A DNA stretch of 48,647 bases from contig JAFYWI010000018.1 in the NCBI GenBank assembly GCA_017558105.1, forward strand, positions 1 through 48,647. The letters are read 5' to 3'. This document shows, in pieces, positions 1 through 48,647 of this stretch (position 1 is its first letter; every line of letters begins with the position of its first letter). Position numbers and translations under genes: made by a program. The stretch comes from Clostridia bacterium (GTDB taxonomy: Bacteria; Bacillota; Clostridia; Christensenellales; Borkfalkiaceae). A model generated the notes under the pieces. That model was not told the DNA's origin and did no database searches. It saw only the letters and a list, made by a program, of their open reading frames with translations.

Positions 1-2
1 AC

Positions 3-95
3 GTTATAAAAATTATAGATAGAACGTTAAAAAAGGTTAGAGAAGAATTGATAGAAGAATTTTGCAATGAAAAGCCAAAAGAAACTAAAGAATAA
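3..95 (+). CDS. C-terminal fragment of an unrecognised protein
   Basis: An open frame enters from the left edge and ends in TAA at 93-95, leaving 30 residues that are charged and probably helical, ending in a Lys/Glu tail. A perfect hairpin terminator follows six bases later, which supports a real gene end. The fragment is too short to name; in Clostridia alaS or ireB often precede ruvX, but this tail does not let me choose. Confidence 0.55.
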   Translation, partial: VIKIIDRTLKKVREELIEEFCNEKPKETKE

Positions 96-100
96 AATTA

Positions 101-128
101 AAAAGGCAAGTTAAAAAACTTGCCTTTT
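101..128 (+). terminator. Rho-independent terminator
   Basis: Perfect 12-bp stem (101-112 with 117-128), a four-base AAAA loop and a T-run built into the 3' arm. It closes the partial gene at the window edge and separates it from the ruvX promoter that starts five bases later. Confidence 0.85.
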
Positions 129-132
129 TATA

Positions 133-161
133 TTGTAAAAAAAAGTTAAAAGTGGTATAAT
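133..161 (+). promoter_or_regulatory. Sigma-A promoter of ruvX
   Basis: TTGTAA (133-138), a 17-bp spacer and a perfect TATAAT (156-161). Transcription should start near 168, which lies downstream of the ATG at 162 and coincides with an in-frame GTG. The mRNA therefore probably has no 5' leader. Confidence 0.75.
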
Positions 162-599
162 ATGGTAGTGGAAAGATTTTTGTGTTTAGATTTAGGGGAA
201 AAGCGAATTGGCGTTGCCGTTTCAGACCCCTTTAATACTTATGCGTTGCCAGTTGAAACGTATAACAGAAAAAACTTAAAAACGGATTTATTAAAAATTA
301 GCCAATACGTTAAAGAAAAAAGTATTACGGCTATAGTTTGTGGGTTGCCCGTTAATTTTGATGGCACAGAAAGTATTCAAACAAAGCGCGCAAAATTCTT
401 TATAGATAAGTTAATTGAACTTGGCTACACCGTTTATTCTGTAGATGAAAGGTGCACTTCTGTTGAAGCAGAAGAAACCCTAAAACAACAAGGTAAAACC
501 ATTAAGGAAACTAAACTTTACGTAGATAGCCTTGCCGCTACTTCTATTTTAGAAGGCTTCCTTAATGATTATAATAATAGGCGAAAAAGCAAATTATAA
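162..599 (+). CDS. ruvX: RuvX/YqgF family Holliday-junction resolvase-like nuclease
   Basis: Small RNase H-fold protein of the RuvX/YqgF family, linked in other bacteria to 16S rRNA 5'-end maturation and proposed as a Holliday-junction resolvase. The first acidic residue sits in LDLGEKRIGVAVSD near the N-terminus; further family blocks are GLPVNFDG near residue 65 and VDERCTSVEAE near residue 95. The length (up to 145 aa) is normal. The start is uncertain: the ATG at 162 directly abuts a perfect -10 box and would lie upstream of the predicted +1 (168). GTG168 (leaderless) or TTG180 (behind a weak GGAAAG) are better starts and remove only 2 or 6 residues ahead of the conserved core. The DUF1292 gene downstream is its usual clostridial neighbour. 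Confidence 0.9.
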   Translation: MVVERFLCLDLGEKRIGVAVSDPFNTYALPVETYNRKNLKTDLLKISQYVKEKSITAIVCGLPVNFDGTESIQTKRAKFFIDKLIELGYTVYSVDERCTSVEAEETLKQQGKTIKETKLYVDSLAATSILEGFLNDYNNRRKSKL

Positions 600-734
600 C
601 TGATTTTTGGCTGAAAAACACTGCAAATTACTTCGTGTTTTGTTCGGTTACAGACCCTAAAGGGTATGCGCCCTTACAAGAACACTCGTTCTTTTTGTGT
701 TTTTCTACCCAAAACGCAAATTGCTAATCAGTTA
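597..734. repeat. Nested inverted-repeat element between ruvX and the DUF1292 gene
   Basis: About 138 bp with several nested palindromes: outer arms TAACTGATT (597-605) and AATCAGTTA (726-734), second arms GAAAAACAC (613-621) and GTGTTTTTC (697-705), and inner hairpins at 654-665, 660-675 and 678-693. The left arm overlaps the ruvX stop codon. It could be a degenerate MITE-like element or a structured RNA. No second copy was noticed in the window and no T-run marks it as a terminator. Confidence 0.45.
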
Positions 735-785
735 CTTTTTGTCTCGTAGCCTAAAAAAATTATGCAAAAAATAAGGAGTAATATT

Positions 786-1154
786 ATGAGCGAAAAAGAA
801 AAGAAATTATGTGATTGTGAAGATGAATGCCATTGCCACGACGACGATTGCGATTGCGAAGATTGTTGTTGTGAAGACGAAATCGTTGAACTTACTACAG
901 ACGATGGTAAAAAACTTAAATTCTATTTTGTTGGTACAATAGAATATAAAGGCAAAAATTATTCTGCGTTTGAACCAGCCGAAGAAATTGAAGGCATTGA
1001 AGAAGACGATTTAATTATTTTTGAACTTTCTGGTGACGACGAAGAAACAGCAGAATTATTACCTATTGAAGATGAAAAGTTATTAGACGAAGTGTTTGAA
1101 GAATTCTGCCGTGTTTTAGATGAAGACGAAATGGCAGAAGATGCAGAAAACTAA
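786..1154 (+). CDS. DUF1292 family protein with Cys/His/Asp-rich head
   Basis: Small acidic cytoplasmic protein. Residues from about 33 on match the DUF1292 family (function unknown), with the pattern ELTTDDGKKLKFYFVGTIEY. The first 32 residues are exceptional: nine Cys (9, 11, 15, 17, 22, 24, 27-29) and two His among Asp/Glu, which suggests metal binding (inference). The start is ATG786, with AAGGAG at 773-778 in front; an in-frame ATG at 762 lies upstream of that ribosome-binding site and is rejected. DUF1292 genes usually sit next to ruvX in Clostridia, as here. A strong terminator follows. Confidence 0.85.
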   Translation: MSEKEKKLCDCEDECHCHDDDCDCEDCCCEDEIVELTTDDGKKLKFYFVGTIEYKGKNYSAFEPAEEIEGIEEDDLIIFELSGDDEETAELLPIEDEKLLDEVFEEFCRVLDEDEMAEDAEN

Positions 1155-1172
1155 TTAAAACTAAACAAAAAG

Positions 1173-1202
1173 AAAAAGAGCAAGTAAAAACTTGCTCTTT
1201 TT
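1173..1202 (+). terminator. Rho-independent terminator
   Basis: Perfect 12-bp stem AAAAAGAGCAAG (1173-1184) with 1191-1202 and a six-base loop, with T-runs on both strands. It ends the DUF1292 transcript and can also serve the minus-strand gene that finishes at 1212. Confidence 0.85.
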
Positions 1203-1211
1203 TAGTATTTA

Positions 1212-2000
1212 TTATTTGTTTTTATATTTAATTTCTAGTGGGTAAACGTTGCAAAGTTTAGGCTTTCCTATAAGGTTTTCTTTTTCGCCGTTGCAAGTTA
1301 TAACCAAAGCGTATTCATCGCTTTTAATTTGTTTTTTAATGTCGTAAAGGTGTTCCGTTAAGTAAATAGATGCGCCATAGCACCCAACCGACCTACAACC
1401 TGCAATTAAAATTATACGTTTACCTTTTACATAAGGGCTTTTTACGTTTAAGATTAGGGCGTAATCGTTATCGTAAAAAGAGTTTTTGTCTTTATTATTA
1501 TTTGGGTCGTATAAACTTGGGGTATATTTATCTGTAGTGCCATCTTCATAAGTATAAACTAAACTTGCGTCTTCTTCAAAATGAAAAGGAAGATTTTCTA
1601 TTTTACTAAACAAATCTCTTGTAACGGCGTTATGGAAAGGCCCACCTATTACTAACAAGTTGTTTTTTAGTAGGGTAGGCGAAATTTTTTCAAACTGCAA
1701 GTTTGCCATACTAACGTTAATATTCGTGCCGTTTGGTAAAATTTCGTAAAACTCGCTTTTAATTTCACCTATAGCCATATATTCAAAAACGTAGCCTAAT
1801 TCTACAAGTTCGCCCGTGTCTCTTATACCGGGGTTTGCCGTAAAACAATTAATATCTAAAGTTTCATCTTTTTCGTTTTCAAAACGCAATAAGTTTTTTA
1901 TAGACTTTTTCTTATAATAGTTTCTTAATAGGTTAAAGGCAAAACCAATTAAAACAGGAACTATTAAAAGCAATAAATCCCAAACAACTTCCCAAAGCAT
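1212..2000 (-). CDS. Membrane-anchored protein of unknown function
   Basis: 262 residues. One hydrophobic N-terminal segment (about residues 5-26) followed by a basic stretch predicts a single membrane anchor with a large cytoplasmic domain. Two glycine-rich motifs stand out: VIGGPFHNAVTR (about 117-128) and a C-terminal LIAGCRSVGCYGA (about 198-210), preceded by an NVKSPY block. The layout suggests a Rossmann-like or ligand-sensing fold with paired loops, but I do not recognise a named family. A good ribosome-binding site (AAGGAAG) precedes ATG2000. The SDR gene lies 34 bp upstream on the same strand, so the two are probably co-transcribed. Confidence 0.75.
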   Translation of the reverse strand: MLWEVVWDLLLLIVPVLIGFAFNLLRNYYKKKSIKNLLRFENEKDETLDINCFTANPGIRDTGELVELGYVFEYMAIGEIKSEFYEILPNGTNINVSMANLQFEKISPTLLKNNLLVIGGPFHNAVTRDLFSKIENLPFHFEEDASLVYTYEDGTTDKYTPSLYDPNNNKDKNSFYDNDYALILNVKSPYVKGKRIILIAGCRSVGCYGASIYLTEHLYDIKKQIKSDEYALVITCNGEKENLIGKPKLCNVYPLEIKYKNK

Positions 2001-2034
2001 ATTTTTTCTTCCTTAAAGTACGTTTTTAGTGGGT

Positions 2035-2760
2035 TTAGCGAATTTTACTTTGACCGCAATCTACCACTATGTCTTCGCCCGTAACTGCATCGAACGTTTC
2101 GCAAAGTGCAAACGTAACGTCTGCTACGTTTTTAATGGTTGCAAACTTATTAAGTGCGCTATTAGATAATAAATCTTTAAAGTTTTTAGGCTCTTTTTTA
2201 GTTGCTTCGGTTAGTACCGTGCCAGGTGAAACGGTGTTAATTCTAATACCCATTTTACCAAACTCCGTCATACTGCCGTTCATAAAGCCGTAAAGCCCAC
2301 TTTTAGAAGCGCTATATGCTGGTAAGCCAAAACTTTGTAGCGCGTTTATAGAAGAAACCATTACAATAGCCTTATCTTCACTTGCTTTTTTAAGTAGTGG
2401 CAAACAACCCATAATAACGTTTATATGCCCTAAAAGGTTAACTTTAATAGAATCTTCAACGTCTTTAGCCGTTTGCTCTTCAAAAGGCAACCACTCGTTT
2501 TCGCCTGCTCTGCCAGCCAACGTTATTACGTAATTAATGGTTTTTTCTTGTGGTAGAGAAGAAATAAAGCCGTTAACACAATTAGCGTCGCTAACGTCTA
2601 CTTTATGGCAACTACATTTACCTTCGTATTTACTAGAAAGTTGGTTAAGTGCGCTTTCATCTTTATCTAAAACGTAAACGAAATAACCTTCTTTAATAAA
2701 CTTTTCTACAATGCCTTGGCCAATGCCACCAGCACCGCCTGTAATTAAAACGTTTTTCAT
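2035..2760 (-). CDS. Short-chain dehydrogenase/reductase (SDR)
   Basis: Classical SDR of 241 residues, an NAD(P)-dependent oxidoreductase with unknown substrate. The cofactor loop TGGAGGIG (7-14) starts the Rossmann fold. The NNAG-like block is altered to TLAGRAG, the catalytic Ser lies in VMVSSINA, and the active-site Tyr-Lys pair is YSASKSG. A conserved SPG follows (TVSPGT), and the C-terminus has the usual ITGEDIVVDCG-like strand (VTGEDIVVDCG). ATG2760 is preceded by AAGGAG at good spacing. It ends 34 bp before the next minus-strand gene. Substrate specificity cannot be inferred. Confidence 0.88.
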   Translation of the reverse strand: MKNVLITGGAGGIGQGIVEKFIKEGYFVYVLDKDESALNQLSSKYEGKCSCHKVDVSDANCVNGFISSLPQEKTINYVITLAGRAGENEWLPFEEQTAKDVEDSIKVNLLGHINVIMGCLPLLKKASEDKAIVMVSSINALQSFGLPAYSASKSGLYGFMNGSMTEFGKMGIRINTVSPGTVLTEATKKEPKNFKDLLSNSALNKFATIKNVADVTFALCETFDAVTGEDIVVDCGQSKIR

Positions 2761-2864
2761 AAAACTCCTTAAATGTATAAAATTTTTATAAATTTATTAA
2801 CTACTTAATTATTATATACCATTTAAAATATTTTTGCAATAATAAATTAAATTACCAAAATAAA

Positions 2865-2886
2865 AACCCACGGCGACCCGTGGGTT
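2865..2886 (-). terminator. Terminator of the 2900-4228 gene
   Basis: Stem AACCCACGG/CCGTGGGTT (2865-2873 with 2878-2886), a four-base loop, and a T-run on the minus strand beyond 2865. It lies 14 bp past the stop of the membrane protein gene. The remaining gap to 2761 is AT-rich and holds the SDR leader. Confidence 0.8.
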
Positions 2887-2899
2887 AATAAAACTATTT

Positions 2900-4228
2900 T
2901 TATTCTGGTTGAATATTTTTTGCAAGCAATTTTTTATCTGCACGGTTTTTAGAAGTAGTGAATACAAAACCTATTAGTATAAAACTATAAAAATTTAATA
3001 CTCTCCAAGTCATCATGGCAGGGAAGGCTAAACCACCTGCAAGCCCCGCAGAGAACAATGCGTAGAACGAAATGTCTGCCGCGCCAGAGTTACCTGGGGT
3101 TGGTATGAAAGATATGGTAGCATTTAGTATCATGCAAATTTGAATTACTTGTATCCATTCTACAATACCGCGTGATGCAACAATATCAAAACCAAAGAAT
3201 TTTAAGGTAAAGTATGCTATAGAAGTTAGGGCTAAATGTTCGCAAACGCTCAATATAAATAAAAGTATTAACGTAATTGGTTTTGTGCCAATTTTTTTAA
3301 TGCATCTTGCGTTATATATAACGTTTTTAAGAATTTTATATTCCGTTTCTCTAGGGCGTTTTATTAAACGAAGCTTTGTGCCTATTTTAATACCCCACGC
3401 AACTATGGTAGAAACCAACCTTGGAAAAATACAGAATATTACTACTAAAGTTGGAATTATTAAACAACAAACTAAGCCAGTAATAGCCATTGCCGTTACA
3501 ACACCACCAGTCAAATTGTCAACGTTAGACGTTAAGAAAGTGTTTTCCGTCATTAGTGCCAACGAAACTATTGTTAATACAACAAAGCCAAGCTGATTAA
3601 AGAAAAACGTAACAACGGGTAAGGTTGCTGCAGGGCCACCGCTAACACCATGTTTAGAAAGGTGGAAAATTTCAAAAGGTTGCCCACCAACTGCAAGTGG
3701 GGTAACGCTATTATAATAATGCCCGATTATACCCGTTTCAAAACAAGTTTTGAAGTGAATTTTGCCCGTAGTGGTTTTGCATAGCATAGAAAGTTTTAAG
3801 CCTTTTAATAAGTAACAAGCAAATAGGGCTATAAGTGCGTATATTAAGTATGGCCAACAAGTAGAAAAAATTTCGCTTACTTGTTCCCAAGAAACCATAC
3901 CATCTCTAACACCCGAAAAGTCGTTATAAGCGGTGAAAATTAAAACACCAACTATAAAAACTATAAAAACTAAAGTGGTTATAAGCTTAAACGTTCTTTG
4001 GCGTTTAGAAATAGCCTTATCTGTAGCCATGCTAAACACAGACTTCATTTGCAACTGTTTACCGGCCGACTTGTGTGCTGGTTTTTTTGCTTTTGGTTCT
4101 TCGCTTTTAGCATTTTCTTCAGTATTTATAATTTTTTTAGCGTCTACTTCTACTAAAACAGGCTCGTTAGATTTTTCGTCTACTTCAATTTTAGTATATA
4201 TAGGTGCATTGTTATCTTGTTTACTCAT
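2900..4228 (-). CDS. Lysylphosphatidylglycerol synthase TM-domain (UPF0104) family membrane protein
   Basis: 442-residue multi-pass membrane protein of the LPG_synthase_TM/UPF0104 family (flippase-like half of MprF). Residues 1-80 are hydrophilic, Lys/Glu-rich and probably disordered and cytoplasmic; about eight hydrophobic segments follow. The family block PLAVGGQPFEIFHLSKHGVS is visible around residues 175-195, with a later FIPTPGNSGAADISF (about 378-392), the typical PxPGG/xG.E-like segment. It lacks the C-terminal catalytic domain of MprF, so it is more likely a lipid or polyprenyl-lipid flippase-like protein than an aminoacyl-PG synthase (inference). A perfect promoter sits so close to ATG4228 that the mRNA should be leaderless. 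A terminator follows at 2865-2886. Confidence 0.85.
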   Translation of the reverse strand: MSKQDNNAPIYTKIEVDEKSNEPVLVEVDAKKIINTEENAKSEEPKAKKPAHKSAGKQLQMKSVFSMATDKAISKRQRTFKLITTLVFIVFIVGVLIFTAYNDFSGVRDGMVSWEQVSEIFSTCWPYLIYALIALFACYLLKGLKLSMLCKTTTGKIHFKTCFETGIIGHYYNSVTPLAVGGQPFEIFHLSKHGVSGGPAATLPVVTFFFNQLGFVVLTIVSLALMTENTFLTSNVDNLTGGVVTAMAITGLVCCLIIPTLVVIFCIFPRLVSTIVAWGIKIGTKLRLIKRPRETEYKILKNVIYNARCIKKIGTKPITLILLFILSVCEHLALTSIAYFTLKFFGFDIVASRGIVEWIQVIQICMILNATISFIPTPGNSGAADISFYALFSAGLAGGLAFPAMMTWRVLNFYSFILIGFVFTTSKNRADKKLLAKNIQPE

Positions 4229-4237
4229 AATAATGCA

Positions 4238-4266
4238 ATTATACTAAAAATAACATGCATTGTCAA
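4238..4266 (-). promoter_or_regulatory. Perfect-consensus sigma-A promoter, leaderless gene
   Basis: On the minus strand TTGACA (4266-4261), a 17-bp spacer and TATAAT (4243-4238): both hexamers and the spacing match consensus exactly. The predicted +1 is about 4231, only three bases before ATG4228, so no Shine-Dalgarno can be in the message. Confidence 0.85.
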
Positions 4267-4300
4267 CATATTTTTTGTTTTCTTATGTCTTATAAAAGAC

Positions 4301-4329
4301 TTGACTTTTTATATTGGTTAATATAAAAT
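4301..4329 (+). promoter_or_regulatory. Sigma-A promoter of tyrS
   Basis: TTGACT (4301-4306), a 17-bp spacer and TAAAAT (4324-4329). It predicts a leader of about 47 nt, too short for a T-box. It is divergent from the perfect promoter at 4238-4266. Confidence 0.7.
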
Positions 4330-4383
4330 TGTAATATATTTTTACAAATAGTTATTAGAACACATAAAAAGGTAGGCATTATT

Positions 4384-5604
4384 ATGCAAATTTACGAAGA
4401 ATTAGTAAGCCGTGGGCTTATTGCACAAGTTACCGACGAAGCAGAAATAAAAGAATTAATTAATAACGGTGGGGCAAAGTTTTACATTGGTTTTGACCCT
4501 ACTGCAGATTCACTTCACGTTGGGCATTTTATGGCGCTATGCTTAATGCGTAGGCTACAACTTGCAGGCAACAAACCAGTTGTTTTAATTGGTGGTGGTA
4601 CTGCTCACGTTGGCGACCCTTCTGGCAGAACTGATATGCGCTCTATGATGACCAAAGAAGTTATAGACCATAACTGCCAATGCTTCAAAAAGCAAATGGA
4701 AAGGTTTATAGAATTTGGCGAAGACAAGGCTATTATGGTTAATAACGCAGACTGGCTTCTTAAACTTAACTACGTAGAACTACTTAGGGAAGTTGGTGCT
4801 TGTTTTTCTGTTAACAATATGCTTCGTGCAGAATGTTATAAACAAAGAATGGAAAAGGGCTTATCTTTTTTAGAATTTAACTATATGATAATGCAATCTT
4901 ACGACTTTTTGTATTTGCACGAAAATTATGGTTGCAATATGCAATTCGGTGGCGACGACCAATGGAGCAATATGCTTGGTGGCACTGAACTTATTAGAAA
5001 GAAAACGGGCGACGATGCTTACGCTATGACCATTACCTTATTGTTAAATAGCGAAGGCAAAAAAATGGGCAAAACGGCACGTGGTGCAGTTTGGCTAGAC
5101 CCTAATAAAACTACTCCGTTTGAATTCTACCAATATTGGAGAAACGTAGACGACGCCGACGTTATGAAGTGCATTAAAATGCTAACTTTCTTAACCCTAG
5201 AAGAAATTGCAGAAATGGAAAAGTGGGAAGATAGCAGAATTAACGAAAAGAAAGAAGTTTTGGCATACGAACTAACGAGTTTAGTTCACGGCAAAGAAGA
5301 AGCAGATAAGGCAAAAGCCGCCGCAAAAGCATTGTTTAGTGGCGATGGCGACGATTCTAATATGCCAACCACCACCATAGATAAAGCAAGTTTAGTAGAT
5401 GGTAAAATTAGTATTGTAGATTTAATGGTTCTTTGTGGCTTGGTTGCAAGTAAAGGCGAAGGCAAACGTTTAATTATGCAAGGCGGTGTTTCCGTTAACG
5501 GCGAAAAGGTGAATTCTTTCGACCAAGTTGTTACAGAAGACGACTTAAAAGACGGTGTAAAAATTAAAAAAGGCAAAAAAGTATTTCACAAAGCCGTGCT
5601 TTAA
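4384..5604 (+). CDS. tyrS: Tyrosyl-tRNA synthetase
   Basis: Class I aminoacyl-tRNA synthetase that charges tRNA-Tyr. Visible landmarks: YIGFDPTADSLHVGH at about 34-48 with the HIGH-type motif HVGH (45-48), the Tyr-binding block QFGGDDQWSN around 187-196, and the KMSKS equivalent KMGKT (227-231). A C-terminal S4 RNA-binding domain contains LIMQGGVSVNGEKV. The 406-residue length is usual for bacterial TyrS. An AAGGTAGG-type ribosome-binding site precedes ATG4384. The gene is monocistronic, with its own promoter and terminator. No T-box leader fits in the short upstream region. Confidence 0.97.
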   Translation: MQIYEELVSRGLIAQVTDEAEIKELINNGGAKFYIGFDPTADSLHVGHFMALCLMRRLQLAGNKPVVLIGGGTAHVGDPSGRTDMRSMMTKEVIDHNCQCFKKQMERFIEFGEDKAIMVNNADWLLKLNYVELLREVGACFSVNNMLRAECYKQRMEKGLSFLEFNYMIMQSYDFLYLHENYGCNMQFGGDDQWSNMLGGTELIRKKTGDDAYAMTITLLLNSEGKKMGKTARGAVWLDPNKTTPFEFYQYWRNVDDADVMKCIKMLTFLTLEEIAEMEKWEDSRINEKKEVLAYELTSLVHGKEEADKAKAAAKALFSGDGDDSNMPTTTIDKASLVDGKISIVDLMVLCGLVASKGEGKRLIMQGGVSVNGEKVNSFDQVVTEDDLKDGVKIKKGKKVFHKAVL

Positions 5605-5630
5605 TAAATATACTTAAATAAAAACACGCT

Positions 5631-5655
5631 AAAACACACCAAAATGGTGTGTTTT
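5631..5655 (+). terminator. Terminator of tyrS
   Basis: AAAACACACCA (5631-5641) pairs with TGGTGTGTTTT (5645-5655) around a three-base loop, followed by more T residues. Confidence 0.85.
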
Positions 5656-5693
5656 TTGTTAAAAAAGGCAATTTCGCTAATATTGTCCAAAAA

Positions 5694-5766
5694 TCGACAT
5701 TATTTTTACAAATATTTAATATTTTGTACAAAAATATTTGTCTTTATTTTGTTTTTGGTGTAGAAT
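5694..5766 (+). promoter_or_regulatory. spo0A promoter with inverted repeat and 0A-like box
   Basis: A sigma-A-type promoter TTGTCT (5738-5743), a 17-bp spacer and TAGAAT (5761-5766) lies upstream of spo0A. The -35 overlaps one arm of an inverted repeat, ACAAATATTT (5708-5717) and AAATATTTGT (5732-5741), a candidate operator. TGTCGA on the minus strand (5699-5694) matches six of seven bases of the known 0A box TGTCGAA, suggesting autoregulation (inference). Confidence 0.5.
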
Positions 5767-5797
5767 ATAGGTAGAAATTATTTTTTAGGAGTTTTTT

Positions 5798-6559
5798 ATG
5801 CATAAAAGAACGGTGTTTTTATTGCAAGATACAAAAGAACTCAACGAAGAACTTAAAAACTTATTTGTTAAAGACGGGTTTTATGAAGTAGTTGGTGCAG
5901 AAACAAATGGAGAAGCAGGGCTAAACGCAATTTTAAGCACTAAGCCAGATTACGTTATTACTGAATTAGTTTTACCTGGATACGACGGGCTTTACGTTAT
6001 AGATAAAATTAAAGAAAATTGTTTAGATACTAAAGTTATTGTTTTAAGTGCTTTATGCAGAGAAGAAATTATTTCTAAATGTATAGTTAAGGGCGCAAAA
6101 TATTTTATGGCAAAGCCTTATAATTTTAATCTGCTTAAAAGCCGTATGGAAGACGTAAAGGAAGAAAGCGTGCAAAAAGAAAAAGCAAGTTCAATTAGTA
6201 AAAAAACGGGGCTTTCTTTAGATGAAGAAATTAGCAAAATTTTTATTAACGTTGGAATTCCGCCACACATTAAAGGTTATTCTTTCTTGCGAGAAGGGGT
6301 TAAAATGGCAGTTGAAGAACCAGATATTATTAATAACATAACCAAAAAACTCTACCCTATGATTGGCGAAAAATATCAAACAACGGCATCTAAAGTAGAA
6401 CGTGCTATTCGCCACGCAATAGAAGTTGCTTGGAATAGGGGCAGAATAGAAAACATTAACAACATTTTAGGGGTTAGGGCATACGTTGGTGCAGAAAAAC
6501 CAACTAACGGCGAGTTTATAGCACTCGTTGCCGATAAAATGTTATTAGAAAGGGTGTAA
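5798..6559 (+). CDS. spo0A: Spo0A-type sporulation response regulator with Glu at the phosphorylation site
   Basis: Master regulator of sporulation entry: receiver domain (about 1-125), linker, and the highly specific Spo0A C-terminal DNA-binding domain (about 145-253), recognisable from GIPPHIKGYSFLREGV, VERAIRHAIEVAWNRG and KPTNGEFIALVADK. The receiver is altered. Position 56, the phospho-acceptor Asp in Bacillus subtilis Spo0A, is Glu (context VITELVLPG). In the acidic pocket the first Asp is Gln10, while Asp11 is kept. Ser84 and Lys106, the conserved Thr/Ser and Lys, are present. Glu may act as a constitutive phospho-mimic, so control could shift to expression level (inference). ATG5798 has TAGGAG in front. 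It is monocistronic, with a bidirectional terminator after it. Confidence 0.93.
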   Translation: MHKRTVFLLQDTKELNEELKNLFVKDGFYEVVGAETNGEAGLNAILSTKPDYVITELVLPGYDGLYVIDKIKENCLDTKVIVLSALCREEIISKCIVKGAKYFMAKPYNFNLLKSRMEDVKEESVQKEKASSISKKTGLSLDEEISKIFINVGIPPHIKGYSFLREGVKMAVEEPDIINNITKKLYPMIGEKYQTTASKVERAIRHAIEVAWNRGRIENINNILGVRAYVGAEKPTNGEFIALVADKMLLERV

Positions 6560-6597
6560 TAAGCCAACGAAACAAAAGTTATTATAAGCACGAAAAA

Positions 6598-6617
6598 AGG
6601 GGAGATTTTTCTCCCCT
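6598..6617. terminator. Bidirectional terminator between spo0A and the AraC gene
   Basis: AGGGGAGA (6598-6605) pairs with TCTCCCCT (6610-6617). A T-run follows on the plus strand and an A-run precedes it, so it can stop both convergent genes. Confidence 0.85.
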
Positions 6618-6639
6618 ATAATTTTTTATTAACTACTTT

Positions 6640-7425
6640 TTATTCTTTATTTATATATTGTTTTGGAGAAACCCCCATTTCTTTTTTGAATACGGCAGAA
6701 AAATATAAAGGGTCTGAAAATCCAGAAAGCAAGGCAACGTTTTTAACAGAGTTTAAGCCCATATCAAAAAGGCTAACTGCGTTTTTTATTCTTAAAGAGC
6801 GCAAATATTCTATAAAACCTACCTTGGCGTGTTTTTTGAACAGGTGAGATAAATATTTTTCGTTATAATTTAGTTCCTTTGCCAAAACTTTTAAGTTAAA
6901 ACTTGGGTTTGAAAGGTTTTCGGTAGTAATGGTTAAAATTTCTTTTATTAAAGGTTGCTCGTCTTTTTTTTCTGCTTTTAGTTTAGAAAAAGTATGAAGT
7001 AAAATACTTTCTGCTACAAGGTCCATATTATTTTCGTTTGCGTTAAAAAGGCTTTCTTTCCAAAATGGAATTAAAAAGTCTAACTTGCTAAAAACCCTGT
7101 TATTTTTGGTTATAGAAAACCTTTCAAAAAGGTCGTTAGAACGTGTGCCTTCAAATTTTAAATAAGCATATTCTAAATTATTAAAATTAATACAATTATA
7201 AGTTTCTCCCTTAAAGCCAAAAAAAAGGTCGCCTAACTGCAAAGGGAATTCTTTGTTATTAAAAACGAAAGTTCCACTTCCACTTGTAATTAAAAAAACG
7301 TGGTTTTTGTTAATAGTTTTTTTTAATTCTATGGTGTTTTTGTTTTTCTCCCACACGAAAGCAGTTGCTTTTAATGGGGTTTCTGCTATATTTAGCGGAA
7401 ATTTACATACGTTATATCTATCCAT
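6640..7425 (-). CDS. AraC-family transcriptional regulator
   Basis: About 261 residues: an N-terminal cupin-like sensor half (GSGTFVFNNKEFPLQLGDLFF near residues 50-70) and two C-terminal helix-turn-helix units typical of AraC/XylS (LAKELNYNEKYLSHLFKKH and VALLSGFSDPLYFSAVFKK, ending in the family signature MGVSPKQY). A longer frame starts at GTG7434, but the AAAGGTG ribosome-binding site overlaps that GTG and is correctly spaced for ATG7425, so I use the latter. It is divergent from the Gfo/Idh/MocA oxidoreductase 137 bp away, the usual arrangement for a sugar-responsive activator and its target (inference). Confidence 0.88.
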   Translation of the reverse strand: MDRYNVCKFPLNIAETPLKATAFVWEKNKNTIELKKTINKNHVFLITSGSGTFVFNNKEFPLQLGDLFFGFKGETYNCINFNNLEYAYLKFEGTRSNDLFERFSITKNNRVFSKLDFLIPFWKESLFNANENNMDLVAESILLHTFSKLKAEKKDEQPLIKEILTITTENLSNPSFNLKVLAKELNYNEKYLSHLFKKHAKVGFIEYLRSLRIKNAVSLFDMGLNSVKNVALLSGFSDPLYFSAVFKKEMGVSPKQYINKE

Positions 7426-7502
7426 ATTTTTCACCTTTATTAAATTATATCAAAAAAAAGAGCAAAAGCAAACTATTTTACATAAATACATAGAAATTTT
7501 CT

Positions 7503-7532
7503 ATTGTTAAATAAAAAAAACAATGATAAACT
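7503..7532 (+). promoter_or_regulatory. Candidate promoter of the oxidoreductase gene
   Basis: TTGTTA (7504-7509), a 17-bp spacer and TAAACT (7527-7532). The hexamers are imperfect, as expected for an activator-dependent promoter. ATTGTT (7503-7508) and AACAAT (7519-7524) form a short inverted repeat within it. Confidence 0.4.
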
Positions 7533-7562
7533 TTTAATATAAAACTTTATAAGGAGAAAATT

Positions 7563-8798
7563 ATGAAAAAAATTAAAATTGGTGTTTTCGGTATGGGCAG
7601 AGGTATGAACCATGCAGAAAGTTTTTTATGGATTAACGACTGCGAAGTTGTTGCTTTTTGCGAACAACGTGAAGTTATGATAAAAGAAGGGTTAGAAAAG
7701 TTTGGCAAAAACGTGCCTGTTTATTCTGATTTCGATGAATTTTTAAATAGTGGTTTAGATGCAGTTGTTATTGCAAACTATTTCAACGAACACACACCAT
7801 ATATTATAAAATGTTTTGAAAAGAATATTCACGTATTCTGCGAATGTGTTAGTAACGCAACTATGGCAGAAGGTGTAGAACTTGTTAGGGCACATGAAAA
7901 AAGTAAAAGTATATTCTTTTTAGCAGAAAACTACCCACAAATGCTACACAATTTAGAAATGAAAAAGGTTATAGAAAGTGGTATTTTAGGTAAAATAGTT
8001 TATGCTGAATGTGAATATAACCACCCAGGTCCTGGTTTAACCAAAGAAGGAAAAACAAAAATTAACCACTTTGAAAAACATTGGAGAAACTTTTTACCAA
8101 GAACATATTATTTAACACACTCTTTAGGGCCACTATTAAGAAATACAGGTGCATTACCACAAAAGGTTTGTTGTTTTTGCGCTAAAAACGAAATTATTGG
8201 CGACCCAGCAACTGCAAGCCACGTAGGTGATATTGCTGCCGTTATGATAACACAAAACAACGATGGTTCTGTATTTAGGTTCTTTGGTCACTCTTCTTTC
8301 GGTATGGAAGAAAACTCTAGCCGTTTCTGTGGCACGAAAGGTCAAATAGAAAATATGAAACGTAAAAACGAAATTAGAATGTTAATCAACCCTTGGCACG
8401 CACCTGAAGGGCAAGACTATTGGAAGTTCTACGAACCAGAATTTGACGACCCACAAAAAGATTTAATTGAAAAGAGTGGTCACGGTGGTTCAGACTTTAT
8501 TACTGCTAGAATGTTTATTCAATGTATTAAAGAAAACAAGCAACCTGAATATCCGTTTGATATTTACGGCTCTACCACAATGAGTTCAGTTGGTATTTTG
8601 GCACATAGGTCTATGTTAGAAGGTGGTATGCCAAAAGATATTCCAGATTTTAGAAAAGAAGAAGATAGAATTAAATACGAAAACGATAGGCTAACACCTT
8701 TCTATGGCAGAGATGGTTCTAAACCAACCCTACCTTGTTCTTCAGACGTAAACTATAAACCTAGTGAAGAAAGTTTAAGAAAATATAGGGAAATATAA
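7563..8798 (+). CDS. Gfo/Idh/MocA family oxidoreductase
   Basis: NAD(P)-dependent sugar or polyol dehydrogenase-like protein of 411 residues. The N-terminal Rossmann loop is GVFGMGRGMNHAES (7-20), with the family block DAVVIANYFNEHTPYI (66-81). The EKP motif that normally supplies a catalytic Lys reads E94-C95-V96 here, so chemistry or specificity may differ. The C-terminal half has the usual beta-sheet domain and ends with a Pro/Ser-rich tail. ATG7563 has AAGGAG in front. It stands alone, divergent from the AraC regulator; the substrate is unknown. Confidence 0.87.
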   Translation: MKKIKIGVFGMGRGMNHAESFLWINDCEVVAFCEQREVMIKEGLEKFGKNVPVYSDFDEFLNSGLDAVVIANYFNEHTPYIIKCFEKNIHVFCECVSNATMAEGVELVRAHEKSKSIFFLAENYPQMLHNLEMKKVIESGILGKIVYAECEYNHPGPGLTKEGKTKINHFEKHWRNFLPRTYYLTHSLGPLLRNTGALPQKVCCFCAKNEIIGDPATASHVGDIAAVMITQNNDGSVFRFFGHSSFGMEENSSRFCGTKGQIENMKRKNEIRMLINPWHAPEGQDYWKFYEPEFDDPQKDLIEKSGHGGSDFITARMFIQCIKENKQPEYPFDIYGSTTMSSVGILAHRSMLEGGMPKDIPDFRKEEDRIKYENDRLTPFYGRDGSKPTLPCSSDVNYKPSEESLRKYREI

Positions 8799-8859
8799 TT
8801 AAAAGTCTATTTTTAGGGCAAAAATTTAAAAAAAAATTAAAAAATGCTATAAAAAATAG

Positions 8860-8927
8860 TTTACAAAAGCATTATATATATATATAATATACGCGAGTTA
8901 TGGTGGTGGCAAAACCAATGCTTTTGT
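8860..8927 (+). promoter_or_regulatory. Promoter with inverted repeat bracketing the start of transcription
   Basis: TTTACA (8860-8865), a 17-bp spacer and a perfect TATAAT (8883-8888); predicted +1 about 8895. ACAAAAGCATT (8863-8873) and AATGCTTTTGT (8917-8927) form a perfect 11-bp inverted repeat with centres 54 bp apart, close to five helical turns. The left arm lies in the promoter, so it would act as DNA, for example as a pair of operators. The rest of the 8799-8957 gap is AT-rich. Confidence 0.6.
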
Positions 8928-8957
8928 AATATATATGTTATATAGTGGAGATTTATT

Positions 8958-9461
8958 ATGGCTAAATACGTTAAATGCCCTAGGTGCGACTTGAATTATA
9001 TGAAAGATACCGAAGAATATTGCGACGTTTGCAAGGCAGAATTAAAAAAAGGCCCGCAATTAGTTTTCGCCGTTGATGAGGAAGAAGAAGTAGAAACTCA
9101 AATTCTTTGCCCTATTTGCCGTACCGTTTATATTAACGAAGGCGAACAAATGTGCAAAAAGTGCGCCGCTGAAATAGACTTCAAAAAAGACCAAGTCGAT
9201 TTAGATAAAGACGAAGAATGGAAAACTTTCTTAGATGATGAAGATGAAGAAGAGGAAGAAGAAAGCGAAGAAATGATGTCTTTAAATAAACTTGCCGAAG
9301 AAGAACGCGACGAAATGTTCTTTGACGAAGAAGACGAAGAAGAAATTATTGAAGAAGTTCACTCTGAACCAGACGACTTTGAAATTCCAGACGTAGACGA
9401 AAACGACTTTATCGAAGAAGATGAAGAAGAGGAAGAAGAAAGCGAAGACGACGATTTTTAA
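8958..9461 (+). CDS. Acidic protein with two zinc ribbons
   Basis: 167 residues. Two N-terminal Cys4 zinc-ribbon or rubredoxin-like knuckles are visible: CPRC and CDVC (Cys 7, 10, 22, 25) and CPIC with CKKC (Cys 51, 54, 66, 69). The rest is an extremely acidic, low-complexity Asp/Glu tail, probably disordered. No catalytic motif is seen and I do not recognise the family. A protein- or RNA-polymerase-interacting role would be a guess. The ribosome-binding site is GTGGAGAT before ATG8958. veg follows 47 bp later without a terminator, so they may share a transcript. Confidence 0.75.
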   Translation: MAKYVKCPRCDLNYMKDTEEYCDVCKAELKKGPQLVFAVDEEEEVETQILCPICRTVYINEGEQMCKKCAAEIDFKKDQVDLDKDEEWKTFLDDEDEEEEEESEEMMSLNKLAEEERDEMFFDEEDEEEIIEEVHSEPDDFEIPDVDENDFIEEDEEEEEESEDDDF

Positions 9462-9508
9462 GTTAAAAATTAAGGTATAAAACTTTTTATTTTGGCAATA
9501 ACCTTTAT

Positions 9509-9754
9509 ATGATTAAAAATCACGTAACGGTTAGCCAAGTAAAAGATATTATTAAAAACCTTACAAGTAAAAAAGTGCAAGTTAAACTAAACCTTGGTAG
9601 AAACAAGTTCGTTAGTTTTTACGGGGTGTTAACGGGGGTTTACCCAGCACTATTTACCATTACGCCGATAGACGATTCTTTTAAGGGTAAAACTTCTTAT
9701 TCTTATTCTGAATATATGTGTGGCAAGGTGCAAATCTTAGGATTAGAAAACTAA
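9509..9754 (+). CDS. veg: Veg family protein (DUF1021)
   Basis: 81-residue protein of the Veg family, a small cytoplasmic beta-barrel-like protein conserved in Firmicutes; in B. subtilis Veg influences biofilm gene expression. Family signs are VSQVKDIIKNL at the N-terminus, a basic GRNKFVSFYGVL, TGVYPALFTI, and SYSYSEYMCGKVQI near the end. No Shine-Dalgarno precedes ATG9509; the nearest purine run is about 35 bp upstream. Initiation may depend on translation of the preceding gene. A terminator follows. Confidence 0.85.
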   Translation: MIKNHVTVSQVKDIIKNLTSKKVQVKLNLGRNKFVSFYGVLTGVYPALFTITPIDDSFKGKTSYSYSEYMCGKVQILGLEN

Positions 9755-9759
9755 ATACT

Positions 9760-9790
9760 AACGCAGACTATTTATTAGCCTGCGTTTATT
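9760..9790 (+). terminator. Terminator of veg
   Basis: AACGCAGACTA (9760-9770) pairs, with one mismatch, with 9776-9786 around a five-base loop; a T-rich tract follows. Confidence 0.7.
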
Positions 9791-9875
9791 TTTTATAAAA
9801 ACTTAAAAAACGTTCTAAAAGGCATAAAACCTATATAAAATATATTGATATATTTTTGTAGTTTAGGAGGGTTTT

Positions 9876-11375
9876 ATGGAGCCTGTTTTTGAAAAAGTTA
9901 GTATTAGGGCAAACTCTAACGTTTTTACCGATGAAGTAAAAGCAGAATGTCGTACGGATATTTTTTCTGGTAGCGTAAACAAAATATTAAGCGTAAACGC
10001 TTACGTTTACCCAGAAGATGAAAGTGTAGAAGATGGCAAAATTAGGTATGGTGGCAAAGTAATTTTTAGAATTTGCTACGTAGACGATGAAAAGGTTTTA
10101 AGAAAATGCGAGTGTGGTAACGAATTTTTCGGCACAATTTTGGCAAACGTTTCTAACGGAAGCACTTTTAACGTTAATATTACAGCAGAAAAAGTTAATT
10201 ACGATTTAACAGGCTCTAAATTAATAGTTAGTGCATTAATTTTAACCAACGTTAGCGTAAACGAATATAAAGAAATGCAACTTCTTAGCGACGGCAAAGA
10301 TTTTATTTGCGATAAAAAAGAAACTGCCGTTATAAACAACTTTGGCGTTAAAAAAATTAATTACCCAATAGAAGAAGAAATTGAATTAGGCTATATGGTA
10401 AAAGAAGTGTTAACGCACGGCACTACTGCTTGCATTACTTCTTGCCAATGTGGCGTAGGTTGCGTTATAGTAGACGGCGAAGTGTATTTAAGTGCACTAT
10501 TGTTGCAAAATAACGAAAATAGTGGTATAATTCGTGAAGATAAGGTTTTACCTTTCCGTATAGAAGTTGAATACGAAGAAAGTATGCCACAAATGTTGGC
10601 AACGGCAAAGGTTTCAGTTAAAGGGTTCAAAACGGAAATTTCGGTAGATGAAGAAAAGGGTGTTAGCCTTGTAACTGCCACCATAAACTTAGGGTTTAGG
10701 GCGCAAGTGTTTACCGAAGAACAAGTTTTATTAACGGCAGACGCTTTTTCTGTTAGCGAAGAACTTTCACTAACGAAAACAGACTGCGCGTTTATTAAAC
10801 CACTAGCCGTTAAAACTATAAAAGAAAGAATTTCAGAAAGGGTAGCCGTTAACGAACTTTCTGCCGACAAAAAGGTGGTTTGTGCCTATGGCGAAAAGGT
10901 AGAAATTGTTGCTACTTCGTTAGAAAACGGGCAATTAAAAGTGGTTGGCGTAGTAAGTGGCAAGGCTATTTTACAAGGTGAAGAAGGTTTACAAACGCTT
11001 GCAATAGACCTACCTTTTGAAAAGGTTTTAGATTGTATTATTGAAGAAAATAACCTTTATTCTGTAAGCGTATTGCCAACTAACTTTACAATAAAACTTA
11101 TTACTGCGCAAGAATTAGAAGTTGCTTTAGACGGCGTGTTTACAATTTACGCAGAAGAAAAAACCTTAATTAAATGTGTTAACGAAGTTAACGTTTTAGG
11201 CGAAAAACCAATTAACGAAAAGGCTATTAGCGTATATATTTCCACAGAAGGCGAATCTTTATGGTCGCTTGCAAAACGCTTAAACGTTTGCCCAGAAAGT
11301 TTATTAGAAACTAATAACGATTTAGATTTTCCACTTTCTGGCAAAGAAAGAATTGTGGTTTATAGGCAAAAATAA
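9876..11375 (+). CDS. SipL-like spore coat morphogenetic protein (DUF3794 repeats plus LysM)
   Basis: 499 residues made of repeated DUF3794 (SPOCS) modules followed by a C-terminal LysM domain (about 450-497, STEGESLWSLAKRLNVCPES). This is the layout of SipL of Clostridioides difficile, which binds the coat ATPase SpoIVA through its LysM domain and anchors the coat basement layer; SpoVID is the functional counterpart in Bacillus. The DUF3794 modules show the KVSVKGFK- and VYVYPE-like strands. GGAGG precedes ATG9876. ispE follows 16 bp downstream. Expression in the mother cell under sigma-E is expected from the family; I did not find a convincing sigma-E promoter. Confidence 0.85.
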   Translation: MEPVFEKVSIRANSNVFTDEVKAECRTDIFSGSVNKILSVNAYVYPEDESVEDGKIRYGGKVIFRICYVDDEKVLRKCECGNEFFGTILANVSNGSTFNVNITAEKVNYDLTGSKLIVSALILTNVSVNEYKEMQLLSDGKDFICDKKETAVINNFGVKKINYPIEEEIELGYMVKEVLTHGTTACITSCQCGVGCVIVDGEVYLSALLLQNNENSGIIREDKVLPFRIEVEYEESMPQMLATAKVSVKGFKTEISVDEEKGVSLVTATINLGFRAQVFTEEQVLLTADAFSVSEELSLTKTDCAFIKPLAVKTIKERISERVAVNELSADKKVVCAYGEKVEIVATSLENGQLKVVGVVSGKAILQGEEGLQTLAIDLPFEKVLDCIIEENNLYSVSVLPTNFTIKLITAQELEVALDGVFTIYAEEKTLIKCVNEVNVLGEKPINEKAISVYISTEGESLWSLAKRLNVCPESLLETNNDLDFPLSGKERIVVYRQK

Positions 11376-11391
11376 TAAAAAGGAAATGCAA

Positions 11392-12237
11392 ATGAAAAAA
11401 GTTGTTGTTTATTCCCCTGCAAAAATAAATTTAACCTTAGACGTTGTAGAAAAGAAAGAAGATTTTCATAACATATCTTCTTTAGTTGCGTCTATAAATT
11501 TATTCGATAAAATAATTATAAAAAAGCGCAAAGATAAAATAATTACTTTAACCGAAAAGGGAATAAAAAGTGGGGCTAACCTATTAGAAAATACGGCTTA
11601 TTTAAGCGCCAAGTTATTTTTAGAAAAATATAACACTTGTGGTGTAGATATAACCATTTATAAAAAAATACCCGTAGCGAACGGGCTTGGTGGTTCTTCT
11701 TGTGATATTGCAGGTGTTCTAAAAGGTATGAAAGCACTTTTTGAAATAGAAGAAGACGTATCTTGTTTAGCAAAACAACTAGGTAGTGATGCCGTTTATA
11801 TGCTAACCGGTGGCTTTGCCGTAATGAGTGGGCGTGGCGATATTATAAAGAATTTAAATATCAACCCTAAACTATACCTTTTAATAGTTAGTAGTAACGA
11901 AAAAGTGTTGGCTAAAGATAGCTACGCTTTATACGATACCTTAAATTTATCTTATAAAGATAGTACTAATAAATGTGTAGAATATTTAGAAAAAGGCGAT
12001 TTAATAGGCTTTTCTGCCGTTGCTAAAAACGATTTATATGAAAGTAGCGTGCGCCTAGCCCCAAGTATAAAATTTGGCATTAAAAACCTGAAAACAACTG
12101 GCGCAATACTTTCTATTATGAGTGGTAGTGGCAGTTGCACCTATGCAATTTACCTAAATAAAAAACAAAGAAATTCTGCATATAAAAACCTTAAAAAAAC
12201 ATATGGTAAACGGCTAATTAAAGCAGAAACAATTTAA
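11392..12237 (+). CDS. ispE: 4-diphosphocytidyl-2-C-methyl-D-erythritol kinase
   Basis: GHMP kinase of the MEP isoprenoid pathway that phosphorylates CDP-methylerythritol. The N-terminal KINLTLDV substrate-binding strand, the ATP loop PVANGLGGSSCDIAGVL (about 90-106) and the C-terminal MSGSGSCTYAI glycine motif are all present. Length is about 281 residues. A longer frame opens at 11353 inside the preceding gene, but AAGGA at 11380-11384 and family alignment place the start at ATG11392. It follows the sporulation gene closely and ends at a clear terminator. Confidence 0.92.
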   Translation: MKKVVVYSPAKINLTLDVVEKKEDFHNISSLVASINLFDKIIIKKRKDKIITLTEKGIKSGANLLENTAYLSAKLFLEKYNTCGVDITIYKKIPVANGLGGSSCDIAGVLKGMKALFEIEEDVSCLAKQLGSDAVYMLTGGFAVMSGRGDIIKNLNINPKLYLLIVSSNEKVLAKDSYALYDTLNLSYKDSTNKCVEYLEKGDLIGFSAVAKNDLYESSVRLAPSIKFGIKNLKTTGAILSIMSGSGSCTYAIYLNKKQRNSAYKNLKKTYGKRLIKAETI

Positions 12238-12261
12238 TAAATAATAAAAAGCATATAAAGG

Positions 12262-12288
12262 CTCTACGAAAAAATCGTAGAGTTTTTT
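12262..12288 (+). terminator. Terminator of ispE
   Basis: CTCTACGA (12262-12269) pairs with TCGTAGAG (12275-12282) around AAAAA, followed by six T residues. Confidence 0.88.
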
Positions 12289-12369
12289 ATTTTGTAAAAA
12301 AGTTTAAGTATAAAAATTAAACTATGTGTCAATAACTTGTGTATTAAGTAATAAAAGGAAATAAAAAAA

Positions 12370-12900
12370 ATGAAAAAGTTTTGCATAAGTATTTTAATTT
12401 TTACCATAATAATTTTGTCGGTAGTTTGTATAAATTTTCAATCTAACCAAACCACTACGGAATATTTAAGAATTCATATTCGCGCAAATTCTAACCAAGA
12501 AGTAGACCAAAATATTAAATATAAAGTTAAAGACGCCGTCGTTTCTTATTTAACGCCAGGGCTTTCTAACTGCAACACAAAGTTAAAGGCAAAAACCTTT
12601 TTGCATTCTAACCTTAAAAGTTTAGTTCAGGTTGCAAACAACACGTTAAAAAACGGTGGATATAATTATTCTTCTACGGCAAAGTTAACAAACGAAGAAT
12701 TCCCTACAAGAGTGTACGGCGAGTTCGTTTTAGAAGGTGGTTATTACGATGCTTTAATAATTTATTTAGGTGATGGCGAAGGTGATAATTGGTGGTGCGT
12801 CGTATACCCACCACTCTGTTTTGTTGGTGGCAACGGCAACCTTGAAATAAGAAGCAAAATTATTGACCTTATAAACGATTTTAGAAAAAGATTTAATTAG
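12370..12900 (+). CDS. spoIIR: Stage II sporulation protein R
   Basis: 176-residue secreted signalling protein made in the forespore, which triggers SpoIIGA to process pro-sigma-E in the mother cell. An N-terminal hydrophobic segment (about 4-22) acts as signal peptide or anchor. The family blocks RIHIRANSNQEVDQNIKYKV, EEFPTRVYGEFVLEGGYYDA, and the diagnostic DNWWCVVYPPLCF near the C-terminus are all visible. Sigma-F control is expected. GTATA at 12308-12312 could be a sigma-F -35 element, but the -10 region fits poorly. The stop is TAG, and the cortex hydrolase gene begins eight bases later behind GGAGG, suggesting co-transcription. Confidence 0.93.
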   Translation: MKKFCISILIFTIIILSVVCINFQSNQTTTEYLRIHIRANSNQEVDQNIKYKVKDAVVSYLTPGLSNCNTKLKAKTFLHSNLKSLVQVANNTLKNGGYNYSSTAKLTNEEFPTRVYGEFVLEGGYYDALIIYLGDGEGDNWWCVVYPPLCFVGGNGNLEIRSKIIDLINDFRKRFN

Positions 12901-12908
12901 GAGGATTA

Positions 12909-13595
12909 ATGAAAAAGGCTATTAAAATAATAACTCTGTGCCTAATGCTTATAACTATGTGCGTGTGTGTAGTTGGCGTTTCGCCAAACGCAATTAAAAC
13001 AGAAACTGCCTACGCAGTAGTATACAAGCAAGGTAATACGGGTAGCACGGTAAGAACAATACAACAAAAATTAAAAAACTGGGGGTACTACACGGGCATC
13101 GTAGACGGCATTTATGGTTCAAAAACGGTTAGTGCCGTAAAATACTTCCAAAGAAAAAACAACTTAACGGTAGACGGCATAGTGGGTAATCAAACGTTAA
13201 AGGCGCTTGGCATTACGGCTTCTTCTAGTGGAAGCAGTTATAGCGATGCCGATATTATGCTTTTAGCAAGGTTAATTTACGGCGAAGCAAGGGGGGAAAG
13301 TTACGTTGGACAAGTGGCAGTTGGCGCTGTCGTTATGAACAGAATTAAAAGTTCGTCTTTTCCTAACACGATGTCGGGGGTAATTTACCAAAAATATGCT
13401 TTTACTGCCGTTAGCGACGGGCAAATAAATTTAACACCAAATGCAACTGCTAAAAAGGCAGCGCAAGATGCCATTAATGGTTGGGACCCTTCTTACGGGG
13501 CAATTTATTATTACAATCCAAAAGTTGCAACTAGTTCGTGGATTTTTACAAGAAAAACCACGGTTACGATTGGCAACCACGTGTTTGCCGTTTAA
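12909..13595 (+). CDS. sleB: Spore cortex-lytic enzyme SleB
   Basis: 228-residue exported germination hydrolase. It has a signal peptide (about 1-37), a peptidoglycan-binding domain type 1 (about 43-97, with GSTVRTIQQKLKNWGYYTG and a VDGIYGSKT repeat), a Ser/Gly linker, and a Hydrolase_2/SleB catalytic domain (about 110-228) with ARLIYGEARGESYVGQVAVG carrying the catalytic Glu. SleB cleaves muramic-delta-lactam-containing cortex during germination and depends on YpeB, encoded next. The gap to ypeB is 15 bp with its own ribosome-binding site. The length is slightly short for the family. Confidence 0.92.
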   Translation: MKKAIKIITLCLMLITMCVCVVGVSPNAIKTETAYAVVYKQGNTGSTVRTIQQKLKNWGYYTGIVDGIYGSKTVSAVKYFQRKNNLTVDGIVGNQTLKALGITASSSGSSYSDADIMLLARLIYGEARGESYVGQVAVGAVVMNRIKSSSFPNTMSGVIYQKYAFTAVSDGQINLTPNATAKKAAQDAINGWDPSYGAIYYYNPKVATSSWIFTRKTTVTIGNHVFAV

Positions 13596-13610
13596 GGTTA
13601 GGGGGTAATT

Positions 13611-15368
13611 ATGGAAGAAAAGAAAAATAACGCTGTTGAAAAAGTAGAAAACGCAGAAAAAAGTGTTGATATCGTTAAAGATAACAAACAACAAAAGCAA
13701 ACTAGAAAAAAATTATTAGAACAAAAACGCAAAGAAAGGTTGGCAAAAAAACAAGAAAGAAAAGCCCTAAAAGAGCAAGTTAAGGCAGAAAGAGAAAAAA
13801 TTAGGGCAGAAAAGCGCATAGAACTTGCCAGAATTAAAGCCAAGAAAAAAAGCGAAAAAGAAAAAGCAAAGGCTTCTAAAATTAGAGAGCGCAATAGAAA
13901 ACAAGCCTTATTAAAAGAAAAAAGGGCAGAAAGAAAAGCCGAAAAACAACGCCAACTTTACGAACTTGCAACCATAAGGGCGCAAGAGAAAAAAGCTTTA
14001 AAAGAAAAAAGAGCAAACCAAAGACAAAAAAATAAAGAAGAAGGCAGAAGTTATGGTGGCTGGCTTGCAGCAGTAATTTCGTTAGGTATAGTTTCGCTAG
14101 TGCTAGCATCTGCGCTTACCTTTACCTTTTTAATGCCAAGTGCTTCTGACGGCATGTTAGAAACTAATTATAAAAGAAGTTTTACAAACGTTGTTGAACA
14201 AGTAGACAACATAGACTTAAACCTTTCTAAAATAATTGCTACTAAAGATAAAGGCGCAATGCAAGTTTATTTAACTGATACTGCAGTAAATAGCGAACTC
14301 GCCGAAAACGATTTAAGTAGTTTACCACTTCACGATGAAAATAAGTTTTACACCACTAAGTTGGTAAACCAAATTGGCGATTTTTCTAAATATCTAAACA
14401 AAAAACTTGCCAACGGCAATTCTTTAACCAAAGAAGATTATAAAGGCATTGTTCAACTTTACGAAGCCAATAAAATGCTAAAAGAAAGTTTAAGAAGAAT
14501 GATGGATGAAATGGGCAATAATTTTAACTTTTCTTCATTAGAAAAGCAAGATAAACGAAACGTTGTTTTAGCAGGTTTTAACGAACTACAAAACCTTTCT
14601 GTAGATTTACCAGAATTAATTTACGACGGACCTTTTAGCGACGGGCAAAGCGCAAGGGAAGTTAAAGGGTTAAAAGGCAACCAAATTACAAGCGAAGAAG
14701 CCAAAGCCGTTTTTAACAAAATTTTTGCAAACAAAAACTTTGAAAAAGTAGAAACGTTAGGCGAAAGCAATGCTAAAATAAATTGCTATAACGTTCAAGG
14801 TTGCGTAGGTGAAGAAACTATTTATGCAGAAATTTCTAAACAAGGTGGCAAACTAATTATGTTTGACGTTATGGGAAGTTGCGAAGAAATTAATTTTTCT
14901 TTTGAATTCGCAGTAGAAAAAGCCGAAGAATTCTTAAAAAATCTTGGCATAGAAGGTATGAAAGCAGTTTGGACTAATTTAGCAAATAACGTTTACACCA
15001 TAAACTTTGCTTATACAGAAAATAACGTAATTATGTATGCAGATTTAATTAAAGTTAGGGTATGTGCCGAAACTTGCGAAGTAATTGGTTTAGAAGCAAC
15101 CGAATACTTTACTAACCACGTAGAAAGAAAGGTTGCAACCCCACTATTAAGTAAAGGGGAAGCAAAAAGTAAACTTAACGTAAATATAGAAGTTAAAAGC
15201 AGTAGGCTTGCAGTAGTGCCTGTTGGCAATAGTAACGAAAGGCTTTGCTATGAATTTATGGGCGAATTAGACGGCGCAACTTTCTACGTTTATATAGATG
15301 CAACTAACGGCAAACAAGTAGAAATGTTTAAGGTTGTAGAAGGTACTGAAGGCACGTTGTTGATGTAA
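13611..15368 (+). CDS. ypeB: Germination protein YpeB with a long charged N-terminal extension
   Basis: 585-residue membrane protein. Residues from about 180 to the end match YpeB, which stabilises SleB in the spore, with PepSY-like repeats toward the C-terminus (ATPLLSKGEAKSKL and FYVYIDATNGKQVEMF). A single transmembrane helix lies at about 149-176. Unusually, residues 1-148 form a Lys/Arg/Glu-rich, Ala-punctuated stretch resembling a long single helix or coiled coil. YpeB of B. subtilis is about 450 residues with only a short N-terminus, so this is an added cytoplasmic domain. Codon use matches the rest of the gene, with no sign of a frameshift or fusion scar. It is operonic with sleB and a terminator follows. 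Confidence 0.88.
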   Translation: MEEKKNNAVEKVENAEKSVDIVKDNKQQKQTRKKLLEQKRKERLAKKQERKALKEQVKAEREKIRAEKRIELARIKAKKKSEKEKAKASKIRERNRKQALLKEKRAERKAEKQRQLYELATIRAQEKKALKEKRANQRQKNKEEGRSYGGWLAAVISLGIVSLVLASALTFTFLMPSASDGMLETNYKRSFTNVVEQVDNIDLNLSKIIATKDKGAMQVYLTDTAVNSELAENDLSSLPLHDENKFYTTKLVNQIGDFSKYLNKKLANGNSLTKEDYKGIVQLYEANKMLKESLRRMMDEMGNNFNFSSLEKQDKRNVVLAGFNELQNLSVDLPELIYDGPFSDGQSAREVKGLKGNQITSEEAKAVFNKIFANKNFEKVETLGESNAKINCYNVQGCVGEETIYAEISKQGGKLIMFDVMGSCEEINFSFEFAVEKAEEFLKNLGIEGMKAVWTNLANNVYTINFAYTENNVIMYADLIKVRVCAETCEVIGLEATEYFTNHVERKVATPLLSKGEAKSKLNVNIEVKSSRLAVVPVGNSNERLCYEFMGELDGATFYVYIDATNGKQVEMFKVVEGTEGTLLM

Positions 15369-15387
15369 TAAAAAGTTAAAAAATAAA

Positions 15388-15413
15388 AAAAGAGTAGTTT
15401 TTGCTACTCTTTT
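15388..15413. terminator. Bidirectional terminator after ypeB
   Basis: AAAAGAGTAG (15388-15397) pairs with CTACTCTTTT (15404-15413). A-run and T-run flanks let it act for ypeB and for the convergent TetR gene. Confidence 0.85.
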
Positions 15414-15419
15414 AATTTT

Positions 15420-16025
15420 TTAATAGGCTATATTATTTAAGTTTAGGCATTTTGTTAATATATTTACAATGGTAGAAGTTTCTTCTTTGCAATCGTTTCT
15501 TATCCATTCTATCATCACAGCGCCTATGCCAGATAGGTAAAAATTCATCATATATTTTTGTTCGTTTTTTGGAACTAAAAATCTATCTAAAATTGGTTGA
15601 AATATGTTTTTATACAGATGATTTATTACATATTGTTCTTTTAATATATTAGGTTGAGAATATGCAATTTTATACACTGCTTTGTTCTCTTTCAAAAAAT
15701 CTAAATATGGCAACAAATAATCGGGAGTAATTAGCAATAAGTCATCAAGCTTAGAACTATTTATAACAGCTTTGTTTATAGTTTTATTATTAAACTTTTT
15801 GCTTATTTTATTTCCTAAATATTCAATACATTCAGAAAGTAAGTCGTCTATTGTATCATAATGCAAATAGAACGTAGAGCGATTTACCCCTGCTTTTTCA
15901 CAAATTTCTTTTATTGTTATAAAAGCATACTCTTTTTTCTCAAGCAAGAAAATTAATGCTTCATCCATTAAGCAAGCAGTATTATAATATTTACTTTCAG
16001 ATTTGTTTAATTTGTTGCTTTCCAT
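15420..16025 (-). CDS. TetR-family transcriptional regulator
   Basis: 201 residues. The N-terminal TetR helix-turn-helix is clear (ITIKEICEKAGVNRSTFYLHY, quoted in part: EICEKAGVNRSTFYLHY), and the C-terminal ligand domain is variable and hydrophobic. A longer frame starts at TTG16043, but GAGGAAG inside the preceding gene is spaced for ATG16025, so I use that. Its start lies one base past the stop of the upstream small membrane protein, so both genes form one transcript. An inverted repeat around their promoter is a candidate autoregulatory operator. Confidence 0.88.
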   Translation of the reverse strand: MESNKLNKSESKYYNTACLMDEALIFLLEKKEYAFITIKEICEKAGVNRSTFYLHYDTIDDLLSECIEYLGNKISKKFNNKTINKAVINSSKLDDLLLITPDYLLPYLDFLKENKAVYKIAYSQPNILKEQYVINHLYKNIFQPILDRFLVPKNEQKYMMNFYLSGIGAVMIEWIRNDCKEETSTIVNILTKCLNLNNIAY

Positions 16026-16026
16026 T

Positions 16027-16383
16027 TTATTCTTCCTCGGCAATTTCTTTTGCTAAACGAATAATATCTGAACCATATTTTTCTTTGCCCTTTTTAAGCA
16101 ATTTGATATAAATAGGGTAGTTTACACCACAACCAACAAGTCCAATAATTCCAATAATTACCCCAAAGATTGTTGACAATAACGTTCCACCGCCAATTGC
16201 TCCTAAACATAAACTCATACCTGTTCCAAAAATAAGGGCAAAAATAATTCCAAAGGTAAAAGTAAATATTTCGGCTGGTCTTTTTGCCTTTTGGTCTAAT
16301 TTTTTAAGTGCGATAACCTTTGACGTTTTTTTAGGTGCGTACTCGTTTGCAATTTGTTCTGCATAAATTTTGTCTGTGTTCAT
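16027..16383 (-). CDS. Small membrane protein with two predicted helices
   Basis: 118 residues. A hydrophilic N-terminus (about 1-36) is followed by two glycine-rich hydrophobic segments (about 40-65 and 68-93) and an amphipathic charged tail ending in Glu. AAGGAG precedes ATG16383. The following TetR gene is translationally coupled, which suggests that the regulator controls this protein, perhaps a stress- or efflux-related membrane factor (inference). I do not recognise the family. Confidence 0.75.
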   Translation of the reverse strand: MNTDKIYAEQIANEYAPKKTSKVIALKKLDQKAKRPAEIFTFTFGIIFALIFGTGMSLCLGAIGGGTLLSTIFGVIIGIIGLVGCGVNYPIYIKLLKKGKEKYGSDIIRLAKEIAEEE

Positions 16384-16399
16384 TTTTCTATCTCCTTTT

Positions 16400-16439
16400 A
16401 ATTTTGATACTTTTATTATAACAACCGTTTTTCAAAATT
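16400..16439 (-). promoter_or_regulatory. Promoter and candidate operator of the TetR operon
   Basis: On the minus strand a perfect TATAAT (16420-16415) lies between the arms of an 8-bp inverted repeat, AATTTTGA (16400-16407) and TCAAAATT (16432-16439). No good -35 hexamer is seen at standard spacing. A TetR dimer bound there would block transcription (inference). Confidence 0.45.
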
Positions 16440-16506
16440 CACACAACACTAAAAGTAGAAAGTGTTGTTTTAAGAAGATAATTTTATTATACCATATTTT
16501 AACAAA

Positions 16507-16536
16507 AAACACTCTATCATTTAAGATAAAGTGTTT
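16507..16536 (-). terminator. Terminator of the 16544-17605 gene
   Basis: Interrupted stem: AAACACT and TATC (16507-16518) pair with GATA and AGTGTTT (16525-16536), with one mismatch. On the minus strand it is followed by a T-rich tract. Confidence 0.65.
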
Positions 16537-16543
16537 AATTTTA

Positions 16544-17605
16544 TTACTCGTTAATTTTAACGCACTCGCCGGTGACGGCGTCTTGGAACATCATAAAATA
16601 GCCGTCGCCTTTCATATCGAAAACAGAAAGTGGAATAAAAGAACAAAAACCATCTAACTCTTTCGGTGGGGTAGGGCTATATTTACTTGGCACGCCGTAG
16701 CAAATATATTTTTCTTTTTTATTTTCTTTAACAACCCCAACAACGTAATATTTATTTTCTTTATAATATATTTTTGCCCACCTACTATTTGGAACACATC
16801 TTTCTAAATCTTCTTCTTTTGGGAATTTAACAAAAATTTCTTCTAACTCTTTTTTGGCTTGGTTAAAGTAGGGGTTTTGTTCCGTGTAGTTTTGGCTATC
16901 GCAAGAGTTTTCTTCATTTGCAAAAATTTCAAAGTTAAATTGTTCTTTTTTCTCTGCTTCTTGGCGTTCGATATTGTTATTAACAAATTCAGTTCGTAAA
17001 TATTCATTATCTAATTCCTCAAAAATTTTTAGTTTTTCTTCAAAAGATTGTTCAAAATAATTTTCCGTTGCAACGGCTTCGTCGTTATAAGTTTGCTCTA
17101 ATGAAGTAGGCTCTTTTTCCACCACGGTGTTATTAACCTTTTCTTGTGGCAAGCAAGGTTGTTCTATAACTTTTTCCGTAACTTTTTCTACTTTTTCGTT
17201 TTTCTTTTTTTCTAAAATACACCTTTCTACAACTAACTTTTTAAAATCTTGCACGGCTTTTGCTTTTTCTCCGTCGGTGCAATATAAAATTAAGGTAGGA
17301 ATATCGTTTTTAACGTAAACTATTCCAACGGAAACACCTTTAACTAAAAGTGGCAAATCTTCTAGGGTAAGGGTAAAGGTAGAAAGTTTAATGCCAACGT
17401 TATGCATAGTTAAATTATTGTTGCTATCTAAAATAAAAACAAAATATTCGCCACTTTCTAACGAACATAAATTTATTGTTGAAAAGTTAAAAGAAGTTAT
17501 AAAACTATCCGTTTCAATTCTGCAAATAGCACTTGCCGTTTTGCCGTTTAACGAAAAACCTTCGTTAACCTGTTTTAATATTAAAACCTTTTTAAAATAA
17601 TTCAT
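16544..17605 (-). CDS. Conserved-looking protein of unknown function
   Basis: About 353 residues from ATG17605, chosen because GGTGAAAG sits just upstream; a longer frame to 17686 adds a hydrophobic stretch encoded by AT-rich promoter-like DNA. Three parts are visible: an N-terminal all-beta-like domain (about 1-130), a Glu/Lys/Asn-rich low-complexity linker (about 130-260), and a compact C-terminal domain (about 260-353) with SRWAKIYYKENKYYVVGVV, YICYGVPSKYSPTPP and a final GYFMMFQDAVTGECV. The C-terminal domain looks like a small conserved module, possibly a peptide- or ligand-binding unit, but I cannot name it. It is monocistronic, with TATA-like boxes upstream. Confidence 0.75.
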   Translation of the reverse strand: MNYFKKVLILKQVNEGFSLNGKTASAICRIETDSFITSFNFSTINLCSLESGEYFVFILDSNNNLTMHNVGIKLSTFTLTLEDLPLLVKGVSVGIVYVKNDIPTLILYCTDGEKAKAVQDFKKLVVERCILEKKKNEKVEKVTEKVIEQPCLPQEKVNNTVVEKEPTSLEQTYNDEAVATENYFEQSFEEKLKIFEELDNEYLRTEFVNNNIERQEAEKKEQFNFEIFANEENSCDSQNYTEQNPYFNQAKKELEEIFVKFPKEEDLERCVPNSRWAKIYYKENKYYVVGVVKENKKEKYICYGVPSKYSPTPPKELDGFCSFIPLSVFDMKGDGYFMMFQDAVTGECVKINE

Positions 17606-17754
17606 ACTTTCACCAAAAATATTTATACTATATATACTATATATGCAAGGCAGTTGAAAATAATATAATATTATGTAAAACAACACAGAATTTTGTATAA
17701 AAAAAATTTTTTATAATTTTATTATAACTTTTTTTCAAAAAAGGTTTTTTTTAT

Positions 17755-17783
17755 TTTACAATTGACTTTTAATTTGGTATACT
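17755..17783 (+). promoter_or_regulatory. Sigma-A promoter of the PEPCK gene
   Basis: TTTACA (17755-17760), a 17-bp spacer and TATACT (17778-17783). The predicted +1 near 17790 gives a leader of about 150 nt. The rest of the 336-bp gap from 17606 is AT-rich and holds the TATA-like boxes of the minus-strand orphan gene. Confidence 0.65.
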
Positions 17784-17814
17784 ACACAATAAGGGAGTAA
17801 AAGGTTTTTTGAAG

Positions 17815-17859
17815 ATGAGTCGTTTATTTTCTTCTTCGTGTTTGCCAAATTTAACGTAA
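17815..17859 (+). CDS. Putative 14-residue leader peptide overlapping a hairpin
   Basis: ATG17815 opens a 14-codon frame (MSRLFSSSCLPNLT) in the PEPCK leader. A GGGAG and an AAAAGG lie upstream; a TTG at 17809 in the same frame would be better spaced from AAAAGG. The stop TAA (17857-17859) falls in a stem-loop: TTGCCAAATTTA (17842-17853) pairs with 17857-17869 with one bulged A. No T-run follows, so this is not a plain terminator. Translation of the peptide would melt the hairpin, which could modulate expression (inference). Confidence 0.35.
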   Translation: MSRLFSSSCLPNLT

Positions 17860-17941
17860 ATTTAGGCAAGGCAGTAAAGAAAATTTACGAAAAATAAAAA
17901 ACCAACGTTATAAAAAGAAGACAAAGTAAGGAGATAAAAAA

Positions 17942-19720
17942 ATGACAACAAACAAAAAAGTATTAGACTTTATTCGTGAAACACAAGAACTTTGCCAACC
18001 AGATAATATCGTTTGGGTAGACGGTAGCGAAGAACAATTAGAAGCGTTTCGTAAGCAAGCAGTAGAAGAAAACATTCTTATCAAATTAAACCAAGAAAAG
18101 CTTCCTGGTTGTTACCTACACAGAACAACTATTAACGACGTTGCTAGGGTAGAAGGCAGAACGTTTATTTGTTCAAAGAAAAAAGAAGACTCTGCTCCAA
18201 TTAATAACTGGATGGAAACAAGCGAAGCATTAGATATGCTAAACGGCTTATTCAAAGGCGTTATGAAAGGCAGAACTATGTACGTTATTCCATATTCTAT
18301 GGGTGCAGTAGGTAGCAAGTTCTCTAAAATTGGTATTGAACTTACAGACTCTATTTACGTTGTACTAAACATGGCTATTATGACCAGAGTTGGTAAAAAC
18401 GTTTTAGATGCTTTAGGAGATGGCGATTTCATTAAAGGCTTACACTCTTATGCAGAACTTTCTGAAGAAAAGAGATATATCTGCCACTTCCCAGAAGAAA
18501 ACTTAATTATGTCTATTAACAGTAACTACGGTGGTAACGTATTACTTGGTAAAAAATGCTTTGCATTAAGAATTGCATCTTTTTTAGGTAAAAACGAAGG
18601 TTGGATGGCAGAACATATGCTTATTTTAGGTATTGAAAATCCTAAGGGCGAAGTTAAATACGTTGCTGCAGCATTCCCATCTGCTTGTGGTAAAACAAAC
18701 TTAGCAATGTTAATTCCACCACAAATCTATAAAGAAAAAGGTTATAAATGTTGGTGCGTAGGCGACGATATCGCTTGGATTAGAGTAGGCGAAGACGGAA
18801 GACTTTGGGCAGTAAACCCAGAAAACGGCTTCTTCGGTGTTGCTCCTGGTACAAACATGAAATCTAACCCTAACGCATTACTTTCTACAATGAAAAACAC
18901 AATCTTCACCAACGTTGTTGAAGATTTAGATAACGGCACTGTTTGGTGGGAAGGTTTAGATAACAACCCTCCAAAGAACGCTATTAACTGGAAAGGCGAA
19001 AAATGGGATTACACCAAGTACGATAAAAAAGATAAATCTACTTGTGGCGCTCACCCTAACAGCCGTTTCACAGCACCAACTGTAAACTGCCCTTGCTTAT
19101 CTAGCGAATTCGAAGCACCTAACGGTGTTCCACTTTCTGCTATTATCTTTGGTGGTAGAAGAGCAAAAACTGCTCCACTTGTATACGAATCAAAAGATTG
19201 GAACAACGGTGTATTCGTAGGTTCTATTATGGCAAGTGAAACAACTGCTGCTGCAACAGGCGCTGTTGGTGTAGTTCGCCGTGACCCTATGGCTATGAGA
19301 CCATTTATCGGCTACAATATGGGCGACTATTTCAACCACTGGATTGAAATGGGTAAAAAGGTTAAAAACCAACCAAAAATCTTCAACGTTAACTGGTTTA
19401 GAACAGACGACGAAGGTAACTTCATGTGGCCTGGCTTTGGCGACAACCTACGCGTATTAGACTGGATTTTAGATAGATGCGAAGGCAAAGTAGACGCTAA
19501 AGAAACTGCTATTGGTTACGTTCCTAACGTAGAAGATATTAATATCGCCGGTTTAGAAGACGTTTCTAAAGAAACTATTGAAGAATTACTTTCTATCGAT
19601 AAAGAAAGCTGGTTAGAAGAAGTTAAAGGCATTAAAGAATTCTACGACAGCATTGGCGAAAGAGTTCCTGCTGAACTTTACAACCAACTACAAGCATTAA
19701 AAGAAAAATTAGAAAAGTAA
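17942..19720 (+). CDS. pckG: Phosphoenolpyruvate carboxykinase (GTP)
   Basis: 592-residue cytosolic enzyme interconverting oxaloacetate and PEP with GTP/GDP, used in gluconeogenesis or, in many anaerobes, for CO2 fixation toward oxaloacetate. GTP-type signatures are visible: the P-loop FPSACGKTNLAML (245-257), the metal/substrate block CVGDDIAWIRVGEDGRL, WEGLDNNPP, and the FGGRRAKTAPLVYE specificity region. ATG17942 is preceded by AAGGAGAT. The 150-nt leader contains a possible uORF and hairpin. The terminator after it is the first copy of a 40-bp repeat. Confidence 0.97.
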   Translation: MTTNKKVLDFIRETQELCQPDNIVWVDGSEEQLEAFRKQAVEENILIKLNQEKLPGCYLHRTTINDVARVEGRTFICSKKKEDSAPINNWMETSEALDMLNGLFKGVMKGRTMYVIPYSMGAVGSKFSKIGIELTDSIYVVLNMAIMTRVGKNVLDALGDGDFIKGLHSYAELSEEKRYICHFPEENLIMSINSNYGGNVLLGKKCFALRIASFLGKNEGWMAEHMLILGIENPKGEVKYVAAAFPSACGKTNLAMLIPPQIYKEKGYKCWCVGDDIAWIRVGEDGRLWAVNPENGFFGVAPGTNMKSNPNALLSTMKNTIFTNVVEDLDNGTVWWEGLDNNPPKNAINWKGEKWDYTKYDKKDKSTCGAHPNSRFTAPTVNCPCLSSEFEAPNGVPLSAIIFGGRRAKTAPLVYESKDWNNGVFVGSIMASETTAAATGAVGVVRRDPMAMRPFIGYNMGDYFNHWIEMGKKVKNQPKIFNVNWFRTDDEGNFMWPGFGDNLRVLDWILDRCEGKVDAKETAIGYVPNVEDINIAGLEDVSKETIEELLSIDKESWLEEVKGIKEFYDSIGERVPAELYNQLQALKEKLEK

Positions 19721-19734
19721 TTTAATGTAAAATA

Positions 19735-19774
19735 TAAGAAAAAGGCTAACGGAACTCCGTTAGCCTTTAATATT
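19735..19774. terminator. Terminator of pckG, copy 1 of a perfect 40-bp direct repeat
   Basis: AAAGGCTAACGGA (19741-19753) pairs with TCCGTTAGCCTTT (19756-19768). The whole stretch 19735-19774 is repeated base for base at 20136-20175, on the far side of the XRE gene. Confidence 0.88.
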
Positions 19775-19785
19775 TTCTATAAAAC

Positions 19786-19844
19786 AAAAAAAGGCTAAAA
19801 GCCCTTATTCCTTTTTACCTTTGTTTCGCGACAACGGAGATTGT
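19786..19844 (-). ncRNA. Putative ~59-nt small RNA divergent from the XRE gene
   Basis: A strong minus-strand promoter (19879-19851) predicts +1 at A19844. The RNA would begin ACAAUCUCCGUUGU, a small hairpin exposing UCUCC, and end at a terminator-like hairpin (AAGGGC 19806-19801, loop, AGCCTT 19796-19791) followed by a T-run on the minus strand. No ATG-started frame lies in it. AUCUCC is the exact complement of GGAGAU, the Shine-Dalgarno core of pckG and several other genes here, so a trans-acting riboregulator is plausible. This is inference; no RNA data are available. Confidence 0.5.
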
Positions 19845-19850
19845 AGTTTT

Positions 19851-19879
19851 ATTATACTGCACAAAATTGTGCAAGTCAA
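19851..19879 (-). promoter_or_regulatory. Near-consensus sigma-A promoter of the putative small RNA
   Basis: On the minus strand TTGACT (19879-19874), a 17-bp spacer and perfect TATAAT (19856-19851). The spacer contains XRE operator 1. No protein-coding frame lies downstream before the hairpin, so the promoter appears to serve an RNA. Confidence 0.65.
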
Positions 19880-19900
19880 GTAATTTGCACAAAAATGTAC
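19858..19900. promoter_or_regulatory. Two matching operators of the XRE regulator
   Basis: TGCACAAAATTGTGC (19858-19872) and TGCACAAAAATGTAC (19886-19900) share 13 of 15 positions and are palindromic or nearly so, with centres 28 bp apart. The first fills the spacer of the small-RNA promoter. The second sits directly against the XRE -10 box (19901-19906). One repressor could control both directions. Confidence 0.6.
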
Positions 19901-19912
19901 TATAATAAAAAT

Positions 19913-20131
19913 ATGGAAGAAAAATTAACGCTAAATTATGGCGAAGCACTTAAAGAGCAAAGAGAAAAATTGGGTTTAAGCCAATCTGCTGTGGCAAAAA
20001 GAATAAATACTTCTCATCAAAACATAAGCAGGTGGGAAAGTGGTAAAATTTTACCAAATATAGATTTTTGCGTTAAACTTGCAGATTTTTATGGCATCTC
20101 TTTAGATGAATTAATTGGTAGAGATAAATAA
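19913..20131 (+). CDS. XRE (Cro/C1-type) transcriptional regulator
   Basis: 72-residue protein that is almost entirely a Cro/C1-type helix-turn-helix domain: LGLSQSAVAKRINTSHQNIS, then RWESGKILPNIDF and ADFYGISLDELIG. It has no sensor domain, so it probably acts as a dimeric repressor. A longer frame to ATG19895 would overlap operator 2 and the -10 box; the perfect TATAAT (19901-19906) predicts +1 at 19913, exactly the A of the internal ATG, so the gene is probably leaderless. No good -35 is seen. It is bracketed by two identical 40-bp terminators and is divergent from a putative small RNA. Confidence 0.9.
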   Translation: MEEKLTLNYGEALKEQREKLGLSQSAVAKRINTSHQNISRWESGKILPNIDFCVKLADFYGISLDELIGRDK

Positions 20132-20135
20132 GTTT

Positions 20136-20175
20136 TAAGAAAAAGGCTAACGGAACTCCGTTAGCCTTTAATATT
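20136..20175. terminator. Terminator between XRE and the TtcA-like gene, copy 2 of the 40-bp repeat
   Basis: Identical to 19735-19774 at an offset of 401 bp. It is a 13-bp stem with T-rich ends, usable by the plus-strand XRE gene and the convergent minus-strand TtcA-like gene. Confidence 0.88.
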
Positions 20176-20188
20176 ATTAAATTTATTC

Positions 20189-20935
20189 TTATAAAATTTT
20201 ATCTATTTCTTCGTTGAATTTGTTAAATAGGTTATATCTTTCGCTATGCAAAAGGGCTGTGAACATAATTTCGCGCACGTTAGGAATATCTTTAGAAATT
20301 TGTTCTACTAAATTTTTAACGTATTCTCTTTTAGTGTTGCCGTTTGCAGGGCAACAACTTTTTGTAATCGGCAAGATTTTTGCATAACTTTTAATATTTG
20401 CTTCTCTAATAAAAATTAGGGGGCGAATCATAGTGATATCCGTTTTGCTTAAATAACTTTTTGGCGCAAAGGTAGAAAGCCTACCTTCGTAGAAAAAAGA
20501 AAGTAGCATTGTATCTACCATATCGTCGCTATGGTGGCCTAGGGCAACCTTATTACAGCCCAACTTACTTGCTAAGTCGTACAAAGCGCCTTTACGCATT
20601 TTAGAACACAAAGAGCATGGGTTTTTTTCTTTTCTTTCTTCAAAAACTATTTGACCAATATCTGTTTTTTCTACGTAGTATTCTACGCCGTATTCTTCGC
20701 ACATTTTTCTTATTAAAGAAAAGTCGGTAGGTTTGCCATCAAACTGTAAATCAATAGAAATAGCAACAAGTTCAAATTTTTCTGGCGCAAACTTTTTATA
20801 TTCGCAAAAAAGTTTTAGTAGGGTAACACTATCTTTTCCACCAGAAACGCCAACGGCAACCTTATCGCCATCTTTTAACATTTTAAATTGTGTTAGCGCT
20901 TTTCTAAAAGGGGAAAGCATTCTTTGCGTTGTCAT
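20189..20935 (-). CDS. TtcA/TtuA-like tRNA thiolation ATPase
   Basis: 248-residue PP-loop ATPase of the TtcA group, which thiolates a tRNA base (cytidine 32 for TtcA). The ATP-binding PP-loop GVSGGKDSVTLL is at about 29-40. The paired cysteines CSLC (about 107-110), in the block PCSLCSKMRKGAL, bind an Fe-S cluster in the family, and ALGHHSDDMVDTMLL completes the fold. ATG20935 has AAGGTAG in front. It is divergent from the membrane exporter gene and ends at the repeated terminator. The exact tRNA position modified cannot be decided. Confidence 0.85.
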   Translation of the reverse strand: MTTQRMLSPFRKALTQFKMLKDGDKVAVGVSGGKDSVTLLKLFCEYKKFAPEKFELVAISIDLQFDGKPTDFSLIRKMCEEYGVEYYVEKTDIGQIVFEERKEKNPCSLCSKMRKGALYDLASKLGCNKVALGHHSDDMVDTMLLSFFYEGRLSTFAPKSYLSKTDITMIRPLIFIREANIKSYAKILPITKSCCPANGNTKREYVKNLVEQISKDIPNVREIMFTALLHSERYNLFNKFNEEIDKIL

Positions 20936-20963
20936 ATTTTTCTACCTTATTTGAATTTTTTTA

Positions 20964-20992
20964 TTGCATTTTTAGTATAATTATATTATACT
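20964..20992 (+). promoter_or_regulatory. Candidate promoter of the membrane exporter-patatin operon
   Basis: TTGCAT (20964-20969), a 17-bp spacer and TATACT (20987-20992) in the divergent region. Several overlapping TATA-like boxes on both strands make the assignment uncertain. Confidence 0.45.
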
Positions 20993-21027
20993 TATATTTA
21001 ATAAAAAAGCAACAGAAAGGGCGTTTT

Positions 21028-21660
21028 ATGGTAAATTTTATTAGCCAACTTATAAATAATAATTTTTGGGCTACCTTTATTATGAGTTTAGTTCCTTTAA
21101 TAGAACTTAAAGGGGCTATTGTTTTTGCTAGGGGTGTTGGCTTTGGGTTTTTTACTGCGTTAGGGCTTTCTTTTTTAGGTTCTACAATAGTGTTTATTCC
21201 TATTTACTGGCTACTTAAACCAGTGCTAAACTTACTTAAAAAAATTAAGTTTGTAAACTCTTTTGCTAATAAAATTGAACTTTATTTTGAAAGTAAAGCA
21301 CAACAAACTTTACAAGAACAACAAAATAAGGCTAAAAACAAAAGCGCTACATTTATTAAGCAATTAGGCGTGTTTGTTTTCGTGGCTATTCCACTCCCTA
21401 TGACGGGGGTTTGGACTGGTACTGCCATTGCAGTATTTTTAGGCTTAAAGTTTAAAGAAGTTATTTTACCAGTTGCGCTTGGCAACCTTGTTGCAGGGTT
21501 AATTATATCTCTTTTAGCAGAACTATGCCTTGCTTTTTGGAGCTTTGCCGTTTTAGATTATATTTTATACGGCTTATTTGCTCTTGCCATTATTTTGCTT
21601 GTAATTACAATAGTTAAAATATCGTTAAAAAAGCCAACGGAAACGGAGAATAAAGAATAA
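21028..21660 (+). CDS. Small multi-drug export (COG2426) family membrane protein
   Basis: About 210 residues with four to five hydrophobic segments, matching the small multidrug-export/COG2426 family of integral membrane proteins of poorly known function (typical blocks PLIELKGAIVFARGVG and IPLPMTGVWTGTAIAVFLGL). A hydrophilic Lys/Gln-rich loop lies at about 85-112. A longer frame begins at 20929 across the promoter, but AAAGGG before ATG21028 and the family N-terminus favour the shorter protein. The patatin gene starts two bases after its stop. Confidence 0.85.
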   Translation: MVNFISQLINNNFWATFIMSLVPLIELKGAIVFARGVGFGFFTALGLSFLGSTIVFIPIYWLLKPVLNLLKKIKFVNSFANKIELYFESKAQQTLQEQQNKAKNKSATFIKQLGVFVFVAIPLPMTGVWTGTAIAVFLGLKFKEVILPVALGNLVAGLIISLLAELCLAFWSFAVLDYILYGLFALAIILLVITIVKISLKKPTETENKE

Positions 21661-21661
21661 T

Positions 21662-22480
21662 ATGTGGAAATTTTTTAGTTGGTTATTCAAAAAGAAACCT
21701 AAAAAAATTAAACTTGGCATAGCCTTAGGCTCTGGTGGAGCAAAAGGCTTTAGTCATTTAGGTGCGTTAAAGGCATTTGAAGAAAACGGCGTGGAATTCG
21801 ATATTGTTGCCGGCACAAGCATAGGTAGTTTGGTTGGTGCGCTATATTGTAGTGGCTATTCTGCAACCGATATTTATAAATTAATAGAAAACGTAGACGT
21901 TGGCGAGATTAAAAATCTTTTAATGGTTAATATGGATACCCTTGGGCTTAAAAGGGTTATAGAAAGAAACTTAAAAGTACAAAACATAGAAGAATTAAAA
22001 AAGCCTTTTATGGTTGTTACAACCAACTTAGAAACGGCAGAAGAAAAGGTGTTTAGCAAGGGTAATATTGCAAGTGCCGTGTGTGCTTCTTGTAGTTATC
22101 CACCATTTTTTAAGCCTGTTGAAATAGACGGCGAAAGGTTTATAGACGGGGCTTTTTGCAATTCCGTTCCGGCAGATTTAGTTAAAGAAATGGGTGCAGA
22201 TTTTATTGTTGGCATAGACCTTGCTAACCATAACGCTCAACCTGGGCTTTTACAAAGAATTTTCCCTACCTTTCAAGGCAAGGTGAAAGAGCCTTGGCAA
22301 AAGGGCTATGAGTTTAGCGATATTATGCTTCATATGGATTTAAAAGATTATAAATCAATATCTTTTGACAAACGCGCCGAAATGTTCGACATAGGCTATA
22401 AAACGGCTATGGAAAATATGCCAAAAATTTTAGACGGAATAGAAAACGCTAAAAAAACTAGGTTAAAAGGGAAGAAATAA
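21662..22480 (+). CDS. Patatin-like phospholipase (RssA/NTE type)
   Basis: 272-residue cytoplasmic or peripheral hydrolase. The oxyanion-hole glycine loop LGSGGAKGFSHLGAL, the nucleophile elbow GTSIGS (about 56-61) and the catalytic DGA (FIDGAFCNSVPADL) are all present, so the Ser-Asp dyad is intact. Family members hydrolyse (lyso)phospholipids; the natural substrate here is unknown. The N-terminus is basic and aromatic. It follows the exporter gene by one base and precedes the broken metallo-hydrolase gene. Confidence 0.9.
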   Translation: MWKFFSWLFKKKPKKIKLGIALGSGGAKGFSHLGALKAFEENGVEFDIVAGTSIGSLVGALYCSGYSATDIYKLIENVDVGEIKNLLMVNMDTLGLKRVIERNLKVQNIEELKKPFMVVTTNLETAEEKVFSKGNIASAVCASCSYPPFFKPVEIDGERFIDGAFCNSVPADLVKEMGADFIVGIDLANHNAQPGLLQRIFPTFQGKVKEPWQKGYEFSDIMLHMDLKDYKSISFDKRAEMFDIGYKTAMENMPKILDGIENAKKTRLKGKK

Positions 22481-22482
22481 CT

Positions 22483-23462
22483 ATTTTATTACTAAAGAAA
22501 AATATATTTAGAACGTTAGCCCTTTTATTATGTTGTTTTATAACGTTTAACTTAGGCTGTTCTAATATTAAAGATAAAAACTACGTAACCGTTAACCACG
22601 GTGAATTTTCTGTAAACTATCTCTCGGTTGGCAACGGAGATAGTATTTTATTAACCTACCAGACGATAAAACGGTTATAATAGACGTTGGCGTTAAAAAA
22701 GAAGTTTACGCTAATTATATTAAGCAAGCCGTATTAAGTAGTAAAAATAAACGCATAGATTATTTAATTATTACTCACCCAGACTTAGACCATATTGGTA
22801 ATTTAGACTTTTTGTTAAACAACGTAGAAATTGTTAACGCCTTTTTGCCTTTCGTTAAAGAAAATCCACTTTATACCGATTACGCTAAAATAGTACAAAA
22901 GTTGCAAGACAAAAACGTGGTTGTAGATTATGCAACAATAAACAAAAACATTGTTAGCACAGACTATACTTTTAAGTTTTTATCTCCTTTATACCCAGAT
23001 AGCAAAGAAAGTTCTTATTTGGATTTTAATATGGAAGACTTCCCAACAGAAGAAGATAAAAATAATCTTTCTTCTATAATATATTTAGAGTATGCCGGTG
23101 TTAGGTTTTTGTTTACAGGTGATGCAGGTATATTGCAAGAAAAGGTTGTTACTAAACTTTATAAAAGTAATGTTTATAACGCAGTAGGTTCAAACGAAAT
23201 AACCTTAGAAGATATAGATTTCTTAAAGGTTTCTAACCACGGTGGTAGTGGTGCTAATACAAATGAATTTTTAAGTTTAATTAAACCTAAAAACGCTATT
23301 ATTAGCACTGGCGAAAATAATTACCCAAGTACGTACGTAATGCAAAAACTAATTGACTGCAACGAAAAAGTTAATATTTTTAGAACGGACGTAGACGGCG
23401 CAACTTCAGTTTCCGTTAAACCTAACGGCTTAGTTAACGTATCTACTGCAAAAAACAAATAA
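22483..23462 (+). pseudogene. Frameshifted ComEC/Rec2-like metallo-beta-lactamase lipoprotein
   Basis: Two frames join into one about 325-residue protein. The first (22483-22680) encodes a signal peptide with a lipobox-like LGC and a conserved SVGNGDSILL. The second (from about 22656 to 23462) continues PDDKTVIIDVG, the metal site THPDLDHIG, FTGDAG and SNHGGSGANT, as in the competence-protein ComEC hydrolase domain. One base is missing near 22654-22656 (ACCTA where ACCCTA would restore the frame). No ATG, GTG or TTG is present at the expected start; an ATT at 22483 is eight bases past GGGAAG. Two defects suggest a decaying gene, although a sequencing error at the C-run is possible. A terminator follows. 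Confidence 0.75.
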
Positions 23463-23471
23463 AGTATGTAA

Positions 23472-23495
23472 AAACCCCTACCTACGTAGGGGTTT
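23472..23495. terminator. Bidirectional terminator
   Basis: AAACCCCTAC (23472-23481) pairs with GTAGGGGTTT (23486-23495) around CTAC, with T-rich sequence after it on the plus strand and a shorter T-run on the minus strand. It lies between convergent genes. Confidence 0.82.
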
Positions 23496-23502
23496 ACGTT
23501 TT

Positions 23503-24417
23503 TTATTCTGCCTTAATTACCGTTAAGGATGCGTTTGCAAAAGTCGTAGCGCTTTCAGAAGTGTTATATAAAGATAGCGTGCTGTTTGCAGGTACGGTTA
23601 GCAATATGGTTTTGCTTGCAGTTGAATTAGTGCTTGCATTTATGCTTTCATCTGCAACGGCAACGCCGTTTAAATATAGGGTAACTTCTAAGTTGTTTTC
23701 CGTAGCTATGGTGTTAAAGAAATAACTAACCAAATATTTGCCGTCTTCTGGAATTACCACAGAACCACCAGAAACACTCATCGTTGTAGTTGTGGTTGCC
23801 TCGTTTAAGGTAAGTGGTATAATTGCGCTTGCTTCTACCGTCACGTCGCTTGCAGTAGCATAAAGAACGTCGGTAATAGCAGATTCGCCAGGTATGCCTT
23901 GTGGGCCTTGTGGACCAGTAGCACCCGTAGCACCAGTTTCACCTTGTGGACCTTGTGGGCCCGTTGCACCAGTAAGACCAATAGGGCCTTGTGGACCGGC
24001 AGGACCCGTTTCGCCAGTAGCGCCAGTAGCACCGGTAGGGCCAACTGGGCCTTGTAAACCTCTAGGACCTTGTGGACCGGCAGGACCCGTTGCACCAGTA
24101 GCACCAGTAGCACCCGTAGGACCAACTGGACCTCGTAAACCTCTAGGACCTTGCATCCCGATAGGACCTTGTGGACCGACTGGACCAGTAGGGCCTTGTG
24201 GACCTTGTGGGCCAATTGACCCTCTAGCACATACGGTATTTACTATAACCCTTGGCGTTTGTCTACGGCAACAACTTCCGTTATAACTTCTTCCGTAATT
24301 ATTGTTGCCGTAAGTTGCTGTTTCGCCGTTTCCATAGCCATAAGCGTTAAAGCCAAAGCTCCCAAAACCGTTGTTACTTGAGTTGTAACCACATCGGTTA
24401 CAGCCAAAAAAACACAT
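23503..24417 (-). CDS. Collagen-like exosporium-type protein with C1q/BclA-like tail
   Basis: About 304 residues: a Cys/Gly/Asn/Tyr-rich N-terminus (about 1-65) with several cysteine pairs; an uninterrupted Gly-X-Y collagen region (about 66-178, roughly 37 triplets, many GPQ, GPT and GAT); and a beta-rich C-terminal domain like BclA/TNF-C1q trimerisation heads. Such proteins form hair-like filaments on the exosporium of spores in Bacillus and Clostridia. The start is ATG24417, behind AAAGGAG; a frame extending to 24438 begins within that site. A sigma-K-like promoter supports late mother-cell expression. Long plus-strand frames over the GC-rich repeat are shadows. Confidence 0.87.
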
Positions 24418-24443
24418 AAATAATTTTCTCCTTTGCAAAAAAA

Positions 24444-24465
24444 TAGTGGAAGAAAACTTCCACTA
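24444..24465 (-). terminator. Terminator of the thioesterase gene
   Basis: TAGTGGAAG (24444-24452) pairs with CTTCCACTA (24457-24465) around a four-base loop, followed on the minus strand by seven T residues that run straight into the ribosome-binding site of the collagen-like gene. Confidence 0.82.
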
Positions 24466-24466
24466 C

Positions 24467-24494
24467 TATATTATGAGAAATTAAATTTATTTGT
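24467..24494 (-). promoter_or_regulatory. Sigma-K-like promoter of the collagen-like gene
   Basis: On the minus strand CATAATATA (24475-24467) fits the known sigma-K -10 pattern CATAnnnTA, and AC (24494-24493) lies 17 bp upstream as in the -35. The predicted start falls inside the thioesterase terminator, so the collagen mRNA would lack the intact hairpin. Confidence 0.5.
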
Positions 24495-24500
24495 GCATTA

Positions 24501-24995
24501 TTAAAAGTTTATTTCAGTTACGCCGTCTTCAATTAAGTATGCCATTTCTTCGTGCATATCAAAGTTTTTGGTTATAACTTTTTCTGGCAGTTTAACGTAT
24601 TTTGCCGTTGCCGAAACTAACGTTTCGCCGTTCATATTATAAATTTCGCCCTTTGCAGAGTACCCCCTTAAAGAGTTAAAGGTTATTTCTGCCCTTGCTT
24701 TTAAGTTTTCGCCGTAAGGAACGGGTTTTCTAAACGAAACTTGCATACTAGTAGTAACGGCGTAGGTTGTTGGTTCTGTAACCCAAATAACTCTACCCAT
24801 AAGTTCGTCTAGTAGGGCAGAACTCATTCCACCATGCACGCGTTCTGGGTAGCTTTGGTGCTCTAAACTAAAAGAGAAAAGTGAAGCCAAACTGCCGTCT
24901 TCAAGTTCGTAGAAGTTTGCTTTTACCCCAATAGGATTATCTAACCCACAAATTATACAATTTTTACTATTTTTTTGTTTTTTTATTACTTTCAT
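24501..24995 (-). CDS. PaaI-like hot-dog-fold thioesterase
   Basis: 164 residues with a single hot-dog domain. The active-site block HGGMSSALLDELMGRV (about 54-69) matches the PaaI/HGG acyl-CoA thioesterase group; a core strand ends the fold (SATAKYVKL). A CxxC-like CIICGLDNPIG at the N-terminus is seen in related proteins. It probably hydrolyses an acyl-CoA of unknown chain. The promoter TTGTAA-17-TATAAT (25030-25002) predicts +1 exactly at the A of ATG24995, so the transcript is probably leaderless. A terminator follows at 24444-24465. Confidence 0.85.
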   Translation of the reverse strand: MKVIKKQKNSKNCIICGLDNPIGVKANFYELEDGSLASLFSFSLEHQSYPERVHGGMSSALLDELMGRVIWVTEPTTYAVTTSMQVSFRKPVPYGENLKARAEITFNSLRGYSAKGEIYNMNGETLVSATAKYVKLPEKVITKNFDMHEEMAYLIEDGVTEINF

Positions 24996-25001
24996 AAACC
25001 T

Positions 25002-25030
25002 ATTATAACATCTAGCATAAAAAATTACAA
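25002..25030 (-). promoter_or_regulatory. Sigma-A promoter of the thioesterase gene, leaderless
   Basis: On the minus strand TTGTAA (25030-25025), a 17-bp spacer and perfect TATAAT (25007-25002). The +1 expected seven bases after the end of the -10 is 24995, the first base of the start codon. Confidence 0.8.
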
Positions 25031-25091
25031 CGATTTAGTAAAAGCAGTTTTATTTTTTATTGTTTGGGCGTGCAGATTTTTTCTTTTCTGC

Positions 25092-25120
25092 TTGACAAAT
25101 ATTTATATTTGTATTAAAAT
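25092..25120 (+). promoter_or_regulatory. Sigma-A promoter of the xpt operon
   Basis: TTGACA (25092-25097), a 17-bp spacer and TAAAAT (25115-25120). The leader of about 125 nt is AT-rich; I found no guanine-riboswitch core, although xpt leaders often carry one. Confidence 0.75.
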
Positions 25121-25252
25121 AAATACATAAATATTTTTAAATAAAAATTAATATTTTTTATTCGTTAGTTTCTACTTAAACCCTTATTTGCAATTATAAT
25201 AACGTTACTTAAATTGTTCAACTAAGGTTTTTTATTTTTTTAGAGGAAAAAA

Positions 25253-25825
25253 ATGAGATTACTAGAAGAAAAAATTTTATTAGAAGGCAAAGTTTTAGAA
25301 GGAGACGTTCTTAAGGTTGATTGTTTTTTAAATCATCAAATGGACGTACCCTTTTTGGCTAAACTTGCAAAAGATATATATGCACATTACAAAGACTGTG
25401 GAGTTAACAAGGTATTAACCGTAGAAGCCTCTGGCATAGGTTTGGCCTGCTTAACTGCGCAGTTTTTTAATTGTAAAATGTTAGTTGCAAAAAAAGGTAA
25501 AACTTCAAACATATCTAACGAAGTTTATACTGCAACTGCTTATAGTTATACTCACCAAAAAGAAAATACTTTAATTGTTTCTAAACAATACTTAAGCAAA
25601 GAAGACAAAGTTTTAATAGTAGACGACTTTTTGGCAAACGGCAACGCTTGTTTAGCACTTATAGATATTTGCAAGCAAGCAGGGGCAGAAGTAAAAGGTG
25701 TTAGTTGTGCCGTAGAAAAATCTTACCAAAATGGGCACGATGCTTTAGTAGCCCTTGGTTTAGATGTTTATTCCTTAGCCAGAGTTGGCAAAATGGAAAA
25801 CGGCAAAATTGAATTTGTTAAATAA
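25253..25825 (+). CDS. xpt: Xanthine phosphoribosyltransferase
   Basis: 190-residue purine-salvage enzyme that converts xanthine and PRPP to XMP. The PRPP-binding motif VLIVDDFLANGNA (about 122-134) is clear, as are the N-terminal Xpt block DVLKVDCFLNHQMDVPF and VEASGIGLA. The length is typical. AGAGG lies before ATG25253. The lipoprotein of a nucleoside importer follows 32 bp downstream, so uptake and salvage appear to be one operon. Confidence 0.94.
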   Translation: MRLLEEKILLEGKVLEGDVLKVDCFLNHQMDVPFLAKLAKDIYAHYKDCGVNKVLTVEASGIGLACLTAQFFNCKMLVAKKGKTSNISNEVYTATAYSYTHQKENTLIVSKQYLSKEDKVLIVDDFLANGNACLALIDICKQAGAEVKGVSCAVEKSYQNGHDALVALGLDVYSLARVGKMENGKIEFVK

Positions 25826-25857
25826 TTACCTATAAAGGTAAAATGGAGGATATTTTT

Positions 25858-27177
25858 ATGAAGAAACTTTTCACTCTTATGCTTGCTGTTATAATGGCAG
25901 TAGGCTGTTGCTTGGGTTTAGTTGCTTGTGGTCCACAAGGCCCTAGTTACAATGAAGTTACATTCCCAAAAGTAGAAAGTACAACCTTCACACAATTCGA
26001 CGAATTAGAAATCAACGACGATTTCAAAATTGGTTTAATTTGTTTACATGGTGAAACATCTACTTACGACAAAAACTTCATCGATGCTTTTAAGGCTGCT
26101 TGTGCAACTTTCGGCTTAACTCGAAACCAAATGGTTATCGTTACAGATATTCCAGAAGGTGCAGAATGCAAAACAAAGGCTTTAGAACTTGCAGATGCTG
26201 GTTGCGATGCAATCTTTGCTAACTCTTTTGGTCACGACCCATATATGAAAGAAGCTGCTGCAGAAAGGACAAACGTACAATTCTTCCACGCTACTGGTGT
26301 TTCAGCACACGTTGATACAGTTCTTCCTAACTACCACAACGCATTCGCTTCTATCTACGAAGGTAGATATTTAGCAGGTGTTGCTGCTGGCCTAAAGATT
26401 AAAGAAATGGCAGAAAACAACGAACTTGAAGCAGAAAACTTCGATGCACAAGGTAACGTTAAAATTGGTTATGTTGGCGCATTCACATATGCAGAAGTTG
26501 TTTCTGGTTTAACTTCTTTCTATTTAGGTGTTAAATCTCAATATGCAAACGTTGTTATGGACGTTCAATTTACAGGTTCTTGGTACGATGAAGCTGGTGA
26601 AAGAGAAGCTGCTAACACATTATTAGATAGAGGCGTTGCTCTTCTTTCTCAACACGCAGACTCTTGGGGTGCTCCAAATGCTTGTGAAAACGCAGGTGTT
26701 CCTAACGTTTCTTACAATGGTAGCACAATCAATGCTTGCCCAGACACATTCCTAATCTCTTCTAAAATCGACTGGACGTATTATTTCAAATGGATAATTG
26801 CACAAGTTGGTTCAGATACTGAAGTTGCTGAAATTCCAACAGACTTTGCTGGTGGCTTAGGCGACAGCTGCATGGTTGCTATGTCTAACATTAACGGTGA
26901 CGTTATGGCAGAAGGCACGTTAGCTGTTCTTGAAGACGTTAGAACAAAACTTATGAACGGTACAATTAAAGTATTCGATTGCTCTACATTTACTGTTGGT
27001 GGTGAAAGCCTAACATCTTATTTAGCAGACTTAGATGGCGACTATGTTGGCGATACAAACGTAATTAAAACCGAAGGTGGTATTACTTACTTTGCAGAAA
27101 GCGCTGCAGAATTCCGTTCTGCTCCTTACTTCGATATTAAAATCGATGGCATCAATTTCTTAAATACAAAATTCTAA
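25858..27177 (+). CDS. BMP-family nucleoside-binding lipoprotein
   Basis: About 439 residues. Signal peptide with lipobox LVAC (21-24), so it is lipid-anchored outside the membrane. The rest matches the basic membrane protein/PnrA family, substrate-binding proteins of nucleoside ABC importers (NupN of B. subtilis): IGLICLHGETSTYDKNFI at the start, then GCDAIFANSFGH, IYEGRYLAGVAAGL and IGYVGAF. The start is ATG25858, after GGAGG; a frame starting at 25843 only reads through that site. A strong hairpin separates it from the ATPase gene. Confidence 0.9.
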   Translation: MKKLFTLMLAVIMAVGCCLGLVACGPQGPSYNEVTFPKVESTTFTQFDELEINDDFKIGLICLHGETSTYDKNFIDAFKAACATFGLTRNQMVIVTDIPEGAECKTKALELADAGCDAIFANSFGHDPYMKEAAAERTNVQFFHATGVSAHVDTVLPNYHNAFASIYEGRYLAGVAAGLKIKEMAENNELEAENFDAQGNVKIGYVGAFTYAEVVSGLTSFYLGVKSQYANVVMDVQFTGSWYDEAGEREAANTLLDRGVALLSQHADSWGAPNACENAGVPNVSYNGSTINACPDTFLISSKIDWTYYFKWIIAQVGSDTEVAEIPTDFAGGLGDSCMVAMSNINGDVMAEGTLAVLEDVRTKLMNGTIKVFDCSTFTVGGESLTSYLADLDGDYVGDTNVIKTEGGITYFAESAAEFRSAPYFDIKIDGINFLNTKF

Positions 27178-27197
27178 GAAATAAACCAAAATTGTAC

Positions 27198-27222
27198 CCA
27201 AGGGGGCAAAATGCCCCCTTGG
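27198..27222 (+). terminator. Intercistronic hairpin after the BMP gene
   Basis: CCAAGGGGGCA (27198-27208) pairs with TGCCCCCTTGG (27212-27222). It is followed by ATATATAT and then six T residues, so it may be a leaky terminator or an mRNA stabiliser giving more binding protein than ATPase and permeases. Confidence 0.7.
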
Positions 27223-27304
27223 ATATATATTTTTTAAATAGACAATTAAAATACATTAAAAAAATTATAAATTAGTTTTCTTAACAACTTATACAAGGAA
27301 AATT

Positions 27305-28939
27305 ATGGCAAATAAACAAAAACAAGAAGCGGTTGTTTCTTTTTGTGGAATAACCAAACAATTTGGCAAGGTACTTGCTAATAATAACGTTACCTTTGAT
27401 GTGTATAAAGGCGAAATTTTATCTCTACTTGGCGAAAACGGTAGTGGTAAAACAACTCTTATGAATATGCTAGACGGTATTTATTATCCAGATAAAGGTG
27501 AAATAAAAATTAACGGCGAAAAGGCCAACATACAATCTCCTAAAGATGCGTTTAAGTATAAAATTGGTATGGTGCACCAACACTTTAAGTTAGTTGATGT
27601 CTTTACTGCGCTACAAAACGTTGCTTTAGGGTTAGATGACAATAAAAAATTTGATTTGAAAAGAATACGTGCCGAAGTGCAAGAAATTTGCGAAAGGTAT
27701 GGTTTTGAAATAGATTTAAATAAAAAGATTTACGATATGGCTGTTTCCGAAAAACAGACATTAGAAATTATTAAAGTTTTATACCGTGGTGCAGATATAT
27801 TAATTTTAGACGAACCTACGGCTGTTTTAACTCCACAAGAAATTCAAAGGCTCTTTAACATTTTAAGAAAAATGAGAGAAGACGGAAAGTCTATTATAAT
27901 TATTACACATAAACTTAACGAAGTTATGGAAATTTCAGACAGAGTTTCTATTCTTCGTAAAGGCGAATATATAGGTACTGTTAACACCAAAGAAACAGAT
28001 GAAAAACAACTAACCGAAATGATGGTTGGTAAAAAAATAGACCTTAAAATTGAACGTGTTAAAACAGATTTTGATAAACCACTTTTAGAAATACGTGATT
28101 TATGCGTTAATGCAGACGATGGTAGCGAAGCCATTAAAGACGTAAGTTTTTATATTCGCGGTGGTGAAATTTTAGGTGTAGTTGGTATTACAGGTTGTGG
28201 GCAAAAAGAACTTTGTGAAGCAATTGCTGGTTTAAGAAAAGTTAAAACAGGCGTTATTGCTCATAAGGGCGAAAGTCTTATTGGTCTTCCACCTAAGGCT
28301 ATTATTGAAAAAGGTGTTTCTATGAGTTTTATTCCAGAAGATAGGTTGGGTATGGGGCTTGCTCCATCTATGTCTATTACAGATAATATGATGCTTAAAA
28401 CTTATAACGATTCTAAAGGTCCTTTCGTAGATAGAAAGTCTTCAAGAGCAAAGGCAAGTGCTTTAATAGAAAAATTAGGTATTGTAACACCTTCAACAGA
28501 AACTGCCGTAAGAAAACTTTCTGGTGGTAACGTTCAAAAAGTATTGGTTGGTAGAGAAATAGATGCAGAACCTAACGTAATAGTTACCGCTTACCCTGTT
28601 AGGGGGTTAGATATTAACTCTTCTTACCAAATTTACGATATTTTAAACGAACAAAAAGCAAAAGGCACAGGCATACTTTTCGTTGGTGAAGACTTAGACG
28701 TTATTCTTGCCCTTTGCGATAAAATTATGGTTTTATGTCATGGCAAAAATATGGGTATAGTACACGCTTCTAAAACCACTAAAGAACAACTTGGGCTTAT
28801 GATGACAGGCTCACTTGACTTAACCGAAGAAAAGGCAGAAAAGAAACTTGGAATTGCTAAAGATAGTAACTTAACAGAAGAAGAGTGGAAGGAAATAGAA
28901 AAGGCAAACGAAATGAAGGGGGAAAATAAAAATGGCTAA
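27305..28939 (+). CDS. Nucleoside ABC importer, double ATPase
   Basis: 544 residues with two fused ABC domains, as in NupO/RbsA-type proteins. Domain 1 has Walker A GENGSGKTT (about 44-52), a signature-like VSEKQTLEI and Walker B ILILDEPTAVL. Domain 2 has a degenerate Walker A, GITGCGQKE, an intact signature SGGNVQKV, and a Walker B-like IVTAYPVRGLD in which the usual acidic catalytic residues are replaced. Asymmetric sites are typical of the family. It overlaps the first permease by eight bases (28932-28939), indicating translational coupling. Confidence 0.92.
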   Translation: MANKQKQEAVVSFCGITKQFGKVLANNNVTFDVYKGEILSLLGENGSGKTTLMNMLDGIYYPDKGEIKINGEKANIQSPKDAFKYKIGMVHQHFKLVDVFTALQNVALGLDDNKKFDLKRIRAEVQEICERYGFEIDLNKKIYDMAVSEKQTLEIIKVLYRGADILILDEPTAVLTPQEIQRLFNILRKMREDGKSIIIITHKLNEVMEISDRVSILRKGEYIGTVNTKETDEKQLTEMMVGKKIDLKIERVKTDFDKPLLEIRDLCVNADDGSEAIKDVSFYIRGGEILGVVGITGCGQKELCEAIAGLRKVKTGVIAHKGESLIGLPPKAIIEKGVSMSFIPEDRLGMGLAPSMSITDNMMLKTYNDSKGPFVDRKSSRAKASALIEKLGIVTPSTETAVRKLSGGNVQKVLVGREIDAEPNVIVTAYPVRGLDINSSYQIYDILNEQKAKGTGILFVGEDLDVILALCDKIMVLCHGKNMGIVHASKTTKEQLGLMMTGSLDLTEEKAEKKLGIAKDSNLTEEEWKEIEKANEMKGENKNG

Positions 28940-30101
28940 TAAAACTATTGCAAAAGAACCTTTATTTCACGTTTCTAAACGTACAGAAACTTCTACGTTA
29001 AGGCAAATATTAACTAGGGTTATAGCTATACTTTCCGGCTTAATTTTAGGCGGACTTATCTGCTTGGTTGTTTATGGTAAAAGTCCAATAGATTTTATTA
29101 AATATATTTTCGAAGGCAACTTTAGTCCAACAACTAGAATTTGGGAATTGCTTAAAGGTACAGCCTTATTATTAGGGGTTTGTTTGGCGCTTATTCCATC
29201 ATTTAAAATGAAATTCTGGAACTTGGGTGGAAACGGTCAAATTTTAATTAGTGCGCTTGCTACAACTGCTTGTATGTTCTATTGGGGTGGCAAAATTCCA
29301 GATGGCTTGTTGTGGGCTATAATGACGGTAGTTGCAATTTTAGCCGGTGTTATTTGGGCGGTTATTCCTGCAATATTTAAGGCGTTTTTTAACACTAACG
29401 AAAGTTTGTTCACCTTAATGATGAACTATATAGCAACAGGTTTAGTTGCTTTTGCTATTAAAGAATGGGGTGGTACAAACTCTTCTGGTACGTTAAACCC
29501 ACTTAAAGAAGGTGTTTTACCTGTCTTAGGCAACGACGCTGTTTTAACCATTTTAGTAGTTGCTCTATTAACTATTTTCGTTACTATTTATATGAAATAT
29601 AGCAAACACGGTTTTGAAATTTCTGTTGTAGGCGATAGCGAAAATACGGCAAGATACGTTGGCATAAACGTTAAAAAAGTTATTATTAGAACCTTGGCGC
29701 TATCTGGTGCACTTTGTGGCATTATTGGTTTGTTGCTTGCTGGTGCATTAAACCATAACGTTTCTACAAGTTCTGCAAACAATATGGGCTTTACGGCGAT
29801 TATTGCTGTGTGGATTGCTAATATGAGTCCACTACTTACAATAGCATCTTCGTTTGGTATTATGTTCTTAACCTATGGGTTGGGTAGGGTACAACAATCG
29901 TTTAATATTACAAATGATGCCGTTTTAAATATGATTGTTGGTTTAATGTATTTAATAGTTATTGGTTGTGTTTTCTTTACAACTTATAAAATAACTTTTA
30001 ACAAAAAACAAAAACAAACTGTAGTTGATGAAGCAATTGCAACAAAAACTACAGAAAAGAAAGAAGTTAAAAAAGCAAAGACTTCTAAAGACAAGGAATA
30101 A
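28932..30101 (+). CDS. Nucleoside ABC importer permease 1
   Basis: 389 residues, a BPD_transp_2 family permease (NupP-like) with about eight to ten transmembrane segments. The coupling region GDSENTARYVGINVKK fits the family's EAA-like loop that contacts the ATPase. A Lys-rich hydrophilic C-terminal tail (about 355-389) extends beyond the usual end. The start overlaps the ATPase gene; the second permease follows 12 bp downstream after GGAGG. Confidence 0.9.
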   Translation: MANKTIAKEPLFHVSKRTETSTLRQILTRVIAILSGLILGGLICLVVYGKSPIDFIKYIFEGNFSPTTRIWELLKGTALLLGVCLALIPSFKMKFWNLGGNGQILISALATTACMFYWGGKIPDGLLWAIMTVVAILAGVIWAVIPAIFKAFFNTNESLFTLMMNYIATGLVAFAIKEWGGTNSSGTLNPLKEGVLPVLGNDAVLTILVVALLTIFVTIYMKYSKHGFEISVVGDSENTARYVGINVKKVIIRTLALSGALCGIIGLLLAGALNHNVSTSSANNMGFTAIIAVWIANMSPLLTIASSFGIMFLTYGLGRVQQSFNITNDAVLNMIVGLMYLIVIGCVFFTTYKITFNKKQKQTVVDEAIATKTTEKKEVKKAKTSKDKE

Positions 30102-30113
30102 GGAGGGAAAATC

Positions 30114-31082
30114 ATGGTAGGTATTTTAGTTGGCGCTATAAGTATGGGTATGGTTTTCTTATTGGGGTCTGTAGGTGAAATTGTTACCGAAAAATCTGGC
30201 CATCTTAATCTTGGTATCCCAGGAATTATGTGTTTAGGCACTGCAGGTGGGTGTTTTGGTGTTTCTCTTTACATGAATCTTTTGCCAAATCCAAACAATG
30301 CATCTTGGCTTTTATTAATTATTATTCCAATAATTACTTCTGTAATATTTTCTGCGTTTGGTGGATTAATTTATGCATTTTTAACTGTTACCTTTAGGGT
30401 AAACCAAAACGTTGTAGGTCTTGCTATTACAACCTTTGGCGCAGGTTTTACTCAATTCTTTATGGATAAGTTTGTAAACACTATTCGTTTTGCAAAAGCA
30501 AGTAAAATTATTAGAACGCCTTTGCCATTTGCAGAATCTTTGGGCGCGTTTGGTGAAATATTTTTCTCTTACGGGTTCTTCGTATATTTGGCGATTGCCA
30601 TTGCAATTGTTACTGCATTTGTTTTAAGAAAAACTAAAGTGGGATTAAGTTTACGTGCCGTTGGCGAAAACCCTGCTACGGCAGATGCCGTTGGTATTAA
30701 CGTTACTAAATATAAATACGGTGCAATTTTAATTGGTAGTGCTATTGCAGGACTAGGCGGACTTTTATATGTTATGGAATATAACTTCGGTACGTTTGAC
30801 AATACTTTAACTATTCAATCTTTTGGTTGGCTTGCTATTGCATTAGTTATATTTACAATGTGGAAACCAGACTTATGTATTTTAGGTTCTATAATATTTG
30901 GTGCACTATATATTTTAGGTTATAAAATTACGGGGTTGCAATCTTTAGGACAACAAGAATTAATTAAACTTCTACCATACGTTGCAACCGTTATAGTTTT
31001 AATTATAACTAGCATTACGGGTAGCAAGGAAAATCAACCGCCGGCGTCTTTAGGCTTAAATTACTTTAGAGAAGAAAGGTAG
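30114..31082 (+). CDS. Nucleoside ABC importer permease 2
   Basis: 322 residues, the second BPD_transp_2 permease (NupQ-like). The N-terminal block EIVTEKSGHLNLGIPGIM is characteristic, and the coupling loop RAVGENPATADAVGIN parallels that of permease 1. Eight to nine hydrophobic segments are visible. It completes a full importer (lipoprotein, double ATPase, two permeases). The stop is TAG and a strong terminator follows. Confidence 0.92.
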   Translation: MVGILVGAISMGMVFLLGSVGEIVTEKSGHLNLGIPGIMCLGTAGGCFGVSLYMNLLPNPNNASWLLLIIIPIITSVIFSAFGGLIYAFLTVTFRVNQNVVGLAITTFGAGFTQFFMDKFVNTIRFAKASKIIRTPLPFAESLGAFGEIFFSYGFFVYLAIAIAIVTAFVLRKTKVGLSLRAVGENPATADAVGINVTKYKYGAILIGSAIAGLGGLLYVMEYNFGTFDNTLTIQSFGWLAIALVIFTMWKPDLCILGSIIFGALYILGYKITGLQSLGQQELIKLLPYVATVIVLIITSITGSKENQPPASLGLNYFREER

Positions 31083-31111
31083 TTTAATATAAAAATTAAT
31101 AAAACAATATT

Positions 31112-31136
31112 ATAGCCCCCAATTTTTGGGGGCTAT
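31112..31136 (+). terminator. Terminator of the purine-uptake operon
   Basis: ATAGCCCCCAA (31112-31122) pairs with TTGGGGGCTAT (31126-31136) around a TTT loop. Confidence 0.85.
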
Positions 31137-31163
31137 TTCGTTTATATAATTTCAATTATATTA

Positions 31164-31192
31164 TTGTAAAAAATATAAAACTATGTTAAAAT
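31164..31192 (+). promoter_or_regulatory. Sigma-A promoter upstream of the winged-helix pair and uvrBA
   Basis: TTGTAA (31164-31169), a 17-bp spacer and TAAAAT (31187-31192). All genes to uvrA (36781) follow with overlaps or one-base gaps, so this is probably their promoter. No LexA-type box was recognised. Confidence 0.7.
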
Positions 31193-31260
31193 GTTAGCGC
31201 TACCATAAATGTATAACAAGCAACTAATTTACGCAAAATATTTGTGTTATTAGGTGTTAT

Positions 31261-31638
31261 ATGTTAGATAGTGTTTCTAAAAAACTTTTATGCATTATTG
31301 TTAACGAGTGTGAAAGTGGTTATAAAATTATAGAAAAAGAATTTTTAATATCTTCTTTTCCACAGGGCTTAGTAATAGACGAGTTTTTGTTAAAAAAGCA
31401 TATAGGTTATTTGTTAGAAAAAGAATATATTAGCGTTAAGTATGAAGATGAAAAAGAACTTTGTGTTTGCCCTTTGCCAAAAGGCAAACTTGTTTTAGAA
31501 GAAAACTTAAACGGCGAAATAGAAAATTATAACAGAAAAAAAGGGTATTTATTATTTTCTTTTTTTGGTGCTTTTTTAGGTGGGGTTTTGGTTAGTTTGC
31601 TATTTGTTGTGTTTTTAGTTTTGTCGGGTAAAATATAA
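31261..31638 (+). CDS. Small winged-helix-like membrane-anchored protein (copy 1)
   Basis: 125 residues. The first 80 look like a winged-helix unit (short helices, then YLLEKEYISVKYEDEKEL as a wing-like hairpin), and one C-terminal hydrophobic helix (about 97-122) predicts membrane anchoring. The next gene encodes the same layout. I do not recognise the family. Its stop overlaps the next start (TAATG at 31636-31640), so the two are coupled. Confidence 0.7.
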   Translation: MLDSVSKKLLCIIVNECESGYKIIEKEFLISSFPQGLVIDEFLLKKHIGYLLEKEYISVKYEDEKELCVCPLPKGKLVLEENLNGEIENYNRKKGYLLFSFFGAFLGGVLVSLLFVVFLVLSGKI

Positions 31639-31991
31639 TGCTAAACAAAACGGAAAACAAAGTAATGTGCCTACTTTTAGAATTGGGCAACAAAAAAACC
31701 ACCTTTTTAATAACCCCGTTAGACCTACTTAATATGCTTGCCATAAAAGGTCTTACAACAACGAATTTAGAAAAAATTATAAACGCACTTTGCGTTGACG
31801 GGTTTATAGATTTAATTTATTCAGACCGTCACGGCGAAAAGGTTTATTGTATAACACTTTTAGAAAAAGGAAAATGCTTTAGAAGAAACGGCGAAAAAAT
31901 TAAGCGCACCCTAATATTTAAGTTAGTAGTTACCGTGTGCTTTGCTTTTTTAAGTTTTTTATTAGGCTTAATATTGAAAGCGATTTTTTAG
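31638..31991 (+). CDS. Small winged-helix-like membrane-anchored protein (copy 2)
   Basis: 117 residues with the same plan as its neighbour: an N-terminal helical segment, [20 protein letters not shown] as the recognition-helix and wing-like part, a basic linker and one C-terminal transmembrane helix (about 93-115). The pair may form a heterodimeric membrane-bound DNA-binding or sensor complex (inference). It ends one base before uvrB, so it belongs to the repair operon. Function unknown. Confidence 0.7.
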
Positions 31992-31992
31992 T

Positions 31993-33954
31993 ATGGAAGA
32001 AAGAATTTTTAAGTTAAAATCTAAATATGCGCCTACGGGCGACCAACCGCAAGCAATTAATAAACTTACGGAAGGTATTTTAGACGGCTTGCGCACGCAA
32101 GTCCTTTTGGGTGTTACGGGTAGTGGCAAAACGTTTACCATGGCAAACGTAATAGCAAACGTAAATAGGCCTGCTTTAGTTATTGCCCACAACAAAACTC
32201 TTGCGGCGCAACTTTGCAACGAGTTTAGAGAGTTCTTCCCAGAAAACAGAGTAGAATTTTTCGTTTCTTATTACGACTATTATCAACCCGAAGCATATAT
32301 TCCTTCAACCGATACTTATATAGAAAAAGATTTAGCCATAAACGACGAAATAGATAAACTTCGCCACTCTGCAACCTGTTCTCTTTCGGAAAGGAGAGAT
32401 ACTATAGTTGTTGCTTCCGTTTCTTGTATATACGGGTTAGGCGCGCCAGAAGAATATTATAGGTTAGCCCTTTCTATTCGCCCTAACCAACAATTAGACA
32501 GAGATGAGTTAATGCGAAAGTTGGTGGCTATTCAGTATACCAGAAAAGACATTGATTTTAGCCGTTCTTCGTTTAGAGTTAGGGGAGATACGGTAGATAT
32601 TTTTCCTTCTTCTAACACCGAAATTATTATTAGGGTAGAATTTTTTGGTGATACCGTAGACAGAATTTTAGAAGTAGAATTCGTTAGTGGTAAAATTATT
32701 GCAGAATTAAAACACGCGGTAATTTTTCCTGCAAGCCACTATGCCGTTGCAGAAGAAAAACTTAAACTTGCCACCATTGCCATTGAAAGAGATAAAGAAG
32801 ACGAAGTAAGGCTACTAAAAGAAGACGGCAAACTTTTAGAAGCGCAAAGGCTTAACCAACGTACCGAATACGACCTAGATATGATTAAAGAAATAGGCTT
32901 TTGTAAAGGTATAGAAAATTATAGCCGTTATTTCGACGGCAGACAAATTGGCGAGCCACCTTTTACTTTGTTAGACTATTTCCCAAAAGATTTTATTGTG
33001 TTTATAGATGAATCGCATATGACTATACCGCAACTAGGCGCTATGTATAACGGAGATAGAAGTAGAAAACAAAGCCTTGTAGAATACGGGTTTAGGCTAA
33101 AATCTGCATTTGATAACAGACCTTTAACCTTTGGCGAGTTTGATGCAAGAGTTGGGCAAATGATTTGCGTTTCGGCAACCCCTGCAAAGTATGAATTATC
33201 TGAAGCGGGGCAAGTGGTAGAACAACTTATTAGACCTACAGGGTTATTAGACCCAGAAATTTTCGTTGTTCCAACTAAAAACCAAATAGACCACCTTTTA
33301 GTAGAAATCAACAAAGTTATTAAAGAAAAAGGTAGGGTACTTATTACCACTTTAACTAAAAAAATGGCAGAAAGTTTAACCGAATACTTAAAAGAAAGTG
33401 GTGTTAAAGTTAGGTATATGCACAGCGATATAGACACTATGGAAAGAATAGAAATAGTTTCTGCTCTTCGCAACGGCGAGTTTGACGTGCTTTGTGGTAT
33501 TAACCTTTTAAGAGAAGGGTTAGATTTGCCAGAAGTTAAATTAGTTGCTATTTTAGACGCCGATAAAGAAGGTTTTTTACGCAGTGAAACTTCACTAGTT
33601 CAAACGGTAGGCCGTGCGGCACGTAATAAAGACGGCAAGGTTATAATGTATGCAGACGTAATTACTGGAAGTATGCAACGCGCCATAAACGAAACTAAAA
33701 GGCGCAGAGATATTCAGTCTGCTTATAACGTTAAACACGGCATAGTGCCAAAAACCATTATTAAAGACGTTGTTAACACCTTAGAAATCACTAAAAAAGT
33801 AGACAGAACTAAAGAAGTTAAAAAAGCAGATATTCCAGAAGAAATAGAAAAATTAAAGGCTTTAATGAAAATTGCATCTAGTAATTTAGACTTTGAAAAA
33901 TGTATTGAAATAAGAGATACTATTGCTAAATTAAAATTAAAAATGAGAAAATAA
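31993..33954 (+). CDS. uvrB: Excinuclease ABC subunit B
   Basis: 653-residue helicase-like damage-verification subunit of nucleotide excision repair. Walker A GVTGSGKT (about 39-46), the beta-hairpin region with [12 protein letters not shown], the DEAD-like FIDESH motif, helicase motif [12 protein letters not shown] and a C-terminal UVR motif (about 615-650, [14 protein letters not shown]) that contacts UvrC. Family start and length are normal. uvrA begins one base after its stop. Confidence 0.97.
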
Positions 33955-33955
33955 T

Positions 33956-36781
33956 ATGAAAGATTATATAGTTATAAAAGGGGCAAGGGGAAATAACTTA
34001 AAAGACGTTGACGTTACTATTCCGCGCGAAAAACTGGTTGTATTTACAGGGCTTTCGGGGAGTGGTAAGTCTTCGCTTGCCTTCGATACCATTTACGCAG
34101 AAGGGCAAAGAAGATACGTAGAAAGTTTATCTAGTTATGCTCGTATGTTCTTAGGGCAGATGGAAAAGCCAGACGTAGATTTAATTGAAGGGTTATCTCC
34201 AGCCATTTCTATAGACCAAAAAACAACTTCGCATAACCCACGTTCTACCGTTGGCACGGTTACCGAAATTTACGACTATTTTAGGTTGTTGTTCGCTAGG
34301 GTTGGCGTTCCACATTGCCCAGTTTGTGGCGAAGAGATTTCTAAACAAACCATAGACCAAATTTTAGATAAGGTTATGGCGTTAAAAGAAAACACCAAAA
34401 TTTTAATTAACGCACCTATTGCCAAGGGCAAAAAAGGGGAATTCAAAAAAGAAATAGAAAGTTTTAGAAAAAGTGGCTATTCTCGTATAGAAATAGACGG
34501 CGTGGTTTACGATTTAACTGAAGAAATTTCTTTAGATAAAAACGTAAAACACAACATTAACGTAGTTATAGATAGGCTTATAGTTAAAGAAGGCATAGAA
34601 AAAAGGCTTTTTGATAGTTTAGAAACGGCAATTAAACTTTCTAACGGGTTAGTTATAGTAGAAGAACTAGGTGGCGAAAGCACGTTATATTCTACTAAAT
34701 ATTCTTGCCCTAATTGTAATATAAGCATAGAAGAAATAGAGCCAAGGTTGTTTTCTTTTAATAACCCTTTCGGTGCTTGTCCAGACTGCCACGGCTTAGG
34801 TTATAATAATAAAGTAGACCCTAAACTTGTTATTAAAGATGAAAATAAATCTTTAAGAGAAGGTGCTATGTGTATTACGGGTTGGAATTTAGATAGTGGT
34901 AAAATGTGCGAAATGTATTTTACTTCTCTTTCTAAACATTACGGCTTTAGTATGGATACTCCAGTTAAAGACCTACCTGCAAATATCGTGGAAATATTGC
35001 TTTATGGTAATGGTGGCGAAAAAATTAAAATGGATTACTCTACTAAAACGTTTAACGGCAGTTATATGTCCAGTTGGGAAGGGGTTATTCCGAATTTAGA
35101 AAGAAGATATAGAGAAACTTCAAGCGACTACACCAAAAGCGAAATAGAACGTTATATGACGGTTAGCCATTGCCAAACGTGTAAAGGGCAAAGGTTAAAA
35201 AAAGAAGCCTTAGCAGTAACCATAAACGGCAAAAACATTGCAGAATTAACAGATACGTCCGTTATAGATTTATATGGCTTTATGGAAAACTTAGTTTTAG
35301 ACCAAACTAAAAGTATAATAGCAAAGCCAATATTAAAAGAAATTAAGGCAAGGTTAAACTTCTTAAAAGACGTTGGTTTAGGCTATTTAACGTTAAGCAG
35401 AACGGCAAGCACCCTCTCTGGTGGTGAAGCACAAAGAATTAGGCTAGCAACTCAAATAGGTAGTGGGCTTACTGGCGTACTATATATTTTAGACGAGCCA
35501 AGTATAGGCTTACACCAAAGAGATAACGAAAAACTACTTGCATCGCTAAAGAAATTAAGAGATTTAGGTAATACCTTAATAGTTGTTGAACACGATGAAG
35601 ATACCATTAGAAGTGCAGATTTTATTGTTGATATTGGCCCTAAGGCAGGCGTCCACGGGGGCGAAGTAGTGGCAACGGGTAGCGTAGAAGATATTATTAA
35701 CGAACCAAATTCTATTACGGGCGACTACCTTGCCGGCAGAAGAAAAATTTTAGTTCCTAACGAAAGGCTAACCCCAGACGGTAGGTGGCTAGAAATTTAC
35801 GGTGCACAACAAAACAACCTAAAAGATATTAACGTAAAAATTCCAGTTGGCTTATTTACTGCAATAACGGGTGTTTCGGGTAGTGGCAAAAGTTCGTTGG
35901 TTAACGAAATAATTTTGCCAGAACTTTCTAATAAACTAAACAACAGTAAAATTCGTGGTGGCAAGTTTAGTAAAATAGATGGCATAGAATATTTCGATAA
36001 GGTTATTGCAATAGACCAATCTCCAATAGGCAGAACACCAAGAAGCAACCCTGCAACCTACACGGGCGTATTTGCGCATATTAGAGAATTGTTTGCATCT
36101 ACCGTAGATGCTAAAGAACGTGGCTACAAAGCGGGCAGATTTTCTTTTAACGTTTCGGGTGGTAGGTGCGAAAGGTGTGAAGGCGACGGCATATTAAAAA
36201 TAGAAATGCACTTTTTGCCAGATATTTACGTTCCTTGCGAAGTATGTAAAGGTAAAAGATATAACAGAGAAACCTTGCAAGTTAAATATAAAGGCAAAAA
36301 TATTAGCGAAGTTTTAGATATGACGGTAGACGAAGCGTGCGAATTTTTTAGCGCACAACCATCTATTTACAATAAAATAAAAACCTTGCAAGACGTAGGT
36401 TTAGGGTATATTAAGTTAGGGCAAAGTTCAACAACCCTTTCTGGTGGCGAAGCGCAAAGGGTAAAACTTGCAACTGAATTATGCAAACGTTCAACGGGTA
36501 AAACACTTTATATTTTAGACGAGCCTACCACGGGCTTACACACTTACGACGTAGATAAACTTTTATTGGTTTTACAACGTTTACAACAAAGTGGCAACAC
36601 CATTGTGGTTATAGAACATAATTTAGACGTAATTAAGGTTGCCGACTATATTATAGATTTAGGCCCAGAAGGTGGCGAAGGTGGCGGCACGATAGTGGCA
36701 CAAGGCTCGCCAGAAGAAGTTTCTAGAATAGAAAATAGTTATACGGGGCAATTCTTAAAGAAAATATTAGTAAAAAACTAA
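33956..36781 (+). CDS. uvrA: Excinuclease ABC subunit A
   Basis: 941-residue damage-recognition ATPase with two ABC modules. Walker A copies are GLSGSGKSS (about 32-40) and GVSGSGKSS (about 638-646). ABC signatures are LSGGEAQR in both halves. Three zinc modules are visible: CPVC, CPNC with CPDC, and CERC with CEVC in the C-terminal half. Together with UvrB and UvrC it removes bulky lesions. ATG33956 follows the uvrB stop by one base, and a terminator lies seven bases past its end. Confidence 0.97.
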
Positions 36782-36787
36782 AAAATA

Positions 36788-36811
36788 AAGGCTACCAAGC
36801 AAGGTAGCCTT
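36788..36811 (+). terminator. Terminator of uvrBA
   Basis: AAGGCTACC (36788-36796) pairs with GGTAGCCTT (36803-36811) around AAGCAA; a T-rich tract follows. Confidence 0.82.
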
Positions 36812-36919
36812 AAAATTTTTAAAATATTTGAAATATTTTCGTATAAAAAAAGGGTTTTTAAGTTTTGCGTAGTATTATTATGTGAATATATTTATACGTT
36901 CATAAAGGGGACAAGTTAA

Positions 36920-37915
36920 ATGAAAGATAAAACTTTTGAAATGGAAGAAACGTTTTTATCTAAATACGCGTTTAAGTCTATTAACACGGTGGGTAGATTA
37001 AAAAAAGAAACTCCTTGCCCAATGAGAACGGAATTTCAACGAGATAGAGACAGAATTATACATAGCAAGGCTTTTAGAAGGCTAAAAAACAAAACGCAAG
37101 TTTTCTTTTCTCCAGAAGGCGACCATTATAGAACAAGGTTAACGCATACCTTAACCGTTTCGCAAGTGGCAAGGGCTATTGCAAGGGCGCTATCTCTTAA
37201 CGAAGACTTAACTGAAGCCATTGCTTTGGGGCACGATTTAGGTCACACCCCGTTTGGTCACTCTGGCGAAAGAATATTAAACGCACTTAACCCAAAAGGG
37301 TTTAGGCACAACGAAAATTCTGGTAGAGTAGTAGACCTTTTAGAAAGCGACGGCAAAGGCTTAAACCTAACCCGTGAAGTAGTAGATGGCATTATAAACC
37401 ATAAACTAAATTCTAACCCTAAAACGTTAGAAGGCAAAGCAGTTAGTTTAGCAGATAGAATTGCCTATATCAACCACGATATAGACGACGCTATAGATAG
37501 TGGCATTATCACGTTTAACCATTTACCTAAAGATTTAATTGAAATTTTAGGTGAAACTTCTAGCCAAAGAATTAACACTATGGTGCAATCTATTTTTATA
37601 GAAAGCGACGGGAAAAACAAAGTAGAAATGCAACCGGAAATTGCATTAGCCACCAACCAATTACGCGACTTTTTGTTTGAAAACGTTTATAATGCAGATA
37701 CTTTTAAAAAAGAAGAAGAAAAGGCAAACAGAATGATTTCTGCCCTTTATAACTATTACAAAGAAAACCTAAACCTAATGCCAGAATTTTACGTAAAATT
37801 GCTAAACGATTACGATAAAGACACCGTTTTATGCGACTATATTTCTGGTATGAGCGACGGGTTTGTTGTAAAGAAATTTACAGAATTATTTATACCAGAT
37901 AAGTGGAAACTATAA
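36920..37915 (+). CDS. dgt: Deoxyguanosinetriphosphate triphosphohydrolase-like protein (HD domain)
   Basis: 331-residue HD-superfamily phosphohydrolase of the Dgt group, which removes triphosphate from dNTPs. The N-terminal block RDRIIHSKAFRRLKNKTQVF and the metal-binding ALGHDLGHTPFGHSGE are diagnostic, with HN and a later D (YINHDIDDAID). The protein is a short-type Dgt-like member, common upstream of dnaG in Firmicutes, as here. GGGGAC serves as a ribosome-binding site. I could not assign a clear promoter in the 108-bp gap after uvrA. Confidence 0.92.
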   Translation: MKDKTFEMEETFLSKYAFKSINTVGRLKKETPCPMRTEFQRDRDRIIHSKAFRRLKNKTQVFFSPEGDHYRTRLTHTLTVSQVARAIARALSLNEDLTEAIALGHDLGHTPFGHSGERILNALNPKGFRHNENSGRVVDLLESDGKGLNLTREVVDGIINHKLNSNPKTLEGKAVSLADRIAYINHDIDDAIDSGIITFNHLPKDLIEILGETSSQRINTMVQSIFIESDGKNKVEMQPEIALATNQLRDFLFENVYNADTFKKEEEKANRMISALYNYYKENLNLMPEFYVKLLNDYDKDTVLCDYISGMSDGFVVKKFTELFIPDKWKL

Positions 37916-37927
37916 AAAGGAAAACTT

Positions 37928-39703
37928 ATGAAAGGTTTTAACGCAAAATTTATTGATGAATTAAAAAACAAATGCGATATTATAGATATCGTTAAAAGTT
38001 ATATTCACCTTGAACAAAAGGGGGGAAGTAACTTTTGGGGGAAATGCCCTTTTCACCACGAAAAGACGGCATCTTTTTGCGTTAACTCAGTAGGTCAATT
38101 TTACTATTGTTTCGGTTGCCATAAAAGTGGCGACGTTATTAGTTTTATAATGGAAATGGAATCTTTAGATTTTAACGACGCCGTTAAACTTTTGGCAGAA
38201 AAAGTGCATTTACCTATTCCAGAAGTTGAATACGACGACGAAAGGGCTAAAGAGCAAAAAAAGAAAAAAGAAAGAGTTTTGGCATTGTTAAAAGACTCTG
38301 CGTTATTCTACGTTGCCAACCTTAAAACCCAACAAGCCACTAAACATATAGAATACATAGTTAACCGTGGAATTGCAGGTGAATTAGTTTCTAAATTTGG
38401 CATGGGTGCTTCGTTAGACTATCAAGGTTTAGTTAACCACCTAAAAGATAAAGGTTATACCGAAGATGAAATGTTATCTTCTGGGGTAGTAGATAAGAAA
38501 AACGAAAGGCTTTACGATGCACTTGCCGGTAGGTTAATTATTCCTATTATAAACGCTATGGGGCAAGTTGTTGCCTTTGGTGGAAGACTATTAGAAAAAG
38601 CAGACTTTGCTAAATATAAAAACACCAAAGAAACCATGGTCTTTTCTAAAAGCAATACCTTATATAACTTAAACGCAGTTAAAAAACTTAAAAACGAAAA
38701 GGGTATAGATAGCATTATTATTGTTGAAGGTTATATGGATACCATTTCGTTAGTGAGCGGTGGTTTTGAAAACGTCGTTGCTAGTATGGGAACGAGTTTA
38801 ACCAAAGACCAAGCAAGAATATTAAAACGTTATACCGACAAGGTGTTTATTAGTTACGACGGCGACTTTGCCGGGCAAAAAGCATCTATTCGTGGGCTAG
38901 AAATTTTAAAAGAAGAAGGGTTAGACGTTAAAGTTGTTGCCTTGCCCGACGGCTTAGACCCAGACGACGTTATTAAAAAGTTTGGTAAAGAAAGTTATGC
39001 AGAACTTTTACAAAAGGCTAAACCACTTATAGACTTTAAGTTAGATATTATTAGAAAAACTTTTGATATAAACACGGTAGACGGAAAACGAAAATACGTT
39101 GTTGAAGCGCTAAAAGTTATTAAAGAAAGCCCTTCTTTTACCGAGCAAGAAGATTTGTTAAAACAAGTTAGAGATATTACTGGCATAACGTACGAATCGT
39201 TAAAACGCGACTTATTAAACACCGAAGAAAAGCCACAAACCAAAGAAAAAGAAGTTGTGCCGATTTTTAACGATAACGTTGGCGACAAAGTTTTAATGGC
39301 AGAAAGGTTTATTATTTACGCTTATCTTTTTAACAAAGAATATACTTTGGAAGAAGATTTAGAAAAAATAAGTTTTTCAACCCCTGTGTTTGCAGAAATT
39401 AAAAAACTTATTTTAGACAGAAAGGCTAACGGCGAAACTTTAAGGTTTAACGACCTTTACGAACTTATTAGCGAAGAATTTAGAGATGAACTTTCTAGAA
39501 TTGCAGGCATGCACACCGAAGAAGAAGGAAAGTTTAGCGAAGAACAATATTTTAACGGCTGTGTAAAAACGGTTATGCTAGAAAAATTAAATGCAGAAAT
39601 TGCTGTTTTAACCAAGCAATTCAAAGAAGAAACAGATACCGAAAAACGCAGGCAATTAGCAAACGAAATGGCAAAAGCCATTGCTAGAAAAAACAAACTA
39701 TAA
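37928..39703 (+). CDS. dnaG: DNA primase
   Basis: 591-residue primase that makes RNA primers at the fork. An N-terminal CHC2 zinc-binding domain (CPFHHEK and CFGCHKSGD, about 40-65), the Toprim catalytic core (IIIVEGYMDTISL and FISYDGDFAGQKA, about 255-330), and a C-terminal helical DnaB-binding region (about 450-591). It lies between dgt and rpoD in the classic macromolecular synthesis operon. A short AAAAGGAAAA precedes ATG37928. Confidence 0.96.
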   Translation: MKGFNAKFIDELKNKCDIIDIVKSYIHLEQKGGSNFWGKCPFHHEKTASFCVNSVGQFYYCFGCHKSGDVISFIMEMESLDFNDAVKLLAEKVHLPIPEVEYDDERAKEQKKKKERVLALLKDSALFYVANLKTQQATKHIEYIVNRGIAGELVSKFGMGASLDYQGLVNHLKDKGYTEDEMLSSGVVDKKNERLYDALAGRLIIPIINAMGQVVAFGGRLLEKADFAKYKNTKETMVFSKSNTLYNLNAVKKLKNEKGIDSIIIVEGYMDTISLVSGGFENVVASMGTSLTKDQARILKRYTDKVFISYDGDFAGQKASIRGLEILKEEGLDVKVVALPDGLDPDDVIKKFGKESYAELLQKAKPLIDFKLDIIRKTFDINTVDGKRKYVVEALKVIKESPSFTEQEDLLKQVRDITGITYESLKRDLLNTEEKPQTKEKEVVPIFNDNVGDKVLMAERFIIYAYLFNKEYTLEEDLEKISFSTPVFAEIKKLILDRKANGETLRFNDLYELISEEFRDELSRIAGMHTEEEGKFSEEQYFNGCVKTVMLEKLNAEIAVLTKQFKEETDTEKRRQLANEMAKAIARKNKL

Positions 39704-39734
39704 ATTAGAAAAAAGTTATTAGGAGATACCTTAA

Positions 39735-40841
39735 ATGGAAGAAAAAGAAATTTTTATTATCCCAGAAGTTGCACAAACACCAAGTGAAGAAAATAGCCAA
39801 AACCCTATTCACACTATTGTTGAAGACATTATTATAGAATATAAAAGCAAAGGTAAAATTACTACCGAAATACTTTTTGATAAGTTAGAAAAATGCCAAG
39901 CAACACCAAGTGAATTAGATGAAATTTATAAACTTTTAGAAGAAGCAGGTATTCAAATCGTTAACGAATACGAAAAAGACAAGGAGTTATACGACCAAAT
40001 TCTTAAAGAAGTTAGCATGGACGACCCTGTTAAAATGTACCTAAAAGATATTGGTAAAGTTCCACTTCTTATGGCAGATGAAGAAACTGAACTTGCAAAA
40101 CGTATGATGAACGGCGATGAAAGTGCTAAAAGGTTACTTTCTGAAGCCAACCTTCGTTTAGTTGTTTCTATTGCTAAAAGATATATGGGTAGGGGTATGC
40201 AGTTTTTAGATTTAATTCAAGAAGGCAACCTTGGGCTTATGAAGGCAGTAGAAAAATTTGATTACCAAAAAGGCTTTAAGTTTTCTACCTACGCTACTTG
40301 GTGGATTAGACAAGCTATAACAAGGGCTATTGCAGACCAAGCAAGAACTATTAGAATTCCTGTTCATATGGTAGAAACTATTAACAAACAAATAAGAGTT
40401 TCTAGAAAGCTTTTACAAGAGTTTGGCCGTGAGCCAACCCCAGAAGAAATTGCCGTTGAAATGAACGTTTCTGTTGAAAAAGTGCGTGAAATTCAAAAAA
40501 TTGCGCAAGACCCTGTTTCTTTAGAAACACCTATTGGTGAAGAAGAAGATAGCCACCTTTCAGACTTTATTGAAGATGAAGGCAGTACTGCGCCAACAGA
40601 CGCCGTTTCTTCTGCAATGCTTAAAGAACAACTTATTGGTGTTTTAGATACTTTAACTCCAAGAGAAGAAAAGGTTTTAAGGCTTCGTTACGGTTTAGAC
40701 GACGGCAGACCAAGAACGTTAGAAGAAGTTGGTAAGGAATTTAACGTTACTAGGGAAAGAATTAGGCAAATTGAAGCAAAGGCCTTAAGAAAACTAAGGC
40801 ACCCAAGCCGTTCTAAACGATTAAAAGATTATTTAGATTAA
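39735..40841 (+). CDS. rpoD: Primary sigma factor (sigma-A)
   Basis: 368-residue housekeeping sigma-70 factor. Region 1.2 begins [17 protein letters not shown], region 2 has the -10 recognition segment [18 protein letters not shown], region 3 follows, and region 4.2 ends with the -35 helix-turn-helix ([20 protein letters not shown]). The acidic N-terminal region 1.1 is short, as in Firmicutes. The consensus promoters elsewhere in this window fit this protein. GGAGAT precedes ATG39735. It is co-transcribed with dnaG, and trmK starts one base after it. Confidence 0.97.
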
Positions 40842-40842
40842 T

Positions 40843-41493
40843 ATGGCAGAAATTAGTTACAGGCTAACCGAAATTTTTAACGCCATACCCACTTGCGAAG
40901 TGTTTGCAGATATTGGTTGCGACCACGGTTATATAACCCAAAAAATGTTACAAACCGGCAAATGCAAGAAGGCAATTTTTAGCGATATTAGTGCAAAATG
41001 CTTGCAAAAAGCAAGCGAACTACTAAAAGATTACGTAGAAAAAAATTTAGCAAAAGGGGTTGTTTCTAACGGGTTTGAAAAAATAGAATTTTGCACTTGC
41101 GCCCTTATTGCAGGTATGGGTGGCGAAGAAATTATAGAAGTGTTAAAAAAAGCAAAAAGTTTGCCTTATTCCTTAGTTCTTCAACCAATGAAAAATTGCG
41201 AAAAGGTTAGAAAAACTTTAATAGAATTAGGGTATAAAATATTAAAAGACTACACTTTTAACGAAGGCAAAAGGTTTTACGATTTAATTTTTTGCGAAAA
41301 AGGTGAAGATAGTTTAACCCAAGAAGAAATAGAGTTTGGCAGAACTAATTTAACAGAAAAAACTTTGCCTTTTGTGAACAAAATTAAATTAAAAATAAAT
41401 CAATATAAAAAGGTAATAGCAGAAGAGAAAATAACTAACGAAACTAAAGAAAAAATGCTGTTAGAAATAGAAAGGTTAGAAAAATATGTGTAG
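40843..41493 (+). CDS. trmK: tRNA (adenine(22)-N1)-methyltransferase
   Basis: 216-residue SAM-dependent methyltransferase that methylates adenine 22 in tRNA. SAM motif I is FADIGCDHGYIT (about 19-30). LIAGMGGEEIIEVL and LVLQPMKNCEKVRKTL (the family's NPPF-like region is replaced by this block) are diagnostic of TrmK/YqfN. The C-terminus is a helical coiled coil. Its usual Firmicutes partner, the Nif3-like gene, follows with an eight-base overlap; the stop is TAG. Confidence 0.93.
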   Translation: MAEISYRLTEIFNAIPTCEVFADIGCDHGYITQKMLQTGKCKKAIFSDISAKCLQKASELLKDYVEKNLAKGVVSNGFEKIEFCTCALIAGMGGEEIIEVLKKAKSLPYSLVLQPMKNCEKVRKTLIELGYKILKDYTFNEGKRFYDLIFCEKGEDSLTQEEIEFGRTNLTEKTLPFVNKIKLKINQYKKVIAEEKITNETKEKMLLEIERLEKYV

Positions 41494-42280
41494 TTTACAA
41501 GAGTTTTTTTCCACTCTAGATGGGTTAGCGCCAATAAGTTTAAGCCACAAATTAATTGAACTTGGCGACTACGATAATAGTGGCATTTTAGTACATAGTA
41601 CTAACACCGTTAAAAAGGCGTTGTTTACTTTAGATTTAAGCGATTTAGCAGTGGATTTTGCCATTAAAAACGGGTGCGATACCATCGTTACTCATCACCC
41701 TGCAATTTATGCGCCAATTAAAAGTTTAAGCCAAGAAAGTGCTAGTGAAAAGGCGCTAGTAAAGGCTATTAAAGCAAACTTAAACGTAATTTCTATGCAC
41801 CTTAATTTAGACGTTGCAGTTAACGGAATAGACCAAAGTTTAGCAGAAAAACTTTGTGCAAAAGAAGTGGAAATTTTAGAAAAATTAGTTAAAAATTGTG
41901 GTTATGGTAGACAATTTATAATAGAAGAAACAACACTAAAAGAATATTACGAAAATGTAAAAGTTTTATTTAATTGCAACAAAATTTTATGCTACGGCAA
42001 AGAAGACAGCAAAATTAAAAGTGTTGCAAGTTTTTGTGGGAGTGGTTCTTCAACGGCGTTAAAATTACTAGAAAATGGTTGTTTAACGGCAGATTTAATT
42101 ATTACTTCAGATATGCCACACCACGCGTTAAAAGAACTTTTAGAAGTTGAAAAAAGGGTAATTTTAATACCCCATTACGTTGCAGAAGAATATGGTTTTA
42201 GCAAGTATTTTGCTAACGTTAATTTAAAATTAAAAAATAAAATTGAAACAATTTATTTCTTAGATGAAAGATTTAAGTAA
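41486..42280 (+). CDS. Nif3-like dinuclear metal-centre protein
   Basis: 264-residue NIF3/DUF34 family protein (YqfO group, often labelled GTP cyclohydrolase 1 type 2 although the function is not settled). Metal ligands are visible in VTHHPAIY, in the HLNLD block (about 113-118, SMHLNLDVAVNG) and in a late HHALKE. It lacks the central PII-like insertion found in the B. subtilis homologue, hence the short length. The start overlaps trmK and a zinc-ribbon gene follows 11 bp later. Confidence 0.9.
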   Translation: MCSLQEFFSTLDGLAPISLSHKLIELGDYDNSGILVHSTNTVKKALFTLDLSDLAVDFAIKNGCDTIVTHHPAIYAPIKSLSQESASEKALVKAIKANLNVISMHLNLDVAVNGIDQSLAEKLCAKEVEILEKLVKNCGYGRQFIIEETTLKEYYENVKVLFNCNKILCYGKEDSKIKSVASFCGSGSSTALKLLENGCLTADLIITSDMPHHALKELLEVEKRVILIPHYVAEEYGFSKYFANVNLKLKNKIETIYFLDERFK

Positions 42281-42291
42281 AGGAGATAATT

Positions 42292-42999
42292 ATGATAGAA
42301 AAGTTGTTAGCCTACCAAGAAATGGATGCAAACCTAAAAAATTTAGAAGCAAAACTTTTAGGTAGTGAAGAAAGAAAAAAAGTTGCGTCTGCAAAAAAAT
42401 ATTTAGAAGGCGTTGAAGAAAACTTAAACAAGTTAAACGCTCAAGCAGGGGATATTTATTCTTCTTACGAAGCGCTAAAATCTAAGCAAGAAAAGGCGTT
42501 AGAAAAAGAAAAAGATATTACTAAGGCTCTTGCAAACTTGCAAGATGGCACGGAGGCAGAATATTTACTTAAAAAAGCCAACGAACTTATGCAAGAATTA
42601 AAAAATATTGATGCAGAATTAAACAAACTTTCTACTGCCGTTGGCGAAATGGCTAAAGAATATAACCAAATTAAAAATTCTACAGCCGCTGCCCAAGCAC
42701 AATTTGCAGAATATAAGCCTAAATACGAAGCAATTAGAAAAGAAATTCAACCAGAAAAGGAAAAAATTGAAGCGCAATTAGCTGAACTTGAAAAGGGCGT
42801 TGATAAAACTTTAATGGAACTTTACTTAAAAAAGCGTGCAGAGAAAATTTTCCCTATAGTGTTTGAAGTAAAGGCAAACGGCAAAGACTTTATGTGTGCT
42901 AAATGTTATAATTTATTAGATTTAAGCGCAGTTTCAAAGTTAAGTAAGGGCGAACTTGTAGAGTGCGACCATTGCCACACCTTAATGTTTAAAAAATAA
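42292..42999 (+). CDS. Coiled-coil protein with C-terminal zinc ribbon (CT398 type)
   Basis: 235 residues. Residues 1-185 are a Glu/Lys-rich antiparallel coiled coil with Ala and Leu heptads; the last 40 form a Cys4 zinc ribbon (CAKC and CDHC). This matches the CT398/DUF164 family, which co-occurs with the Nif3-like gene and is of unknown role, proposed to be a chaperone-like or nucleic-acid-binding factor. GGAGAT lies before ATG42292. A terminator follows. Confidence 0.87.
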   Translation: MIEKLLAYQEMDANLKNLEAKLLGSEERKKVASAKKYLEGVEENLNKLNAQAGDIYSSYEALKSKQEKALEKEKDITKALANLQDGTEAEYLLKKANELMQELKNIDAELNKLSTAVGEMAKEYNQIKNSTAAAQAQFAEYKPKYEAIRKEIQPEKEKIEAQLAELEKGVDKTLMELYLKKRAEKIFPIVFEVKANGKDFMCAKCYNLLDLSAVSKLSKGELVECDHCHTLMFKK

Positions 43000-43027
43000 T
43001 TAAATCAAAACAAAAAAAAACTTAAAA

Positions 43028-43051
43028 AACTAACGGCTAGCCCCGTTGGTT
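43028..43051 (+). terminator. Terminator of the dgt-rpoD-CT398 operon
   Basis: AACTAACGG (43028-43036) pairs with CCGTTGGTT (43043-43051), including one T-G wobble, followed by a T-run. Confidence 0.82.
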
Positions 43052-43098
43052 TTTTTGTTTTATTTTGGGTTTTTTATAAATTTTATTTATAAAAGTCC

Positions 43099-43127
43099 TT
43101 GTAAAAAAGTGTTGTATTTGGTATAAT
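43099..43127 (+). promoter_or_regulatory. Sigma-A promoter of ftsK
   Basis: TTGTAA (43099-43104), a 17-bp spacer and a perfect TATAAT (43122-43127). The leader to TTG43159 is about 25 nt and contains AAGGAG. Confidence 0.8.
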
Positions 43128-43158
43128 AAAATAGATTAACTTCTTAAGGAGTAAAAAA

Positions 43159-46100
43159 TTGAACAGTTTAGGCAGAAATAACGAACAGAACAACGAAAAA
43201 CAACCTATATTCACCAAAGAAACTATGGGTGTAGTTTTAATTTTATTTTCAACTTTAGCAACTATTTGCCTTATTACAAGGGAAACTCTTTTTTCTTTAC
43301 CAGGGCAATATATTAACGCGTTTTTATTTGGTTGTTTTGGATATTTCGCTTACGTACTTTGCTTGTTTTTAATTTTTATAGGCGTACTTTTAGTTGTTGG
43401 TAAAAAAACCAACGTAAGTGCTAAAAATAAATTTTACGTTACGTCTTTCGTTGTTTTACTTGCATTACTATTACACACCATTTCAATGTCTGGTGCAGAC
43501 GTTAAAGATTTTGCCGAATATTTAACACTTTCTTACACGATGGCAGAAGGTGGTATTGCAACCACTTCAGCAGGCGGGTTAATTGTTGGTTTAGTTGCTT
43601 ACCCAATAACTTTGCTTTTAACCAACGTTGGCGCTTACGTTGCACTTGGTTTACTAATCGTTTTAGACGCATATGCTTTCATAGACGGCTTGGTTAAAGA
43701 TTATTCACATAAAAGACCTGCCGTTAAAGGCGAAAAATTTAAAAGTAGTTACGTTGCAAAAGATAGTAAAGATGAAATTAGCAACCTACCAATTAAAGAT
43801 TACCCTATTGAAGACGTAGACTTAAATAATTACGACAAAGAAGAAAAGCCTACCCAAAAACTTTTCGTTATAGACCCACAAAAATTCTATTATAAAAGCA
43901 GAAAGGAATTAAAAACCGATACGGGCAAAGACCAAATTAAACTAAACAAAGACCAAAAGGGCTTAAATATAGCTTCAATTCCACAAAACTACCAAGACGG
44001 CTACGTTGAAGACATTAAGGAAAAAATAGACTATATTAAAAAACCAGCAGAAATAGACCTTGAAAAAACCTTAAATAACGATAAGTATAGGAATTCTAAC
44101 ACACCAACCACAACTATTTCTACCCCTATTAGTAATCCGTCTATTCCATCCGTTGAAGAAAAGAAAGACGAAATACCTTTCATAGAACATAGCGCAGATA
44201 AGCCTAAAGAAGCACCGGTTGAAGATAGCACAAAAGACCGTGCAGATAGATTTGCCGATAAGTATATGGCAGACGATAATTACGACCCTTTAACTGCTTC
44301 TATGAAAGAAGACGTTTACGATATTGAAGATAACGAGCCTACTTACGAAAACCCTTCTTACCAACCACCTATTGAAGAAAAAATTCAACACGTTGAAGAA
44401 ACTTATACTCCGTTTGAAGAAGAAAAACCTGTTGAAACAGAAACAAGGGCAAGAAGACTTTTTGAAGCCTTAAACGACAAAAAAGAAGTAGAAGAAGAAA
44501 AGCCCGTTGAAACACCGGTTGAAGAAATTGAAGAAAACCCTATTGGCTTCGGTAGGGGAAGAAATAGAATTTTACCAACTGAAAACGTTATTGATGATTT
44601 AGAAGAAGATACTTATATTCCACCAGTGGAAGAAAAAGTTATTGAAACGGCTAAACCTATTGTGGAAGAAATTAAAGAAGAACCTAAAAAAGAAATTCCA
44701 CCAATTAACAGAGAATATTTTAGCCCACCGTTAGATTTATTAGAAACGCACACTCCACCAAGCGAATTGCCACAAGAAGACCACGAAGGTAGAAAAGAAG
44801 CTATTAGGGCTAAATTAGAAGAGTTTGGCATTAACGTAGAACCACAAGACCATATTCAAGGGCCGTCTATTACAAGGTACGAAATTAAAATGCCAGCAGG
44901 TGTTTCCGTTAAAAAAGTTTTAAGTTACGACGACGACTTGCAAATGGCGCTTTTAGTAAAGAACGGCATAAGAATTGAAGCACCTATTCCAGGCAAAAAC
45001 CTAGTTGGTATTGAAGTTGCTAACAAAGTAAAAGTTATGGTAGGCTTAAAAGAAGTGCTTATGGGTATGGCAGGGCAAAACTTTAAGCCAGATTCACTTG
45101 TTTTCGCACTTGGTAAAGATATCGTTGGCGAATCTAAATACGACGATTTAACTAAAGGCCCACACTACCTAATTGCAGGTTCTTCTGGTTCTGGTAAAAG
45201 CGTTTGCTTAAACGTTATGATTGTAAGTTTACTAATGCGTTATAGCCCAGAAGAATTAAGGTTTATTTTAATTGACCCTAAACGTGTAGAAATGCGTAAA
45301 TACGAACATATTCCACACCTTATGGTAGACGAAATTATTACAGACCCTAAAAAGACGCTTGCCGTTCTACAATGGGCAATTGAAGAAATGGAAAGACGTT
45401 ACGAAATGTTTGAAAAAGCAGGTAGTTACGTAGACGGCATTGCCGCTTATAACCAATACGTTGCAAGCAATACAGTGCCAAAAATGCCAAAAATCGTTAT
45501 CGTTATAGACGAATTTGGCGATTTAATGGCTAATATTAAAAAAGATTTAGAAGTAAAAATACAAATTTTAACGCAAAAGGCGCGTGCTGCAGGTATTCAT
45601 ATAGTACTTGCTACGCAAAGACCTTCTGCAAACGTTGTTACGGGTGTTATTAAAACAAACTTGCCGTCTCGTATAGCGTTTAAGGTAGGTAATTATACCG
45701 ACTCGCTTATTATTTTAGATAGCAAGGGCGCAGAAAAATTACTTGGCAACGGCGACATGTTGTATAAAAACTCTACTATGTCTGAAACGGAAAGGTACCA
45801 AGGTGCGTTTATTTCCGGCACGGAAGTTTACAACGTAGTTAAGTATATTATAGAAAATAATAAGGCTTACTTCGACGATGACCTTGCTAACTATTTAGAA
45901 AGGGCAACTGCACCTAAGGTAGAAGAAACGGCAGTAACAAGTAGTAACGACGATAGCCCGGAAGTAGACGATACTTTCTTAAAAGCATTGGCGTTTGCAA
46001 TTAACTCTGGCACGATATCTATTTCTGCACTACAAAGAAGGTTTACAATGGGTTACCCAAGGGCTGGTGGCATAATAGACAAAATGGAAGTTATGAAGTT

Positions 46101-46197
46101 TATTTCACCAAACGAAGGTAGCAAGGCAAGAAGAGTTTTAATTACTAGAGAAGAATTTATAGAAAGGTTTGGCAGTATGCCAGAAAATTATGTGTAA
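43159..46197 (+). CDS. FtsK/SpoIIIE-family DNA translocase
   Basis: 1012 residues. The N-terminus has about four membrane helices (about 25-185). A long Pro/Glu/Lys-rich linker (about 195-535) is followed by alpha, beta and gamma modules. The ATPase core has Walker A IAGSSGSGKS (about 672-681) and Walker B IVIVIDEFGDLM. The C-terminal winged-helix gamma domain (about 930-1012) ends in a block that reads KOPS/SRS-type sequences. It pumps chromosomes at division or into the forespore. The linker is longer than in SpoIIIE of B. subtilis (787 aa). The start is TTG43159, preceded by AAGGAG. rimO overlaps its stop by 8 bp. Confidence 0.94.
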   Translation: MNSLGRNNEQNNEKQPIFTKETMGVVLILFSTLATICLITRETLFSLPGQYINAFLFGCFGYFAYVLCLFLIFIGVLLVVGKKTNVSAKNKFYVTSFVVLLALLLHTISMSGADVKDFAEYLTLSYTMAEGGIATTSAGGLIVGLVAYPITLLLTNVGAYVALGLLIVLDAYAFIDGLVKDYSHKRPAVKGEKFKSSYVAKDSKDEISNLPIKDYPIEDVDLNNYDKEEKPTQKLFVIDPQKFYYKSRKELKTDTGKDQIKLNKDQKGLNIASIPQNYQDGYVEDIKEKIDYIKKPAEIDLEKTLNNDKYRNSNTPTTTISTPISNPSIPSVEEKKDEIPFIEHSADKPKEAPVEDSTKDRADRFADKYMADDNYDPLTASMKEDVYDIEDNEPTYENPSYQPPIEEKIQHVEETYTPFEEEKPVETETRARRLFEALNDKKEVEEEKPVETPVEEIEENPIGFGRGRNRILPTENVIDDLEEDTYIPPVEEKVIETAKPIVEEIKEEPKKEIPPINREYFSPPLDLLETHTPPSELPQEDHEGRKEAIRAKLEEFGINVEPQDHIQGPSITRYEIKMPAGVSVKKVLSYDDDLQMALLVKNGIRIEAPIPGKNLVGIEVANKVKVMVGLKEVLMGMAGQNFKPDSLVFALGKDIVGESKYDDLTKGPHYLIAGSSGSGKSVCLNVMIVSLLMRYSPEELRFILIDPKRVEMRKYEHIPHLMVDEIITDPKKTLAVLQWAIEEMERRYEMFEKAGSYVDGIAAYNQYVASNTVPKMPKIVIVIDEFGDLMANIKKDLEVKIQILTQKARAAGIHIVLATQRPSANVVTGVIKTNLPSRIAFKVGNYTDSLIILDSKGAEKLLGNGDMLYKNSTMSETERYQGAFISGTEVYNVVKYIIENNKAYFDDDLANYLERATAPKVEETAVTSSNDDSPEVDDTFLKALAFAINSGTISISALQRRFTMGYPRAGGIIDKMEVMKFISPNEGSKARRVLITREEFIERFGSMPENYV

Positions 46198-47503
46198 AGA
46201 TAAAAAAATAGGCGTAATTTCGCTTGGGTGCGACAAGAATAGGGTAGATACCGAAAAAATGCTTGCAATATTAAAAAGAAAGCATACCCTTGTTGCAAAT
46301 GAAGAAGAAGCCGAAATAATAATTATAAATACTTGTGCTTTTTTAGAAAATAGTAGAAAAGAAGCCATTTTAGAAATTTTAAGGGTGGCAGAACTGAAAA
46401 AACAAGGTTTAGAAAAAATTATCGTAACGGGGTGCTTGCCACAAAAATTCATAGATGAAATTTTTTACGAACTTGTTGAAGTAGACGGGTTTTTAGGTGT
46501 TTCAGACTATGCTAAAATAAACAGAGTAATTAACCAAGTTTACTTAGGCAAAAGGGTAAACGCAGTTGGCGTTATAAGTAAAGATTGTGGCACTAAAAGG
46601 GTGCTAACTACCACTAACTACGCCTACCTAAAAATTGCAGACGGGTGTTCTAACCATTGTACTTATTGTTTAATACCTAAAATTCGTGGTAAGTTTAGGT
46701 CAACACCAATGCAAAACCTAATAGCAGAAGCAAAGGGGTTAGGCAACGTTAAAGAACTTATTTTGGTTGCGCAAGACGTTACTCGTTACGGCGAAGACTT
46801 ATTAGACGGAAGTAGTTTAATTACCCTAATACAAAATCTTTCTGCATTAAAGAACGTTAAGAAAATTAGGCTATTATATTGTTACCCAGAAAACATTACT
46901 AACGAGTTAATTGAAGAAATTAAAACTAACGAAAAGGTTATTAAATATTTAGATATTCCTTTACAACACGCCGACGATAAAGTGTTAAAGTTAATGAATA
47001 GGCGTGGCACTTACCAAAGTTATTTAAGTTTAATTAATAAATTAAAGCAAGAAATACCTAATATTGCTATTCGTTCTACTTTTATTACCGGGTTTCCTAA
47101 TGAAGATGAAACTGCATTTAACAACCTACTAAACTTTATTAAAGAAGCAAAATTGTTTAACGTTGGCTTTTTTGCATATAGCCGTGAAAAAGATACCCCT
47201 GCCGATAAGTTAGATGGGCATATAGAAAATAAAGTTAAACAAAACAGGCTTAAAAAACTTTATTCTGCACAGAAAAAGGTGGTTAAAGAAAGGGCAAAAA
47301 GTTTAATTGGCTTTAGCATAGAGGTTTTAGCCGAAGGGTTTGATGAAGAAGGGTTTATCTATTACGGAAGGGCATATTTTAACGCACCCGATATAGACGG
47401 AAAAATATATTTCTTTTCTAAAAAGAAAGTGGAGTTAGGCAAATATTATAAAGTTAAAATTACAGGTTTTACAGATTACGATTTTTACGGAGAAAGATTA
47501 TGA
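46190..47503 (+). CDS. rimO: Ribosomal protein S12 methylthiotransferase
   Basis: About 437 residues, radical-SAM methylthiotransferase that modifies an Asp of ribosomal protein S12. The N-terminal UPF0004 domain starts IGVISLGCDKNRVDTE, with further Cys in NTCAF and GCLPQ for a second Fe-S cluster. The radical-SAM cluster motif is CSNHCTYC (about 149-156). A TRAM domain closes the C-terminus. I use ATG46190, matching the family N-terminus; TTG46169 in the same frame is an alternative. The stop is TGA, overlapping the pgsA start as ATGA. Confidence 0.94.
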   Translation: MCKDKKIGVISLGCDKNRVDTEKMLAILKRKHTLVANEEEAEIIIINTCAFLENSRKEAILEILRVAELKKQGLEKIIVTGCLPQKFIDEIFYELVEVDGFLGVSDYAKINRVINQVYLGKRVNAVGVISKDCGTKRVLTTTNYAYLKIADGCSNHCTYCLIPKIRGKFRSTPMQNLIAEAKGLGNVKELILVAQDVTRYGEDLLDGSSLITLIQNLSALKNVKKIRLLYCYPENITNELIEEIKTNEKVIKYLDIPLQHADDKVLKLMNRRGTYQSYLSLINKLKQEIPNIAIRSTFITGFPNEDETAFNNLLNFIKEAKLFNVGFFAYSREKDTPADKLDGHIENKVKQNRLKKLYSAQKKVVKERAKSLIGFSIEVLAEGFDEEGFIYYGRAYFNAPDIDGKIYFFSKKKVELGKYYKVKITGFTDYDFYGERL

Positions 47504-48087
47504 ATTTACCAAACAAATTAACGGTTTTACGTTTAATATTAGTACCTGTGTTCGTTGCAGTGTTCTACATTACGGCAATACCATATAACTATTTAATTTC
47601 GGCAATAATATTTACCTTTGCCGCTTGTACCGACTTTTTAGACGGCTACATAGCAAGAAAATATAACTTAGTAACAGATTTTGGCAAGTTTTTAGACCCT
47701 ATTGCAGATAAATTGTTGGTTTGTTCTGCAATAATTATAATGCTTTTACCAAATAGCGAAGTAACAATTATGCCTTGGTATTGTAGTATTGGCGTTGCAA
47801 TTATAATTTCTAGGGAACTTTTAGTTAGTGGTTTTAGGTTAATAGCATCTACTAAAAACAGAGTTATTCCTGCCGATATGGCTGGCAAAATTAAAACTTT
47901 CGTTCAAGATATTGCTATCGTAGTGCTATTAGTTGGGGCTTCAATTTTTCCACAAACTTTTTCTGTTATGAATATCGTTGGCTTAATAATTTTTGGAATT
48001 TCAGTGCTACTAACAATTATTTCTGGTGCAGAGTGTATTATTAAAAATATTGATATATTAAAAGAGAAAAAAGAAGAAAATAAGTAA
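47500..48087 (+). CDS. pgsA: CDP-diacylglycerol--glycerol-3-phosphate 3-phosphatidyltransferase
   Basis: 195-residue membrane enzyme making phosphatidylglycerol phosphate. The CDP-alcohol phosphatidyltransferase signature DxxDGxxARx8-9GxxxDxxxD is complete (DFLDGYIAR, then FGKFLDPIADK, about 46-76), with five to six transmembrane helices. The starting NLPNKLTVLRLILVP is typical of PgsA. Its start overlaps rimO by 4 bp, and a cinA-like gene begins six bases later, the usual order rimO-pgsA-cinA in Clostridia. Confidence 0.94.
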   Translation: MNLPNKLTVLRLILVPVFVAVFYITAIPYNYLISAIIFTFAACTDFLDGYIARKYNLVTDFGKFLDPIADKLLVCSAIIIMLLPNSEVTIMPWYCSIGVAIIISRELLVSGFRLIASTKNRVIPADMAGKIKTFVQDIAIVVLLVGASIFPQTFSVMNIVGLIIFGISVLLTIISGAECIIKNIDILKEKKEENK

Positions 48088-48093
48088 AATTTT

Positions 48094-48647
48094 ATGGAAA
48101 CTGCTATTATAACCTTTCGCCAATCTTACGATGTGGCAAACGACTTTATTGAAGATTTAGTTAAAGAATTTAGGCTTTCTGGTATCGGTGTAGATATTAT
48201 AGAAAGTTTAAATTTATTAGATGAAGCAGAGTTCAAAAAAAGGCTTGGTTATATTAGAGATAGGTTTAATAATTTAGTTGTAGTTTGTTCTAAAAATGCA
48301 AGCAGAATTAAGCAAATTATTGCAGAAGAAATGCAAACTGCGTTAATAGAAAACGAAAAGGCTATAGAACTTGTTAAAGAAAGAAGTTTTGCTGACGGCG
48401 TTGAATATTCTTTAGATTACGCGCTAATGCCAGAAGACGCTATTTTAGTACCTAATAAAAAAGGTGTGTTCCAAGGTTTTTTGTGCGAAGATAACGACTT
48501 TTCTATTGCGTTTTTACCAAGCGAAAAAGAACAACTAATTTCTATGTGTGAAGAATACGTTTTACCTTATTTTGAAACTAAATACGGCAGAATAGTAGAA
48601 AGGCTAACCTTAAAATGTTTTGGTAGTAAAACCGAAATTGAAAAGGG
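48094..48647 (+). CDS. Divergent CinA-like protein, truncated by the window edge
   Basis: 184 residues run off the right edge. Its place after rimO and pgsA and its pattern fit CinA: an MoCF-like N-terminal domain, FLPSEKEQLISMCEEYVLPYF corresponding to the family's PGPPxEM...VLPYL block (quoted in part: SEKEQLISMCEEYVLPYF), and VERLTLKCFG matching the RTLRxFG start of the next part. However, the family GGLGPTxDD motif is missing; the equivalent region reads NNLVVVCSKNAS. The N-terminal domain is therefore probably catalytically dead or respecialised. Any amidohydrolase domain lies beyond the window. Confidence 0.65.
   Translation, partial: METAIITFRQSYDVANDFIEDLVKEFRLSGIGVDIIESLNLLDEAEFKKRLGYIRDRFNNLVVVCSKNASRIKQIIAEEMQTALIENEKAIELVKERSFADGVEYSLDYALMPEDAILVPNKKGVFQGFLCEDNDFSIAFLPSEKEQLISMCEEYVLPYFETKYGRIVERLTLKCFGSKTEIEK

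Follow-up and report, generated by a model that had tools for sequence, protein, structure and literature searches.

A Spo0A orthologue with an aspartate-less receiver in a Clostridia bacterium, and an incomplete phosphorylation site in most sampled members of its family

According to a review, in its accessible part (PMC11210211), all endospore formers begin sporulation through Spo0A, which becomes active when a conserved Asp is phosphorylated. In Clostridia, that review and work on the evolution of the Spo0 pathway (PMC6136694), each in the portions available, treat this Asp as conserved and describe a direct pathway in which orphan kinases phosphorylate it on a single Spo0A. Receivers without the Asp form an established group, with Glu, Asn, Ser, and Gly as the usual replacements; in regulators like ChxR and RitR, the pocket Lys and the Ser/Thr are mostly kept (PMC4395418, accessible text). 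That text names no natural aspartate-less Spo0A. We found no description of an aspartate-less Spo0A lineage in the open-access literature (subscription papers and preprint servers were outside the scope of the search).

The window analyzed here is a stretch of 48,647 nucleotides from a Clostridia bacterium (assembly GCA_017558105.1, contig JAFYWI010000018.1), of a family that we take to be the GTDB Borkfalkiaceae, order Christensenellales. The assembly amounts to 1.07 Mb and is 85% complete. The window encodes a Spo0A (Table 1) that, like those of Bacillus and Clostridia (TIGR02875, PF08769), is a full-length orthologue with a canonical DNA-binding domain. It exceeds the equivalog cut-off of TIGR02875 over its full length (237.2 bits vs. 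200), and profile searches of the window and of the genome give 128.2–130.3 bits for Spo0A_C and 59.8–61.1 bits for Response_reg. In the alignment with the solved Spo0A_C chains 1fc3 and 1lq1, the segment TTAS-VERAIRHAIEVAW is the same except for one Lys/Arg. The match and the alignment bear out the preliminary description, in which this half of the protein was called canonical.

The difference from the Spo0A of Bacillus and Clostridia lies in the receiver, where the phospho-acceptor Asp is missing and the acidic pocket is incomplete, and in the genome, where no kinase was seen. The Glu56 and Gln10 reported in the preliminary description are confirmed by the codons (GAA and CAA), with Asp11, Ser84, and Lys106 present. 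As in ChxR and RitR, the protein combines a receiver domain (the fold being taken from the Pfam match) with another residue at the phospho-Asp position, and it is in this sense an aspartate-less receiver. The conserved phospho-acceptor Asp and the complete acidic pocket typical of Spo0A are not there (Glu56, Gln10). Such an absence is a feature of the activation mechanism and not of descent; it weakens the statement that the protein is activated like Spo0A, not its orthology. Judged by its sequence, the protein is truly the Spo0A orthologue of this lineage, and its receiver is a pseudo-receiver of the aspartate-less kind.

Table 1. Positions in the window of spo0A, its site codons, and the upstream and neighboring features
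Feature	Positions	Strand	Basis or remark
spo0A, 253 aa, receiver and Spo0A_C	5798..6559	+	ORF, profile matches
Degenerate (aspartate-less) receiver domain	5813..6148	+	Response_reg; the sole one found in the genome
Codons 10–11, Gln (CAA)–Asp, acidic pocket half lost	5825..5830	+	Codon 10 at 5825–5827
Codon 56, Glu (GAA), in place of the expected phospho-acceptor Asp	5963..5965	+	Codon reading, alignment
Codon 84, Ser, switch Ser/Thr retained	6047..6049	+	Alignment
Codon 106, Lys, conserved pocket Lys retained	6113..6115	+	Alignment
Spo0A_C DNA-binding domain, canonical	6230..6538	+	Profile match, alignment to solved chains
Spo0A-box-like site TTTTACAAA, one mismatch, upstream of spo0A	5704..5712	+	Box scan
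Palindrome TTTTGTACAAAA upstream of spo0A, sole full copy in the window	5722..5733	+	Window scan
Zinc-ribbon acidic protein	8958..9461	+	Weak Pfam matches; repeatedly downstream of spo0A in members of the genus and of other families
SipL (SPOCS domain), spore coat morphogenesis	9876..11375	+	Profile match
SpoIIR	12370..12900	+	Profile match
SleB-type cortex hydrolase (Hydrolase_2 and PG_binding_1)	12909..13595	+	Profile match
YpeB	13611..15368	+	Named in the preliminary description, confirmed

Exactly one Spo0A_C domain was found by profile search in the window's genome (85% complete). A second, canonical Spo0A, raised from the start as an objection to the Glu56 reading, was found neither there nor in the genomes of the genus searched with Spo0A_C; the domain is single copy in 43 of 44 genus genomes, many of them incomplete. 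A sequencing error at codon 56 is unlikely, since 28 of the 42 Spo0A aligned from the genus, the window's among them, have Glu56, and all of these come from genomes of different species.

The preliminary description left to an alignment of orthologues whether Glu56 is fixed in the lineage; it is not. In the genus, residue 56 is Glu in 28, Gly in 9, and Asp in 5 of the 42 Spo0A. In 14 other genera of the family (70 Spo0A), Gly (20), Ser (19), Asp (17), Asn (9), and Glu (5) occur, and these five residues are the only ones found among the 112 Spo0A of the family. Outside the family (68 Spo0A of 23 other families of the order), Asp is found in 61, and the sole replacement is Glu (7, in families f6, f9, f18, and f25). 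These loci are mostly best-scoring Spo0A_C matches and not a random draw, the outside ones may include paralogues (L279 probably), and the receiver sample lacks three of the 18 genera that were drawn (g4, g6, and g15). The alignment and the tree leave out L009 (in-frame stop) and L262 and L269 (partial receivers).

The strict five-residue site (acids at 10 and 11, Asp56, Ser/Thr84, and Lys106) is complete in 0 of 42 Spo0A of the genus and 1 of 70 of the other genera, i.e., 1 of 112 in the family vs. 51 of 68 outside. A looser form (one acid at 10 or 11, Asp56, and Lys106) is present in 2/42, 13/70, and 60/68, respectively. The Pro of the D-x-x-x-P motif disappears along with the site (6/42 and 2/70 in the family, 58/68 outside). 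In the genus, with two alignment rows missing some N-terminal residues, Gln10 is found in 38 of 42 Spo0A, Asp11 in 30, and Lys106 in all. Residue 11 is non-acidic in 9 of the 41 that show the position, and it is Ser in 40 of 70 from the other genera. On these alignments, the observation is much wider than the preliminary description stated and covers most sampled members of the family. In this, it differs from the aspartate-less receivers of PMC4395418, as far as that text goes: here most of a family carries the change.

Asp56 is retained in genera g2 (5/5), g17 (2/2), g18 (1/1), and g7 (8/14), and the Spo0A of g2, g17, g18, and part of g7 might still undergo phosphorylation. Among the five genus Spo0A with Asp56, three (L013, L019, and L033) have no acid at 10 or 11, so that Asp56 there is not a restored site. 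Some genomes of the other family genera hold two to three Spo0A_C domains and mostly one locus was read per genome; a second, canonical Spo0A is therefore possible in those genera. In family f18, the Spo0A of L256, L258, L276, and L278 carry Thr-Ile at 10–11 together with Glu56, a second and separate pocket-less lineage. In L009 (genus genome G007), an in-frame stop lies between the receiver and the DNA-binding domain, with a separate 111-aa ORF containing Spo0A_C; this points either to an error in assembly or to a DNA-binding half that occurs naturally on its own.

A tree of 160 proteins was made by a quick method with the site columns removed (20 later-added proteins of the 112 + 68 set are absent). 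The family forms one side of a branch with SH-aLRT 98. Position 56 changes at least 34 times over this tree and at least 10 times inside the genus (among Glu, Gly, and Asp). The earliest splits within the family are not ordered in this tree, which is compatible with one or with several losses of Asp56. By Spo0A identity, Candidatus Coproplasma (L133, L136, and L145) groups with g7 (85–89%) and Candidatus Gallimonas (L183) with g9 of the family (86%). The Spo0A of Pumilibacter muris (L139) is identical to that of a member of f29 and has a canonical site. From the 40 closest pairs of the genus, the median dN/dS is 0.106 for the receiver (dS being defined in 29 pairs), against 0.033 for the DNA-binding half (27 pairs), both rough values with high dS. 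With dN/dS around 0.1, the receiver looks to be under purifying selection and does not look to be decaying.

We did not observe any HisKA domain in the window's genome (profile search with the HisKA and HATPase_c models only), where a kinase could be missed because the assembly is 85% complete. The five HATPase_c matches there are GyrB, a second GyrB/ParE-type topoisomerase subunit, MutL, HtpG, and SpoIIAB. In the same assembly, the Response_reg search found no receiver domain besides that of Spo0A. The other genomes of the genus contain 1–5 HisKA in 16 of 17 searched, and the other genomes of the family 1–7 in 35 of 36 (range 0–7), which counts against a kinase-free reading. Outside the family, the number ranges from 0 to 15 (26 genomes).

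The single Spo0A of the genus is as in the direct pathway of Clostridia (PMC6136694 and PMC11210211, accessible parts). In that pathway, the kinase phosphorylates the conserved Asp. Here this Asp has been lost, and the 15 genus genomes examined show no orphan kinase, since all 29 HisKA loci adjoin a receiver ORF (one of them weak and partial). This adjacency discriminates poorly because, in a control with the 18 best-scoring of 30 HisKA from four outside genomes, 15 have a separate receiver ORF as well (the other three are hybrids only). In genome G080 of the family, the two kinases examined are hybrids with no separate receiver ORF adjoining, and they are possible orphans.

Kinase scarcity was considered as proof of a kinase-free control and is weak as such, because genomes throughout the order have few HisKA and one genome without any keeps Asp56. 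The f25 genomes G279 and G441 (99–100% complete, 0.9–1.0 Mb) have one receiver and no HisKA, and the Spo0A of G441 retains Asp56 with Asp10/Glu11, which counts against an argument from kinase loss. Six genomes among 80 are without HisKA: Glu56 occurs in G000, G015, G064, and G263, Asp56 in G441, and the sixth is G279. The four with Glu56 belong to three different lineages, a number too small for testing. The proposal, already made in the preliminary description, that control of Spo0A has left phosphotransfer holds as probable, given a genome in which no kinase or second receiver was found (85% complete) and a site that is degenerate throughout the genus and in the greater part of the family. 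In genome G053 (f1, genus g11), at least 50 receiver domains occur in 2.0 Mb, far above its relatives.

The Spo0A box has the consensus TTYGACAAA. The form TTTGACA is close to the −35 box of sigma-A, which counts against reading such sites as Spo0A boxes. As with Bacillus and Clostridia, boxes are present in the genus at spoIIA, spoIIGA, and spo0A. Upstream of spoIIAA, among 23 genus genomes (the 25 with SpoIIAB minus G039 and the too-short L209), an exact box occurs in 13 vs. 0.11 in shuffles, and a box with at most one mismatch in 20 vs. 3.6. It lies ∼85–94 bases upstream, at a place fixed in most members of the genus. Upstream of spoIIGA (20 of 41 genus genomes), 17 have a box with at most one mismatch (2.5 in shuffles) and none an exact one. 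The stretches compared were picked after the box positions were known, and the shuffles test the stretches and not the choice. The spoIIAA box is inverted in L208 and L219 of the genus, and it reads TTCGACA in g6 (2/2), g14 (1/1), and g17 (1/2); neither form suits a −35 box. In the other genera of the family, the spoIIAA box is weak (5/11 vs. 1.7 shuffled, with a largest shuffle of 5). In the species of the window, the spoIIA box has two mismatches.

Upstream of spo0A itself, an exact box is found in 16 of the 37 genes from the genus, 28 of the 68 from other family members, and 16 of the 69 from outside (0.9, 1.3, and 0.8 when shuffled). When one mismatch is allowed, the mean numbers of sites are 2.1, 2.1, and 1.0 (shuffled 0.57, 0.45, and 0.34), or 3.7, 4.6, and 2.9 times the shuffled density; the difference between the genus or family and the outside is partly one of base composition, since the shuffled means also differ. 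In the species of the window, there is no exact box upstream of spo0A, and the palindrome TTTTGTACAAAA may correspond to two overlapping half-boxes. The core of the palindrome, TTTGTACAAA, precedes spo0A in 13/37 of the genus, 9/68 of the other family members, and 3/69 outside (shuffled 0.12, 0.10, and 0.08). The box excess outside the family and, in the species of the window, the two mismatches before spoIIA, the missing exact box before spo0A, and the SpoIIGA not found all count against the explanation favored below.

SpoIIR, a SipL-like protein, SleB, and YpeB, all four read earlier in the window, are present. Elsewhere in the genome, an operon has SpoIIAA, SpoIIAB, SigF, and SpoVAC as best matches. 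SpoIIAB is above its cut-off (168.7 vs. 135); SpoIIAA (76.7/114.75), SigF (276.2/321.45), and SpoVAC (158/164) are under their curated cut-offs. SpoIVA is present, and SpoIIGA was not found by profile search (genome 85% complete). In the 44 genus genomes, many incomplete, matches above cut-off occur for SpoIIAB in 25, SpoIIGA in 41, and SpoIVA in 36. Among 18 near-complete ones, SpoIIAB has no match above cut-off in G017, G031, and G033, in which Spo0A, SpoIIGA, and SpoIVA are present. The organism of the window may sporulate, to judge from genes and Spo0A boxes; the preliminary description called this probable. In the literature, a machine-learning study (SpoMAG, PMC12536801) predicts Borkfalkiaceae MAGs to be non-sporulating, and a MAG study (PMC11536998) reports sporulation genes in Borkfalkiaceae, both as given in their accessible parts.

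What was observed, all of it genomic, in the sequence, distribution, and selection of these Spo0A, in the boxes of the genus, and in the assembled part of a genome without kinase or second receiver would best be explained by an aspartate-less Spo0A that acts without phosphotransfer, its amount (through autoregulatory boxes) and/or a ligand or partner of its pseudo-receiver setting its activity; we consider this more probable than not. Erosion of the phosphorylation site would have begun at the base of the family or close to it; Asp56 survives in a few members, and the whole site in one. Position 56 would then have drifted among Glu, Gly, Asp, Ser, and Asn, with the receiver under purifying selection throughout. 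Unphosphorylated Spo0A would bind the 0A boxes and dimerize via the pseudo-receiver. Entry into sporulation could then depend on the concentration of Spo0A, via the boxes before spo0A, and/or on a ligand or partner that the pseudo-receiver binds, a kinase having no further part in it. Control by the amount of an autoregulated Spo0A may be favored, because boxes and palindrome precede spo0A. The fuller proposition, that a gut family enters sporulation without phosphotransfer, with a non-phosphorylated, autoregulated pseudo-receiver Spo0A read by concentration or ligand, and with the species of the window left with this only receiver and no kinase, is advanced tentatively, its chances being put a little below even.

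Alternatively, Glu56 (with Gln10) could mimic the phosphorylated Asp and render Spo0A constitutively active in the genus, or at least in the species of the window. Glu is indeed the commonest residue at 56 in the genus (28/42), the only replacement outside the family (7/7 non-Asp), present in four of the six HisKA-less genomes among 80, and, at 26%, the replacement found most often among aspartate-less receivers as a whole (PMC4395418, accessible text). However, 14 of 42 genus Spo0A have Gly or Asp, with at least 10 changes within the genus, 65 of 70 Spo0A from the other genera are non-Glu (48 with Gly, Ser, or Asn), and three of the five genus Spo0A with Asp56 have no acid at 10/11. The same text states, naming Spo0A and citing Green 1991, that Asp-to-Glu alone is often insufficient. 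As a general explanation, the mimicry suggested in the preliminary description is set aside because residue 56 turns over, switching between Glu, Gly, and Asp at least 10 times in the genus; it is at best part of the story and unlikely as the main explanation. Residual phosphorylation appears very improbable, whether on another acid (e.g., Asp11) or on a remaining Asp56 by the kinase of another regulator, a hybrid kinase, or a small-molecule donor. Asp11 (30/42) and Lys106 (42/42) persist in the genus, and 16 of its 17 other genomes searched have kinases, but the window's genome has neither a detected kinase nor a second receiver, and residue 11 is non-acidic in 9 of 41 genus Spo0A and mostly Ser (40/70) in the other genera.

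Sporulation could also be in the course of being lost in the lineage, with Spo0A a remnant or serving other genes. The non-sporulating prediction for Borkfalkiaceae MAGs (PMC12536801, accessible part) would agree, as would SpoIIAB being above cut-off in only 25 of 44 genus genomes and missing from three of 18 near-complete ones. In the window's genome, SpoIIGA not being found, the degenerate spoIIA box, and the low scores of SigF, SpoIIAA, and SpoVAC point the same way. Yet, with many genomes incomplete, a single Spo0A_C is kept in 43, SpoIIGA in 41, and SpoIVA in 36 of the 44, purifying selection on Spo0A is strong, and the spoIIA boxes stay at a fixed place in most members of the genus; such a loss is rather improbable.

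If Spo0A does act without phosphotransfer, the decision to sporulate could run without a kinase, an exception to the rule of the review across most of a family (with its targets conserved in the genus examined), and spo0A in a MAG would be no sign of a phosphorelay. The natural series of Glu, Gly, Ser, Asn, and Asp at one site would form a test set for how the receiver gates the DNA-binding half.

The zinc-ribbon protein of Table 1 has a very acidic tail, and 30 of the 80 named loci have its gene close to spo0A. In many relatives, its gene is the first recurrent same-strand neighbor downstream of spo0A; in the window (6640–8798), an AraC-type regulator and a GFO/IDH/MocA oxidoreductase separate the two. 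As a partner specific to Spo0A, it was dropped, because it recurs near spo0A in other families as well.
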